Source: a virus. From it: a DNA stretch of 45,996 bases. Where the stretch lies: positions 1 to 45,996 of the IMG/VR virus record IMGVR_UViG_3300020469_000080; one strand, given 5' to 3'. The notes below the pieces were generated by a model that saw only the letters and a list, made by a program, of their open reading frames with translations, had not been told where the DNA came from and did not search any database. Position 1 is the first letter of the stretch, and each line of letters opens with the position of its first letter. Below, in pieces: positions 1-45,996 of the stretch. Made by a program: the position numbers and the translations under genes.

Positions 1-804
1 ATCACTTGCAACTATTCCCCCACCAAGCGCAGTGCCACTTACAGTTCCAGTAAATGATGCTGCACCAGTACAATTTAGGTTAGAAGTTGTTAAACTATTA
101 GCATTAACTCCTACAAAAGTTGGGCTGGATGTTGTGCTAACATCTTGACCAATAGAAATTGAATCAGAACTACCTATAGTAACACCAGTTCCTGCTATAC
201 CGTCAAAACTTATTACCGCACCGATTGTTGCAGGTGATAAATTAACACTAAGTCTACCAGTAGAAGATAAAGATAAATTACTATCAGTAGAAAATGCCGC
301 CCTTGCCCTAGAATCATTATAATAAAGTGCAGAAGGACTTTCTGAAACATCTTGCGATGCAAAGCCAACTTGTGCTGGGGCAAGTTGACCACTTAAACTT
401 TGAATACTTGGAATTCTTGTAGATGGGAATACCCCACTAGTAATTTTTGTTGTACTTAGATTTGGAATACGTGTGGATGAGAATGTTCCGCTAGTAATAA
501 CATTTGAAGGTAATGGTGCTAAATGTGTTGGACCAACAGCATTTGAATTAAATGAAAACAATCCACTAGTTGAATCATAAGTTAATTGAGTGTGATTACC
601 ATTTCCAGTAGACACAACACTTATTGCACTTGTGAACCCTGTAATATTTGACGTTGATCTGATTTCATTGATCGCACTAACTAAATTAGTTTTGTCTGTA
701 GTATTAAGATTATCAGGTTCACCAATGTACTCAGCCATAGTATTTGTGGAATTTCTCCAAATTTCTATGGTATCAGTTAAATTTACTGTAATTTTTCTGG
801 TCAT
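1..804 (-). CDS. Tail-fibre-like protein, 5' part (cut at window edge)
   Basis: The reading frame is open from an ATG at 804 to the left edge (268 codons, no stop), so the C-terminus is missing. The N-terminus (MTRKITVNLTDTIEIWRN..., then EYIGEPDNLNT) parallels that of the fibre gene at 11279-12484 (MARLQNVDLSNTVNGW..., then GYIGDLDNLNT), which makes the two paralogues. The rest is rich in Ser, Thr, Gly and Asn, with repeated ITSG(T/V)F..RIP units typical of beta-structured phage fibres. It is likely a distal tail or baseplate-attached adhesin that contacts the host. A T4-type late promoter lies 37 bp upstream. The specific receptor is unknown. Confidence 0.75.
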   Translation of the reverse strand, partial: MTRKITVNLTDTIEIWRNSTNTMAEYIGEPDNLNTTDKTNLVSAINEIRSTSNITGFTSAISVVSTGNGNHTQLTYDSTSGLFSFNSNAVGPTHLAPLPSNVITSGTFSSTRIPNLSTTKITSGVFPSTRIPSIQSLSGQLAPAQVGFASQDVSESPSALYYNDSRARAAFSTDSNLSLSSTGRLSVNLSPATIGAVISFDGIAGTGVTIGSSDSISIGQDVSTTSSPTFVGVNANSLTTSNLNCTGAASFTGTVSGTALGGGIVASD

Positions 805-839
805 ATACTATACTCATTTTTTCTATAGGTTGCTTATGT

Positions 840-1289
840 TTATTTATAAGGTTTTATGGCAAGTTTAAACTCATCCTCATAATATTTTCTAACATCTGGA
901 ATCATTCCTTTCATTTCTAGGGGAAATTTTATTTCTTTTAATATCTGATCATAAGTATCAGAGTCTAAATGATACTGGATAAAATGTGGATCATTTTCCG
1001 CTAGTAAATATTTATCATTTAATAATTCAAAGAAATCTTCATTAAAATCTTGAGATAGCCAATATGCATAACATATAGCAACAAAATATGATTTTGCTGG
1101 TCTAATAGTTTCATCAACATATTCATTGAAATGCAAAACAGCATCTCTAACTATATTTTCTTCACTCCATGTCACATCCATTTTATTCAAATCATCTGAA
1201 TACTCTCTATTAAGTAAGTGATAAACTTGGGACGCTGTTCTCCATTTTTTCATACCAATCCAATAGTCCTTTATATCCATTACACCCAT
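840..1289 (-). CDS. Unknown acidic protein, last gene of the island
   Basis: I do not recognise this 149-aa protein. It is acidic and aromatic-rich, apparently helical, with no membrane segment and a single Cys. The listed ATG (1289) is preceded by AAGGA at good spacing but makes the gene overlap the end of the radical-SAM gene at 1210-2139 by 80 bp. In-frame ATGs at 1280 and 1253 would shorten the overlap, and the latter has AAAGGA about 12 nt upstream. Its position at the operon end, coupled to a radical-SAM gene, suggests an accessory or substrate protein, but no function can be assigned. Confidence 0.55.
   Translation of the reverse strand: MGVMDIKDYWIGMKKWRTASQVYHLLNREYSDDLNKMDVTWSEENIVRDAVLHFNEYVDETIRPAKSYFVAICYAYWLSQDFNEDFFELLNDKYLLAENDPHFIQYHLDSDTYDQILKEIKFPLEMKGMIPDVRKYYEDEFKLAIKPYK
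841..848 (-). promoter_or_regulatory. T4-type late promoter (TATAAATA)
   Basis: The minus strand reads TATAAATA, the T4 late-promoter consensus, 37 bp before the fibre ATG at 804. It is built from the last codons and the stop codon of the upstream gene (Tyr-Lys-stop). Chance matches to this octamer are expected in AT-rich DNA, so the call rests on its position directly before a structural gene. Confidence 0.6.
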
Positions 1290-2139
1290 TATTTAAATCC
1301 TTGACGTATCGGTAATGTTCTGTTAAACAATTACCAAAATATTTGCATGAAGCACAAATCGGACTTATCATTTCTTTTTTTTCTTTTTCTGCCCAATCTA
1401 AATAAGATTGGAAAGAATCCAATTCGTGAAAGTATTCTCTATCGTGTACATCAAACTCCAATACTCCAAACTTGCCGTTAGGAGTAATGTAAACATGATC
1501 ATCCGAAAATGCATTGTATAATCCATTAAAAGACTCCTCTATCTTGTCTGCATTTACAAATTGAAAATCCATTTGATTTTCTAATTCCATCCACTGAATA
1601 ACAAACTTTTCAAAATCTAAATGCGTCACAGTAAATGCATTTGCTTGATTAATAGAATATGGTTTAATTTCTACTGATTTAACAGCACCACACATGTTCA
1701 ATAATTTTATCATTTCATTTACATTCATCTTTAAGACTTGCGGTGATGCAAGAATAAGAACGGCAATCGGTACTGAACTCATCATCATATTCTGAAATAC
1801 TAGATTTGATTTCTCTCTTGCTTCAAAATCATAAGATACTGATAAATAAACATCGTCATCAAAGAAACCATCGTGCATCATAGAATAGTTTGTATTGATA
1901 TTTATTTTTCCATCATAATACTTTTTAATTGTATTTTTAACATCATAAAAATAATTTTTTTTCATAGCACCAATTTCACCACCATATAGATCAACATGCT
2001 CTATATCTGGAATTTGTGAAAGTAATTCATCAAGTCTCTCAATTGAAATTTTTTTCTGGTCGCCTAATTGTTCTGAAGTAAGATAACAAAAATCACAGCG
2101 AAAATTACAAAAATAAGATGGATTTACAGATACAATCAT
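1210..2139 (-). CDS. Radical-SAM enzyme with Cys-rich (SPASM/Twitch-like) C-terminus
   Basis: The 309-aa protein carries the 4Fe-4S/SAM motif CNFRCDFC (C11, C15, C18) close to the N-terminus and a GGE-type motif (LYGGEIG) about 40 residues later. The C-terminal cluster CASCKYFGNC...GC (C262, C265, C271, C286) fits an auxiliary iron-sulfur site. Such enzymes generate a 5'-deoxyadenosyl radical and often modify peptides. The start ATG overlaps the stop of the preceding radical-SAM gene (ATGA), so the two are probably translated together. The substrate is unknown, and membership of a peptide-modifying subfamily is inferred from the C-terminal Cys pattern and the context. Confidence 0.75.
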   Translation of the reverse strand: MIVSVNPSYFCNFRCDFCYLTSEQLGDQKKISIERLDELLSQIPDIEHVDLYGGEIGAMKKNYFYDVKNTIKKYYDGKININTNYSMMHDGFFDDDVYLSVSYDFEAREKSNLVFQNMMMSSVPIAVLILASPQVLKMNVNEMIKLLNMCGAVKSVEIKPYSINQANAFTVTHLDFEKFVIQWMELENQMDFQFVNADKIEESFNGLYNAFSDDHVYITPNGKFGVLEFDVHDREYFHELDSFQSYLDWAEKEKKEMISPICASCKYFGNCLTEHYRYVKDLNNGCNGYKGLLDWYEKMENSVPSLSLT

Positions 2140-3170
2140 GCATATTCTCTTACATATTCAGTAACTTTAGTGTCCATTCTATTTAAAGAAATTATGTCTT
2201 TTGCCATAGATTTCATATGTTTACAATGATCTTCAACCATGTTATGTTGTTTCAAATCTTTAATTGTTTTACGGCATCCATTACAAATTTCAAACATAGG
2301 ACAAGTAAAACATGAATTTTTAAGACTCATTAAACTCAAATCATTACTGAGGGGTGTTTCAAAACCCCCATTCATTTCATATTCAAAATCTATTGGTTTA
2401 TCAAGATCATCACCAAAAGAGCCGCAAGAATAGTAATCACCTTCTGGTTGGATATTACGAATACCACTATCGCAGTTTCTAGATTGAGGACATATAGTTG
2501 GTTTTTTTCTTAGCCTATTTAACATTTGTTGGGTGTTATGTTCCCAATCACTAAGTCCTGCTTTCCAAATTTGAATATATCTCTCATAAATTTTTGATAA
2601 TCTATATGGTGCTGACTGAGAACCAGATGCCATAGCATAATTTACCTTACAAACAACATTCATCTTCTTAGCAAGTTGTACAGTCTGTATTACAGTATCT
2701 TCATTTTCATCCACAATTACCGCAATAAATGATGGTCTATACCCTACATGCTCAAGCATCGCATCAGAACATTTCCAAAAATCTTCTTCTGTAAATTCGC
2801 TGTAATCACCTTTAAGTCTACCCCCACCATATTGAAATGAAGTCCCAACACCAATTCTATGATGATTAAAGAGTTCTGCCCATTTTTTTGGTTTTATTAA
2901 AAAAGGATACAAATTAGTTGTAAGGGATATTGTCGCTGGCATATTATGTTTATCTAAAAACTCTATTAACTTCCAATAGTAGTTTGGCCTCATCATTAAA
3001 GGATCACCACCATTTACGATGATAGTTTGTGTTTTAGGGAATCTTTTAAGAAATTTGAATATCTTATTCAAATCAAGTACAGCAGTGTTATCTTCTTGAG
3101 TAATTTTAGAAGAAGAACAGAAAGAGCATTTAAAATTGCATAATTCTGTTGGTTTAATGATTAGGTCCAT
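2136..3170 (-). CDS. Radical-SAM/SPASM enzyme
   Basis: In this 344-aa protein, CNFKCSFC (C11, C15, C18) binds the SAM-cleaving 4Fe-4S cluster and VNGGDPLM is the GGE-like motif. The C-terminal half has a SPASM-like set: CPQSRNC, then C-G-S-F, then CFTCPMFEICNGC (C287, C290, C296, C299) and a last Cys at 316. The SPASM domain is known from enzymes that modify ribosomally made peptides and from anaerobic sulfatase-maturating enzymes. The start overlaps the end of an upstream oxygenase gene by 10 bp. It shares only the general fold with the neighbouring radical-SAM gene and is not a near-identical duplicate. Confidence 0.8.
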   Translation of the reverse strand: MDLIIKPTELCNFKCSFCSSSKITQEDNTAVLDLNKIFKFLKRFPKTQTIIVNGGDPLMMRPNYYWKLIEFLDKHNMPATISLTTNLYPFLIKPKKWAELFNHHRIGVGTSFQYGGGRLKGDYSEFTEEDFWKCSDAMLEHVGYRPSFIAVIVDENEDTVIQTVQLAKKMNVVCKVNYAMASGSQSAPYRLSKIYERYIQIWKAGLSDWEHNTQQMLNRLRKKPTICPQSRNCDSGIRNIQPEGDYYSCGSFGDDLDKPIDFEYEMNGGFETPLSNDLSLMSLKNSCFTCPMFEICNGCRKTIKDLKQHNMVEDHCKHMKSMAKDIISLNRMDTKVTEYVREYA

Positions 3171-3751
3171 GGCGAATTCTTTATATTAAAACCAAAGTTT
3201 AATGTAATTCTCTCCATGTTAGGTTTTCTAAAATTTTCAACTCTATGCTGAAACTTCAAATCTTGGCTACCTAATATAAGATCATATTTTTTAGGTAGAT
3301 GAAAACAAGTTACACGTTTGTTTTGTTCCATATTCCTAAACATAATCTCACCACCAGACCCTAACTGCATGTCAGTGAAGTATAATAAAAAGAAAACATT
3401 TGCACCTTCAATTAAATCATTATGCCAAACGTCTGAACCAGATGAAGTGCCATTCCAAAGATACGAATATATTAATTTCTTGCTCTCCACAGAGTTGTCA
3501 TACTTAGACAAATATGTTTCGTGTAGTAGACTAGCCGTTTTTTTTATTTTTCTTTTCATAAAATTCAAATGATAATTCCAAGCAATTTTGTAATTTTTAT
3601 TGTCTTTAGATTTTATCCATGGCATTTTTGGAATAGTATCTCTACTCTCTGTATTCATATTTAACCATTTTAATCTTGGGATGGTATCATCAATATGAAT
3701 AAACATATCTTTTCTATTATCCAGCAAATATCCTTGTTCATTTATTTCCAT
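3161..3751 (-). CDS. 2OG-Fe(II) oxygenase, paralogue of next upstream gene
   Basis: The 196-aa protein has an iron-binding facial triad: WHND gives H110 and D112, FQHRV gives H169, and ERITLNF gives R181, which would bind 2-oxoglutarate. The layout matches the 2OG-Fe(II) oxygenase superfamily, which hydroxylates amino-acid side chains or small molecules. It is clearly a paralogue of the 3742-4308 product: both share the MFIH(I)xDT(I/L)PxLKWL segment, GGEIM(F/Y)RNM, F(H)LPKKYD and the (N/E)SPW end. The ATG at 3751 follows AAGGA by 6 nt. The substrate is unknown; proteins of the same island are the obvious candidates. Confidence 0.78.
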   Translation of the reverse strand: MEINEQGYLLDNRKDMFIHIDDTIPRLKWLNMNTESRDTIPKMPWIKSKDNKNYKIAWNYHLNFMKRKIKKTASLLHETYLSKYDNSVESKKLIYSYLWNGTSSGSDVWHNDLIEGANVFFLLYFTDMQLGSGGEIMFRNMEQNKRVTCFHLPKKYDLILGSQDLKFQHRVENFRKPNMERITLNFGFNIKNSPWT

Positions 3752-4308
3752 GGAGATTCCTTAACTTTAAATCTAAAAAGCATTGTTATTCTTTCTTGCT
3801 TCAATTCTTTTGTATGCTCAACTCTATGTTGAAACTTTAAATCATCACCTACACTCCCCATTACTATATCGTATTTTTTAGGTAGATGAAAAGTAGTTAT
3901 TCTTTTATTTTCTTTCATATTTCTGTACATTATCTCACCACCATTATTTGGTTCTGAGTCTGTAAAATACAAATTAAATTGTAAGTTACCACCTTCAGTA
4001 TCGTGATGCCACTCACACGAACCAGTGTCTGTCCCATTCCACATAGTATAATAATCCAAGTTCTTTTCGGTTTCCCACGGTAAGTAGGTTTCCCAAAGTA
4101 GATTGGCAGTTTTTAACATCTTACTTCTCATAGAGTGAAAATAATAATTCCAAGCCACACTTTGCCACCTATCAGACTTTTTTGAATCGCTTCTCTTTAA
4201 ATATAACCATTTTAATTTTGGTAACGTATCTTTTATATGAATAAACATATTGGGATTGTTCTCAATAAAACATCCAGAACTTTTATCAAAATTTTCATCA
4301 ATATGCAT
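3742..4308 (-). CDS. 2OG-Fe(II) oxygenase, paralogue of next downstream gene
   Basis: The 188-aa product runs from an ATG at 4308 that has GGGAG 5 nt upstream, within the final codons of the preceding oxygenase gene. The GTG at 4326 gives a longer frame but lacks this support. WHHD (H101, D103), FQHRV (H161) and ERITM (R173) form the expected Fe(II) and 2-oxoglutarate sites. It is a tandem duplicate of the 3161-3751 gene that has since diverged. Retention of all catalytic residues in both copies argues for two active enzymes with different targets or sites. Confidence 0.8.
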   Translation of the reverse strand: MHIDENFDKSSGCFIENNPNMFIHIKDTLPKLKWLYLKRSDSKKSDRWQSVAWNYYFHSMRSKMLKTANLLWETYLPWETEKNLDYYTMWNGTDTGSCEWHHDTEGGNLQFNLYFTDSEPNNGGEIMYRNMKENKRITTFHLPKKYDIVMGSVGDDLKFQHRVEHTKELKQERITMLFRFKVKESPWK

Positions 4309-4309
4309 T

Positions 4310-4840
4310 TTACTCCCACCCAACACTTACAGTCATTCTTGGTTTATCTCCAAAATAAGGTCTAATACAATGCACCATAGAACTATTAAAAACTACTAAT
4401 CTACCTACTTTTGGCTTTATTCTAGTTTTATTTTTTGGATATTCAAAAATATCCAGAGAATCGTAAATATCTAACTCGCCACCTTGCCAACCATTATCAT
4501 CTATATCTATGAAAAATAAAGTAATAATTTTAGACTCTGTTCCATCATGATGTGGTTCCCAAATCATATTTTCATTATTATCTTCTTCATACTTGACAAT
4601 CTTAATTAAATGTGATATAGCAATTTTATTTATATTTGAATCTTTACATAACGCAATAGTTTTTGCCTTATTTAAATTTGGAAAATCATCCATATGATTT
4701 TTAATATTTATTGCCATATTTTTTTGCATATTAAATCTTGGCAGATCATCCATTGCCGATTTATCAAAAGAAAACTTATGTCTTATCTTGTTAAGTTCTT
4801 CTTGGCTTAAAAAATCGTCATAAATTTCTACAGAATTCAT
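4310..4840 (-). CDS. 2OG-Fe(II) oxygenase (prolyl-hydroxylase-like fold)
   Basis: The 176-aa product shows PHHDG (H97, D99) followed by GWQGGELDIYD, VGRLVVFNSSMVH (H157) and KPRMTVSVGW (R168). This is the classic P4H-type arrangement seen in many marine phage oxygenases. It is more typical of the family than the two downstream paralogues. The ATG at 4840 follows AAGGAAAGATTAA and overlaps the end of the preceding radical-SAM gene by 23 bp. The likely reaction is hydroxylation of a peptide or small substrate using oxygen and 2-oxoglutarate; the target is unknown. Confidence 0.82.
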   Translation of the reverse strand: MNSVEIYDDFLSQEELNKIRHKFSFDKSAMDDLPRFNMQKNMAINIKNHMDDFPNLNKAKTIALCKDSNINKIAISHLIKIVKYEEDNNENMIWEPHHDGTESKIITLFFIDIDDNGWQGGELDIYDSLDIFEYPKNKTRIKPKVGRLVVFNSSMVHCIRPYFGDKPRMTVSVGWE

Positions 4841-6485
4841 TTAATCTTTCCTTTATCATTTCTTCATTTTTATCTAATAATATTTTCATCTCATTAACAA
4901 TATCTTTATCCTTAAAGTGTCCAACATCAAACTTATCTATACTATGAGAATTATCATCAAGAAATATATTTCTTATCAGTTCTTTGTAAACAAAAAACAT
5001 TGGTATATCGTTCAATATATTCCACAACTCTTTTGCCACTTCACTCACGTTTTCATAAGTGGTGTATTCTTTTATAAAACTTAAACCCACATGTGGTGTG
5101 AATAAATTCATTATGAACATTTCTAAATATTCTTCAAACGTATATGAAAAACACTCAACTATAGTATCATATTCATACGCTACATCACCATATATTGGAT
5201 TTACTTCAACATCATCCCATTTTCCACTATAGTTGCCATCAAATTGTGTCAGTACCTTTGAGGTTTTTATTTTATATTTTTCTTGATATTCTTTACTAGC
5301 AGTTTCAGTTGCTGGTAAAACCATATAAGGATATCTAGTGTCTGCCCATACATCAAGACCTTTCCATTCTTCCCAATCTTTTCCTTCATTATATCCAACT
5401 CTATAGTATACTTTAAATTCCTCGTAAAAATCTTTTAATGTGGAACCTGGCATTGCTAAAATTAGTTCTAAGTCTAGCCATAATTCTTTTTCTTTAAAAT
5501 TATTCCATTTATTAGTTAAATGATCCACCAACTCATAGGTTTCCTCAACATCAAGGTCTCTCCTGTTCGCAATTTTTCTCGCTTCTGGTGATATTGATTG
5601 TAAACTAATACTAATAACTTGGCGAGTAATATCATGCTCAATCATAAAATCAAGCATTTCTTTTTTCTGTTCCAATTTTAAAGTTTTTAATACTGATAGA
5701 TTCTCACCAATTTGAACCCCATTATCCACCATGTGCATCATCATTTCTCTATCGCGTTCTTTAAACATTCCTGTATTAGCATCACACAAATCAATATGTA
5801 CACCTTTGAACCGCCCTATAAATTCCATTTCATCCTTTATCACAGCCATAGGTTTTTTTAGAACTTTTGTTCCAGTACCGCCACCCCACTCACAATAAGA
5901 ACACTTAAATGGGCATCCTCTAGTGCTTTCATATATCAATGTTATTCTCTCATATAAGTCTATATTTTTAATAAAATGCTTATATTCTTTGGTAAAATAA
6001 TCTTCACATCTCTTATATACATTCGTATGTCCAAATGGAAGAGGAATTTTTAAAGAACTACCCAAATAAAATGGAATCTTTTTCTTATCAACAGAATCCT
6101 CTAAATACATATCAAGAAAGTATTGAACGAATATTTCTCCTGGAGCAAGAGGGTCTGCAACATAGTCATAATCTTTTATTATATCAGGGTCTTGTTGAGG
6201 ACCACCCATGACTACTATGGTATCTGGGTCAAGACCATTTCGTATCCTTTGGTTAATTTTATAATTCCAAACATAATTGGTAAAAAAGACAATAGAACAC
6301 CCTTTAACATTATCCAAACAATCTTGTATTGTAACTTCATTCCATTTAAATATTGGCTCCACCCAAGTAACTTTTTCTGGATATTTACCATAATCTTCAT
6401 AAAAACATTTAAAAAGCATCCAATGATAATTAAATTCGGCCCTTGAAGGTATTCCTGTTGGATTTATATAACCTACTTTAATCAC
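4818..6485 (-). CDS. Radical-SAM enzyme, possibly with B12-binding-like N-terminus
   Basis: This 555-aa protein is the largest of the island. Its N-terminal ~125 residues (VGYINPTG..., VVMGGPQQDPD, then a PGE turn) resemble the Rossmann-like domain of cobalamin-binding radical-SAM enzymes. RGCPFKCSYCEWGG supplies the cluster Cys (C191, C195, C198). Class-B cobalamin enzymes methylate unreactive carbon or phosphorus, or rearrange carbon skeletons. I see no clear DxHxxG cobalamin-ligand motif, so actual B12 binding is uncertain. The start appears to be GTG at 6485, overlapping the upstream stop by 8 bp. The C-terminal ~180 residues are family-specific and not recognised. Confidence 0.75.
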   Translation of the reverse strand: MIKVGYINPTGIPSRAEFNYHWMLFKCFYEDYGKYPEKVTWVEPIFKWNEVTIQDCLDNVKGCSIVFFTNYVWNYKINQRIRNGLDPDTIVVMGGPQQDPDIIKDYDYVADPLAPGEIFVQYFLDMYLEDSVDKKKIPFYLGSSLKIPLPFGHTNVYKRCEDYFTKEYKHFIKNIDLYERITLIYESTRGCPFKCSYCEWGGGTGTKVLKKPMAVIKDEMEFIGRFKGVHIDLCDANTGMFKERDREMMMHMVDNGVQIGENLSVLKTLKLEQKKEMLDFMIEHDITRQVISISLQSISPEARKIANRRDLDVEETYELVDHLTNKWNNFKEKELWLDLELILAMPGSTLKDFYEEFKVYYRVGYNEGKDWEEWKGLDVWADTRYPYMVLPATETASKEYQEKYKIKTSKVLTQFDGNYSGKWDDVEVNPIYGDVAYEYDTIVECFSYTFEEYLEMFIMNLFTPHVGLSFIKEYTTYENVSEVAKELWNILNDIPMFFVYKELIRNIFLDDNSHSIDKFDVGHFKDKDIVNEMKILLDKNEEMIKERLNEFCRNL

Positions 6486-7116
6486 CTTTATAGAACTCCA
6501 TATTCATAAATTGTATCTTTGTGAACCCCTTTAAAACCTTAGATGTATATGGAGTTTCCATTATGGCACTGTCTGGATGGGTAGACATTTTTTTCATTTG
6601 AGTGTATAGTGTTTTGGCTGTAGGAACGTAAATAGGTCTGTTCTCAATTTCAGTTTTGCAAAATTTCACCATGATTTTATAAAAGTCTATTTCTTGCCTT
6701 CTGGTTAAGCAATCTCTATAAATTCCATTTATTTGAATATTTGACATTATTGTATAATTTTTAGTTTTCTCTGTACCAATCCACCCTAACTCATAATCAT
6801 TATTCACTGCTGTTTTAGGTGATCCAGTAAATTGAGTAGTATAATCTTCTATCATAGATTTACTGTTAACTTCAGATAATAAATTACTTGATAATGGAAC
6901 ACTAAAAACGTACACTTCACTACTCAAAAAATTATCTAAAAAATGAACACATGGGGGTAATTCTATATCAACTGAATAATCAAACATTGTATAGCATACA
7001 TTATACTCTATGTCAATTTCTTTAATTGGATTAGTTAATCTTTTCAATCTTGTTGGAAATCTATTTATAAAAGATTGACTTATTGGAGATTTATCACTAT
7101 TTCCATAAAAAAACAT
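6478..7116 (-). CDS. Unknown island protein (212 aa)
   Basis: Not recognised. The protein has scattered Cys and His but no HxD triad, CxxxCxxC motif or membrane segment. The ATG at 7116 lies one base after the stop of the preceding radical-SAM gene, and its end overlaps the GTG start of the large radical-SAM gene by 8 bp, so it is translated within the operon. It could be a scaffold, substrate-recognition partner or substrate of the flanking radical-SAM enzymes. A TATAAATA inside its 5' end (7062-7069) is in coding sequence and may be chance. Confidence 0.6.
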   Translation of the reverse strand: MFFYGNSDKSPISQSFINRFPTRLKRLTNPIKEIDIEYNVCYTMFDYSVDIELPPCVHFLDNFLSSEVYVFSVPLSSNLLSEVNSKSMIEDYTTQFTGSPKTAVNNDYELGWIGTEKTKNYTIMSNIQINGIYRDCLTRRQEIDFYKIMVKFCKTEIENRPIYVPTAKTLYTQMKKMSTHPDSAIMETPYTSKVLKGFTKIQFMNMEFYKGD

Positions 7117-7117
7117 C

Positions 7118-8158
7118 TCATCTTAATCCTTGATTTTCAATATATCTATGTGTCATCTTATAAACACATTCATCAAAAATTTCCTCTGCATATTTGTAAT
7201 CGTGTGCCATGAAACACCCAAGAGTACATCTATGGAAATATTCACAAGTAGAGCAATTATACTTCTCAAGAAATGCTTTCTCAATAGGTTTGTTATTAGC
7301 CTTCTGTATATCGGTTTTATACATCGCCTTATCTCTTGGCTCTTGAACAAGATTTCCACACAAACACATTGTACCATCCTCAAGAACTAATTTTGACGAT
7401 CTGCATGAAACAACATTACGCTCATTTTCTATCCAAGAACGAATAGGATCAATCTTAGGATAGTTATCTATAAAGTGTGTAAAAATATCGTAATGTTCTT
7501 TATCTGTCGGCATACTTCTTTCTGCTTGACAATCAGGCATATAGTAATCAGCATAAACCTTAACGCCCTTATGATATAATTCGTGCATAAAATCTTTAGG
7601 ATCAGTTAACCAATATTTGATATTTGATTTAGTAAGAAGGACTCCTATGCCTTCTAGATCATCCCAGAAATCATATACATTTTCTTTGAAAATCTCTAAG
7701 TTTGGTTTGTTAAATCTACCTCTAGGATCATATGAAGTTACGAGTTTTGAGTTGCAACCCATGTCTCTACACGCCTTCAATATATCACGCACATAGTCTC
7801 TTTTACTAATTACAAGGTTAGTTACCCAATTAATTCCTATACTCTCAAACTTATATTTTTTTCCTAAATCTGTTATACCTTGTGCAAGAGAAATGTAATC
7901 ATTTTTTAGTTTTTCATCAAAAATCTCGTCTGCAAATATTTCTCCACCCATGATGTTTAAAACTACATGTTTCCTCATCTCCTTTTGAAAAAACTTTTCT
8001 ATTGATTCCAACTTGTCCAATACAGTATCAATACCCACAATATTATCGTGGTCTTGCCAGCAAAATGGACAAGACAGATTGCAAAATTCAAATAAATGAA
8101 TCGTGTACTCTTGTTGTTTGTCTCTCTTATCTCTTAAAATAAAGTCTACTAAATCCAA
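7118..8158 (-). CDS. Radical-SAM/SPASM enzyme, TTG start
   Basis: The 346-aa protein has CNLSCPFC (C26, C30, C33) and an MGGEIF motif. Its C-terminal SPASM-like region has CRSS...DGTMCLCGN, CSTCEYFHRCTLGC (C302, C305, C311, C315) and a last Cys at 331. The frame begins with TTG at 8158, overlapping the upstream TGA as TGATTG and preceded by AGGAG at 8 nt. No ATG exists before the cluster motif, so a non-ATG start is forced. The spacing of the last four Cys matches that of the 9700-10719 enzyme, suggesting a related auxiliary-cluster fold. The substrate is unknown. Confidence 0.8.
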   Translation of the reverse strand: MDLVDFILRDKRDKQQEYTIHLFEFCNLSCPFCWQDHDNIVGIDTVLDKLESIEKFFQKEMRKHVVLNIMGGEIFADEIFDEKLKNDYISLAQGITDLGKKYKFESIGINWVTNLVISKRDYVRDILKACRDMGCNSKLVTSYDPRGRFNKPNLEIFKENVYDFWDDLEGIGVLLTKSNIKYWLTDPKDFMHELYHKGVKVYADYYMPDCQAERSMPTDKEHYDIFTHFIDNYPKIDPIRSWIENERNVVSCRSSKLVLEDGTMCLCGNLVQEPRDKAMYKTDIQKANNKPIEKAFLEKYNCSTCEYFHRCTLGCFMAHDYKYAEEIFDECVYKMTHRYIENQGLR

Positions 8159-8812
8159 TCAAACTTCTCCTGCACCAACTCCCCAAGTTAATAGGAAAAG
8201 TGGATTTTTTTCATAGGACCAATAATCAAATAAACCTTTTCCATTAAACATATACTCGTTAAAATATTTTGAATAATAGGTCAAGTTTTTTTCATCCAAA
8301 CCATTATAATAGTAATAGAAATCTTCATGTTTTAATAAAGATACAAAATTAATACCTTTTATATCATCAGTATCATCTTCTTCATGTGATATTACCCAAT
8401 CTTTCATCTCATCATCTTGGATAATATACATATTATAAAGTGTTAATGAGTCCAACTTTTTAATCCAAGTATCAACTACTTCTTCATTATCATCAATAAA
8501 ATCTTGATAGCAACCTAAACATTCTAAAGATAGATTTTTTCTTACCAAAAGAACCTCAATAATGAATTCTTCTAAAACTTTAATATTTAATATTTGGGGA
8601 AAATGGAGATAGATTTTTGCAAGACTTTCTAAATCATTTCCCTCAACTTTAATATCACAAGGTAACTCTAAGTTACTTAAATAGACAAGTAATTTCTCTC
8701 CTTGTAAGTCACTATTTTCATAATCAATAATAAAATTAATAGTATCATCAGAAAAATATTTCTGTAAATCATCAATACCTAAAGGTGCGGTCACTATAAC
8801 ATAATTACTCAT
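8159..8812 (-). CDS. Unknown acidic island protein (217 aa)
   Basis: The frame is open to 8866, but the ATG at 8812 (MSNYVIVTAPLG...) is the supported start. Its Shine-Dalgarno AGGAG lies in the final Arg-Arg codons and stop of the upstream gene. The protein is strongly acidic and Tyr/Asp-rich, with a single CLGC motif, and ends in the Gly-rich LLTWGVGAGEV. I do not recognise the family. It sits directly between the candidate substrate gene and a radical-SAM/SPASM gene, so a role as partner, recognition protein or second substrate is plausible but unproven. Confidence 0.65.
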   Translation of the reverse strand: MSNYVIVTAPLGIDDLQKYFSDDTINFIIDYENSDLQGEKLLVYLSNLELPCDIKVEGNDLESLAKIYLHFPQILNIKVLEEFIIEVLLVRKNLSLECLGCYQDFIDDNEEVVDTWIKKLDSLTLYNMYIIQDDEMKDWVISHEEDDTDDIKGINFVSLLKHEDFYYYYNGLDEKNLTYYSKYFNEYMFNGKGLFDYWSYEKNPLFLLTWGVGAGEV

Positions 8813-8819
8813 AATAAAA

Positions 8820-9689
8820 TCATCTCCTATTTCTTGACGAATGACAACTATTGTGACAATTCGCATGACAAACTACTTCACGATAATTAATTGGTGATGC
8901 ACTCAAAGCAACAGTTTCCCATGCTATATAAAGATTATTAAATAGTTGTTCAAAATCAGCATCATCCATAACATCTCCCTTTACAATCATAGAGTGATCA
9001 ACGTCTGCCGAATCAATTTTAAACGAATGTTTTGCTGTCAAAATACCAATATCATTATATGTTGCTGGACTTCCCACACTTGCGGGTATTTTGAGTGTCG
9101 CGGCATATTTTTGTGTTGCTTTTTTACAAGAATTTTCAACATCATCATGTGCTACCGCTGAAATAAATTTTCCTGTTGAATCTACTACAACTTGAATAGC
9201 ATTATAATCTTGTATACCTAAAGTATTGTATTTTGCAAAAAAATTGTTAGCCCAAGATTTACTATCCCATGGGCCTTGTGTTCCAATAGGAACTGTTTCA
9301 ATTCCTGAATTCACTGTCGTAACCCACTCACAAGCAAACTCTCTTTCTAAATTTGCGGCATCATTCGCAGAAGTATTTAAGGCAGCAATCTTATCATTTC
9401 CATTAGGTGAAGCACCAGTAACTGTAATATTCGCGTTAAATCTTCTAATTCTAGTATATTTGTTAACATCATCCAAAAGAATAGCAAATATGTTTGCAGC
9501 ATTAATTGGACCATCAAAAAGATCAGGGTTTGATACAATTCCATCGGTTGTTCCATTAAAAAATGAAGACATACTTTGTTTTGGTAAATTATCATCACCA
9601 TACACGATTTGATTATTAATTTTATCAGTCACAAACTGTCTGTATTTTGTAATTACAGGATTTTCTGTAATAGGGTCTGATATAGCCAT
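8820..9689 (-). CDS. Candidate modified substrate with C-terminal CHxx repeats
   Basis: The 289-aa protein starts at ATG 9689 (AGGAG 7 nt upstream). About 270 residues form a soluble, Asn/Ala/Asp-rich body resembling a phage structural or adhesin protein. The last 16 residues are three CHxx tetrads followed by RNRR (C274, C278 and C282, each followed by His). Only two other Cys are visible. Such a short tandem Cys/His tail on an otherwise ordinary protein is typical of a post-translationally modified or metal-binding segment. The gene lies 10 bp downstream of a SPASM radical-SAM gene. A RiPP-like precursor or modified virion protein is the inference; a structural zinc or metal site is the main alternative. 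Confidence 0.6.
   Translation of the reverse strand: MAISDPITENPVITKYRQFVTDKINNQIVYGDDNLPKQSMSSFFNGTTDGIVSNPDLFDGPINAANIFAILLDDVNKYTRIRRFNANITVTGASPNGNDKIAALNTSANDAANLEREFACEWVTTVNSGIETVPIGTQGPWDSKSWANNFFAKYNTLGIQDYNAIQVVVDSTGKFISAVAHDDVENSCKKATQKYAATLKIPASVGSPATYNDIGILTAKHSFKIDSADVDHSMIVKGDVMDDADFEQLFNNLYIAWETVALSASPINYREVVCHANCHNSCHSSRNRR
8823..8870 (-). repeat. Three tandem CHxx codon units plus RNRR tail
   Basis: The coding sequence for residues 274-289 of the preceding protein reads CHAN, CHNS, CHSS, RNRR. The Cys-His pairs recur every four residues. The final AGG AGA Arg codons and TGA stop also supply the ribosome-binding site for the gene at 8812. Confidence 0.8.
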
Positions 9690-9699
9690 TCTTTATCTC

Positions 9700-10719
9700 C
9701 TAGACATTCTTTGCCAACTCCATCATTAAACTTTTAGGTGCGCCACATACGTCACCTTCCCATCCTAATTGATGACAATCACCCCCACAATATTTTGCGA
9801 CAGGACATGAAAGGCAATTAGGGTTTCTTATCTTTTCTTCAATAATAGTTCGTATTCTTCTAGGACTATTTATAAGAGTTTTAATAGAATCATCCAAAGT
9901 TCCGAATTGAAATTCTGGTGCTGAATTTGGACAACCACTTATTGTACCATCTCCATTTATTGTAAATAATTTTGTTTCACAATCTCTACAAAAAGTCCCA
10001 CACGTAGTAAGAGTTTTCTCAAACTTAGCATACACATTTTCAAGAAAGTCATTTTCAAACCAATCTCGCGCCCCATATTTTTCACTTTGTTGATGCATTT
10101 TCAAAAAATAGGCATCTAATTCTTTATTAGATGGAAATATCTCTGATGCTTCTCTAGCATTACCATTATTAGTTAATCTCTCTAAGGATACTTCTTGAAC
10201 CCCTAATCTTCTACACCACCTTAATAAAGTTATGGGGTCTTTTTCTAAAGTATCTTTAGTAAGACTAATAAACAAACGTATAGTTACACCATCTGCTAAA
10301 AGAGACTTGACGTTTTTATGCCATAAGTTATATTGTCTTTGATTATCAAATCTTATTTTTCTGTCCCATGAAGTTCCCAATCTATTTCTAAGTGGACCTT
10401 TTATAAATTCTCTATGTTGATCTTTTAATTTATACACTAAATTGGTTGTCGCGCCCCAACTCATATTATCCCAAAGTCCATCACAAGCATCATAAACTTT
10501 TCGCATTTGCCCTACAGGTACAAGAAATGGTTCGCCGCCATGAAACTCTAAATGAATACCATCATCCTTCGCAGGTTTTTCTTCACGAAATCTATGTATC
10601 CAATCAACTATCTTATCAGTATTCCAATAAATTTTAGCACCGTTGCTACCAGAGGTAAAACAGTGCTTACAGTTTAATTGACAAGTTTCTGTGGTTTTAA
10701 GATATACTGACCAAAACAC
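9700..10719 (-). CDS. Radical-SAM/SPASM enzyme, sulfatase-maturase-like
   Basis: The 339-aa protein has CQLNCKHCF (C13, C17, C20) and FHGGEPFL, which resembles the WHGGEPLL of anaerobic sulfatase-maturating enzymes. It also has a full SPASM domain: CGTFCRDC, INGDGTISGC, then C302, C305, C311, C315 and C325. SPASM enzymes hold two auxiliary 4Fe-4S clusters and act on peptide Cys, Ser or other residues. The apparent start is GTG at 10719, overlapping the cupin gene by 23 bp. The next gene, 10 bp on, encodes the CHxx-tailed protein, its most likely substrate. Formylglycine formation is one option; thioether cross-linking is another. Confidence 0.82.
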   Translation of the reverse strand: MFWSVYLKTTETCQLNCKHCFTSGSNGAKIYWNTDKIVDWIHRFREEKPAKDDGIHLEFHGGEPFLVPVGQMRKVYDACDGLWDNMSWGATTNLVYKLKDQHREFIKGPLRNRLGTSWDRKIRFDNQRQYNLWHKNVKSLLADGVTIRLFISLTKDTLEKDPITLLRWCRRLGVQEVSLERLTNNGNAREASEIFPSNKELDAYFLKMHQQSEKYGARDWFENDFLENVYAKFEKTLTTCGTFCRDCETKLFTINGDGTISGCPNSAPEFQFGTLDDSIKTLINSPRRIRTIIEEKIRNPNCLSCPVAKYCGGDCHQLGWEGDVCGAPKSLMMELAKNV

Positions 10720-11215
10720 TATTCATTTTATCCTCTATAAATTTTTCTAAGCCAAAACTCAAAGTAAGTGCTTCATGTTCATTAAATGCTTGGTGAGGGG
10801 TATTCGCAGGAATATGTAGTGTTGCACCTTCCTTCAAAGTAAATACTGGTTCACCACCCATAGTATGCCCTTCCATTGCTATCGTTTTCATTCCTTCACA
10901 ACAATATATAACGACATTATCTGGATCAGTATGTTTTTTGAATGAATGAGCATTTTTTTCAGCATAAAATAAATGACATGTTATTGGGCCATTATGATCA
11001 TACATATCTTCTAGTTCTAAACAATAAGAAAAAATCTCTGAGTTATATGCTTCCATTCTTTCAATTTTTATTGAATTTTTATTTTTATTTGCAAGCGTAT
11101 CCGCAAAATTTTTCATTAGATGTTCTCTACCATTTTCATCTATTGCATAAACCATATTTTGTTCATACGCGAGGTCACTCGCAATTATTTTTAAGAATTG
11201 ACTCTTAGTAAGCAT
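10697..11215 (-). CDS. Cupin/JmjC-like putative Fe(II) oxygenase, first gene of the island
   Basis: The 172-aa protein has a cupin-type core: KKHTDPDNVVIY gives H95 and D97, and IPANTPHQAF gives H141. This HxD...H spacing fits an Fe(II)/2-oxoglutarate oxygenase of the cupin or JmjC class, and the terminal SFGLEKF strand is also typical. A plain metal-binding cupin without oxygenase activity cannot be excluded. ATG 11215 follows AAAGGA and lies about 20 nt after the predicted transcription start of a sigma70 promoter, making it the leader gene of the island. Confidence 0.65.
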   Translation of the reverse strand: MLTKSQFLKIIASDLAYEQNMVYAIDENGREHLMKNFADTLANKNKNSIKIERMEAYNSEIFSYCLELEDMYDHNGPITCHLFYAEKNAHSFKKHTDPDNVVIYCCEGMKTIAMEGHTMGGEPVFTLKEGATLHIPANTPHQAFNEHEALTLSFGLEKFIEDKMNSVLVSIS

Positions 11216-11241
11216 AACAAAATCCTTTAATGAGTGAGACT

Positions 11242-11270
11242 ATTATAGACTATATAACCTAAAATGTCAA
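11242..11270 (-). promoter_or_regulatory. sigma70-type promoter of the island
   Basis: On the minus strand TTGACA (11270-11265) and TATAAT (11247-11242) are separated by exactly 17 bp, a perfect consensus for host housekeeping RNA polymerase. It points into the cupin gene at 11215. It is the same type of promoter as those before gp32 and the 39073 gene, and unlike the TATAAATA late promoters of the structural genes. Confidence 0.85.
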
Positions 11271-11278
11271 TATGTAAT

Positions 11279-12484
11279 TTAAAGTTTAAGTACACACTCA
11301 ATCATTTTTTCACCTTCAAAATCATTACTTTCAAGAGCAATACCTACTAATTCTGCACCATTAAACTCTGAACTAGCAACACCATCACGCCAAGTATATA
11401 CTGCCTCACCTTTTCTAATTTGACCATTTACTCTTACGGGAACCCTACCTTTAAGAGCAAGTGCTTGTCCCTCTGCTTCTGCATTCATAAGAAATGCTGG
11501 TTCTGCTGAAACAACTCCAATTGGAATACCAGAATTCGTACATCTTGTAGTTTCACCATTTGGGCCAAAATTTACCATCATAACAGTTCCTATTGGATAA
11601 TCTTCATCTGTGGTATATTTCTCCGCAAGGTCAGCAAAATTAGCAGATGTAGCATTACCATGAAATGTTGTAGCATGTACACTAGTATATTTGAAACCAC
11701 TACTACCGATTTGATATGTATCAGTAATTTTTGGAATAATATTACCACTATGATCTATTTGACCATAAAAAGTAGAGTTAACTGGTGTTTCACCATCACC
11801 ACCAACAGTAAATGTATTCTTGAAAGTACTAGTTCCATTGTATAATCTAGTTCCAGTATATACTGTGGATTCATTATTTCTGACAAGAGTGGGGTCCATC
11901 GCATTGAGAGGTAATTTAGTACCATCAAATGTTACTTTACTTGAAGGAATAGTTGGAATTCTTGCTTGATCAAGTACTCCTGATGTTATTTTACTTGCAG
12001 GAATATCTGGGATACGAGCAATGTTAAATACCCCTGAAGTTATTTGATTTGCTGATAAGTAAGGCAATCTAGCAGTTGATATTGTTCCAGTTGTTATATT
12101 TCCAGCATCCATTTGTGTTATCACTGATGATGGCAATTGACCAGTTGTAATTTTACCAGCATCTAAATTGGGAATATCATTTGCAGTAAGTGGATTACAT
12201 ATAAAAGTAAAAATCCCCCCACCAATACCTGCTGAGTCAGCATAAGATAAACTTGAGTAAGTACCTGCACCACCAGTTGATACTTCCAATGCAGTTCTTG
12301 CCAATGCTTGCACTTCACCATTAACAGCAAATTTACTTTGAATTGAATTTATTGCTCCTACAATACTTCCACTATCAGATGTATTCAGATTATCTAAGTC
12401 GCCAATATATCCCGCAGTAATATTTGTTTTTTCTCTCCAACCATTTACGGTATTGCTAAGATCAACATTTTGTAATCGTGCCAT
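11279..12484 (-). CDS. Tail-fibre protein
   Basis: The 401-aa protein has an N-terminal attachment segment shared with the fibre at 1-804. Repeats of the form DAGKITTGQLP and ASKITSGVLDQARIP (roughly residues 105-185) follow and would form a trimeric beta shaft. The C-terminal domain contains FADLAEKYTTDEDYPIGTVM and GRVPVRVNGQIRKGE, a module common at the ends of marine T4-like fibres. It is virion-exposed and probably involved in host contact. ATG 12484 overlaps the stop of the small upstream gene as TAATG, so it is part of the late structural operon. Confidence 0.85.
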   Translation of the reverse strand: MARLQNVDLSNTVNGWREKTNITAGYIGDLDNLNTSDSGSIVGAINSIQSKFAVNGEVQALARTALEVSTGGAGTYSSLSYADSAGIGGGIFTFICNPLTANDIPNLDAGKITTGQLPSSVITQMDAGNITTGTISTARLPYLSANQITSGVFNIARIPDIPASKITSGVLDQARIPTIPSSKVTFDGTKLPLNAMDPTLVRNNESTVYTGTRLYNGTSTFKNTFTVGGDGETPVNSTFYGQIDHSGNIIPKITDTYQIGSSGFKYTSVHATTFHGNATSANFADLAEKYTTDEDYPIGTVMMVNFGPNGETTRCTNSGIPIGVVSAEPAFLMNAEAEGQALALKGRVPVRVNGQIRKGEAVYTWRDGVASSEFNGAELVGIALESNDFEGEKMIECVLKL

Positions 12485-12693
12485 TAATCACCTAACTTTC
12501 TGTGGATTTCTAACAGCAGAGTTTTTATATCTGCAACTTCTGATTTTAAGATTTGAATTTCTTCTTTTTCTTCTCGCATTTTTTTCTTTCTCGCCTTTGA
12601 TTTTTCAATTTCTGTAACATCAGTATTTAATATTGCACCAGTTTCCAAATCTTTAACGTATTTATTTTCACCTTGTATTTGAGAAAGTAGCAT
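12484..12693 (-). CDS. Small coiled-coil protein between fibre genes
   Basis: The 69-aa product is charged. Residues about 25-68 form a likely coiled coil (IEKSKARKKKMREEKEEIQ, then ILKSEVADIKTLLLEIHRKL). It starts one base after the large upstream gene and ends in a TAATG overlap with the fibre gene. It may connect or trimerise fibre parts or act as a fibre chaperone; the sequence alone does not decide this. Confidence 0.65.
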   Translation of the reverse strand: MLLSQIQGENKYVKDLETGAILNTDVTEIEKSKARKKKMREEKEEIQILKSEVADIKTLLLEIHRKLGD

Positions 12694-12694
12694 A

Positions 12695-15600
12695 TCAATC
12701 TCCTAAACTTATTGCTCTTAAATCTCTAATTGCAGGAACTCTAGAACTATTTGTAGATTGCATTACAATTTTTAATTTAAATTTAGTAAAATCTGGTAAT
12801 GTTCCCGTATCTCCACCTATAGTATAGATATACTCTCTAAAAGTTGAAAAATCATCATCACTTGGCATTGCATTATCTACTTCTGCTAAATTCCAATTAA
12901 CAGTATCAAATTCTATTTCACCCATTTCTGCTTTATAATATAAATCAACATTACAAACTGATGGCTTATTAATTGCTATGAAAACTTTCAAACCATTTGC
13001 TGGGGATAGTAACCTTACTGATTTTGTAATATGTTTTGCCGCAGATGATCCATCAAGGGGATCAGTTTCTGGATTATATGTATCATAACCAGTAGTTGTA
13101 ACATCAAATAATACATTATTACCTTGAGAAGTAGAAGAAACCGAAACAGGACTATCTATTATATTTTCAACTAAAGTTACTGATGCTCTTTGTATATCAA
13201 TTACTGGTGATACGAAATCTGAAGATGTTGTCATATCACCATAAACGAGTAAAGAAGATTGACCCATTTGTAATTCTCTAATAGAGTTAGCAATTACTCT
13301 AGGATTTTTATAATAATTATTAGTTTTTGGTATAACAGGTTCAATTCCGTAGTGTACATATGGAGATTCATTACCTGCGTAAGATTTTCCACTCATACCT
13401 TTATGCCTGAAATTGATACTAGTGCCGATTGGTGATATGTTATCAATATTAGGCCAAGATAAATTATAGGTATATTGTGGTGTTATTGTAACATTTGAGC
13501 CACCAGTTATAACTGGTGATAACGGTGTACTAACAGATGCTGTCGCTGCTGGAGTTGTTATTGCTGATGCAGCAGATACAAAAGCGAAACCATAAGGATC
13601 AATTTCTGTAACCGTATGAGCAGTTCCACTATTATTAATTGCACTTCCATAAGTTGAATCAATAACTCCAGATATAACTACACTATCTCCTACTAATAAT
13701 CCATGATTCAGCGCACTAACTTTAATAGTAGTTTTTGATGCGACAAGTGTTGGACTGTCTTTTCCAAAGATGGTAATAGGATCAAGATTAAGAACTCTTG
13801 ATGGAACTGTAGCATTTTTAAAAGTTGCCGTTCCACTAGTGTTAGTAAATTTTGCTCTTTGTAATTTGAATTTCATATCTTCCCATTGCGCGGCCTCCCA
13901 AGTTTTACTATTTTGAGATTTAAACAAGGAACCCAAAAATGGTTGTCTATTAATTTTTTCTTCAGTTGTACCTAAAACAAATTCACCAACTTTTGAAGTA
14001 AATAATAGATAATCTGTATTATCGGTCAAACATACCAATGCATAATCAGTATTACCTTTTAGACGAACTGGTTCATCAAATGTAAATGTAGTTCCAAGTG
14101 TAGCATCAAGACTAGTAGAAACTTGTGATGAGATTAAAAGTTTTTGTGATCCTGGAACAATAACATCAGATGATGGATATCCATTAACCATCGGTCTAAT
14201 TTGAACCCAAACGGGCATTGTAGAACTTTTCTCTTTAAAATACAAAGTTGCGTTAGTGATATAAACTCCAGTTGCTTCAGAAACACTGAAAGATTGTGCA
14301 AGGGGATCAATCATACATCTTGGTATTCTAATTGTAGTATCTGATTGTTCAACTCTTTTTGTGCTAATTTCTGATTCTGTACCTACAACTTCTAATATTC
14401 TAGTAGTTTCAATATCTTCTTGGCGAGTATCTAATACACCACTTGAGGTAAATACACCAGAAGCGGTAGTTATTGCTTTATCATCATCTATTTTAGTGAT
14501 ATCTGTAAGTTTAAATTCCAAAGCCCCAGTTTTAAATCTTATATTATTAGTACTTGGAATAAAAAATGATCCCTCTACTTGACCATTACCATCACTATAC
14601 AATTTGGTACTACCATTAGGATGCCCTATAGCATTAACTTGAGTATTACCATACTCTGCTTGTTTATGCGTGTTATACGAGTTAAATGATTCTTGTTTAA
14701 CCCAATCAGCGACAGAAATATCATCAAAAAAGGCAAACATTTCTGTGCTTGGTTGTAATCCAGATGCTCTGAAAAATACCATTTTTGATCGCATAAATGG
14801 AATAAAGGACCATTGAACAAATCTATCACCAACAACTTCATTTATAGTTTCACTACCAACAATTCTATTCACTACAGTTGAAGTTGTTCTATTTACACCA
14901 GTTATTGTTCTTCTGTAATATCTCTTTCCTGTTTTTAGCCACCCACTTCTAACTCTAAATTCACTTATATCTGTAAATGGGTCTTCTCTTGAAACGCCAG
15001 TTTGTGTGATTTCAGAGCCAACTTCTAATCCGTTTAAATCTGAACCACCCCAGTTCCACTCCCACTCATTCCAGAGGACCGCCGCATCAGTATTTAATCT
15101 AGTACCCCTATCAATTATATTAGCACCAATATATGCAACTTCTTTCCAATCATCACTCGCAGGAGACAATTTTACGTGACCTCTGAAACCCACAATCATA
15201 AATGGATTAACATTTTCAGTACCAGATGCTAAGTTCTGTTCAACATAATCTTCATTAGTATAATCAAGATAAACATTATCCCCAACCATAGTAGTTCCAT
15301 TAGACTGTGCATCATCATATACCAAACCAATATTGTTGGGATTAAACTTAGGTCTTGCGAATTGTTCTTGAGGATCAATAGATGCCCGATATTCTGAATT
15401 ATCTACATCTGTATGAGTTTGATCAGAAAAATTATCTGCTGTAAACCCACTTTTAGTTCTAGGATTACCATTTTCATCAAAAACTTGAATATTCTTAGTA
15501 TCCATTTCAAGTAATGATAGTGAAACTGCTTCTTCTAAATCATCAATTCTTTTGTCTAATTTTCCAATATCACTCATAGTATATCGTTTGTTTTCGATTA

Positions 15601-17059
15601 TACTAAACGATAGATCATTACTATTCAAAGTATATGGGTTTAATCTAACACGGTATATTTCCATAGAATTTGAAGGCGCGTCTGGAAATTTTGGGTCCAT
15701 TGATGCAACACCTTCAATGTATTTGAATTCTCCTGATTGTTGCACAACTAGTTTATCATATCTTGGAAGATAATATTCAATGTCTGCTGTCATAATAGAT
15801 GCTGGTTGTGGAATTGGACAGACTCTTGAAGAAGAGTGTACAAAATCGTTACCAGTTTGTCCCTTAGTAGGTCTTAAATCAACAACATCTCTCAAGTCAA
15901 CTTCTGACCCATCTTCCATCGTATATGTATTAATTTCACCATAATCAAATCCAGCACCGACATATGAATTAGGTGCAAAATAATCTCCTGGACCATGCTC
16001 AAAGTGAGTAAATGTAACCCAAATCGTAGTATTGTCTAAAGATTGTCCATTCTTTAATCTCAGTTTACCTGTCTCATAAAAAGAATCTCTCTGACCATTA
16101 TCCAAAATAAATTTATCTGTAATAATATCACCAGTTGCATCACCATATCTAACTTCAGTTACAGAAATAATATCTATTTCGTTTAAATCAACAAATGCGT
16201 CTTTTACACCTGGTGTCCAAGCAACTGTATAATTTCTTGTACCAGTTTGTCGTATTTTTTGACTCAGAACTGCATTTGCTTTATAAACATATCCTATGAT
16301 ATCAAATGTTTCTGAGTTTGTACTTTGAGAAGGAACCAAATTTGAAATAGTTACTGTGTTAAAAGAACTGTTTAAAGTTATAGTTGGAGTTTGAACAGTC
16401 CCAATCCCATTTGTAACAATCCAACTATTTGTATTTGAAAATATTTCACCAGCAGAGGCAGAAAATGTTAATGTTGACCCACCTGCTGAAACAGAATTTG
16501 AATATTTTTTCTGCTGAAACATTGATAAGTTTGTAACAGCCTTTATTCTTGGATTTGGTGCTGGAAAAAGAAGTCCTTTGTTATTTGCACCATGTATAAT
16601 TGATCTCGCATTTTCTTGGTATATATTAGCATAATTACCATTTGATGTACCTATACTTTTCGCGGAAGTTGAAAAAGAATGACCAGAATACATCTGAACA
16701 TCAAATATATAGAGTTTATAAGAAACTAAATCATCTCCAGCAGAATTTTTTATATTATCATATTTCTCTATTGCGCGAATTCTGCAAACTCCTGCATTTA
16801 CTCCACCCCATTCTGTAGCAGTCTTAATATAGACAATACCAAGAGTAGAAATATCTGGAAGTGATCTAATATTAGCGACTCCAGCGGCAGGGGCTGTGAT
16901 ATAAACAAAATTACCATAACTAGCACCAATATTATCATTTATAATAGTTTCTGTTGCTGTTGCTTTACTTACAGATAAAAATGTAGGTAGATTTTTTTGT
17001 ATTTTATATCCATTGACATATGCCTTGCCGGGAGATATTCTTAATTTAATGTTCGCCAT
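12695..17059 (-). CDS. Large baseplate/fibre-connecting structural protein (DUF4815-like, C-terminal part)
   Basis: At 1454 aa this is the largest protein in the window. The first residues (IKLRISPGKAYVNGYKI) match the internal segment that in related phages continues the DUF4815 region, which here begins in the upstream gene. The remainder alternates beta-rich domains with IDP, GxN and YxG turns. The C-terminal ~300 residues (LRDLRAISLGD end) look like fibre or spike connectors. It is likely a virion protein joining baseplate wedge and fibres. Start ATG 17059 overlaps the previous stop as TAATG, so the two proteins are made in coupled fashion. Confidence 0.7.
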   Translation of the reverse strand: MANIKLRISPGKAYVNGYKIQKNLPTFLSVSKATATETIINDNIGASYGNFVYITAPAAGVANIRSLPDISTLGIVYIKTATEWGGVNAGVCRIRAIEKYDNIKNSAGDDLVSYKLYIFDVQMYSGHSFSTSAKSIGTSNGNYANIYQENARSIIHGANNKGLLFPAPNPRIKAVTNLSMFQQKKYSNSVSAGGSTLTFSASAGEIFSNTNSWIVTNGIGTVQTPTITLNSSFNTVTISNLVPSQSTNSETFDIIGYVYKANAVLSQKIRQTGTRNYTVAWTPGVKDAFVDLNEIDIISVTEVRYGDATGDIITDKFILDNGQRDSFYETGKLRLKNGQSLDNTTIWVTFTHFEHGPGDYFAPNSYVGAGFDYGEINTYTMEDGSEVDLRDVVDLRPTKGQTGNDFVHSSSRVCPIPQPASIMTADIEYYLPRYDKLVVQQSGEFKYIEGVASMDPKFPDAPSNSMEIYRVRLNPYTLNSNDLSFSIIENKRYTMSDIGKLDKRIDDLEEAVSLSLLEMDTKNIQVFDENGNPRTKSGFTADNFSDQTHTDVDNSEYRASIDPQEQFARPKFNPNNIGLVYDDAQSNGTTMVGDNVYLDYTNEDYVEQNLASGTENVNPFMIVGFRGHVKLSPASDDWKEVAYIGANIIDRGTRLNTDAAVLWNEWEWNWGGSDLNGLEVGSEITQTGVSREDPFTDISEFRVRSGWLKTGKRYYRRTITGVNRTTSTVVNRIVGSETINEVVGDRFVQWSFIPFMRSKMVFFRASGLQPSTEMFAFFDDISVADWVKQESFNSYNTHKQAEYGNTQVNAIGHPNGSTKLYSDGNGQVEGSFFIPSTNNIRFKTGALEFKLTDITKIDDDKAITTASGVFTSSGVLDTRQEDIETTRILEVVGTESEISTKRVEQSDTTIRIPRCMIDPLAQSFSVSEATGVYITNATLYFKEKSSTMPVWVQIRPMVNGYPSSDVIVPGSQKLLISSQVSTSLDATLGTTFTFDEPVRLKGNTDYALVCLTDNTDYLLFTSKVGEFVLGTTEEKINRQPFLGSLFKSQNSKTWEAAQWEDMKFKLQRAKFTNTSGTATFKNATVPSRVLNLDPITIFGKDSPTLVASKTTIKVSALNHGLLVGDSVVISGVIDSTYGSAINNSGTAHTVTEIDPYGFAFVSAASAITTPAATASVSTPLSPVITGGSNVTITPQYTYNLSWPNIDNISPIGTSINFRHKGMSGKSYAGNESPYVHYGIEPVIPKTNNYYKNPRVIANSIRELQMGQSSLLVYGDMTTSSDFVSPVIDIQRASVTLVENIIDSPVSVSSTSQGNNVLFDVTTTGYDTYNPETDPLDGSSAAKHITKSVRLLSPANGLKVFIAINKPSVCNVDLYYKAEMGEIEFDTVNWNLAEVDNAMPSDDDFSTFREYIYTIGGDTGTLPDFTKFKLKIVMQSTNSSRVPAIRDLRAISLGD

Positions 17060-18006
17060 TATGCGCTATCCTCGAATCTTATGAAAAAAGGTTTAACTGT
17101 ATAATCACCAGACTCATCATTTGTTCTATTTGCCAGCAAATCGTTGACAAGATTATATTGGTCAAATCCAGTGACTCTTTCTTCTATTTGGGAATTAACC
17201 ACCCTCGCAACATACACAAAAGTTTCACCTGCTGCTATTAAATCCTTTGTTGTAAGTACCAATTTAATTCTAAACCTATCTGCACCTGGAGCGGTCTGAT
17301 TTGGAAGATCACCTTGATTATCATATAAAGTATTATCATCGTCTACTGTGACAATATCTTGAATCACGCGAAAACCTATAGTTTTTGATACTGTATCACT
17401 ATATTTTGAGAGAATTAATTCTTGTAATGGCGCATGAATAAAAAATCCTTGTGTGAAAAAATCTTGATCGCCAGCAGAGAATTTGGTTCCAAATCCAAAC
17501 GCTGGATTAGAAGTAGAATTTATAGGTTGAACCACCAAACGAACTGATCCATCAGTTTCTACAAGTTCTTCTCCAGCAGTCACATTTATGGTTGATGTTC
17601 CTGCTGTTGCAGTGAGAGTATTAATATATTGAACATAAATTGTTGCAGGATCAGGAAAATCTTGGGGAACAACTTCTAATACCTTTACTGTTATACCAGA
17701 AGTTTGACCAACAAAAGATTTGCCTACTATAGATGTTGCTGGTAATGGGTTTAGTGTAATATCTAATTTAATAAATCTATATCTATTATTAATAGCGATG
17801 CCACCAGCAGATACCGCTGCACCTTCTTTAAAAATATTTTTGCCAAAACGATTTACACCCTCTTGGATAATCGTTTGAAGTTGGGTAAGTTCTCTCGCCT
17901 GTAACGCCTTTTGACTATTAAAGAGAATACGTTGAAAACCCTTATCTTCATCATAATCATCCTTATAAATATTTGAAAAGGTGTTTGTAGTAAATGTCTT
18001 AACCAT
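17059..18006 (-). CDS. DUF4815-like structural protein, N-terminal part
   Basis: The 315-aa protein contains the hallmark start of marine T4-like DUF4815 proteins: a DEDKGFQRILFNSQKALQAR segment followed by ELTQLQTIIQEGVNRFGKNIFKEGA. The family is associated with the baseplate and tail-fibre region. Here the protein ends after FIRFEDSA, where relatives as I recall them carry straight on into the next segment, so the gene appears split in two by a TAATG junction with the downstream 1454-aa gene. ATG 18006 follows the gp8 gene at short distance in the same operon. Confidence 0.72.
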   Translation of the reverse strand: MVKTFTTNTFSNIYKDDYDEDKGFQRILFNSQKALQARELTQLQTIIQEGVNRFGKNIFKEGAAVSAGGIAINNRYRFIKLDITLNPLPATSIVGKSFVGQTSGITVKVLEVVPQDFPDPATIYVQYINTLTATAGTSTINVTAGEELVETDGSVRLVVQPINSTSNPAFGFGTKFSAGDQDFFTQGFFIHAPLQELILSKYSDTVSKTIGFRVIQDIVTVDDDNTLYDNQGDLPNQTAPGADRFRIKLVLTTKDLIAAGETFVYVARVVNSQIEERVTGFDQYNLVNDLLANRTNDESGDYTVKPFFIRFEDSA

Positions 18007-18021
18007 TATAGTTTCTTTCTA

Positions 18022-19398
18022 TTAAGTACAGTTATCTAATTTAATAACAATTTTAATATCTTCAGTCTGATTAGTTACTCTCGCAATTGCTGCTTTATTA
18101 TCTATATAAAGAACATCACCAGACCTTGGATGAACTTCAGGTTTAATTTTGCTAGAATTTGGATTAATATTGCCAGTACCACTACCACCAATCTCAGTGA
18201 TAGTATCACTATCCCTAAAACTAACATATCCAGTTGAGTCAAATTGATGATAAAATATATCGTTTCCTACAACATTATCCGCAAATGCTTTTGCACCAGA
18301 TAAACTACCAACAATATACTTATCTTTAGTAAATGAAGATGTTACTGTTAAATTCATCTTATTTAACGCATTTCCCGTATTATTTTGAAAATATCCACTA
18401 CCTAATCCATGAGAGTCTTTTAAATTTTTAAGAATGCCTATTTGTCTAAAATCTTGACTAGTTATAAAATCTGGTGCATCTCCTGCAATTTTAGAATTTA
18501 TAACTATCGCTTCAGCACGTAAATCTGTTTCAGCATTTGCACCAATACCCATAGAATTTGATAAAATAGGTCTTATTTTCGCCAGTGTTCCAGTGGCATG
18601 TTGTGGAGAAAGAATTGCACCATCCAAATCTGTTTGACTATGAAATGTTGTGGAATCTGAAGCGAATTGTACCTTTGTAATTACACCTGAAGATGTTGTA
18701 ACTAGGATATTTGGATCAATAACACCATTAATTCTGATCATGCAAGAATCTGTATAATTTAAACCCCCACTTTCTACAAAAAAGGATGTGATTTCACTTC
18801 TTTTGGCGGTATCTTGAATAGTTTTTTGTTTCAGTTCTATTCCTGTAGAATTTGAATCTGTAGTATCTATAGTTTGCACTGGCATCCATTCTCGCGTCAT
18901 ATAATAATTAGAAGCCAATGGAGAAACTGTATATAAAAACTTCCATCTATAACCATCTGATGTTCCAAAAATATGGTTGTTTTGACCTTGTGGTTTTACC
19001 GTAGATGGGACTGTCTGTCCATTAACATTCCTACCAGTTACCATACAAATATAAACATCTTGAGCATCAGTCATCACGTAATAATATAATGAATTAGATT
19101 TATATTCACTCAAAGTCTTATTATCATCATACTCTGGATATGTCACACCTGTTGTCCAGTTTTGTCGTGGAACAACAAGTGAAGCGGCATTTATTTTAAC
19201 GACACCTTGTAATCCTTTTCGGAAATCATTTTCTTCATCAACATCTTGCCTTGGTGTAGGTGCTGAATCTGAACCATTAGGCCAAGATTGAGATTTTGAT
19301 AACCCCATATAAAAATGTGGACTGACACCAGTAGTAATATTTTTTAATACTGGTCGAATTAATTCTTGTTTAAGTGCTTCGGTTACAATTGATGCCAT
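18022..19398 (-). CDS. 8: Baseplate wedge protein gp8-like
   Basis: The 458-aa protein matches T4 gp8 in key places. It has PHFYMGLSKSQSWPNGSD near the start, SLVVPRQNW.TGVTYPEY, DGYRWKFLYTVSP, and the C-terminal SGDVLYIDNKAAIARVTNQT followed by EDIKIVIKLDN, equivalent to gp8's EMIYMENRPPI...EEINILF end. gp8 is a dimeric wedge component linking gp6, gp7 and gp10. The protein is longer than T4 gp8 (about 334 aa) because of an internal insertion. It lies in the order gp25-gp6-gp7-gp8, as expected for a T4-like wedge operon. Confidence 0.85.
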   Translation of the reverse strand: MASIVTEALKQELIRPVLKNITTGVSPHFYMGLSKSQSWPNGSDSAPTPRQDVDEENDFRKGLQGVVKINAASLVVPRQNWTTGVTYPEYDDNKTLSEYKSNSLYYYVMTDAQDVYICMVTGRNVNGQTVPSTVKPQGQNNHIFGTSDGYRWKFLYTVSPLASNYYMTREWMPVQTIDTTDSNSTGIELKQKTIQDTAKRSEITSFFVESGGLNYTDSCMIRINGVIDPNILVTTSSGVITKVQFASDSTTFHSQTDLDGAILSPQHATGTLAKIRPILSNSMGIGANAETDLRAEAIVINSKIAGDAPDFITSQDFRQIGILKNLKDSHGLGSGYFQNNTGNALNKMNLTVTSSFTKDKYIVGSLSGAKAFADNVVGNDIFYHQFDSTGYVSFRDSDTITEIGGSGTGNINPNSSKIKPEVHPRSGDVLYIDNKAAIARVTNQTEDIKIVIKLDNCT

Positions 19399-19411
19399 AT
19401 TATTTCCTACT

Positions 19412-20662
19412 TTAGATTAAAGCGTCCTTATGTTGTTGTATTGTTAGTCCATTAATATCATTAATAATAGGTGATGGTCTAATATTATACCTACTATTTA
19501 TATCATTATTATTGTTTTCACAAGCACAAAATTCTTTAATTGTTCTATATCTATTTATTGGAAAATTAGGTGTGTTTCCTACGCTATCATAGGGAGCATT
19601 TGGTGTAGCCATGTGAAAACAAAAATCTTGAACATATAATGTGTTAATATCAATACTATCTAAACTACTATAAGTGTTTACATTAGAATTCCTAAAATAA
19701 TCACTAGAATCATAATAGTCAGAATCTATGGAAGACCTTATTTTATTTAAAGGTCTATTATTTACACCCTCTATTTTAACAAGATTCGGATTAAATGAAT
19801 GAGGTCCAGATAATCCATAGTTGTAAAGAAAACCATGGCTGGCATTGTATGATAATCCCCATTCAAAAGGTTGTCCATCATCTAAATAAATAATTTTATG
19901 TGTATCAAAATTTGCTGAATCATATCTCGCTTCTAAAATGGCAGTTTGACCAGACGCTACCAATCCTGTGCAACCTAATGTATCGTGATCCATAGTCATT
20001 TTGTGATTAGAAGAATCTTCAATCTCAAGATCAAGATTTGGAAGTCTTATTTTCGCTGACTCTGACGTAATATTTACGGTGTCAATATTATCTATTTCCA
20101 TTACTGCCGCAAGATGAAATCCTGTTGGATGAACAAAGCGTCTATAGAATTCACCATATTCACCTAAAGAAATTTTTGACCTAATTAAAATAGAAAGAAC
20201 TTGATAAATCCCACCATCTTGAATTAATTTATCACTTTGCGGTCCAATTTCTGATGCAGAATCACCAACAATAAATAAATTATTTTTAGGGTATTCTAAT
20301 GTAGTAAAATCATCGTTATAAAAACTTCTGAAAAACCCTTTTGCTGAATACAAAGAACCCTTTACTCTAAAAAATTTTGCAAAATTTCTTAATATTTCTC
20401 TAGGTTCAACAAAAAAATCTTGTCCTAATCCTAATGCAAATTCTTCAAACATGTTATCAATATATGAAAGATTTGTCGTTCCAATATCTCTTATATCATT
20501 TAGATCATTAATAATATCTCCAAATTGACCATCCGAATCCATATATTCATAATAAGTTTCTACAAAAGTTATAAGATTTGGATAATCACTAATAAAGTGT
20601 TCTGGAAGAACACCCTTTACCAAATTTAAATTTATTTTTTCATCTATTCGGTTTTCTTTCAT
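19412..20662 (-). CDS. 7: Baseplate wedge protein gp7-like, short form
   Basis: The 416-aa product aligns with the C-terminal part of T4 gp7. It has DYPNLITFVETYYEYMDSDG, FVEPREILRNFAKFFRVKGS, SAKGFFRSFYNDDF and GEYGEFYRRFVHPTGFHLAA, each with recognisable counterparts. T4 gp7 is about 1030 aa; this one keeps only the wedge-core portion plus a unique Asn/Ser/Tyr-rich C-terminus. It would pair with gp6 to start wedge assembly. It ends 13 bp before gp8. A TATAAATA at 19495-19502 within its 3' end could serve gp8 but may be chance. Confidence 0.8.
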   Translation of the reverse strand: MKENRIDEKINLNLVKGVLPEHFISDYPNLITFVETYYEYMDSDGQFGDIINDLNDIRDIGTTNLSYIDNMFEEFALGLGQDFFVEPREILRNFAKFFRVKGSLYSAKGFFRSFYNDDFTTLEYPKNNLFIVGDSASEIGPQSDKLIQDGGIYQVLSILIRSKISLGEYGEFYRRFVHPTGFHLAAVMEIDNIDTVNITSESAKIRLPNLDLEIEDSSNHKMTMDHDTLGCTGLVASGQTAILEARYDSANFDTHKIIYLDDGQPFEWGLSYNASHGFLYNYGLSGPHSFNPNLVKIEGVNNRPLNKIRSSIDSDYYDSSDYFRNSNVNTYSSLDSIDINTLYVQDFCFHMATPNAPYDSVGNTPNFPINRYRTIKEFCACENNNNDINSRYNIRPSPIINDINGLTIQQHKDALI

Positions 20663-20663
20663 T

Positions 20664-22481
20664 TTATAATACTATCTTTTGAGTTGAAAATTCCACATTA
20701 CCATATGATCGTGATGCTCCAGTATCTAATGTAATAACATAGTTTCTTAAAGGTGAAATAACTGCTTGGTTTTGAGGTATAGCAGAAACTTTTATTTCGG
20801 TTAAACCACCGACAATGGTATCTGGTGCAAAAGTGTTAAGAATTAAAGTTCCATTAAGATTATCATATGAACCAATACCAGTTTCAAGTATAGTTCCGTT
20901 ACTAGGTACAAAAATTTCTATTTTATTTGATGATAATTTATTTCTAAAAATACAAGTATTGCCTCTATATGTGAATTGAGAGGATTCAATAATATATTTT
21001 TCTCCACTAAACGGCTCAAGAGAAACTGGAAAATTCAATTGATATGAGTTAGAACTTCCTAATGTTGGGGAAAATCTTTGTTGAATTTTTATATCAATTT
21101 TAGAGGATAAAATTGATCGGTCAACATCATCAATTCCTGTTAATAATGGTGATCTTCTAAATTTACTACTAAATTTTCCAAGATTATTTGTAAAATATGT
21201 TGAGATATAAGAATCAACTAAAGTTTGTAAACTTGTTGTTGTTTTTTTAGTTAATCCTTCATTATAGTAAAACTCTGTAGTCAACTCAATATAAGAAATT
21301 TGTGGTTCAACAAAAACATTGTCTATAGACATGACTGATAAATTGTCGGTGAATATTGTTTTAATTTTATTTTTTACAATGTCCTTTGCAGCATCAGTTG
21401 TACCACTTGCAAATAGTAAGGATATGTATACTTTTCCATAATCTATCGGAATATTTTGTTCTCCACCCCAAACTGCAACATCAGTTACAGTTGCAAATCT
21501 AGATAAAATCATACCTTTATAATCTAAAGGTGTTACCAATCTTTGTTGAGCAGAAAATTGAATTGGCGCAAGAAGTTTTATGGATTCTATAGTTTCTTTT
21601 TCAGCCCCAGAATGAGAAGGGATTTGTGAACCAACAGAAATAGTATAATTTACACCATTAACATTTAAAGGGTTTGTCGCTGCAAAATTTATTGATCCAT
21701 TAGCACTTGAACCAGTAACACTATCATAAGTAACTAATATTTTACCCCCAACAGGTGGTGCTTTTCCAAAAGATTTACCATCCCCAAAATTAATTTCATA
21801 ATGTCCATTTGGGGCTTCTCGTATATCATAGTATTCTGTAGTTGCTGAAACTTCAATAGCATTGTCTAAAAAAGTATATGTGGAAAAGGCAGAAGATGTT
21901 GGTGTATTGTATACGCGAACTTCCAATGAATTTGTATCAATACTTTCATCTGGTATAACATATGTTTGATATGCGTTTAGAGAATCAACTAAAAATGTTT
22001 TGGTTTTTGAAACACCCTCATAAACCACAATATCCTCAAATGTGTATATACCACTTAAATCACTGGCGGTGGTAGTTGATTTATTGGTAAATGTATAAGT
22101 CTCAGAGTCATTAGAAGCAGTAAAAACTGTACCAATAGGTAAACTTATTGATGATGGGCGAGTACCCACTGCTGATAAATCTATAGAGACAGTTATTGTA
22201 GATTCTGATGCATTACTTGATGTTGGCCTATATCCAAGACCTTCAGCATGGGAAACAACTGATGATCTTAATTGAGCAGTATTTAAAAAAGACTCATTAG
22301 TAGCAAAATTTGCTACTAATCCATTTAAGTGAGTATTATATGCTAAAACATCTAATATGTTTGACAAACCAGATGTTTCAAAATCATAATCACTAAATTC
22401 ACTTTTATTTGCGAAGTGAGTTTTTAAAGAAGATTTTATTTGTTCAAAATCTAGTTGTGCTGATGTAATATTTGTTGCCAT
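20664..22481 (-). CDS. 6: Baseplate wedge protein gp6 (Baseplate_J-like)
   Basis: The 605-aa protein begins with the family pattern SAQLDFEQIKSSLKTHFAN and ILDVLAYNTHLNGLVANFA, then TNESFLNTAQLRSSVVSHAE and GLGYRPTS. The middle LLAPIQFSAQQRLVTPLDYK followed by GMILSRF is the conserved J-like core. gp6 forms the inner iris ring of the T4 baseplate with gp25 and gp53. Its start follows gp25 directly, without a gap. Confidence 0.92.
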   Translation of the reverse strand: MATNITSAQLDFEQIKSSLKTHFANKSEFSDYDFETSGLSNILDVLAYNTHLNGLVANFATNESFLNTAQLRSSVVSHAEGLGYRPTSSNASESTITVSIDLSAVGTRPSSISLPIGTVFTASNDSETYTFTNKSTTTASDLSGIYTFEDIVVYEGVSKTKTFLVDSLNAYQTYVIPDESIDTNSLEVRVYNTPTSSAFSTYTFLDNAIEVSATTEYYDIREAPNGHYEINFGDGKSFGKAPPVGGKILVTYDSVTGSSANGSINFAATNPLNVNGVNYTISVGSQIPSHSGAEKETIESIKLLAPIQFSAQQRLVTPLDYKGMILSRFATVTDVAVWGGEQNIPIDYGKVYISLLFASGTTDAAKDIVKNKIKTIFTDNLSVMSIDNVFVEPQISYIELTTEFYYNEGLTKKTTTSLQTLVDSYISTYFTNNLGKFSSKFRRSPLLTGIDDVDRSILSSKIDIKIQQRFSPTLGSSNSYQLNFPVSLEPFSGEKYIIESSQFTYRGNTCIFRNKLSSNKIEIFVPSNGTILETGIGSYDNLNGTLILNTFAPDTIVGGLTEIKVSAIPQNQAVISPLRNYVITLDTGASRSYGNVEFSTQKIVL

Positions 22482-22922
22482 TTATCTTAACCTTGCGATA
22501 TCTGTTTCTAATGTTACTATTTCGTTAGTGGTTATAACTTGAAAAGTGATGGTAACTGAACAAGTGTTATATTCTCCTAATATCTTAGCAGAAATATCTA
22601 AAATTCTTGCTCTAGGCTCATAATTTTCTATTGCTTCTCTTATCTGAGTTTCAACATCTTCTGAGTGTAGATCATCTGCAAGGTCAAATAAAAGTCTTGT
22701 TACATTACCACCATAAAAAAGATTAAAGGGTTTTTCGTAATGATTGGTCATTATTAAGTTTTTAATTGCTTGTTTTACAGCAGCAGCATCTTTCTTTAGA
22801 AAAATATCTCCATTTTTTCTTTTAGTAAAAGACAGATCAATATCACTATAAGATGAAGTCCTAAGTGTTATTTGAGGCAATACCCCTAAATCTTTATCTT
22901 CTACTGATAATTTCTTCGCCAT
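22482..22922 (-). CDS. 25: Baseplate wedge protein gp25
   Basis: The 146-aa product has the GPW/gp25 fold signature: DIDLSFTKRKNGDIFLKKDA, VKQAIKNLIMTNHYEKPF and GGNVTRLLF. The tail carries NYEPRARILDISAKI. gp25 sits at the base of the sheath and helps trigger its polymerisation together with gp53. ATG 22922 has GAGAAG upstream and a TATAAATA late promoter 25 bp away, so it heads the wedge operon. Confidence 0.92.
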   Translation of the reverse strand: MAKKLSVEDKDLGVLPQITLRTSSYSDIDLSFTKRKNGDIFLKKDAAAVKQAIKNLIMTNHYEKPFNLFYGGNVTRLLFDLADDLHSEDVETQIREAIENYEPRARILDISAKILGEYNTCSVTITFQVITTNEIVTLETDIARLR

Positions 22923-22946
22923 CTTCTTCTCTTTTTCTATTCTTAC

Positions 22947-22954
22947 TATTTATA
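22947..22954 (-). promoter_or_regulatory. T4-type late promoter before gp25
   Basis: TATAAATA on the minus strand lies in the short intergenic gap 25 bp before the gp25 ATG, the expected position for a late promoter driving gp25-gp6-gp7-gp8 and onward. Confidence 0.7.
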
Positions 22955-22964
22955 AAGTTTTATC

Positions 22965-25079
22965 TTAACTTGAAGTATAATCTTCTCCATAAGCATCAAC
23001 AATATCCATAGAATCTGATATTACAGAATCAGGATTTTCTGGAATTTCAATTAAATCTGTTGAACTTATAATTTCACCGTTCCAGTAGGTATCTAAATTC
23101 ATCTTACAGAACGCTTTATAATTTCTTGGTATCTCAGGAGTACTAATAGCAATTTGAGCATTATGCCTCTTATCATTCGGATCAAAAGTATCATAATACA
23201 AAGATAAATTATCATATTGTGCATTATCTTTAAGATAAACTGCCAAGTCATAAGTTTTACTTAAAGCAATTTTACCTGTTGTGGCAGAAGTTAATTCGTA
23301 AACTATTGCCCTGCCAGTTTGTTTTAAATCTGATATACTACCACTCTCTATATTTTCTTTTGGTCCTGGTTTGTAAATACCTTCAACAACATTTAAAGAG
23401 TACCCACTAAATTGTTTTAATGTTTGAAAAATTTCTAAAATCTTAACATGTGGTATAAGATTTCTGGCTAATGCTTTTTTTTCGTCTAGTGTCTTTATAT
23501 GTAATAATGTAACTGGATCACCGCTACTTGCTGAAAATTTTGATATGGTTGTATTAATAGATAGTTTGGTTTTAGAATCTATATTATCTAAAACTTCTGG
23601 GTTGAACATAGGATTAGGTATAAATTGTTGATTTGCATTTTGACTTGATTTTTCAGAATAAACACTTTTTACTAAAACACCTTCTCTTTCATGAGGTCCA
23701 ATTCCGCTATAACCAGTTCCAGAATTTTCTTTTTTATTAGACATTCTTCCTACTTCAGTTGGAACAGTATCATTATAATTTGATGCTAAAATTCCTTTAC
23801 TTACTTGTTTTAAGATAAATTTATTATTATTTTTGTTATTTTTGTTCTTCATTTTTGATCTTATAGCATGAATATCCAAAATTTTCTCTGTAATACCGCC
23901 AGTTGGTACTGTTAAATCAATAGAGTCAAAAATACCATTATCTGCATCAACACTACATTCTCTCACACCAAAACGTGTTTCTTCTAAAAACCTTTTTAGT
24001 TCACTAACAGTTGGCAATACAGTTTCATCCAAATTAATCAGCACAGTTTTATCACTAACAAATGTTTGATCTGCTGGTTTTGTGGAGCGGCCCTTTGCTG
24101 CTGTACCTGCTGTATTTGCGTGTTGTGCGCCAGCGGCATTTCCTGCCAAATATCCAACAAATTTAGTATCTGCCTTCATGATATTTGCCTTTATCACATT
24201 ACTCTTGACTGTTTGACCCACAAAAACATTTTTAGAATAAGTTATAACTCCTTCACCACCAAAAGTACCTTCTGAGCCTATACAAGTCATATTTTGTGCT
24301 GCCATATTAACATTTGGAGAACTTATAGCCAAGTCTGTTTGTGCCGTGAATGTGGTATTTCCACTATGAGAATAATCAGCACTTCCATCAGTAATGTTTG
24401 AAAGATTTCCTTTAATAGCATTTGTAACATTACCTAGTAAAGTATTTGTTGTTTCTTTGAGTACCGTTAGCGATTTAGATTTTTTTACATATTCTCTCAT
24501 CACACCACCAACAGTTTTTGTGAAAGAACCGACAATATCCAAAACTTTTTTACCACCCACATTGATATTATAGTCACCTTTTACATTTAAATTGTAATCA
24601 CCAGTAACTGTCATATTCAAATTTCCAGTATACAAAACTGTACCATCGCCCTCAATTGTCATCGTGTGTTCGCCACTACAAATATCAATTCTATTACCAG
24701 TACTATTGATAATTATAGTTCCATCTGGTTGAATATCTACTCCAGCCCCGCAAGTATGTTTCAAAAGTATTCTCTCTCCACCGGGAGTATCGTTTACTTC
24801 AATAATATGCCCACAAAGAGACTCATCAACTTGAACTTTAGTGTAATCATAATCACTTATTGGTTGATAACCCAATCCTTTACCTGGAATTCCATTTTTT
24901 ATATCTAAATTATTTGAAGACTCTCCGCGAGATGCTTTATTAACAGAACTTTTTCCATTATATTCAGGTTTCGGAAACTGCCCAGATGGATCAGAAAATC
25001 CTTTATTAGTACCTTGCGTGGCATTAGCAAAAGGATAATTTTTTTCTCTGGTTATAATATCATCTATTTCTGTTGTCAT
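22965..25079 (-). CDS. gp5-type central-spike protein with beta-helix repeats
   Basis: This 704-aa protein shows an OB-like or VgrG-like segment (CGHIIEVNDTPGGERILLKH) near residues 88-110. It is followed by octad-style repeats (GTIIINSTGNRIDI, TGDYNLNVKGDYNINVGGKK) to about residue 250, as in the gp5 C-terminal and VgrG needle. The rest contains Gly/Ala-rich linker, then two unassigned domains. The last one (residues about 530-600, ILEIFQTLKQFSGYSLNVVE) is vaguely like a peptidase-M15 fold without its zinc ligands. It is probably the membrane-puncturing spike of the baseplate hub. No lysozyme domain is present in this protein; that lies in the 27018-27893 gene. Confidence 0.7.
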   Translation of the reverse strand: MTTEIDDIITREKNYPFANATQGTNKGFSDPSGQFPKPEYNGKSSVNKASRGESSNNLDIKNGIPGKGLGYQPISDYDYTKVQVDESLCGHIIEVNDTPGGERILLKHTCGAGVDIQPDGTIIINSTGNRIDICSGEHTMTIEGDGTVLYTGNLNMTVTGDYNLNVKGDYNINVGGKKVLDIVGSFTKTVGGVMREYVKKSKSLTVLKETTNTLLGNVTNAIKGNLSNITDGSADYSHSGNTTFTAQTDLAISSPNVNMAAQNMTCIGSEGTFGGEGVITYSKNVFVGQTVKSNVIKANIMKADTKFVGYLAGNAAGAQHANTAGTAAKGRSTKPADQTFVSDKTVLINLDETVLPTVSELKRFLEETRFGVRECSVDADNGIFDSIDLTVPTGGITEKILDIHAIRSKMKNKNNKNNNKFILKQVSKGILASNYNDTVPTEVGRMSNKKENSGTGYSGIGPHEREGVLVKSVYSEKSSQNANQQFIPNPMFNPEVLDNIDSKTKLSINTTISKFSASSGDPVTLLHIKTLDEKKALARNLIPHVKILEIFQTLKQFSGYSLNVVEGIYKPGPKENIESGSISDLKQTGRAIVYELTSATTGKIALSKTYDLAVYLKDNAQYDNLSLYYDTFDPNDKRHNAQIAISTPEIPRNYKAFCKMNLDTYWNGEIISSTDLIEIPENPDSVISDSMDIVDAYGEDYTSS

Positions 25080-25082
25080 ATT

Positions 25083-27014
25083 TTAACCTCTATTAATTTT
25101 TCCAGTGGGTGCTTGACGTTGTTCTAATTTTGCCCATCTATTTACTTCCTCACTATCACTAATATTCACTAAAATTCTTCTGCTTGTACTACCTACTATA
25201 TGTTCCCATATTTGATAAACATTTGTGTCAAACCCTTTATTGTAAAACTGGTGTCCAGTATACTCAGTAAATTTTTTTCCAACTGTATATTTGCTTGTAT
25301 CTTTCCAATCTTCAGTTACATATTGAAAATCGTACATTTCTGGATAAGATGCGTGTTGAAAAAATCCTTTTGATCTTGCAAGATTCTGCGAACCCACAAA
25401 TGGGCCATCTCGCGAATTTGCGTTGAGTTCAACAACTTCCTCAGATTCTGGCGCAACTGATTTTGAAGTTGAAATATCTCTTTTTCCTGCTGCCAAAACC
25501 TCTGAAGATATTGCATTCTTTCTACCATCAACATTTAAATTTCTTTTTCCAAAATGTTGAAATATATAAGTCTGCATAGATATTCCAGGGTCTATTTTAT
25601 TTTTTGGATCAGTATCATTATGACCCCATACTTGACCGCCGGGAAATACTGTATAAAATGACTTTAAAAACGACTTTAAGGTTTTCCATTGACTATTGTT
25701 TATTGAAGAACTGTTTGCAAAAGATTTTGCATTTTTAGTACCACTTGGACAAGCATAGCCACCAACAAGACATATTCCTATACTATATTGATTATGACCC
25801 CCTACTTTAGCATGTGCGCCAGCAATATTTAAAGGTCTACCACGCTGTAATGATCCATCTCTTCTTACAACATAATGATACCCACAACCACTAAAATCTC
25901 TATCTTGATGCCACTGATGTATTTCTTCAGCCCCAATATCTTGATTTATGTATGTTGCACTCCAATGAACAACAACTTCACTGATATCTCTAGTAGCACC
26001 TTGCATATCAGATAAAATTTCTTCATAAGAATGTACCCTTGTAAATACATAGTTTTTATCAGAATTTGGATTTTTCCATGCTGCTTCATTTTTTGATGCC
26101 ACCTTATGACCCACCGTTTTTCTCTCAACAGAAGGTGATATTGACCCAACCATATTAGTAATAGATGGATCAAGTAAACTAATTTTTTCTTGCAAGGCTT
26201 CTATATTATCTAATGGAAAATTTTTACTCACCTTACTTGTTAACAAATTAGAAACTAATGAATTATTACCATCTAGTATATTTTGAACAGTATCCATACT
26301 TTCAGAAAATGTTAATAATCCTTTTGACAGTGAGGTAACTTCGTTAAGAATTACTGGACTTGTTTTCTCTAACAATCTGTTTAATATACCACCAGATACA
26401 TCAGACAGAGCATTATCTATTTTAGATTCAAAATTTGATTTTGCATCATCAAATATATTTTCAATATTTGATATTCCATCTGATATAGAATTCGCTTTGT
26501 CTAAGAGATCGTTTACAGAACCTAACGCTGATATTGATGATAATGATCCAAAATCACCAGATAACGAACTCAATGCTGATCCAGATGGTTTTATTCCTGT
26601 TGCCTTTTCTAAGTTAGCGGCAACAGATGCTGCTGATGGAGATGATATTATTTGTGTTAATTGTACTGGCGTATTTGCAATATCTTCACTTAAACCAGTT
26701 AGTGCTGAAAGTGTAACAGGCCCAGTTGGAATTTTTAGTAGATCAGAAAATCCTGATATTTTATCAGTAAGTTTTGCAACACCAACATTTTCCAATAATT
26801 CATCGGCAGATGGGAAATCTATTTCTTGAGTTAAAGATTCAACACCCCCAATAACCTCTCCCACTTTACTACCCAATACCGTAGATTTTATATCTGATAG
26901 ACTGTTTGCAGCAATTTGTATCTGACCTGAAAATTCATCAGCATCAGTCATATTTTTTATACTACTTAATGATTGTTTGACTTTAGAAAAATCTATGCTA
27001 TTAGTTAATGACAT
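25083..27014 (-). CDS. Tail-associated N-acetylmuramoyl-L-alanine amidase (PGRP fold)
   Basis: The 643-aa protein has a Ser/Leu-rich, helical N-terminal ~310 residues of unknown role. An Amidase_2/PGRP domain follows at about 335-485: VVVHWSATY (zinc His), IHQWHQDRDFSGCGYHYVVR, NIAGAHAKVGGHN, then QVWGHNDTDPKNKIDPG with the second zinc His and the catalytic-region Asp. It would cut the peptide from the glycan in peptidoglycan during DNA entry. The C-terminal 150 residues are virion-like. It lies between the spike and tail-lysozyme genes of the hub operon, so it is virion-borne rather than an endolysin. Confidence 0.82.
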   Translation of the reverse strand: MSLTNSIDFSKVKQSLSSIKNMTDADEFSGQIQIAANSLSDIKSTVLGSKVGEVIGGVESLTQEIDFPSADELLENVGVAKLTDKISGFSDLLKIPTGPVTLSALTGLSEDIANTPVQLTQIISSPSAASVAANLEKATGIKPSGSALSSLSGDFGSLSSISALGSVNDLLDKANSISDGISNIENIFDDAKSNFESKIDNALSDVSGGILNRLLEKTSPVILNEVTSLSKGLLTFSESMDTVQNILDGNNSLVSNLLTSKVSKNFPLDNIEALQEKISLLDPSITNMVGSISPSVERKTVGHKVASKNEAAWKNPNSDKNYVFTRVHSYEEILSDMQGATRDISEVVVHWSATYINQDIGAEEIHQWHQDRDFSGCGYHYVVRRDGSLQRGRPLNIAGAHAKVGGHNQYSIGICLVGGYACPSGTKNAKSFANSSSINNSQWKTLKSFLKSFYTVFPGGQVWGHNDTDPKNKIDPGISMQTYIFQHFGKRNLNVDGRKNAISSEVLAAGKRDISTSKSVAPESEEVVELNANSRDGPFVGSQNLARSKGFFQHASYPEMYDFQYVTEDWKDTSKYTVGKKFTEYTGHQFYNKGFDTNVYQIWEHIVGSTSRRILVNISDSEEVNRWAKLEQRQAPTGKINRG

Positions 27015-27017
27015 TAA

Positions 27018-27893
27018 TTATTCTCCTGCCGCTGGTGTATATTCTGTTTTATTATAAGTCGCATAAACTTCTTTTGCCAAGCGATATCTTTCTGGTGCGG
27101 AACCTAATTTTGGAACTTCATATTTTCTTTCCCATACCCATGCAGCATCTTTTATAGTTTTAGTTGTCAACATTTGTGTGTGAACATATTTGTGAGTATT
27201 TTTAAGTTCCCACATAATAAATTGTAATTGTGTATCTAAATTTGACAAGACTAGTCCATTATCTATAGCAAATTTTCTTAAATTATCTGCTCTATCAGAA
27301 TTCCATTGAGCGATACCTATACTATCACTACCATCTTTTCCATCACCTTTATTCACTGCACTAGTATCCATTGATTGCGTAGATTCTACCATAAGATTTC
27401 CAACTATGCCAGCGGATTGTTCAGAGGTAAACTGTTGGGTCAAAAAATAATAATATGCTTTTTCTGGGTTACTTCCTCCAGGTATATCTAATGATTTTGC
27501 TTCACCGCCCAAATATTCATCTGGTCCAAAATTATCAAAAAAAGCATCATCATAACCTTGTGGTTTATTTAATTTCGTCATTTCAGATTCTAGTGTAGGT
27601 ATTGATCCTATAACAAGTGGATTCTGAGAATTCAATCCATCAGTAAAAAATCCCACTACCAGCGCACCAGGTTGAAGTCTAGGCATCTTACCTATCCCAG
27701 AAATACCACCTTCTGTTGTTGGTAATATTACTTGCGCCCAAGGTAAATCTTTTAAAGGTATATCACTCAAAGATTCACTGTGTAATCCTTGAATTCTAAC
27801 CCTAACTCTTCCAAGTTTTAATGGGTCTAGATTATCTTCAACAGTCCCTACAAACCATCTCATCGTATCGCCATAAAAATCGTGTGGTTGCAT
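27018..27893 (-). CDS. 5: gp5-like hub protein: OB-fold plus phage tail lysozyme
   Basis: The 291-aa protein begins with a gp5/VgrG OB-fold: MRWFVGTVEDNLDPLKLGRV, VRVRIQGLHS, PWAQVILPTTEGGISGIG, and VVGFFTDGLNSQNPLVIGSI. A lysozyme-like domain follows from about residue 140 (SAGIVGNLMVESTQSMD, then DSIGIAQWNSDRADNLRKFA), matching the phage tail lysozyme family, with the Glu of MVES a likely catalytic residue. It degrades the cell wall under the tail tip. T4 gp5 also has the beta-helix, which here is a separate gene. Confidence 0.85.
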   Translation of the reverse strand: MQPHDFYGDTMRWFVGTVEDNLDPLKLGRVRVRIQGLHSESLSDIPLKDLPWAQVILPTTEGGISGIGKMPRLQPGALVVGFFTDGLNSQNPLVIGSIPTLESEMTKLNKPQGYDDAFFDNFGPDEYLGGEAKSLDIPGGSNPEKAYYYFLTQQFTSEQSAGIVGNLMVESTQSMDTSAVNKGDGKDGSDSIGIAQWNSDRADNLRKFAIDNGLVLSNLDTQLQFIMWELKNTHKYVHTQMLTTKTIKDAAWVWERKYEVPKLGSAPERYRLAKEVYATYNKTEYTPAAGE

Positions 27894-27899
27894 TAATAA

Positions 27900-29231
27900 T
27901 TATCCTCTTTTTGGTGTTTTTTGAGATAAGCGACTACAACCAATAATTGCAGAATACCTTGGACCAGAAAATATATGTCTTGCTGCATGAATAATGTAAC
28001 TACCAGACCTTTTTTGATCTTTTTCCTCATCACCATTGTCTAAAAAATTAAAAAATTCTAAATTTATAGTATTTCCAATACTAACATTAGTTTTTTCTTG
28101 ATAAAAATTTCGGCCCGGTACAGATATATCTATAGGTGCTGTATTCAATACACCAAGTAACGCTGCCGCTTTTGCTCTTAGCATATGCTTAGATATGTCA
28201 CTTGCTTCACCGTAAGTTTTATAGTTATCTGCATATGAACTTGTTGGTGTGATTCTACTAATTTGTCTTGTATCATATTCTTGAATTGTTTTATTGTTAA
28301 ATGTGTTAGTAGTGTCTATTATCGCTTCTTTTTGGCCTGATTTCAAAACTTTAGACTTTAAATCTTCAAAAAGTTCTGACATAATATGTTTTTTTTCTAA
28401 TTTCACGCCCTTAACAGTGTCTATATGTGTGTATGTACTAGACATAAGACCAAGTTGACATAACATCATCATATTATGTGCATTTGACTGATTAACATCA
28501 CTAATTATGAATGACTGTCCATTAGCATCTAACATATTATTTGAAATACCTTGATTATAGATATAAGGAGTTAATTTAGAATTTAAAGCATTTGACGTTA
28601 ATATTGTTTCTAAATCAATATATCTTATATTATCATCGGCTAAAGATGAAAATAAATAAAATGGCATACCATTATTCGTTACTGCCCTTCTTTGTATCCA
28701 ACTGCAAGCAGATAATGGCGTCAAATTAGGAACAATAACTTTCATCATTTCGCCGTGGTGATTAGGGGATATGTTTAACATATCTCTATTGAGATGTTCC
28801 CTTAAAATAGTTTTTATTATATGATCTGGACTGCCACTATAAGATTTAGAAATTCTTGTTAACTTAGATAAGAAAGAAATATCTTCTAAAATACTTAAAA
28901 CAAAAACTTTATCATTTCCATTTGTACTCAATGTGCTAAGGACTTCAGTAATAACAAAATTCTTTCTAATAGTACCCATTTCTGTTTCTATTTCTATTAG
29001 TAATTTTTCAGTTCCTACAAAACCTATTTTATTAGATAAATTTTCATTATCTAATATACTAACTTCACCTGTTAGATATGGATTATTCAGATTCTCAAAT
29101 ATCTGAATTTCAATTGATACAGCATGTAAATCAATATCATCAATAATCCTTTCTCCAGATACTACTAAATGTTTTAAAACATAATTAAATGGAGATGATT
29201 TTTCTGGATCAACTATCTGAGTTTTTATCAT
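27900..29231 (-). CDS. 27: Baseplate hub protein gp27-like
   Basis: The 443-aa protein fits the gp27 fold. Its beta-barrel start (HAVSIEIQIFENLNNPYLTG, EVSILDNENL) is followed by ISFLSKLTRISKSYSGSPDH and IIKTILREHL, and then CSWIQRRAVTNNGMPFYLFS, which is typical of gp27 and late-control D proteins. A trimer would bridge the tail tube and the gp5 spike. Position between gp53 and the gp5-type gene supports the call. Confidence 0.82.
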   Translation of the reverse strand: MIKTQIVDPEKSSPFNYVLKHLVVSGERIIDDIDLHAVSIEIQIFENLNNPYLTGEVSILDNENLSNKIGFVGTEKLLIEIETEMGTIRKNFVITEVLSTLSTNGNDKVFVLSILEDISFLSKLTRISKSYSGSPDHIIKTILREHLNRDMLNISPNHHGEMMKVIVPNLTPLSACSWIQRRAVTNNGMPFYLFSSLADDNIRYIDLETILTSNALNSKLTPYIYNQGISNNMLDANGQSFIISDVNQSNAHNMMMLCQLGLMSSTYTHIDTVKGVKLEKKHIMSELFEDLKSKVLKSGQKEAIIDTTNTFNNKTIQEYDTRQISRITPTSSYADNYKTYGEASDISKHMLRAKAAALLGVLNTAPIDISVPGRNFYQEKTNVSIGNTINLEFFNFLDNGDEEKDQKRSGSYIIHAARHIFSGPRYSAIIGCSRLSQKTPKRG

Positions 29232-29951
29232 TTATTCCACCAACAGAGATGATTTATAAATATCATGTAATTCCAAAATCATTTCTGGTCTTACAACTCT
29301 AATAGATTTATTTTCATTGTTTTGTTTGTGATAATGTTCAATATGAGTAACTTCTGTATTTGAACCACCACCAATTGTCGGATCAATATCAACTTGATTA
29401 CCACTTGCGTCAGTAAAATATTTTACTGCATTGTATTCTAAAGAGTGAGAATTTAAAACTACTGATTGTGTAGAGTCACCAGTTTTTTGAATAGTTTCAC
29501 CATTAGTAAACGATTTCACACCACTTACAACAATGTGACCTAGATTAACATCTCTGTCAATAATTGTAGCATTTGTTGAAGAATTAACTCCAGTTATATT
29601 ATCACCAATTTGCATTTTAGTAAAAAAATAGTCTCTCGTAACTAAAGTTGTGTTTGGATATTTTTTTTTAACCCAAACGTCTAACTCATTAGATGATAAT
29701 GGAAATCCATTTTTACGAATCGAATCATTCATCAAATAAAATGTCCAATAATATTTTGTTGAACCGTACAATTTCTCTGATAATACATCAGGTCTCTCAC
29801 CATCTAAAATGTCATATTTTTGATAAATAGAAACATTTTCTTTTACTTGATCAATAATATCAACGTATGCTGAAATATCTTGAATATAGGCCACATCAGT
29901 TTCGTTACCAAATTTGTAACTTGTGAATGGAAATCCGTTAAAAAAACTCAT
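29232..29951 (-). CDS. 53: Baseplate wedge protein gp53-like
   Basis: The start was set at ATG 29951 (MSFFNGFPF), which overlaps the gp48 stop as TAATG; a longer frame reaches 29984. The 239-aa product matches T4 gp53 around YDILDGERPDVLSEKLYGST, then KYYWTFYLMNDSIRKNGFPL and SSNELDVWVKKKYPN. A beta-rich insertion follows, then IRVVRPEMILELHDIYKSS. gp53 locks wedges together through gp6 in T4. Confidence 0.8.
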   Translation of the reverse strand: MSFFNGFPFTSYKFGNETDVAYIQDISAYVDIIDQVKENVSIYQKYDILDGERPDVLSEKLYGSTKYYWTFYLMNDSIRKNGFPLSSNELDVWVKKKYPNTTLVTRDYFFTKMQIGDNITGVNSSTNATIIDRDVNLGHIVVSGVKSFTNGETIQKTGDSTQSVVLNSHSLEYNAVKYFTDASGNQVDIDPTIGGGSNTEVTHIEHYHKQNNENKSIRVVRPEMILELHDIYKSSLLVE

Positions 29952-30961
29952 TATCCTACTCCTAATCCATCTAACATAGTCCATCTTTTTCCATCATCTA
30001 AATCTTCTCTGGTAAGTGTTTCAGTTTCAACAAACGACATACTAATATCAACTTCAGAAAATTCACCATCATCATGAAACCCCATAGCCCCAGAATTATA
30101 ATTTGCATTAAAAGATTTCATATGCATGTCCTTAAAGAAAAATCTTTGCTGATCCATTTGATTAGAGCCATAAAAAAGACGAACTCTAAACATAGGTGGA
30201 AATCTATATCCAACAATTATACCTGCTCTTTCAACACCTGATGGATATAAATTTTTACGAAACCAAGAAATAATTTCTGCGATTTCTTCAGATTCTTTTT
30301 GTGAATTTGGTATTAATTTAAATGACCAAGAAAATTCTCTTAAATTAACAGATTTAAATATTGCCCTCATGTTTGGATTTGGTGTTGTTTGTAATGATGA
30401 TCTTACTGCCCCACCAACAGCACCAAATTTATTAACTAGTTTTGAAATACCCACTCTTGCAAGGTCTTGACTTTCAAATTCACTACGAGCAAATTTTGCA
30501 ACATCAGAAAAAATACTTGATTCTTTTATTGCTTTTATCGCTGCATCTGCTCCGCTAGAACCTTCATTTACAATATTATTGAGTGCGCTTGCAAATGTTC
30601 CAAATTCCATATTCTCGTATTGAACACCGTCTTGTATTTGTATTGATGGTGGTAAATAAAGGGTACAACTTTCGTTTGTTAATCTCTTTTGTTGTTTTTT
30701 TAAAATATTTTCTCTGCCCGCCCTTGTCGCTTCGTGAAACCTTTTTATTATAGATTCTCTTTCTTGTTTTTGGCCAGGGTCTAAAGTATTGGTACTCCCT
30801 AACTCAGAATTTCCTGACAATGCGGCATCAGTAGTGCTAGAATTGAAAGCATCTCTCACTGAACCAACAGAAATTGGGATCACTTCTACAGTTTGAAATT
30901 TTATTCTTGCTCTATAACGGTCAGTGTCGTGAATTGGAAACTCTAGTTTTTTTGTGGTCAT
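29951..30961 (-). CDS. 48: Baseplate tail-tube cap protein gp48-like
   Basis: ATG 30961 (MTTKKLEFP) was chosen because GGAAAAATAAT precedes it and a late promoter lies 31 bp upstream; an earlier ATG at 30982 would leave almost no leader. The 336-aa protein has the paralogous gp48/gp54 pattern NPNMRAIFKSVNLREFSWSF, then IAEIISWFRKNLYPSG and FPPMFRVRLFYG. gp48 and gp54 form the ring on which the tail tube grows. Its partner gp54 is encoded on the opposite strand at 32114. Confidence 0.78.
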   Translation of the reverse strand: MTTKKLEFPIHDTDRYRARIKFQTVEVIPISVGSVRDAFNSSTTDAALSGNSELGSTNTLDPGQKQERESIIKRFHEATRAGRENILKKQQKRLTNESCTLYLPPSIQIQDGVQYENMEFGTFASALNNIVNEGSSGADAAIKAIKESSIFSDVAKFARSEFESQDLARVGISKLVNKFGAVGGAVRSSLQTTPNPNMRAIFKSVNLREFSWSFKLIPNSQKESEEIAEIISWFRKNLYPSGVERAGIIVGYRFPPMFRVRLFYGSNQMDQQRFFFKDMHMKSFNANYNSGAMGFHDDGEFSEVDISMSFVETETLTREDLDDGKRWTMLDGLGVG

Positions 30962-30971
30962 ATTATTTTTC

Positions 30972-30979
30972 CATAAATA
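30972..30979 (+). promoter_or_regulatory. Possible late promoter CATAAATA for gp4
   Basis: CATAAATA (7 of 8 bases of the late consensus) lies on the plus strand 20 bp before the gp4 ATG at 31000. It would form a divergent pair with the minus-strand motif at 30993-31000. Confidence 0.4.
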
Positions 30980-30992
30980 CATTCGTATCTAT

Positions 30993-31000
30993 TATTTATA
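30993..31000 (-). promoter_or_regulatory. T4-type late promoter before gp48
   Basis: TATAAATA on the minus strand is 31 bp upstream of the gp48 ATG (30961), in the gap between divergent genes. It matches the expected position for late transcription of the hub and wedge genes. Confidence 0.65.
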
Positions 31001-31491
31001 TGAGAAAAATGAAAACACACAAAGGCAAATATAAAATAAAAAATCGTAAAAAATATAAGGGTGATCCAGATAATGTTATATATCGCTCTGGATGGGAAAG
31101 ATATGCCTTTCAATGGTGTGATAGTCAAACACAAATTACTGAATGGTCAAGTGAAGAAGTTGTAATTCCTTATTTTTATGATGTTGATAAGAAGTATCAT
31201 AGATATTTTATGGACCTAAAAATAAAATTAAATGATAAAGTTTACCTCATAGAGATAAAACCAGATTCACAAACTAGACCACCTAAAGTACCATCTCGCA
31301 AAACTAAGCGTTATATTAATGAAGGTATGGCTTATGTAAAGAATATGAATAAGTGGAAAGCAGCAGAATCCTATGCCAAAGATAGAGGGTGGACCTTTGA
31401 AATTTGGACTGAAAAGACATTGATTAAAATGGGAATTATGCCAAAACAATTAAAACCTCTACCCAATTTGAAAAAATTAAAACGTCTATAA
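31000..31491 (+). CDS. 4: Head completion protein gp4-like nuclease fold
   Basis: The frame is open further upstream, but the 5' part overlaps gp48 antisense and has no phage-like character. ATG 31000 (MRKMKTHKGKYKIKN) or 31009 is the likely start. The product (about 163 aa) has the gp4/TnsA-type pattern: YRSGWERYAFQWCD, WSSEEVVIPYFYDV, HRYFMDLKI, KVYLIEIKPDSQT. In T4, gp4 is needed for head completion before tail joining. The conserved E, D and ExK residues suggest a nuclease-like fold. Confidence 0.85.
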   Translation: MRKMKTHKGKYKIKNRKKYKGDPDNVIYRSGWERYAFQWCDSQTQITEWSSEEVVIPYFYDVDKKYHRYFMDLKIKLNDKVYLIEIKPDSQTRPPKVPSRKTKRYINEGMAYVKNMNKWKAAESYAKDRGWTFEIWTEKTLIKMGIMPKQLKPLPNLKKLKRL

Positions 31492-31496
31492 ATTGA

Positions 31497-31504
31497 TATA
31501 AATA
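31497..31504 (+). promoter_or_regulatory. T4-type late promoter
   Basis: TATAAATA on the plus strand lies in the gap after gp4 and 26 bp before the ATG at 31530, which also has GGGA upstream. This is the expected arrangement for a late promoter. Confidence 0.7.
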
Positions 31505-31529
31505 ACAATGAATAACTTTGGGAATATAA

Positions 31530-32114
31530 ATGTCTAATCTGTTTCAAAATTTAGAAGTACAAGCGTTCAGAGCGGGAATTACCCCTAGAACCAAAGAATC
31601 AATTTCTTGGTTCAGAGATAAAGCATCTAAAATGGGAAAAATAAATAGAAATGAACTCATGAAAGATGAGACACTTAGACTTCAAAATCGCCAAGCGGTT
31701 GGTAAAATGTTTATGTATTTCTATGACCCAAAAGGCAAAGATACACTACCATACTATGATAGTTTCCCTCTCACCATAATCGTCGGCAAAGCAAAAGGTG
31801 GTTTCGCTGGATTAAATCTACATTATTTACCTATGACATTAAGAGCAAAATTTCTTGATAGTTTATTAGAAATTACAAATAATAAGAAATATAATGATAC
31901 AACCAAATTTAAAATGTCTTATGAGTTACTTCAAGGTGCGGCAAAATTTAAATACTTTAAACCTTGCTATAAGCACTATTTGGCAAATCATGTAAGAAGT
32001 CGTTTTGCTTTAGTTCCAGCACCAGAGTGGGAAATTGCCACATTTTTACCAACTGCTGATTTTCAGAAAATGTCTCAAGCAAAAGTACATAAAATATCAA
32101 GAGGTATGATCTAA
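31530..32114 (+). CDS. Conserved T4-like virion protein, possibly gp2 (DNA end protector)
   Basis: The 194-aa protein carries a pattern I know from marine T4-like phages next to gp4: MFMYFYDPKGKDTLPYYDSF, GGFAGLNLHYLP, then FKPCYKHYLANHVRSRF and PEWEIATFLP. In such genomes it is often given a head or tail assembly role, sometimes gp2 or gp53. Since a better gp53 match lies at 29232-29951, gp2 is the more likely identity, but the sequence alone does not settle it. It has its own late promoter and overlaps the next gene by one base (TAATG). Confidence 0.5.
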   Translation: MSNLFQNLEVQAFRAGITPRTKESISWFRDKASKMGKINRNELMKDETLRLQNRQAVGKMFMYFYDPKGKDTLPYYDSFPLTIIVGKAKGGFAGLNLHYLPMTLRAKFLDSLLEITNNKKYNDTTKFKMSYELLQGAAKFKYFKPCYKHYLANHVRSRFALVPAPEWEIATFLPTADFQKMSQAKVHKISRGMI

Positions 32115-32755
32115 TGGAAGCACATAGTATAGAAAAATTTAAAAGTGCAGTTGCAAAAGGTATAGCAAGATCAAATCTATTTCATGTAGAACTACCAAGA
32201 ATCTCAAATAATAATATTTCATCAGAAGATTTGAATCTATTTTGTAGTCGTGTGAATCTTCCATCTCGCCAAATTTCCACAGTAGATAGAGTAATAGGAA
32301 TAGTAACAGAAAAGGTAGCGAATACATTCGTAACTGACGATGTAAACCTAACCTTTCATGTTACAAACGATTATAATATAAAAAAATATATTGAAAGTTG
32401 GATGAACTTGGCGGTTAATAATGAATCATATGAGTTAGGTTATAAAATTGGAAGAAATTCAACAAGTGGATATGGTAAAGAAGTTGTAATACATCAACTC
32501 GCTAAAAATGCAGGATCAACAGGAATAAAACAAATAAACAATAATCCTGCAAATGAACAAATTTTAAATATTAATACCCCATTAAGTATTCCTGGAATGA
32601 ATGGATTACATAGAAATGATCTAAAACCAGTTTATACTTGTATTTTAGAAAGAGCATTCCCAACTTCAATGGGATCAATTGAATTATCAAATGATATGGA
32701 TGGACTTGTTGAAGTGAGTCTATCTTTGACTTATACAAATTGGAGAAGTAAATAA
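32114..32755 (+). CDS. 54: Baseplate tail-tube initiator gp54-like
   Basis: The 213-aa protein has the tube-like fold of gp54/gp19: ARSNLFHVELP at the start, LFCSRVNLPSRQISTVDRVI, DVNLTFHVTNDYNIKKYIES and a C-terminal TCILERAFPTSMGSIELSND with VEVSLSLTYTNW. The order of these segments matches T4 gp54, which seeds tube polymerisation above gp48, but the protein is shorter than T4 gp54 (about 320 aa). It starts in a TAATG overlap and is followed by gp26 in the same way. Confidence 0.68.
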   Translation: MEAHSIEKFKSAVAKGIARSNLFHVELPRISNNNISSEDLNLFCSRVNLPSRQISTVDRVIGIVTEKVANTFVTDDVNLTFHVTNDYNIKKYIESWMNLAVNNESYELGYKIGRNSTSGYGKEVVIHQLAKNAGSTGIKQINNNPANEQILNINTPLSIPGMNGLHRNDLKPVYTCILERAFPTSMGSIELSNDMDGLVEVSLSLTYTNWRSK

Positions 32756-33462
32756 TGGCATTACCAAAGTTAAATGATATACCAAAATATGAATTGACAG
32801 TACCATCAAGTAAAACAAAAGTTAGATTCAGGCCATACTTAGTAAAAGAAGAAAAAATCTTAATGTTGGCGATGGAATCTGAAGATAAAAAGGCAACTGT
32901 AAATGCTATTGTTGACACAATTATGGCATGTATAGAGGGTGATATAGATCAAAGTAAACTAACATCATTTGATGTTGAATATATGTTTTTAAAATTAAGA
33001 TCAAAATCTGTAGGGGAAAATACTGAAGTGACAATAAAATGTAGTGAATGTGATGCAGACAATCCTGTATCAATTGACTTATCATCAATTGAAGTGACAA
33101 AACAAACTTCAAATAAAGAAATAAAAATAACAGATGATATGACTTTGTATATGGGATACCCTAACTTCAAATCTATTATGGACGCAGACGCAGATGAAAC
33201 GACAAGTGACACAATAAAAACATTTCAAATGATAAGTAAATGTATGAAGGTTTTGGAAACTGCTGATGAAAGATATGATCTTGCTGATGAAAGTCAAGAT
33301 GAGATTCAAGAGTTTATTGGGTCTTTATCTGCAAATCAATTTGATAAAGTAAAAGAATGGATTCAAACTATGCCAAAATTATCTGAAACAGTTAATTTTA
33401 ATTGTCTAAGATGTAACCATGCAAACGAATACACTTTAGAAGGATTGGATGATTTTTTTTAA
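32755..33462 (+). CDS. 26: Baseplate hub assembly protein gp26 (T4_baseplate family)
   Basis: The 235-aa protein begins MALPKLNDIPKYELTVPSSK and contains VRFRPYLVKEEKILMLAMES, YMFLKLRSKSVGE, and two Zn-ribbon-like pairs CSEC and CLRC. This is the standard layout of the family, which acts in hub or tape-measure chaperoning. It ends LDDFF-stop in a run of eight T. In the -1 frame, the gp51 reading frame continues from the same T-run, recalling tail-assembly chaperone gene pairs. Confidence 0.85.
   Translation: MALPKLNDIPKYELTVPSSKTKVRFRPYLVKEEKILMLAMESEDKKATVNAIVDTIMACIEGDIDQSKLTSFDVEYMFLKLRSKSVGENTEVTIKCSECDADNPVSIDLSSIEVTKQTSNKEIKITDDMTLYMGYPNFKSIMDADADETTSDTIKTFQMISKCMKVLETADERYDLADESQDEIQEFIGSLSANQFDKVKEWIQTMPKLSETVNFNCLRCNHANEYTLEGLDDFF
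33453..33460 (+). other. T8 tract: candidate -1 frameshift or slippage site
   Basis: In the gp26 frame the sequence reads GAT TTT TTT TAA, so T TTT TTT is a perfect X_XXY_YYZ heptamer placed directly before the stop. A -1 shift would carry ribosomes into the gp51 frame, which opens at 33453 with no good start codon. Polymerase slippage on T8 would have a similar effect. Confidence 0.45.
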
Positions 33463-33647
33463 TTGCTCTTTCTCATGATAACTTAATAAGTCATTATAAG
33501 ACCAATTTTCAATTAATGCAAGACCACAAATATTCATTAACAGAACTTGATAATATGATGCCATGGGAAAGAGAAGTGTACATTACATTATTAATACAGC
33601 ATGTTGAAGCAGAAAATGATAGAGTAAGAGCGCAACAAAATAACTAG
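33453..33647 (+). CDS. 51: gp51-like hub assembly protein (start uncertain)
   Basis: The frame reads LIALSHDNLISHYKTNF, then QLMQDHKYSLTELDNMMPWE and REVYITLLIQHVEAENDR before TAG at 33645-33647. This resembles gp51 of marine T4-like phages, where the tail-chaperone-like WEREVY motif follows gp26. No ATG exists in frame before 33516, and that start would lose the conserved SHDNL..HYK segment. The ATG at 33449 is out of frame by one T. The protein is therefore either made by -1 frameshifting from gp26, begun at a non-ATG codon, or hidden by a T-count error. Confidence 0.65.
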   Translation, partial: FFLIALSHDNLISHYKTNFQLMQDHKYSLTELDNMMPWEREVYITLLIQHVEAENDRVRAQQNN

Positions 33648-33657
33648 GAATAAAAAA

Positions 33658-35724
33658 ATGGCTTTTGGGACAACAGTAAATGAGGTAAGAGAAATAAACA
33701 GCAAAGATATTGCTGATATTAATCTCAGAAGTATGGAGTTGAATAAATCAACACTTGATGAAATCAAAAAAGGTTTCACCAACTTAGAAAAATCTGTTCA
33801 AAAAATGAGTGGTGGAATACGAATTCCTGGTTTGCAAAGTCTTACTGATATGGCAAAATCATTGACAATGATGCCTAAGACATTAACAATGAACTTAGCA
33901 AATGCCATTACAGCACCATTCAAAGCCCTTGCAACAACTCTTACCGCCCCATTTATAAAAGCATTTACATCTGTAAGAGATAGCCTAAAAGCCACATGGG
34001 AAGGAACTAAAAAATTATTTGGTGGTTTCTTTGGTTTTTTCGGTAGTATATTTGGTAGGTTTTTTGGTAAGGGAACTGATCCAAAACTGATGAGTGAAGT
34101 AAAGGACATAGGAAAAAGTATGTCTAGTTTAGTATCAATGTTTGCAAAATTTTTATCAAATCAAGAAAAAAGTAATCTTAATGATATAGAAGAAAAACGT
34201 GATAGAAAAAAGGTTGATGGCGCACTGCAAAAAAAGGGAGTTATGCGTTCTGGAAATAGACAAGGTGGAGTGCTTGGAAACCTAGCAAATATATCTGAAA
34301 TTATGCAAGGTTTTGGTGGTTTTACTGGAGCAATTTTAGCGACTGTTCTTGCTGGCGGGGCTGTTGCATTTTTAGTAGCAAGATTTAGAGATCAGTTAGG
34401 TATTGATCCAGGCTTTAGTATACTTGATGCAATAAATAACAAAGCAGATGAACTTTTTGGGATGCCTCTCTTTGGTGAGACAATGACTAGTGCATTAAAA
34501 TCAATCGGTGGTGCTTTTGCTGAAGGTGGTGCTTTTGGTGTCTTGAAAGAAAGTGTGAATCAAATGCTCACTGCATTTCCATCTCTTCAAACAGCACTTG
34601 ATGGTATGACAACTATGTGGGAAAATACAAAAATATTTTTTGAAGATGTAGTACAGAATTTAGGTCTTGGACCATTGAGAGATAAAATAACTGAGTTTAT
34701 GAGTAAAGAATTTGGTATTGCGGAAATGATTGCATTAACGATAGCAATAGGTGCATTAGGCAATCCCCTTAAATTATTAAGATTGGCAGTTTCAGGGTTA
34801 GAAATTGTTTTAGGTGTTGTAAAAACTGCAATAACGGCATTACATACTGTGGCATTAACTGCAAATACAGCCGCGCTGATCGCTCATACAGCCGCACTTA
34901 CAGGAAAAAGATTATTAGGACGCGATGTTGATATTGATATTGATGATGATAGAGGTAGAGGTAACCGCAAAAAACGAAGCATATCCCAAAGATTAAAAAA
35001 TATGTTTGGGTTTGGAATGGATGATATATATGATATGAACCGTGGCGGTAAAAAGGGTGTTCAATTTGGAAGTAAAACTGCTGGAGGTGCATTATCTCTA
35101 GCAGAGTCTGCAAACATTGGAAAATTTGCAAAATTCGGTGGACTTCTCAGAGGTGTTCCAGTTGCTGGACAAATTCTTGCGGCAGGTATGGCAGTATTTG
35201 ATGGTGTCACAGGTGCTGGGGATGCTTTAAAAACATTTAAACCTCAAACTCTTACTGATAGTATTGAAGTTGGTATGGTTGGTGCTGCTGCTGGAGTTAC
35301 AAAAAGTTTTGCTGGATTAGCAGATATGGCAACTGGCTTATTTGGATTTGATACCGATTTAGCAGGTGGCGTCACTGATATGAGAGATACTTTTTTAAAA
35401 TGGTCTTTAGGGACAAAGGAAAAAATTGAAGAGATGAATGGCCCTGATATGTCAAATTTACCAGAAAGCCAAAGACTTTTTGTAGAAAGTGAAAATAACA
35501 GATCACTTTTAGCATCAAGATTAGAAAGTGAAGTTCGTGCCGCTGAAAATATGGCAGTTGCTGCTACTGGTACTGGAAATAAACAACCAACTGTTATAAT
35601 GGATAATTCACAATCTCAAACTGTTCAATCAAACACAACTAATCTTTCTCATAGTGGTCTAGCCAGTGTTGGCAGTGCAACAGATGCTGCACTGCGCTGG
35701 GCATTTCCTCATTATGGAAATTAG
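33658..35724 (+). CDS. Tape-measure-like tail protein (gp29 position)
   Basis: The 688-aa protein is Ala/Gly/Leu/Lys-rich, with a helical N-terminus (about residues 1-60). It has several hydrophobic stretches, including GAILATVLAGGAVAFLVARF near residue 225-245 and IALTIAIGALGNPLKLL near 360-375. It also has a basic RGRGNRKKR loop. These are typical of tape-measure proteins, which are often membrane-active. T4 gp29 (590 aa) follows gp26-gp51-gp27-gp28 and sets tail length. The C-terminal Gln/Ser-rich tail is unusual. The gene converges with gp32 and overlaps its stop by 4 bp. Confidence 0.6.
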   Translation: MAFGTTVNEVREINSKDIADINLRSMELNKSTLDEIKKGFTNLEKSVQKMSGGIRIPGLQSLTDMAKSLTMMPKTLTMNLANAITAPFKALATTLTAPFIKAFTSVRDSLKATWEGTKKLFGGFFGFFGSIFGRFFGKGTDPKLMSEVKDIGKSMSSLVSMFAKFLSNQEKSNLNDIEEKRDRKKVDGALQKKGVMRSGNRQGGVLGNLANISEIMQGFGGFTGAILATVLAGGAVAFLVARFRDQLGIDPGFSILDAINNKADELFGMPLFGETMTSALKSIGGAFAEGGAFGVLKESVNQMLTAFPSLQTALDGMTTMWENTKIFFEDVVQNLGLGPLRDKITEFMSKEFGIAEMIALTIAIGALGNPLKLLRLAVSGLEIVLGVVKTAITALHTVALTANTAALIAHTAALTGKRLLGRDVDIDIDDDRGRGNRKKRSISQRLKNMFGFGMDDIYDMNRGGKKGVQFGSKTAGGALSLAESANIGKFAKFGGLLRGVPVAGQILAAGMAVFDGVTGAGDALKTFKPQTLTDSIEVGMVGAAAGVTKSFAGLADMATGLFGFDTDLAGGVTDMRDTFLKWSLGTKEKIEEMNGPDMSNLPESQRLFVESENNRSLLASRLESEVRAAENMAVAATGTGNKQPTVIMDNSQSQTVQSNTTNLSHSGLASVGSATDAALRWAFPHYGN

Positions 35725-36617
35725 TCTTCGTTAACTAGACTTGCAAAATAATCCATGGTATTATCTTCACCGTCTACTTCTGTCTTTTTAGGCGAAGCAA
35801 AGTCTGGAATATTATCATCCAATGCTGGAGCCTTTTCCTCACCCAATGAAGCAGTTTGTGCCATTGTTGGTTGAGGTGCAGTTTGACCAAGAACATTTCG
35901 CATCTTAGTCTCTAGTTCTGCATATGACTTATAGTTTGCTGGATCAGTAAACTCTGAAAGATCATAACACTTGTCATATACTTCTTCCAAGCGTTCATCA
36001 CTATCTGATACTGCGCGTGATGCAGCAAATTCAGATTTATCATAATTACGATAACCTTCAACATCACGAATTTTGAGTTTGAAATCCGCACCTTCCCACA
36101 TACAAAACGGATTCATAGGTGTTTCATCTGCAAACTCTGGTGACCAAGCATCCATAAGTTTATCAAAGATTTTCTTACCATATTGGTACATGAAAACTTT
36201 GCCTTCATTTTCTGGATTTCCTGGATCAGAAACTACCAGAATATTTGAAACATGATGCAGCCGCCGCTTTTGACGCCTCGCTGTTTCTTTATCAGATTCA
36301 ATACCACTATTCCAAAGTTTGGAATTGTATTCACCAACTGGGTCTTGTTGTTCAATTGAAGTCAAAGACTTCTCAATATACCATTTACCAGTTGGACCTT
36401 TAAAGGCATGATCCCAATAGCGTACAAAATGTACTTCAGAACCTTCTTTCCCATCTGGCAAGAAACGAATAACAGCATAACCATTATTCTGTTTATCAAC
36501 AGTGGGTTTCCACATGCGTTCATCCACATAAGATTTTGTAGTGGTGTTTGTTGCTGTTGCGGCAGCAGTTAATCGGTCAATCTGACCACGATTACGTTTT
36601 AGATTTGCAAAAGACAT
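35721..36617 (-). CDS. 32: Single-stranded DNA-binding protein gp32
   Basis: The 298-aa protein matches T4 gp32. A basic N-terminus (FANLKRNRGQIDRL) would mediate cooperativity, and the core has GYAVIRFLPDGKEG, FVRYWDHAFKG and HHVSNILVVSDPGNPENEGK followed by MYQYGKKIFDKL. An acidic C-terminus (DDNIPDF ... NED) recruits replication proteins. His/Cys residues in the H-H...C region could form the usual zinc site. Start ATG 36617 has GGAG upstream. A perfect sigma70-type promoter at 36674-36702 precedes it. Confidence 0.95.
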   Translation of the reverse strand: MSFANLKRNRGQIDRLTAAATATNTTTKSYVDERMWKPTVDKQNNGYAVIRFLPDGKEGSEVHFVRYWDHAFKGPTGKWYIEKSLTSIEQQDPVGEYNSKLWNSGIESDKETARRQKRRLHHVSNILVVSDPGNPENEGKVFMYQYGKKIFDKLMDAWSPEFADETPMNPFCMWEGADFKLKIRDVEGYRNYDKSEFAASRAVSDSDERLEEVYDKCYDLSEFTDPANYKSYAELETKMRNVLGQTAPQPTMAQTASLGEEKAPALDDNIPDFASPKKTEVDGEDNTMDYFASLVNED

Positions 36618-36673
36618 ATTTTTATTTCTCCATATATGCTGAATTATTGCTGTAATATTTTTAGTATAACTGT

Positions 36674-36702
36674 ATTATATCATATTTGTGTATGTGTGTC
36701 AA
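36674..36702 (-). promoter_or_regulatory. sigma70-type promoter of gp32
   Basis: Minus-strand TTGACA (36702-36697), 17-bp spacer, TATAAT (36679-36674): consensus host-type promoter about 57 bp before the gp32 ATG. The spacer ends in ATATGA, nearly the same as in the promoter at 39099-39127. Confidence 0.85.
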
Positions 36703-36716
36703 CCATATTTATCAAA

Positions 36717-36911
36717 TTATTTTCTCTGAAAAATAATGGTTTCTTTACCAGTGTCTGGGTTTACTGATGGAATTGCAACATGACCATCTGGCACAGGTTG
36801 TGTTCCTACATATTCCCAAGTTGTGCCTACTGCACGATTGGCTGGACCTGCGGCAAAAAACTCTTCATTATCATTTAGAAAGAGCATCGTAATCATAATT
36901 AGTTCAAACAT
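36717..36911 (-). CDS. Small conserved phage protein (64 aa)
   Basis: The product has a hydrophobic start (MFELIMITMLFLNDNEEFF) followed by a compact C-terminal part with TWEYVGTQPVPDGHVAIP. Small proteins of this form are common next to gp32/gp33 in marine T4-like phages, with no known role. The ATG at 36911 directly follows the TAA of the upstream 40-aa gene. Confidence 0.6.
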   Translation of the reverse strand: MFELIMITMLFLNDNEEFFAAGPANRAVGTTWEYVGTQPVPDGHVAIPSVNPDTGKETIIFQRK

Positions 36912-37034
36912 TTATTTTCCTTTTATATGTTTATATAGTTTGTAGTAATAGTCAAAAGATATTGGATAATTTTCTGGGTCTGGTAGTACTCCTTTAAACA
37001 TTAATATAAATTCTTGTATCTCTTTATCTGTCAT
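36912..37034 (-). CDS. Small phage protein (40 aa)
   Basis: A 40-aa frame begins MTDKEIQEFILMFKG and ends PDPENYPISFDYYYKLYKH.. with charged ends. ATG 37034 overlaps the end of the membrane-protein gene by 11 bp. The stop abuts the next ATG (TAAATG), with AAGGA in its last codons. Its tight packing and protein-like composition support a real gene; the function is unknown. Confidence 0.55.
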   Translation of the reverse strand: MTDKEIQEFILMFKGVLPDPENYPISFDYYYKLYKHIKGK

Positions 37035-37200
37035 TTTCCATACTCTGTCTCTTATCACAGTAGATTGTCCACATATACCAAGAAGCCCCTAGAGGTAAAA
37101 TAGCATTTAAATTAATTATTGGAGGTAATATCGTGATTACTGCTGGAAACATAAACATTGCCATGAGAGCCACTGCTATATAATCATACCACCGTATCAT
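37024..37200 (-). CDS. Small membrane protein (58 aa)
   Basis: The product MIRWYDYIAVALMAMFMFPA.. has one long or two short hydrophobic segments (residues about 6-30 and 34-48), then a charged tail ending CDKRQSMENDR. The start overlaps the gp33 stop as ATGA, so it is translationally coupled. It is likely an inner-membrane protein of unknown role. Confidence 0.6.
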   Translation of the reverse strand: MIRWYDYIAVALMAMFMFPAVITILPPIINLNAILPLGASWYMWTIYCDKRQSMENDR

Positions 37201-37427
37201 TCAAAAATCAATTCGTTTTGCTTTGGTAAAAAATTAAGACTCATCGCTTCTGCCTCAATCTTCTCCTTTATTACTGGTGATATGAATTTGCTAACATCCT
37301 CTGGTTCAAGTTCAGTAATGCTGCATACCTCAACAACAGCATCAATATAACCTAGTTTTTTATCAATTACTTGTTCTTCTATTAGTTTGCTAAACTTTGC
37401 TCTATTCATAAAGTTTTTTTCTATCAT
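37197..37427 (-). CDS. 33: Late-promoter transcription accessory protein gp33-like
   Basis: The 76-aa product matches the C-terminal half of T4 gp33: YIDAVVEVCSITELEPEDVS, then KFISPVIKEKIEAEAMSLNF, aligned to T4's ...EENSIPETQFAKFIPSGIIEKIQSEA. gp33 bridges host RNA polymerase and the sliding clamp to activate TATAAATA late promoters, which are found before structural genes in this window. The short form lacks T4's N-terminal segment. The stop and start overlap with neighbours (ATGA). Confidence 0.8.
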   Translation of the reverse strand: MIEKNFMNRAKFSKLIEEQVIDKKLGYIDAVVEVCSITELEPEDVSKFISPVIKEKIEAEAMSLNFLPKQNELIFE

Positions 37428-38530
37428 TTATTCATTGCCCTTAAAATTATGGTATCTTTATTAATCCTACCATTCGCGATGGTTGTTTTTGTGGTAAGAC
37501 TAGACCACTCTTTGTTTATTTGGTTTGAAGTCTTTTTGAGTACCATTGGAATAAAGACCTCTGGTTTACGCAGTTTTGTAACTCTTGATGCCTCAAAATC
37601 AACGCCTTGAAGAGTTGTCCCTTTTACCTCAAAACCACAACTCTTTTCGCAAACCAATTCAGTTAATGCCCTAGTCTTTGCATTGAATAAATAAATTCGC
37701 ATCGCTCCAATCAAAGATGTTGGGCTAATAGATGCTAGTTTAAACTCTACAGAGTCTTTTAAGTATTGAACCTTTGCTACTTGTTTTTCAGCAGACTTTA
37801 CTACAGGTCTACGAGTCTTACGAGTCGCCTTCTTTGCTGTCATATATTTTTCAATATCAGTGAGAATATTATCTACAAACTTTAAATATTTTTTCTGGTC
37901 ACTTACTTTCATAGACGAATAGCCCTCAATAAGATCAGGAGTTTTTTTGTTTACTAATTCGTCCAATTCATCCCTTAATGGAATATAGTAATCATACGTT
38001 GTTTTTGCTGTAATGTAAGGTACATCATGTTTTTTCATTTCACTATAAATGGAGAAATCTTTTTCATCTTTCCAATTATCAATAATAAATTCAATACCAC
38101 CAATAAAATCATTAGTGCGTTCTCTAATAATTTCTGCTGGAGATTTTCTTGGGGTTGTTACGACTCCAATATTATCAGTTTTATTTAAAAGTTTACGCTT
38201 ACCTAGCCGCAGAATTTCATTAACTTGTTTTGTAAGAACTTTTTCAGCATCCCACCAAGTAGGAAATTCTAATTGTAGTTCTGCCCATGCAATCGTTGCT
38301 GCTAAACTAGGAGATTGACTGATTGCCCAATCTGGGGCTTGTAATGCTATCTTAGCATCTTCTTTAGATAAGGACTTCTTCACATGGTTTTTTATTTTTA
38401 CAGCAATATCTTTTCTGTCAACCTCTACTCTTATGTAATCGTTGAAATGCTGAAAGTTATCTGTTGGTGCAGCAGCAAATCCAGTTTTAGTTTTTCTAGA
38501 AAAAGATTTTCTTTTTTTTGATCGTGCCAT
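37424..38530 (-). CDS. Conserved phage protein of unknown function (368 aa)
   Basis: ATG 38530 (MARSKKRKSFSRKTK) has AGGAG 8 nt upstream; a GTG at 38539 sits too close to that site. The protein has a very basic N-terminus (nine Lys/Arg in the first 15), suggesting nucleic-acid contact, and a second basic stretch at residues about 235-260 (KKATRKTRRPVVKSAEKQ). The C-terminal ~120 residues are beta-rich. I do not recognise the family. It is the first gene of a unit with gp33 and is translationally coupled to it. Confidence 0.65.
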   Translation of the reverse strand: MARSKKRKSFSRKTKTGFAAAPTDNFQHFNDYIRVEVDRKDIAVKIKNHVKKSLSKEDAKIALQAPDWAISQSPSLAATIAWAELQLEFPTWWDAEKVLTKQVNEILRLGKRKLLNKTDNIGVVTTPRKSPAEIIRERTNDFIGGIEFIIDNWKDEKDFSIYSEMKKHDVPYITAKTTYDYYIPLRDELDELVNKKTPDLIEGYSSMKVSDQKKYLKFVDNILTDIEKYMTAKKATRKTRRPVVKSAEKQVAKVQYLKDSVEFKLASISPTSLIGAMRIYLFNAKTRALTELVCEKSCGFEVKGTTLQGVDFEASRVTKLRKPEVFIPMVLKKTSNQINKEWSSLTTKTTIANGRINKDTIILRAMNK

Positions 38531-38567
38531 GTGATTCACTCCTAGTGATTATTGCCATAATCCTAAA

Positions 38568-38822
38568 CTATTTTTTAATGAAAGTCAAGTCTTCTTTTTC
38601 TAAAATCCATTCTGGTAATTGGATTAATTCTACTTCACCATCATCATGTTTCTTATAGACAACATAACCTTCATCGCAAAGTTTATCAACTGTATGATCA
38701 ACAATTCTTTCTATCCTTTGAGTATCATATTTTTGAACTGCTGATTTAAGTCCTAGACGATAGGCAATAAAAAGCGCAAACGTGACGATTGCGCTTAATA
38801 TATATTGGTCAATTACAATCAT
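38568..38822 (-). CDS. Small membrane-anchored protein (84 aa)
   Basis: An N-terminal hydrophobic helix (residues about 6-24, YILSAIVTFALFIAYRLGL) is followed by a charged cytoplasmic-type domain with ELIQLPEWILEKEDL at the end. The start overlaps the preceding stop by 4 bp. The function is unknown; such anchored proteins are common in T4-like early regions. Confidence 0.6.
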   Translation of the reverse strand: MIVIDQYILSAIVTFALFIAYRLGLKSAVQKYDTQRIERIVDHTVDKLCDEGYVVYKKHDDGEVELIQLPEWILEKEDLTFIKK

Positions 38823-39073
38823 ACCATCCGCTCAAAAGAAATGAGTTTTGATGGTTTAAATGCTCTCCAAGCATTAGCATCTGTACACCAAACTGAAATA
38901 CGATCTAGGTCAGGGTCAACAGTATCAGATTCTTTTAATTTAGTACCAAACTCTGGTAGGTGATCTGCCATCAAAGTACAAGGCATAACACGATTATCAC
39001 CATTTACTTTTGTAAATGTTACTTCATAAACTCCAGTTTGGAGTTGTTCAATTAGTTCTGATTTCGTTAGCAT
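38819..39073 (-). CDS. DUF2693-like small protein (84 aa)
   Basis: ATG 39073 (MLTKSELIEQL) follows AAAGGAAACTAT. The body VYEVTFTKVNGDNRVMPCTL and SVWCTDANAWRAFKPSKLIS resembles DUF2693, a small barrel-like phage family of unknown role. A perfect sigma70 promoter is 26 bp upstream. Confidence 0.65.
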   Translation of the reverse strand: MLTKSELIEQLQTGVYEVTFTKVNGDNRVMPCTLMADHLPEFGTKLKESDTVDPDLDRISVWCTDANAWRAFKPSKLISFERMV

Positions 39074-39098
39074 ATAGTTTCCTTTCATGATATACTGA

Positions 39099-39127
39099 AT
39101 TATATCATAGTTTGTTTAAGTTGTCAA
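39099..39127 (-). promoter_or_regulatory. sigma70-type promoter before DUF2693-like gene
   Basis: TTGACA (39127-39122), 17-bp spacer, TATAAT (39104-39099) on the minus strand, 26 bp before ATG 39073. It is a perfect match in both hexamers. Confidence 0.85.
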
Positions 39128-39179
39128 CTTATATTTTAATTATTTATACTTGACCACAAAGTTGAAAAATAGCCTAATA

Positions 39180-39380
39180 TTAGAAAGGGAATTCCCTTTT
39201 ACCACCAGCAAGATTTTTTATTCTTTGCTCTAAAAAACTTATGGTAGTATGAATATGACCACAATCATGTGGTTGAATTAGAGTCCTATAATACTCTATT
39301 TCTTCTTCTAGGATTTGTATTCGCACATTATCAATGTGTTTAATTGGTTCCCAAATATAGTTTTCATTCTCCATTCCCAT
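39180..39380 (-). CDS. Small phage protein, possible coiled coil (66 aa)
   Basis: The product has NVRIQILEEEIEYYRTLIQP near the middle and TISFLEQRIKNL near the end, a probable helical hairpin with a conserved-looking HDCGHIH turn. ATG 39380 has GGGGA 9 nt upstream; an ATG at 39374 is also possible. The function is unknown. Confidence 0.55.
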   Translation of the reverse strand: MGMENENYIWEPIKHIDNVRIQILEEEIEYYRTLIQPHDCGHIHTTISFLEQRIKNLAGGKREFPF

Positions 39381-39383
39381 TAA

Positions 39384-39650
39384 TTACGTTCCCCATTCAC
39401 TTTTTGTTTTCATTGCTTCTATAACGAATTCAACATGACTTTCAGTACAATTACCTACAACAGTATCATCACCAGTATGTGAAGGTAAGAGGTTTGCAAG
39501 TTTGTTCTTATAAAATGTACCTACTTCATATAAATCACGTTCTCTGCCGTACCCATTATCTATGATAGATAATCCATAGTCACCAAACCGCACAACTGCG
39601 CGATTGCCACCGTTACTCATAGGTTCAAATTTCAACTCAGAAAATTTCAT
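39384..39650 (-). CDS. Unknown small protein (88 aa)
   Basis: A soluble protein with RAVVRFGDYGLSIIDNGYGR and a single Cys. It overlaps the upstream gene by 4 bp and precedes the 66-aa gene at 39380 by 3 bp. Not recognised. Confidence 0.55.
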   Translation of the reverse strand: MKFSELKFEPMSNGGNRAVVRFGDYGLSIIDNGYGRERDLYEVGTFYKNKLANLLPSHTGDDTVVGNCTESHVEFVIEAMKTKSEWGT

Positions 39651-39802
39651 AACTTAGGCTCCCATATTTTTGCAGTGATTTTTCCATTCTTTGGATAATC
39701 CCACATATCTTTGAATTTGTTAATTGCACAAAATTCACTTATTTCGCGGATGGTAGTTACGAACTTACCATCCACTGAAATTTCATATACTTCAGTTTTC
39801 AT
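39647..39802 (-). CDS. Unknown small protein (51 aa)
   Basis: The frame extends to 39829, but ATG 39802 (MKTEVYEISVDGKFVTTIRE) overlaps the upstream stop as ATGA, the pattern used throughout this region. The small domain starts with a beta-hairpin. Not recognised. Confidence 0.55.
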   Translation of the reverse strand: MKTEVYEISVDGKFVTTIREISEFCAINKFKDMWDYPKNGKITAKIWEPKL

Positions 39803-40149
39803 CAGCGAAGGTATCCCGGACCTGTCCAAGAAATGCTATAGTCACCATCAATAATATTTCCGCGAGATAAATTCCGCGCTGGAGTTTTCCAACCAGCCGC
39901 CATGAGAATGTCACCAAGATTGAATTTTTTATCGGTGGTGGTATTGACAATAAAACCCCACACTCCACCAGAACCATTTACAATTCTGATATATTTTTTA
40001 CCTACAGTGTAGGTAATTTTTTCTGCAAATTCGTTTTCCATTTTTGCTATATGGTCAGCAAGAGATGGATCAGAAGATTTTGATCGTGTCCCATAGTCTG
40101 CAATAATGTCTGAAATCAGAGCATTTACATTAGAAGTGATATCAGTCAT
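39802..40149 (-). CDS. Conserved small phage protein (115 aa)
   Basis: The C-terminal half (KYIRIVNGSGGVWGFIVN, GDILMAAGWKTPARNLSRGN) is of a type I know from marine T4-like phages, without known function. It starts at ATG 40149 after GAAAGGAC, in the first conserved promoter-leader cassette (40159-40220), and heads a unit of four coupled small genes. Confidence 0.65.
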   Translation of the reverse strand: MTDITSNVNALISDIIADYGTRSKSSDPSLADHIAKMENEFAEKITYTVGKKYIRIVNGSGGVWGFIVNTTTDKKFNLGDILMAAGWKTPARNLSRGNIIDGDYSISWTGPGYLR

Positions 40150-40158
40150 TTGTTTGTC

Positions 40159-40220
40159 CTTTCAAGACTAAGTGATTCTCTTTACTTTTATAATATAGAC
40201 AATTTTTACTTGATTGTCAA
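40159..40220 (-). promoter_or_regulatory. Promoter-leader cassette A
   Basis: TTGACA (40220-40215), 17 bp, TATATT (40197-40192), then the conserved leader AGTAAAGAGAATCA and CTTGAAAGG as ribosome-binding site for ATG 40149. It shares this leader with cassettes B, C and D. Confidence 0.75.
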
Positions 40221-40223
40221 CCC

Positions 40224-40451
40224 CTATGCAAAGGGATTGATATAAAACCCAATAGGCAGACCATAATCATTCTCACCCATATAATCGTCACGAATATCAT
40301 CAAGTGTTATATGGTGAACAGAACCGTTGTCCCACATCACATCAATCATAGTGCCTTGGGCTGTATCTTCCATTTTAGAAATTTGACCATGCATCTCAGG
40401 AACTGTCGCTCCAAAATTTCCAATAATGTCTAAACCGATATGTACATTCAT
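40224..40451 (-). CDS. Small phage protein (75 aa)
   Basis: A beta-rich product with QISKMEDTAQGTMIDVMWDN, GSVHHITLDDIRDDYMGEN, resembling a small SH3/KOW-like barrel. GAAAGGG precedes ATG 40451 at the end of promoter-leader cassette B. Monocistronic between two such cassettes; the function is unknown. Confidence 0.6.
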   Translation of the reverse strand: MNVHIGLDIIGNFGATVPEMHGQISKMEDTAQGTMIDVMWDNGSVHHITLDDIRDDYMGENDYGLPIGFYINPFA

Positions 40452-40459
40452 GGGGAAGC

Positions 40460-40518
40460 CCTTTCAAGACTGATTCTCTTTACTCTTATAAACTAGCATA
40501 AGATATAAATATTGTCAA
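40460..40518 (-). promoter_or_regulatory. Promoter-leader cassette B
   Basis: TTGACA (40518-40513) includes the guaC stop codon TGA. After a 17-bp spacer comes a poor -10 (TAGTTT, 40495-40490), then the conserved ATAAGAGTAAAGAGAATCA leader and CTTGAAAGGG. The leader is almost identical to cassette C. Confidence 0.65.
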
Positions 40519-41531
40519 GAGCCATAAACAGTATTATGTGTATTATTTACTCTCACAAATGTAGCACATTTTGATAAATCTTTTAATCTGCTTGCGCCAA
40601 CATAAGTACACGCTGATCTGATGCCAGATAAAATATCAATTAGTGTTAACTCCACTGGTCCTTTATGGTCTACTGTGACGGTTTTACCTTCAACACCTCT
40701 ATATTCTCTATGACCAACTTTATGTCTATCCATAGCAGAGCCTGATGCCATACCATAAAATTTCATTTTACCATTGTCTATAATACCATCACATTCATCA
40801 TGCCCAGCAAGAATACCCCCAATCATTACAAAATCTGCGCCAGCGGCAAATGCTTTCACCATATCACCAGAAGTAGTACATCCACCATCCGCAATAATAT
40901 GGGCATCCATACCGTGAGCCGCATCAGCACATTCAATAACAGCACTCAATTGAGGCATACCAATACCAGTTTTAATTCTTGTTGTACAAACTGAACCAGG
41001 ACCAACACCAACTTTTACAATATCTGCACCAGCAAGAATTAGTTCTTGTGTCATATCAGCAGTGACAACATTACCCGCAATAATTGTAGCGTCTGGTTCT
41101 AAATCACGCATTTTCTTTACGGCATCTACAAAACTAATTGTGTAGCCATTGGCTACATCTAAACCAATAAAAAATGCTTCACTTGATTGGTATATTTTTT
41201 GAGTGTTTTGAATGTCAGTATCAGATATTCCACCCATAACGCATAAATGATCTGCCTTATGATGATTTCTAGTGGGCCATACACCTTCTGCATTATAATG
41301 TTTGGCGAGGCAAGTTATCATATTATAATTGGTCAGCACATCTGCCATGGAAAATGTTCCTACGGTATCCATGTTTGATGCCATAATTGGAGTTCCCATC
41401 CAAGTTTTTTTACTATGTTTAAATTTGTATTTTCTCTCTAAATCAACATCATACCTTGAAGTTAGTGTTGATCTTTTTGGCCTAATAAGAACATCAGAAT
41501 AATCAAGTTTCACATCATCATTAATTAGCAT
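40515..41531 (-). CDS. guaC: GMP reductase
   Basis: The 338-aa protein matches bacterial GuaC nearly end to end: [53 protein letters not shown], then [20 protein letters not shown] with the catalytic Cys, [20 protein letters not shown], and the end [19 protein letters not shown]. It reduces GMP to IMP with NADPH. ATG 41531 follows AAGGAAAAAATA; an ORF extension to 41567 is less likely. The enzyme would feed guanine nucleotides from host DNA or RNA back to the adenine branch, useful for an AT-rich phage genome. The order with the ligase-like small gene suggests co-transcription. Confidence 0.93.
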
Positions 41532-41814
41532 TATTTTTTCCTTTTTGCAATTCGTGTAAAGAGTCAATTACGATTGTTGGATATTCACCAAGATAACTTC
41601 CTGCTTCAAGAACATCTCTATCTAGTAAATGTTTATGGTAATGCTCTAACTTATTCCATTCTTTTAAAATGTTTTTAGCCAAAGTATCAAAATAACTATC
41701 CGAAAAAATAGGATTAGATTCTTCATAATAAGCATATGATGCCATAAGATAATATGGTATCATCATATTAGGATTGTTCTTAATAATTTTATTAGCATGT
41801 TTCGCCAAGTTCAT
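41521..41814 (-). CDS. Small protein resembling NAD-ligase Ia segment (97 aa)
   Basis: The middle reads YLMASYAYYEESNPIFSDSY then FDTLAKNILKEW, like the YY..DxPxxSDxxYDxLxxEL segment of subdomain Ia in NAD-dependent DNA ligases. No adenylation domain follows, so it cannot be a ligase itself. It may be a stand-alone NMN-binding-like domain or only similar by chance. It overlaps guaC by 11 bp and its own upstream neighbour by 4 bp (ATGA). Confidence 0.5.
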   Translation of the reverse strand: MNLAKHANKIIKNNPNMMIPYYLMASYAYYEESNPIFSDSYFDTLAKNILKEWNKLEHYHKHLLDRDVLEAGSYLGEYPTIVIDSLHELQKGKNNAN

Positions 41815-42041
41815 TTTTTAAATTTTCCAGTTACATAAGAACCCTCAGAAATATCGTAGGCGGCTATTATTTCTTTAAACATTTGTGGAGTTATTACAAC
41901 AATATTGAAATCATCTTCTTTATCATACTGTCGTATATACACATATTCTTCATCAAATATAAGTTCAACATCGTCTGCGTTATTGTGATTATCTATAACA
42001 ACCACTGTAGAGTAATCAAATTCATGTTCTACTGTAAACAT
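41811..42041 (-). CDS. Unknown small acidic protein (76 aa)
   Basis: ATG 42041 (MFTVEHEFDYSTVVVIDNHN) has GGAGATAAT upstream; the frame is open to 42077 without better support. A beta-rich acidic protein (DDVELIFDEEYVYIRQYDKE) with no recognisable family. Coupled to the downstream gene by ATGA. Confidence 0.6.
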   Translation of the reverse strand: MFTVEHEFDYSTVVVIDNHNNADDVELIFDEEYVYIRQYDKEDDFNIVVITPQMFKEIIAAYDISEGSYVTGKFKK

Positions 42042-42042
42042 A

Positions 42043-42387
42043 TTATCTCCGCATATTAGCAGCATCAATTGCTGCATTTTTATTGTCTTTACGAATTGGC
42101 ATTAGATTGCTCTTGTGTGTTGTAACGATACCAGCGATTTCATTGCCAGTATAAGATTGGGTTTCTTTTTTCAAACCATTTGAACAAATACTATCTGAAG
42201 TTTTTGGCATTTTTCGGACACTTAAATCAGGCATATCCGAGCGGTAATTACTAGGCTTATCACTCACACCCATTTTTTTAAGAAATTCGTTATGTTCATT
42301 TTGTCGCTTTTGCCAACCAGCCGAGCGATTTAGTTTACGTTTTTTTGTATTGTTTGAAGTCATACCTTGTATGAGATGCATAGTCAT
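42043..42387 (-). CDS. Small basic phage protein (114 aa)
   Basis: ATG 42387 directly follows the upstream TGA (TGAAATG); MTSNNTKKRK at 42363 is an alternative start. The basic N-terminus KKRKLNRSAGWQKRQNEHNE, then FLKKMGV and a flexible middle suggest a nucleic-acid or protein adaptor. Similar small proteins occur in marine T4-likes; the function is unknown. Confidence 0.5.
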   Translation of the reverse strand: MTMHLIQGMTSNNTKKRKLNRSAGWQKRQNEHNEFLKKMGVSDKPSNYRSDMPDLSVRKMPKTSDSICSNGLKKETQSYTGNEIAGIVTTHKSNLMPIRKDNKNAAIDAANMRR

Positions 42388-42388
42388 T

Positions 42389-42685
42389 TCAATTACCTGT
42401 ACCAGTAAATGGATCATTGTCTAAGATTTCAGACATTATTGCAGAGTGATATTTACGAATTAAACCTTCATAAAAATCAATTTTCTTTTCAAGTTCAATT
42501 ATATGATCTGCTGCTTTCCATGCAAAATGTTCAGTACATCTAGACTGCCATTCTTCACCCGCTTGATTTTTAAGAGAAATAACGATTTCAGATTGTTTTG
42601 GTCTGGGCGTTATGTCCATATAAACACGCCGTTCTATGGCATGTTCATTTTCTTCTTCTTCAATTCCATGAGTATTGACTTCCAT
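42389..42685 (-). CDS. Unknown small protein (98 aa)
   Basis: The start is ATG 42685, overlapping the upstream TGA as TGATG; an in-frame TTG precedes it. The product has EWQSRCTEHFAWKAADHIIE followed by a charged helix. Not recognised. Confidence 0.55.
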   Translation of the reverse strand: MEVNTHGIEEEENEHAIERRVYMDITPRPKQSEIVISLKNQAGEEWQSRCTEHFAWKAADHIIELEKKIDFYEGLIRKYHSAIMSEILDNDPFTGTGN

Positions 42686-42954
42686 CAATAATCACCCCAA
42701 TCTTCACCAACTCCGGGATTATCATACTTAATTGTCTGATGTAGAATATCACCATAATATTCTTTTGCGTATTTACTCGCATCAGTATAGTGGTTGATAT
42801 TTTCATCAGTATCATCTATCACAATTTTAGCGAAATCTCTTTTGATCATTGGACGCTTTTTACTGTTTAATTTAACTTTTTTTAATTTCTCATGTCGTTT
42901 GTGAACTTCTGCTATAAGTGCCATACGATCTGCGTGAGTAGTCGCTATTTTCAT
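42685..42954 (-). CDS. Unknown small protein (89 aa)
   Basis: A basic N-terminal helix (MALIAEVHKRHEKLKKVKLN) and an acidic C-terminus (GVGEDWGDY). It is preceded by a clear promoter (TAGACA-17-TATAAT) and GGAG, so it heads the unit down to guaC. Function unknown. Confidence 0.6.
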   Translation of the reverse strand: MKIATTHADRMALIAEVHKRHEKLKKVKLNSKKRPMIKRDFAKIVIDDTDENINHYTDASKYAKEYYGDILHQTIKYDNPGVGEDWGDY

Positions 42955-42981
42955 ATTTTTCTCCGAATCATTATTTTAACT

Positions 42982-43010
42982 ATTATAACCCATTTATTAA
43001 ATTTTGTCTA
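42982..43010 (-). promoter_or_regulatory. sigma70-type promoter before the 42954 gene
   Basis: TAGACA (43010-43005), 17-bp spacer, TATAAT (42987-42982), overlapping the 3' end of the upstream gene. It probably starts the unit from 42954 to guaC. Confidence 0.7.
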
Positions 43011-43189
43011 GTATTTTTTGAGTAAAATTTAAAGGTTACATCTTTGTCGTTACATTCTTTTACAAACAAAGGAACTGCATATCCACTTTGTCCTTGAAAA
43101 ATTAAATCACCGTCACGATACACTTTTGCCTTGGAGTTGCTAGGTCCAGACAAATCTAGTATTAGGTTATCGTGACGATATATTGCCAT
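42983..43189 (-). CDS. Small beta-rich protein (68 aa)
   Basis: ATG 43189 (MAIYRHDNLILDLSGPSNSK) has AAGGAG 7 nt upstream; the frame is open to 43210. The product has VTFKFYSKNTRQN near its end. It overlaps no neighbour but follows the 70-aa gene by 11 bp. Function unknown. Confidence 0.55.
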   Translation of the reverse strand: MAIYRHDNLILDLSGPSNSKAKVYRDGDLIFQGQSGYAVPLFVKECNDKDVTFKFYSKNTRQNLINGL

Positions 43190-43200
43190 CGCATTGCTCC

Positions 43201-43413
43201 TTAAAACCAATCCTTATGACAACCAGAACTTTCATTTTCATCATAGCCAGCAAAATAGGCTTTTATTTCATCAGGCGTCATATCTTCTTCTTCTATTTTT
43301 ACACCATTATATGTACCTTGAGTCCAATAGTGGGGTATTGGTGAACGCTGATACCAAGAATCTGCACCACCTCTATCGTATGGGCCACCATGCCTTTCAT
43401 CATATTTAGTCAT
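43201..43413 (-). CDS. Small phage protein (70 aa)
   Basis: An aromatic and Gly-rich N-terminus (ERHGGPYDRGGADSWYQRSP) followed by the acidic EEEDMTPDEIKAYFAGYDEN, then a His/Cys end. Similar small proteins are common in T4-like marine phages; role unknown. It lies 1 bp after the upstream stop. Confidence 0.55.
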   Translation of the reverse strand: MTKYDERHGGPYDRGGADSWYQRSPIPHYWTQGTYNGVKIEEEDMTPDEIKAYFAGYDENESSGCHKDWF

Positions 43414-43414
43414 T

Positions 43415-43663
43415 TTATGCTCCTATTGCCATGTAATAACCATCCGCACTAACTTCCATGGTTCCATCACCATTGCAGTATGTTTGATATAGTTCTGAAC
43501 CAGTAAACCAAGTACACGCTTCACTCATCAATGTCAACTCAGCAACCCGAATTGTGGCTTTGATTGGCATTTTCCAGTTTTCCATGTTTTCGGTCAACTT
43601 ATCAAATGCCTCTTGGAAATCACCGATAGTGTATCCATTTGAACTTACAACTTTCATTTTCAT
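43415..43663 (-). CDS. Small phage protein (82 aa)
   Basis: The product contains IGDFQEAFDKLTENMENWKM and ATIRVAELTLMSEACTWFTG. It starts at ATG 43663, overlapping the upstream stop as ATGA, and heads toward the 70-aa gene with a 1-bp gap. Function unknown. Confidence 0.55.
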   Translation of the reverse strand: MKMKVVSSNGYTIGDFQEAFDKLTENMENWKMPIKATIRVAELTLMSEACTWFTGSELYQTYCNGDGTMEVSADGYYMAIGA

Positions 43664-43836
43664 GCGACAGCCTTTCTTTGCATTTCAATTATCATCTCTA
43701 ACTCAACGTCATCAGCCTTTTCATCAAGCATCTCTGATAATGCCATAATATGTCCAGCAGGAACTGGCGTTTCGGGTGATTGAGCATTCTTGATCAACTG
43801 CCTAAGCATTTGGGCGACTTCCCTATATTCAGTCAT
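43660..43836 (-). CDS. Small helical protein (58 aa)
   Basis: The frame MTEYREVAQMLRQLIKNAQS, then PETPVPAGHIMALSEM.. is bounded by ATGA-type overlaps on both sides (stop 43660-43662, start 43836-43834). The composition is helical and acidic. Not recognised. Confidence 0.55.
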   Translation of the reverse strand: MTEYREVAQMLRQLIKNAQSPETPVPAGHIMALSEMLDEKADDVELEMIIEMQRKAVA

Positions 43837-44012
43837 GAGGTTACCTTTTCTTTTATGGTAAATTCAACATCAGGATAAATCTCAGAATAAGCACAAACCC
43901 ATTCAGCGGCATTGCCATAACAAGTTTCAGTATTCACTAACTCATTCTCAAGAGATTTTACTTCTCCACGAACACTAGCAGTACCAGTTCCGTATATTGC
44001 AAAAGTAGTCAT
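43833..44012 (-). CDS. Small protein heading a coupled unit (59 aa)
   Basis: The product MTTFAIYGTGTASVRGEVKS has a compact mixed fold with two Cys. Start ATG 44012 follows GAAAGGG of promoter-leader cassette C. Its stop overlaps the next start. The role is unknown. Confidence 0.6.
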   Translation of the reverse strand: MTTFAIYGTGTASVRGEVKSLENELVNTETCYGNAAEWVCAYSEIYPDVEFTIKEKVTS

Positions 44013-44019
44013 TTGTGAA

Positions 44020-44077
44020 CCCTTTCAAGTGATTCTCTTTACTCTTATAAACTACGATAATTATGCTGCCATGTCAA
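44020..44077 (-). promoter_or_regulatory. Promoter-leader cassette C
   Basis: TTGACA (44077-44072) lies in the last codons of the metallopeptidase gene (Leu-Asp). A 17-bp spacer, TAGTTT (44054-44049) and the conserved ATAAGAGTAAAGAGAATCA leader with CTTGAAAGGG follow. It drives the run of small genes from 44012 downward. Confidence 0.65.
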
Positions 44078-44702
44078 GCCTTTTATCTCTTGCCATTTCC
44101 ATACGCTTGTTCATTTTCATCCAAGCATCAGGCTTCATGATGTTAGTATTGATTTTGAGTTTGAGTTTCTTTTCCTTGAAACAAGCCTTGAGATATTCCG
44201 CTTGCTCTTTACCAATGAAACGAGATACCAACTTCAATAGATCAATCCGAAACTGAGTGTCATGGTGCATATTACCAGCACAATGAGCCATCTCATGAAG
44301 GAGAACATATTGGTTCATTCCACCTTTGACATTCAGATCAATATTATTTCTCCAAGCACGACCAGCAGTTCTATTGCCATACATAGTAGACAAAGCAATA
44401 TGCGTATTGTTTGACATTTTCTGCCAAGTCTTTGAGGCTAGAACGTGGTCACAATACTTTTGTGCTTCTGCGAGGTTTTTGAATTGTTTGCCAGTACCAT
44501 AAGTACGCTCATATTTGAATTCAGACTTGTAAACTTTTGAACGATCTGAGTCGCGACTATACTTGCCATGCTTACGACCAGTTTCAATAAGGGTCTGCTT
44601 CTTATTGAGATATGCCAAGTATGACATAATATCTGAATTATCCCAATTAAGAGATTGCAGATTTTGAACTTCTGCCTTTTGGTGTGTTTGATAAATGAGC
44701 AT
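44061..44702 (-). CDS. Zincin-type metallopeptidase-like protein (HEMAH)
   Basis: The 213-aa protein contains LLHEMAHCAGNMHHDTQFR: H136 and H140 with E137 form the HExxH zinc motif. H147 with D148 gives a possible third ligand, as in SprT/WSS1-like or minigluzincin proteins. The N-terminal half and basic C-terminus may bind nucleic acid or a partner. It is driven by cassette D (GAAAGGG before ATG 44702). It could clear host proteins or act in virion maturation; the substrate is not known. Confidence 0.65.
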   Translation of the reverse strand: MLIYQTHQKAEVQNLQSLNWDNSDIMSYLAYLNKKQTLIETGRKHGKYSRDSDRSKVYKSEFKYERTYGTGKQFKNLAEAQKYCDHVLASKTWQKMSNNTHIALSTMYGNRTAGRAWRNNIDLNVKGGMNQYVLLHEMAHCAGNMHHDTQFRIDLLKLVSRFIGKEQAEYLKACFKEKKLKLKINTNIMKPDAWMKMNKRMEMARDKRLDMAA

Positions 44703-44708
44703 AGGAAC

Positions 44709-44764
44709 CCTTTCACTGATTCTCTTTACTCTTATAACTTACAATATTTAAATTAGATTGTCAA
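44709..44764 (-). promoter_or_regulatory. Promoter-leader cassette D
   Basis: TTGACA (44764-44759), 17-bp spacer, TAAGTT (44741-44736), then ATAAGAGTAAAGAGAATCA and GTGAAAGGG. The leader is the same as in cassettes B and C apart from the first bases, and it precedes the metallopeptidase gene. Confidence 0.65.
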
Positions 44765-44766
44765 CC

Positions 44767-45030
44767 CTATGATTTATAAATCTTAGTTAGCATTTCTTCA
44801 AACTGTTCAACTTTGGTAAGTCTGTTAGGCCAATGAATATAATCTTTTTGTGGATTCTTTTTAAGGTTATTGAGCAAGGGAATTATAGCATTATAAAGTT
44901 TATCAATTTTGTATTGAACAGCATCTAGATTTTCAGCACTAGATGTGGATTTTTGAGTGAGTTCTTGTACGGTCTCTAATTCATCTTCAGTAACTGCTGT
45001 AAAACCAAAGTCAAAAATATCATCACTCAT
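44767..45030 (-). CDS. Small acidic phage protein (87 aa)
   Basis: An acidic N-terminus (DDIFDFGFTAVTEDELETVQ) is followed by a helical region (LDAVQYKIDKLYNAIIPLLN) and DYIHWPNR. This family is common in marine T4-likes, with unknown role. It overlaps the upstream gene by 8 bp. Confidence 0.6.
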   Translation of the reverse strand: MSDDIFDFGFTAVTEDELETVQELTQKSTSSAENLDAVQYKIDKLYNAIIPLLNNLKKNPQKDYIHWPNRLTKVEQFEEMLTKIYKS

Positions 45031-45265
45031 CTTTTGTTTCCCTCAATCTTCTTGCAATATAATCGTGATAAGATTCTTGCTTTTCAGTCTGCATTTCTTC
45101 AATCTGTCTGCTTCTATTCTGCATATTTCTTATGTTCTCTCTAAAATTTTCAGTTCTCTCTTTATGATACATATCTGATAGTTCTCTTAAAAATTTAGGA
45201 TCAGTTTTACGTTGAGTTTTTCTTTTCATAAAATTTATCCAAGAAATTGTCATATCATGTATCAT
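45023..45265 (-). CDS. Small basic helical protein (80 aa)
   Basis: A basic, helical, Arg/Glu-rich product (ENIRNMQNRSRQIEEMQTEK). ATG 45265 follows the upstream TAA (TAAAATG); ATG 45253 is an alternative. Function unknown. Confidence 0.55.
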   Translation of the reverse strand: MIHDMTISWINFMKRKTQRKTDPKFLRELSDMYHKERTENFRENIRNMQNRSRQIEEMQTEKQESYHDYIARRLRETKDE

Positions 45266-45266
45266 T

Positions 45267-45578
45267 TTATAAGGAAATCCCTTGATCTTCTACTTTTGGA
45301 TAAAGTCCTCTTGGCATAGCAACAATTGGAATACGTTTTTTAGGATCATCTGAACCGTTTAGTTTTTTAGGAACACACCCTATTTCTAATGGAACAAAAT
45401 TTCCTTCTCCATATTGTCTAGATAATTCATTATACATTGTTGTGCCAAGACCTCTTATATTTGCTTTTGCATATACAACACATTCTTGAGAAGTTTTAAA
45501 ATTTTTACCTTGAATAACATACGCTTGTCCATCGTTTAAACTAAACAAAGAGTATAAAATCCATGCAGCATAATTCAT
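45267..45578 (-). CDS. Small Cys-containing protein (103 aa)
   Basis: The N-terminus MNYAAWILYSLFSLNDGQAY is hydrophobic but short. Two Cys (in SQECVVY and EIGCVPK) could pair outside the cytoplasm. It overlaps the upstream secreted-protein gene by 4 bp, which supports a shared envelope role. Not recognised. Confidence 0.55.
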   Translation of the reverse strand: MNYAAWILYSLFSLNDGQAYVIQGKNFKTSQECVVYAKANIRGLGTTMYNELSRQYGEGNFVPLEIGCVPKKLNGSDDPKKRIPIVAMPRGLYPKVEDQGISL

Positions 45579-45973
45579 TGGTCCATTCCACCTGGAGTAA
45601 ATTTATTTCCATTTAAAATTAGACATGAAAAACCTTCACCTTTAAATATAATAGAAAAACTTCCAGTATCTGGATTAACAAACATTGAAGTAATTCCCGT
45701 TAATTTCCTAGCAAACTCTGGTGGATAATTGGGTGGTATTACAAAAGTTATTCCAAAAGCATCAAATAATTTCTTTTCTTCATATTGATCAATTATTGCT
45801 CTTATTTTTTTTGGTTCATCACATATACTTCTTATAGCAATAGGTGTAGCAGTACTAGGGTCCATTTGAGGCATCTCTTGTGGAGATTCTTTTGGAACTT
45901 TATCTTTACTTTGGGCGAATGCGCTTGAAATTAAAACAAAAGATAAAATCAAGGCATAATATAATTTACTCAT
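45575..45973 (-). CDS. Putative periplasmic protein with signal peptide (132 aa)
   Basis: The N-terminus MSKLYYALILSFVLISSAFA-Q is a clear signal peptide with an AFA cleavage site near residue 20. The mature domain has two Cys (SICDEPKK and FSCLILN) that may form a disulfide. It likely acts in the host periplasm or envelope. ATG 45973 has AAGGAA upstream. The family is not recognised. Confidence 0.6.
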   Translation of the reverse strand: MSKLYYALILSFVLISSAFAQSKDKVPKESPQEMPQMDPSTATPIAIRSICDEPKKIRAIIDQYEEKKLFDAFGITFVIPPNYPPEFARKLTGITSMFVNPDTGSFSIIFKGEGFSCLILNGNKFTPGGMDQ

Positions 45974-45996
45974 CTAATAATTCCTTTATACGTTTG
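45966..45996 (-). CDS. Possible C-terminus of an upstream gene (cut at window edge)
   Basis: On the minus strand a frame enters at the right edge and reads KRIKELLDE before TAA at 45968-45966. It overlaps the next start by 8 bp, as is usual here. Ten codons are too few to be sure. Confidence 0.3.
   Translation of the reverse strand, partial: KRIKELLDE

Follow-up and report, generated by a model that had tools for sequence, protein, structure and literature searches.

The window analysed here is a 45,996-nucleotide stretch of the virus IMGVR_UViG_3300020469_000080, identified as a T4-like myophage from its homologues of gp5, gp6, gp8, gp32 and baseplate proteins. It contains an operon of five radical-SAM enzymes (one of the B12 type), three 2OG oxygenases, one JmjC/cupin protein and four non-enzyme proteins (840, 6478, 8159 and 8820). 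All of the open reading frames listed below were found on the minus strand. Neighbours within the operon overlap by 4-80 nt or abut, and the largest internal gap is 10 nt. An Rfam search of the operon region gave no match.

1..804, minus strand: downstream fibre gene, cut by the window end; weak match to one PHROG tail-fibre family
840..1289, minus strand: A840, small conserved partner at the distal operon end (PHROG 20737, 1.5e-31)
1210..2139, minus strand: R1210, radical-SAM enzyme, present in 52/52 complete operons (Pfam, curated-model and PHROG searches)
2136..3170, minus strand: R2136, radical-SAM enzyme with SPASM-like cysteines at the C-terminal side, in 52/52 operons
3161..3751, minus strand: O3161, 2OG-type oxygenase, divergent paralogue of O3742 (HND motif and likeness to O3742)
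3742..4326, minus strand: O3742, divergent 2OG-Fe(II) oxygenase (Pfam E 8e-4, under cut-off; HHD motif)
4310..4840, minus strand: O4310, 2OG-Fe(II) oxygenase (Pfam 2OG-FeII_Oxy_3, 33.1 bits vs cut-off 27)
4818..6485, minus strand: B4818, predicted B12-dependent radical-SAM methyltransferase, an optional module (TokK and KedN5 matches; 25/52 operons)
6478..7116, minus strand: X6478, accessory protein, mostly in close relatives
7118..8158, minus strand: R7118, radical-SAM enzyme with SPASM-like cysteines, in 52/52 complete operons
8159..8812, minus strand: X8159, conserved partner of TAIL (PHROG 20767), adjoining TAIL in nearly all loci
8820..9689, minus strand: TAIL, 289 aa, probable substrate, with a variable N-terminal part and an invariant C-terminal tail
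8823..8870, minus strand, within the TAIL gene: codons for the last 16 residues, CHANCHNSCHSSRNRR, immediately followed by the stop codon
9700..10719, minus strand: R9700, SPASM radical-SAM enzyme (SPASM model 34.8 bits vs cut-off 27; CxxxCxxC)
10697..11215, minus strand: C10697, JmjC_2/cupin Fe(II) oxygenase-like protein with HxD...H (Pfam JmjC_2 27.4 bits vs cut-off 22; Cupin_2 28.2 vs 27.2)
11279..12484, minus strand: F11279, upstream fibre gene with a weak G2/S74-like C-terminal region (PHROG tail-fibre families; Peptidase_G2 E 0.02, below cut-off)

A first-pass annotation had described this region as a single-strand, overlapping array of five radical-SAM enzymes, four iron oxygenases (three 2OG-type and one cupin-like) and four non-enzyme proteins between two fibre genes, and this layout was recovered. 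CxxxCxxC occurs in R1210, R2136, B4818, R7118 and R9700, the last with a second copy at residue 240, and Pfam Radical_SAM matched 5/5 (E 2e-10 to 2e-3), three of them above the gathering score. Each oxygenase has HxD at the expected position (HND, HHD and HHD in the 2OG proteins, HTD in the cupin). O4310 and the cupin exceed their Pfam cut-offs, and O3742 stays below; O3161 was assigned by motif and likeness alone. The fibre assignment of 1-804 is weak in the window, and the gene at its place in close relatives belongs to the same fibre family. X8159 can be read from 8866, and its start is probably 8812, behind AGGAG.

The enzymes were compared with curated models and structures. The nearest curated models of the SPASM radical-SAM enzymes were PapB, TIGR04083, DynA, CXXX-repeat and HxsB, so that, judged by profile similarity, their best relatives are peptide or protein maturases. 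B4818 matched TokK (5e-15 over residues 40-356) and CysS (2e-13) in the PDB and the KedN5 model at 9e-24. Its B12-binding N-terminal region and radical-SAM domain make it of the predicted B12-dependent type; cobalamin binding itself has not been shown. Placement of the enzymes in small-molecule pathways, raised beforehand as a possible refutation, did not hold for the SPASM enzymes; B4818 alone resembles small-molecule methylases (TokK/KedN5). Homologues of C10697 in Bdellovibrionota matched JmjC_2 at 1e-12 to 3e-14 (up to 52.9 bits). By family score and HxD...H site C10697 fits the JmjC_2, ribosomal-oxygenase-like cupins, and it is a candidate His/Arg hydroxylase. With SPASM enzymes near peptide-maturase models, a JmjC_2 cupin and a TokK/CysS-like B12 enzyme, the enzyme types fit peptide tailoring. 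A prokaryotic viperin (defence) reading was rejected, with scores of 24-27 bits against a cut-off of 180 and PADLOC matches (E 1e-6 to 8e-8) that covered mostly the radical-SAM core.

The probable substrate, absent from the first-pass annotation, is the C-terminal tail of the protein encoded at 8820-9689; its modification is inferred. The protein ends in ...VCHANCHNSCHSSRNRR immediately before the stop, and its last 16 residues follow the pattern CHxxCHxxCHxxRxRR. PHROG 35144 covers only the C-terminal 74 residues, and no NCBIfam model matches the protein. Ahead of the tail, TAIL proteins have a folded N-terminal part of 110-270 residues. Proteins with this ending were found in at least 119 IMG/VR stretches, and the ORFs that were read terminate exactly with the tail. 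Mean major-residue frequency was 0.86 in the tail versus 0.26 elsewhere; selection by pattern contributed to the tail figure. In variant tails recovered independently of the motif, CH...SRxRR persists and the residues between differ.

Association of the tail with the operon was also evident from searches that started from other genes. All seven phage records found through the radical-SAM enzymes carry CHxxCHxxCHxxRxRR. Of 39 long loci reached via R2136, 38 have the TAIL gene on the contig, and one 36-kb phage fragment has R2136 without it. Among loci found through X8159, with the motif unused, the tail lay in the ORF directly upstream of X8159 in every usable case (79/79), and its C,H,C,H,C,H,R,R,R residues were invariant throughout. 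The link between tail and operon is therefore not a search artefact. Direct tblastn of TAIL in phage records gave no match, because little beyond the 16 residues is conserved; the link came via R2136 and R9700. Tail hits in three genome_contigs loci (L129, L130 and L136) look like chance, being in the wrong kind of ORF, with X8159 absent from L129 and L130, the two tested.

The operon proved to be conserved as a unit, a condition named beforehand as a test: it is kept in 52 complete, non-redundant operons of phages and also occurs in bacterial chromosomes. Beyond this phage, well over a hundred phage contigs have the cassette of enzymes and tail. Its conserved core consists of the cupin, the SPASM radical-SAM enzyme, TAIL, X8159 and three more radical-SAM enzymes; the B12 enzyme and the number of 2OG enzymes vary. 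Nine redox enzymes had been thought a very high number, but this is normal for the operon type, complete operons having 4-6 radical-SAM and 1-4 2OG enzymes, with a cupin in 51/52. A subtype with two TAIL genes also exists and keeps TAIL with different fibres. Enzyme content showed no clear covariation with tail residues across the 52 operons. RSRR ends occur in 0/25 operons with the B12 enzyme and 8/27 without, a pattern that is suggestive and confounded by kinship.

Bdellovibrionota chromosomes hold the cassette with variant tails that still end in SRxRR. In CHSSHSSHSSHSSRGRR, CHGNFPPPCHGSRGRR and CHTNVPTPPPCHASRGRR, most Cys residues are replaced by His or Pro. The cassette usually adjoins a Peptidase_S74 protein of 345-397 aa with a pilin signal. 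In the X8159 tree, Bdellovibrionota rows stand at several places among phages (at least two changes forced, five on the tree), and with its long branches the direction of transfer remains unresolved. Operon conservation, the invariant tail, the enzyme classes and the occurrence in both phages and Bdellovibrionota chromosomes are established at the level of sequence.

Several indirect lines of evidence suggest that TAIL belongs near the fibre. In 65 of 71 loci, the upstream neighbour of the cupin is a gene of the F11279 family whose end lies no more than 400 nt away, and in one phage lineage the TAIL N-terminal domain is fused to a Gly_rich_2 domain. In the jumbo phage Atu_ph07, the TAIL homologue is gene 170 and the enzyme genes are 165-169. 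The published text on Atu_ph07 defines a virion-protein cluster by mass spectrometry as genes 170-215 (PMC6102473); by that boundary alone, gene 170 is the first member and 165-169 lie outside. Together with the pilin-signal Peptidase_S74 neighbours in Bdellovibrionota, these observations link TAIL to the virion and fibre, a location that is supported but indirect, as the Atu_ph07 evidence is a cluster boundary given in text. Most likely TAIL belongs to the virion, in the fibre or baseplate region, and it is probably an adhesin or tip.

We consider it likely that the island is an operon dedicated to the post-translational tailoring of one protein encoded within it, 8820-9689, itself likely a virion component. 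The data are best read as RiPP-like tailoring, by several enzymes, of the C-terminal tail of an adhesin or fibre-associated virion protein, and the earlier suggestion that the locus modifies proteins, perhaps a virion adhesin, is supported. Cys-His dyads spaced every four residues form the core of the tail, and a fixed [S/N/A]RxRR closes it; this end, the folded N-terminal part, or both would serve as recognition elements. X8159 and A840 may help present the tail to the enzymes. SPASM radical-SAM enzymes would cross-link or otherwise rebuild its Cys, His and Ser residues, the JmjC_2 cupin and 2OG enzymes would hydroxylate His, Arg or other side chains, and the B12 enzyme, where present, would add C-methyl groups. 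Once matured, the tail could provide receptor contact, metal binding or rigidity at the end of the fibre. Tail modification, the bonds made and a function in attachment are all three inferred, without a mass spectrum or other direct evidence. X8159 (structure model pLDDT 90) is possibly a substrate-binding or recognition protein. Fold searches gave no PDB match for X8159 or TAIL, and in BFVD useful scores only to unnamed phage proteins, so that both roles are guesses.

Other explanations were weighed against the same observations. The CH-repeat tail might donate metal or Fe-S to the iron enzymes, or serve them as a scaffold, while they act on another molecule: Cys-His dyads are good metal ligands and could bind metal unmodified, and radical-SAM-rich marine phages also carry Fe-S assembly genes (PMC5332604). 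We regard this as unlikely, since the Cys to His or Pro changes in Bdellovibrionota are easier to reconcile with a core that varies than with a constant metal site, RxRR at the invariant end is no ligand, and in Atu_ph07 TAIL looks like a virion gene, judged by the cluster boundary. Fibre genes flank the operon, and this would suit a scheme in which the enzymes modify either a large neighbouring fibre (11279 or 1-804) or some host surface molecule, with TAIL only targeting or bridging. However, the fibres vary and have no recognised conserved motif, TAIL has an invariant one, and both the two-TAIL subtype and Bdellovibrionota retain TAIL with different fibres, which makes this proposal rather improbable.

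The enzyme mix resembles that of RiPP clusters with radical-SAM, B12-dependent and 2OG enzymes, and TAIL could accordingly be a precursor whose modified tail is cleaved and acts as a secreted bacteriocin or signal. We find this very doubtful: no peptidase, exporter or immunity gene was recognised in the phage operons, a folded leader of 110-270 residues would precede a mature peptide of only ~16, and TAIL is probably virion-associated in Atu_ph07, again by the cluster boundary. Auxiliary metabolic genes belonging to a host pathway for a small molecule or cofactor would suit the TokK/KedN5-like B12 enzyme and the view of radical-SAM-rich marine phages as metabolic-gene carriers (PMC5332604). 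Strict linkage of the enzymes to TAIL and fibre genes, and the absence of any pathway-defining enzyme, leave this reading barely tenable.

Tailoring of the TAIL C-terminus finds partial parallels in known systems. Polytheonamide-type proteusin clusters combine radical-SAM, B12-dependent radical-SAM and Fe/2OG enzymes. The phage operon shares this mix of SPASM, B12 and Fe(II) enzymes and a large folded N-terminal part with a C-terminal core, and its putative precursor gene adjoins the tailoring enzymes and has a conserved core, as expected of a RiPP. It differs in a substrate that looks like a virion protein, in its position among tail genes and in four distinct core radical-SAM enzymes that always occur together. 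It also differs in lacking a recognised leader protease, exporter and RRE: no Pfam or NCBIfam match to an RRE/PqqD-like element was found among window proteins, and no leader peptidase or exporter among Pfam-scanned window genes or relatives' accessory genes.

CXXX-repeat (TIGR04115) and His-Xaa-Ser (TIGR03977/TIGR03978) systems likewise have short-period Cys/His repeats adjoining radical-SAM maturases. CHxxCHxxCHxx has Cys at every fourth residue, as in the former, and one Bdellovibrionota tail, CHSSHSSHSSHSSRGRR, is a further parallel. Scores nevertheless fall far below the curated cut-offs, for CXXX-repeat (R9700, 37 bits vs 350) and for HxsB/HxsC (R9700, 33.1 vs 370; R2136, 31.9 vs 267.9). 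The ranthipeptide maturase PapB (NF047865) is similar to R9700 over nearly its full length (4.5e-11), but at 42.6 bits vs a cut-off of 340. PapB makes Cys thioethers (PMC9413430), and the tail of TAIL has no Asp/Glu acceptors. Bdellovibrio MAT adhesins (PMC10769870) are surface fibres of predatory bacteria that have a Peptidase_S74 chaperone, like the cassette neighbour. At about 1,000 aa, MAT proteins carry a signal peptide, and no radical-SAM tailoring of them is reported (PMC10769870); the cassette neighbour, in contrast, has a pilin-type N-terminus and its 345-397 aa.

No description of the system was found in literature on the tail sequences, on jumbo phage and radical SAM, or on Bdellovibrio and radical SAM, and no curated family describing it was found. 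We tentatively propose, without claiming even odds, an unrecognised class of enzymatically rebuilt adhesion protein, shared by tailed phages and predatory bacteria, in which a Cys/His tail on a fibre-associated protein, modified by multiple radical-SAM, 2OG and B12 enzymes, contacts the target cell. Virion proteins are usually thought to be largely unmodified apart from cleavage and glycosylation. If the proposal is true, phage biology would gain a new layer, in which at least four radical-SAM enzymes, together with oxygenases, are dedicated to a single virion protein. The system would offer plenty of new peptide chemistry, tied to one short and fixed recognition sequence, and would connect phage attachment with bacterial predation in a way that can be tested. 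The radical-SAM gene arrays of marine and jumbo phages, which have so far been annotated without function or as metabolic genes, would gain a concrete function as well.

The source phage is a T4-like myophage, with homologues of gp5, gp6, gp8 and gp32. On its minus strand, positions 840-11215 hold thirteen abutting or overlapping genes with fibre genes on both sides. The first-pass annotation had read these as five radical-SAM (rSAM) proteins, three 2OG-type oxygenases, a cupin and four other proteins, and profile searches bore this out, with uneven support among the oxygenases. The Radical_SAM profile matched all five rSAM proteins, three of them above the Pfam cut-off. R9700 (enzymes are numbered by their lower coordinate) contains a SPASM domain, and B4818 is a B12-rSAM type resembling TokK, CysS and KedN5. 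The 2OG class was backed by a profile match for O4310, weakly for O3742, and by motif only for O3161. The cupin, C10697, matched the JmjC_2 and Cupin_2 profiles. The phage also encodes an IMPDH/GMP reductase homologue (40515-41567; Pfam IMPDH, 2e-68).

The proposed substrate lies within this operon:
8820-9689, minus strand: TAIL, 289 residues, with a C-terminal CHxxCHxxCHxxRxRR tail
Its last residues are CHANCHNSCHSSRNRR, with the stop codon directly after. No Pfam or NCBIfam model matches TAIL. Its structure model is partly confident and has no PDB match; three BFVD proteins of Myoviridae sp. ctijX18 (504, 506 and 660 aa) partly resemble the predicted fold, and going by that model ctijX18 may perhaps be a multi-TAIL phage.

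Queried separately, the rSAM proteins R2136 and R9700 led to an identical set of seven phage records: two of Atu_ph07 and one each of Phosso, FLC6, FLC8, SURPRISE13 and SNUABM_DT01. All seven carry the CHxxCHxxCHxxRxRR C-terminus on the protein following the cupin and SPASM rSAM. A degenerate-tail pattern scan of IMG/VR, whose counts are lower bounds, returned at least 119 stretches in which the tail ends the ORF, and about twenty loci among the matches listed carry two tandem TAIL genes. A second subtype has two tandem TAIL proteins of ~125-140 aa directly after a fibre gene, with different accessory genes (L006, L029, L037, L038, L047, L057, L062, L066, L069, L071, L076 and others). One TAIL (L036:8105-8878) has four CH repeats (CHSNCHSNCHSNCHTNRSRR); its 231-kb phage contig also encodes several additional rSAM proteins.

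As the pattern-scan loci had been chosen by motif, IMG/VR was also searched with the family of X8159, the non-enzyme protein encoded next to TAIL. The ORF upstream was complete in 79 of 80 loci. In every one of these 79 it ended in the tail, whose C,H,C,H,C,H,R,R,R residues never varied. Because the X8159 profile was built from tail-bearing loci, this demonstrates linkage to TAIL within that family, not for every remote relative. Searching with R2136 yielded 39 long loci; TAIL lay inside 37 and just outside the stretch in another, and was absent from one, a 36-kb fragment. Two control phyla were searched for X8159: none of 399 genomes matched in one, and 1 of 396 in the other, a MAG that includes a phage-like contig.

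Gene content was compared across 52 non-redundant complete phage operons, defined by R9700, TAIL and the non-enzyme protein A840. X8159 and the rSAM proteins R7118, R2136 and R1210 were each present in all 52, the cupin in 51 and the B12-rSAM in 25, with 4-6 rSAM and 1-4 2OG genes per operon. The proposed substrate and the core enzymes are thus constant, and it is the decorating enzymes that vary. The cupin is preceded, in 65 of 71 loci, by a fibre-family gene whose end lies no more than 400 nt upstream. A conserved protein of ~370 aa without a Pfam family (L203:10671-11786 and equivalents) lies between X8159 and R7118 in 49 of the 52 operons, judged by length; the window, in which R7118 and X8159 adjoin directly, apparently lacks it. 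In Burkholderia jumbo phages the rSAM operon includes two genes resembling dihydrofolate reductase (L001:8855-10032, L005:8816-10029).

Scanning 257 Gb of genome contigs for the tail gave 19 matches, three apparently by chance; the remainder were mostly phage-like contigs in MAGs or Bdellovibrionota assemblies. The X8159 profile was positive in 15 of 291 Bdellovibrionota genomes, eight already known via the motif. At seven Bdellovibrionota loci found without the motif, a nearby ORF carries a variant tail (CHSSHSSHSSHSSRGRR, CHSNHCSHSNHGSRGRR, CHGNFPPPCHGSRGRR (three), CHTNVPTPPPCHASRGRR, CHSNCYTPPPKSRSRR). The starting CH and final SRxRR are kept and the middle differs, which would fit a core that is modified next to an unchanging end used for recognition. 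One cassette sits in a 4.15-Mb contig, and elsewhere the neighbours are rpsT, 3-hydroxyacyl-CoA dehydrogenase or FeoB genes, settings that resemble bacterial chromosomes rather than phage contigs. A Peptidase_S74 protein, mostly with a pilin-type N-terminus, repeatedly adjoins the cassette; Peptidase_S74 is an intramolecular chaperone of phage fibres. The adjoining module (L234, L235, L255, L256, L257, L258, L260) comprises:
Protein 1: ~100-130 aa, Tat- or signal-like start in most
Protein 2: Peptidase_S74, 345-397 aa, mostly with the pilin-type N-terminus
Protein 3: ~190 aa

In Atu_ph07, the TAIL homologue is gene 170. Virion mass spectrometry placed virion-protein clusters at genes 31-76, 170-215 and 284-329 (PMC6102473), and our gene numbering coincides with that study's for genes 140 (tail sheath) and 141 (lysozyme). 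Cluster 170-215 begins exactly at TAIL; the enzyme genes, 165-169, lie outside. The evidence that TAIL is a virion protein is strong but indirect, as it rests on a cluster boundary and not on per-protein data. One phage lineage has a split TAIL (L013:4201-5569, L095:2261-3629, L212:8318-9686), the first gene fusing the N-terminal domain to a Gly_rich_2 domain (308 aa; E 2e-10) and the second encoding a 140-residue protein that retains the CH tail. Glycine-rich domains occur in phage fibre adhesins. The upstream fibre genes in phages and the S74 proteins beside the bacterial cassette likewise point to a fibre or virion link; an attachment function for the tail has not been shown.

We infer that the operon enzymes would tailor the C-terminal tail of TAIL, although neither the modification nor its chemistry has been shown. 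In profile searches, the closest relatives of R9700 are peptide or protein maturases. A His/Arg-rich tail fits the JmjC_2 cupin, since that family includes protein His and Arg hydroxylases; B12-rSAMs methylate unactivated carbons. X8159, whose confident structure model has no PDB match, and A840 are candidates that might present the substrate.

Earlier reports list these operon genes, or similar ones, without a common function in FLC6 (PMC8066314), phage S13 (PMC11898562) and RP12/RP31 (PMC5468394), and twelve rSAM genes in a marine T4-like genome were interpreted with Fe-S metabolism, again without one (PMC5332604). The tail strings were not found in the open-access papers searched. TAIL and X8159 fall outside every NCBIfam model, and apart from the general SPASM domain none reaches its cut-off with the rSAMs. 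We regard the system as a new form of peptide tailoring by rSAM enzymes, in which the kind of substrate and the setting are new.
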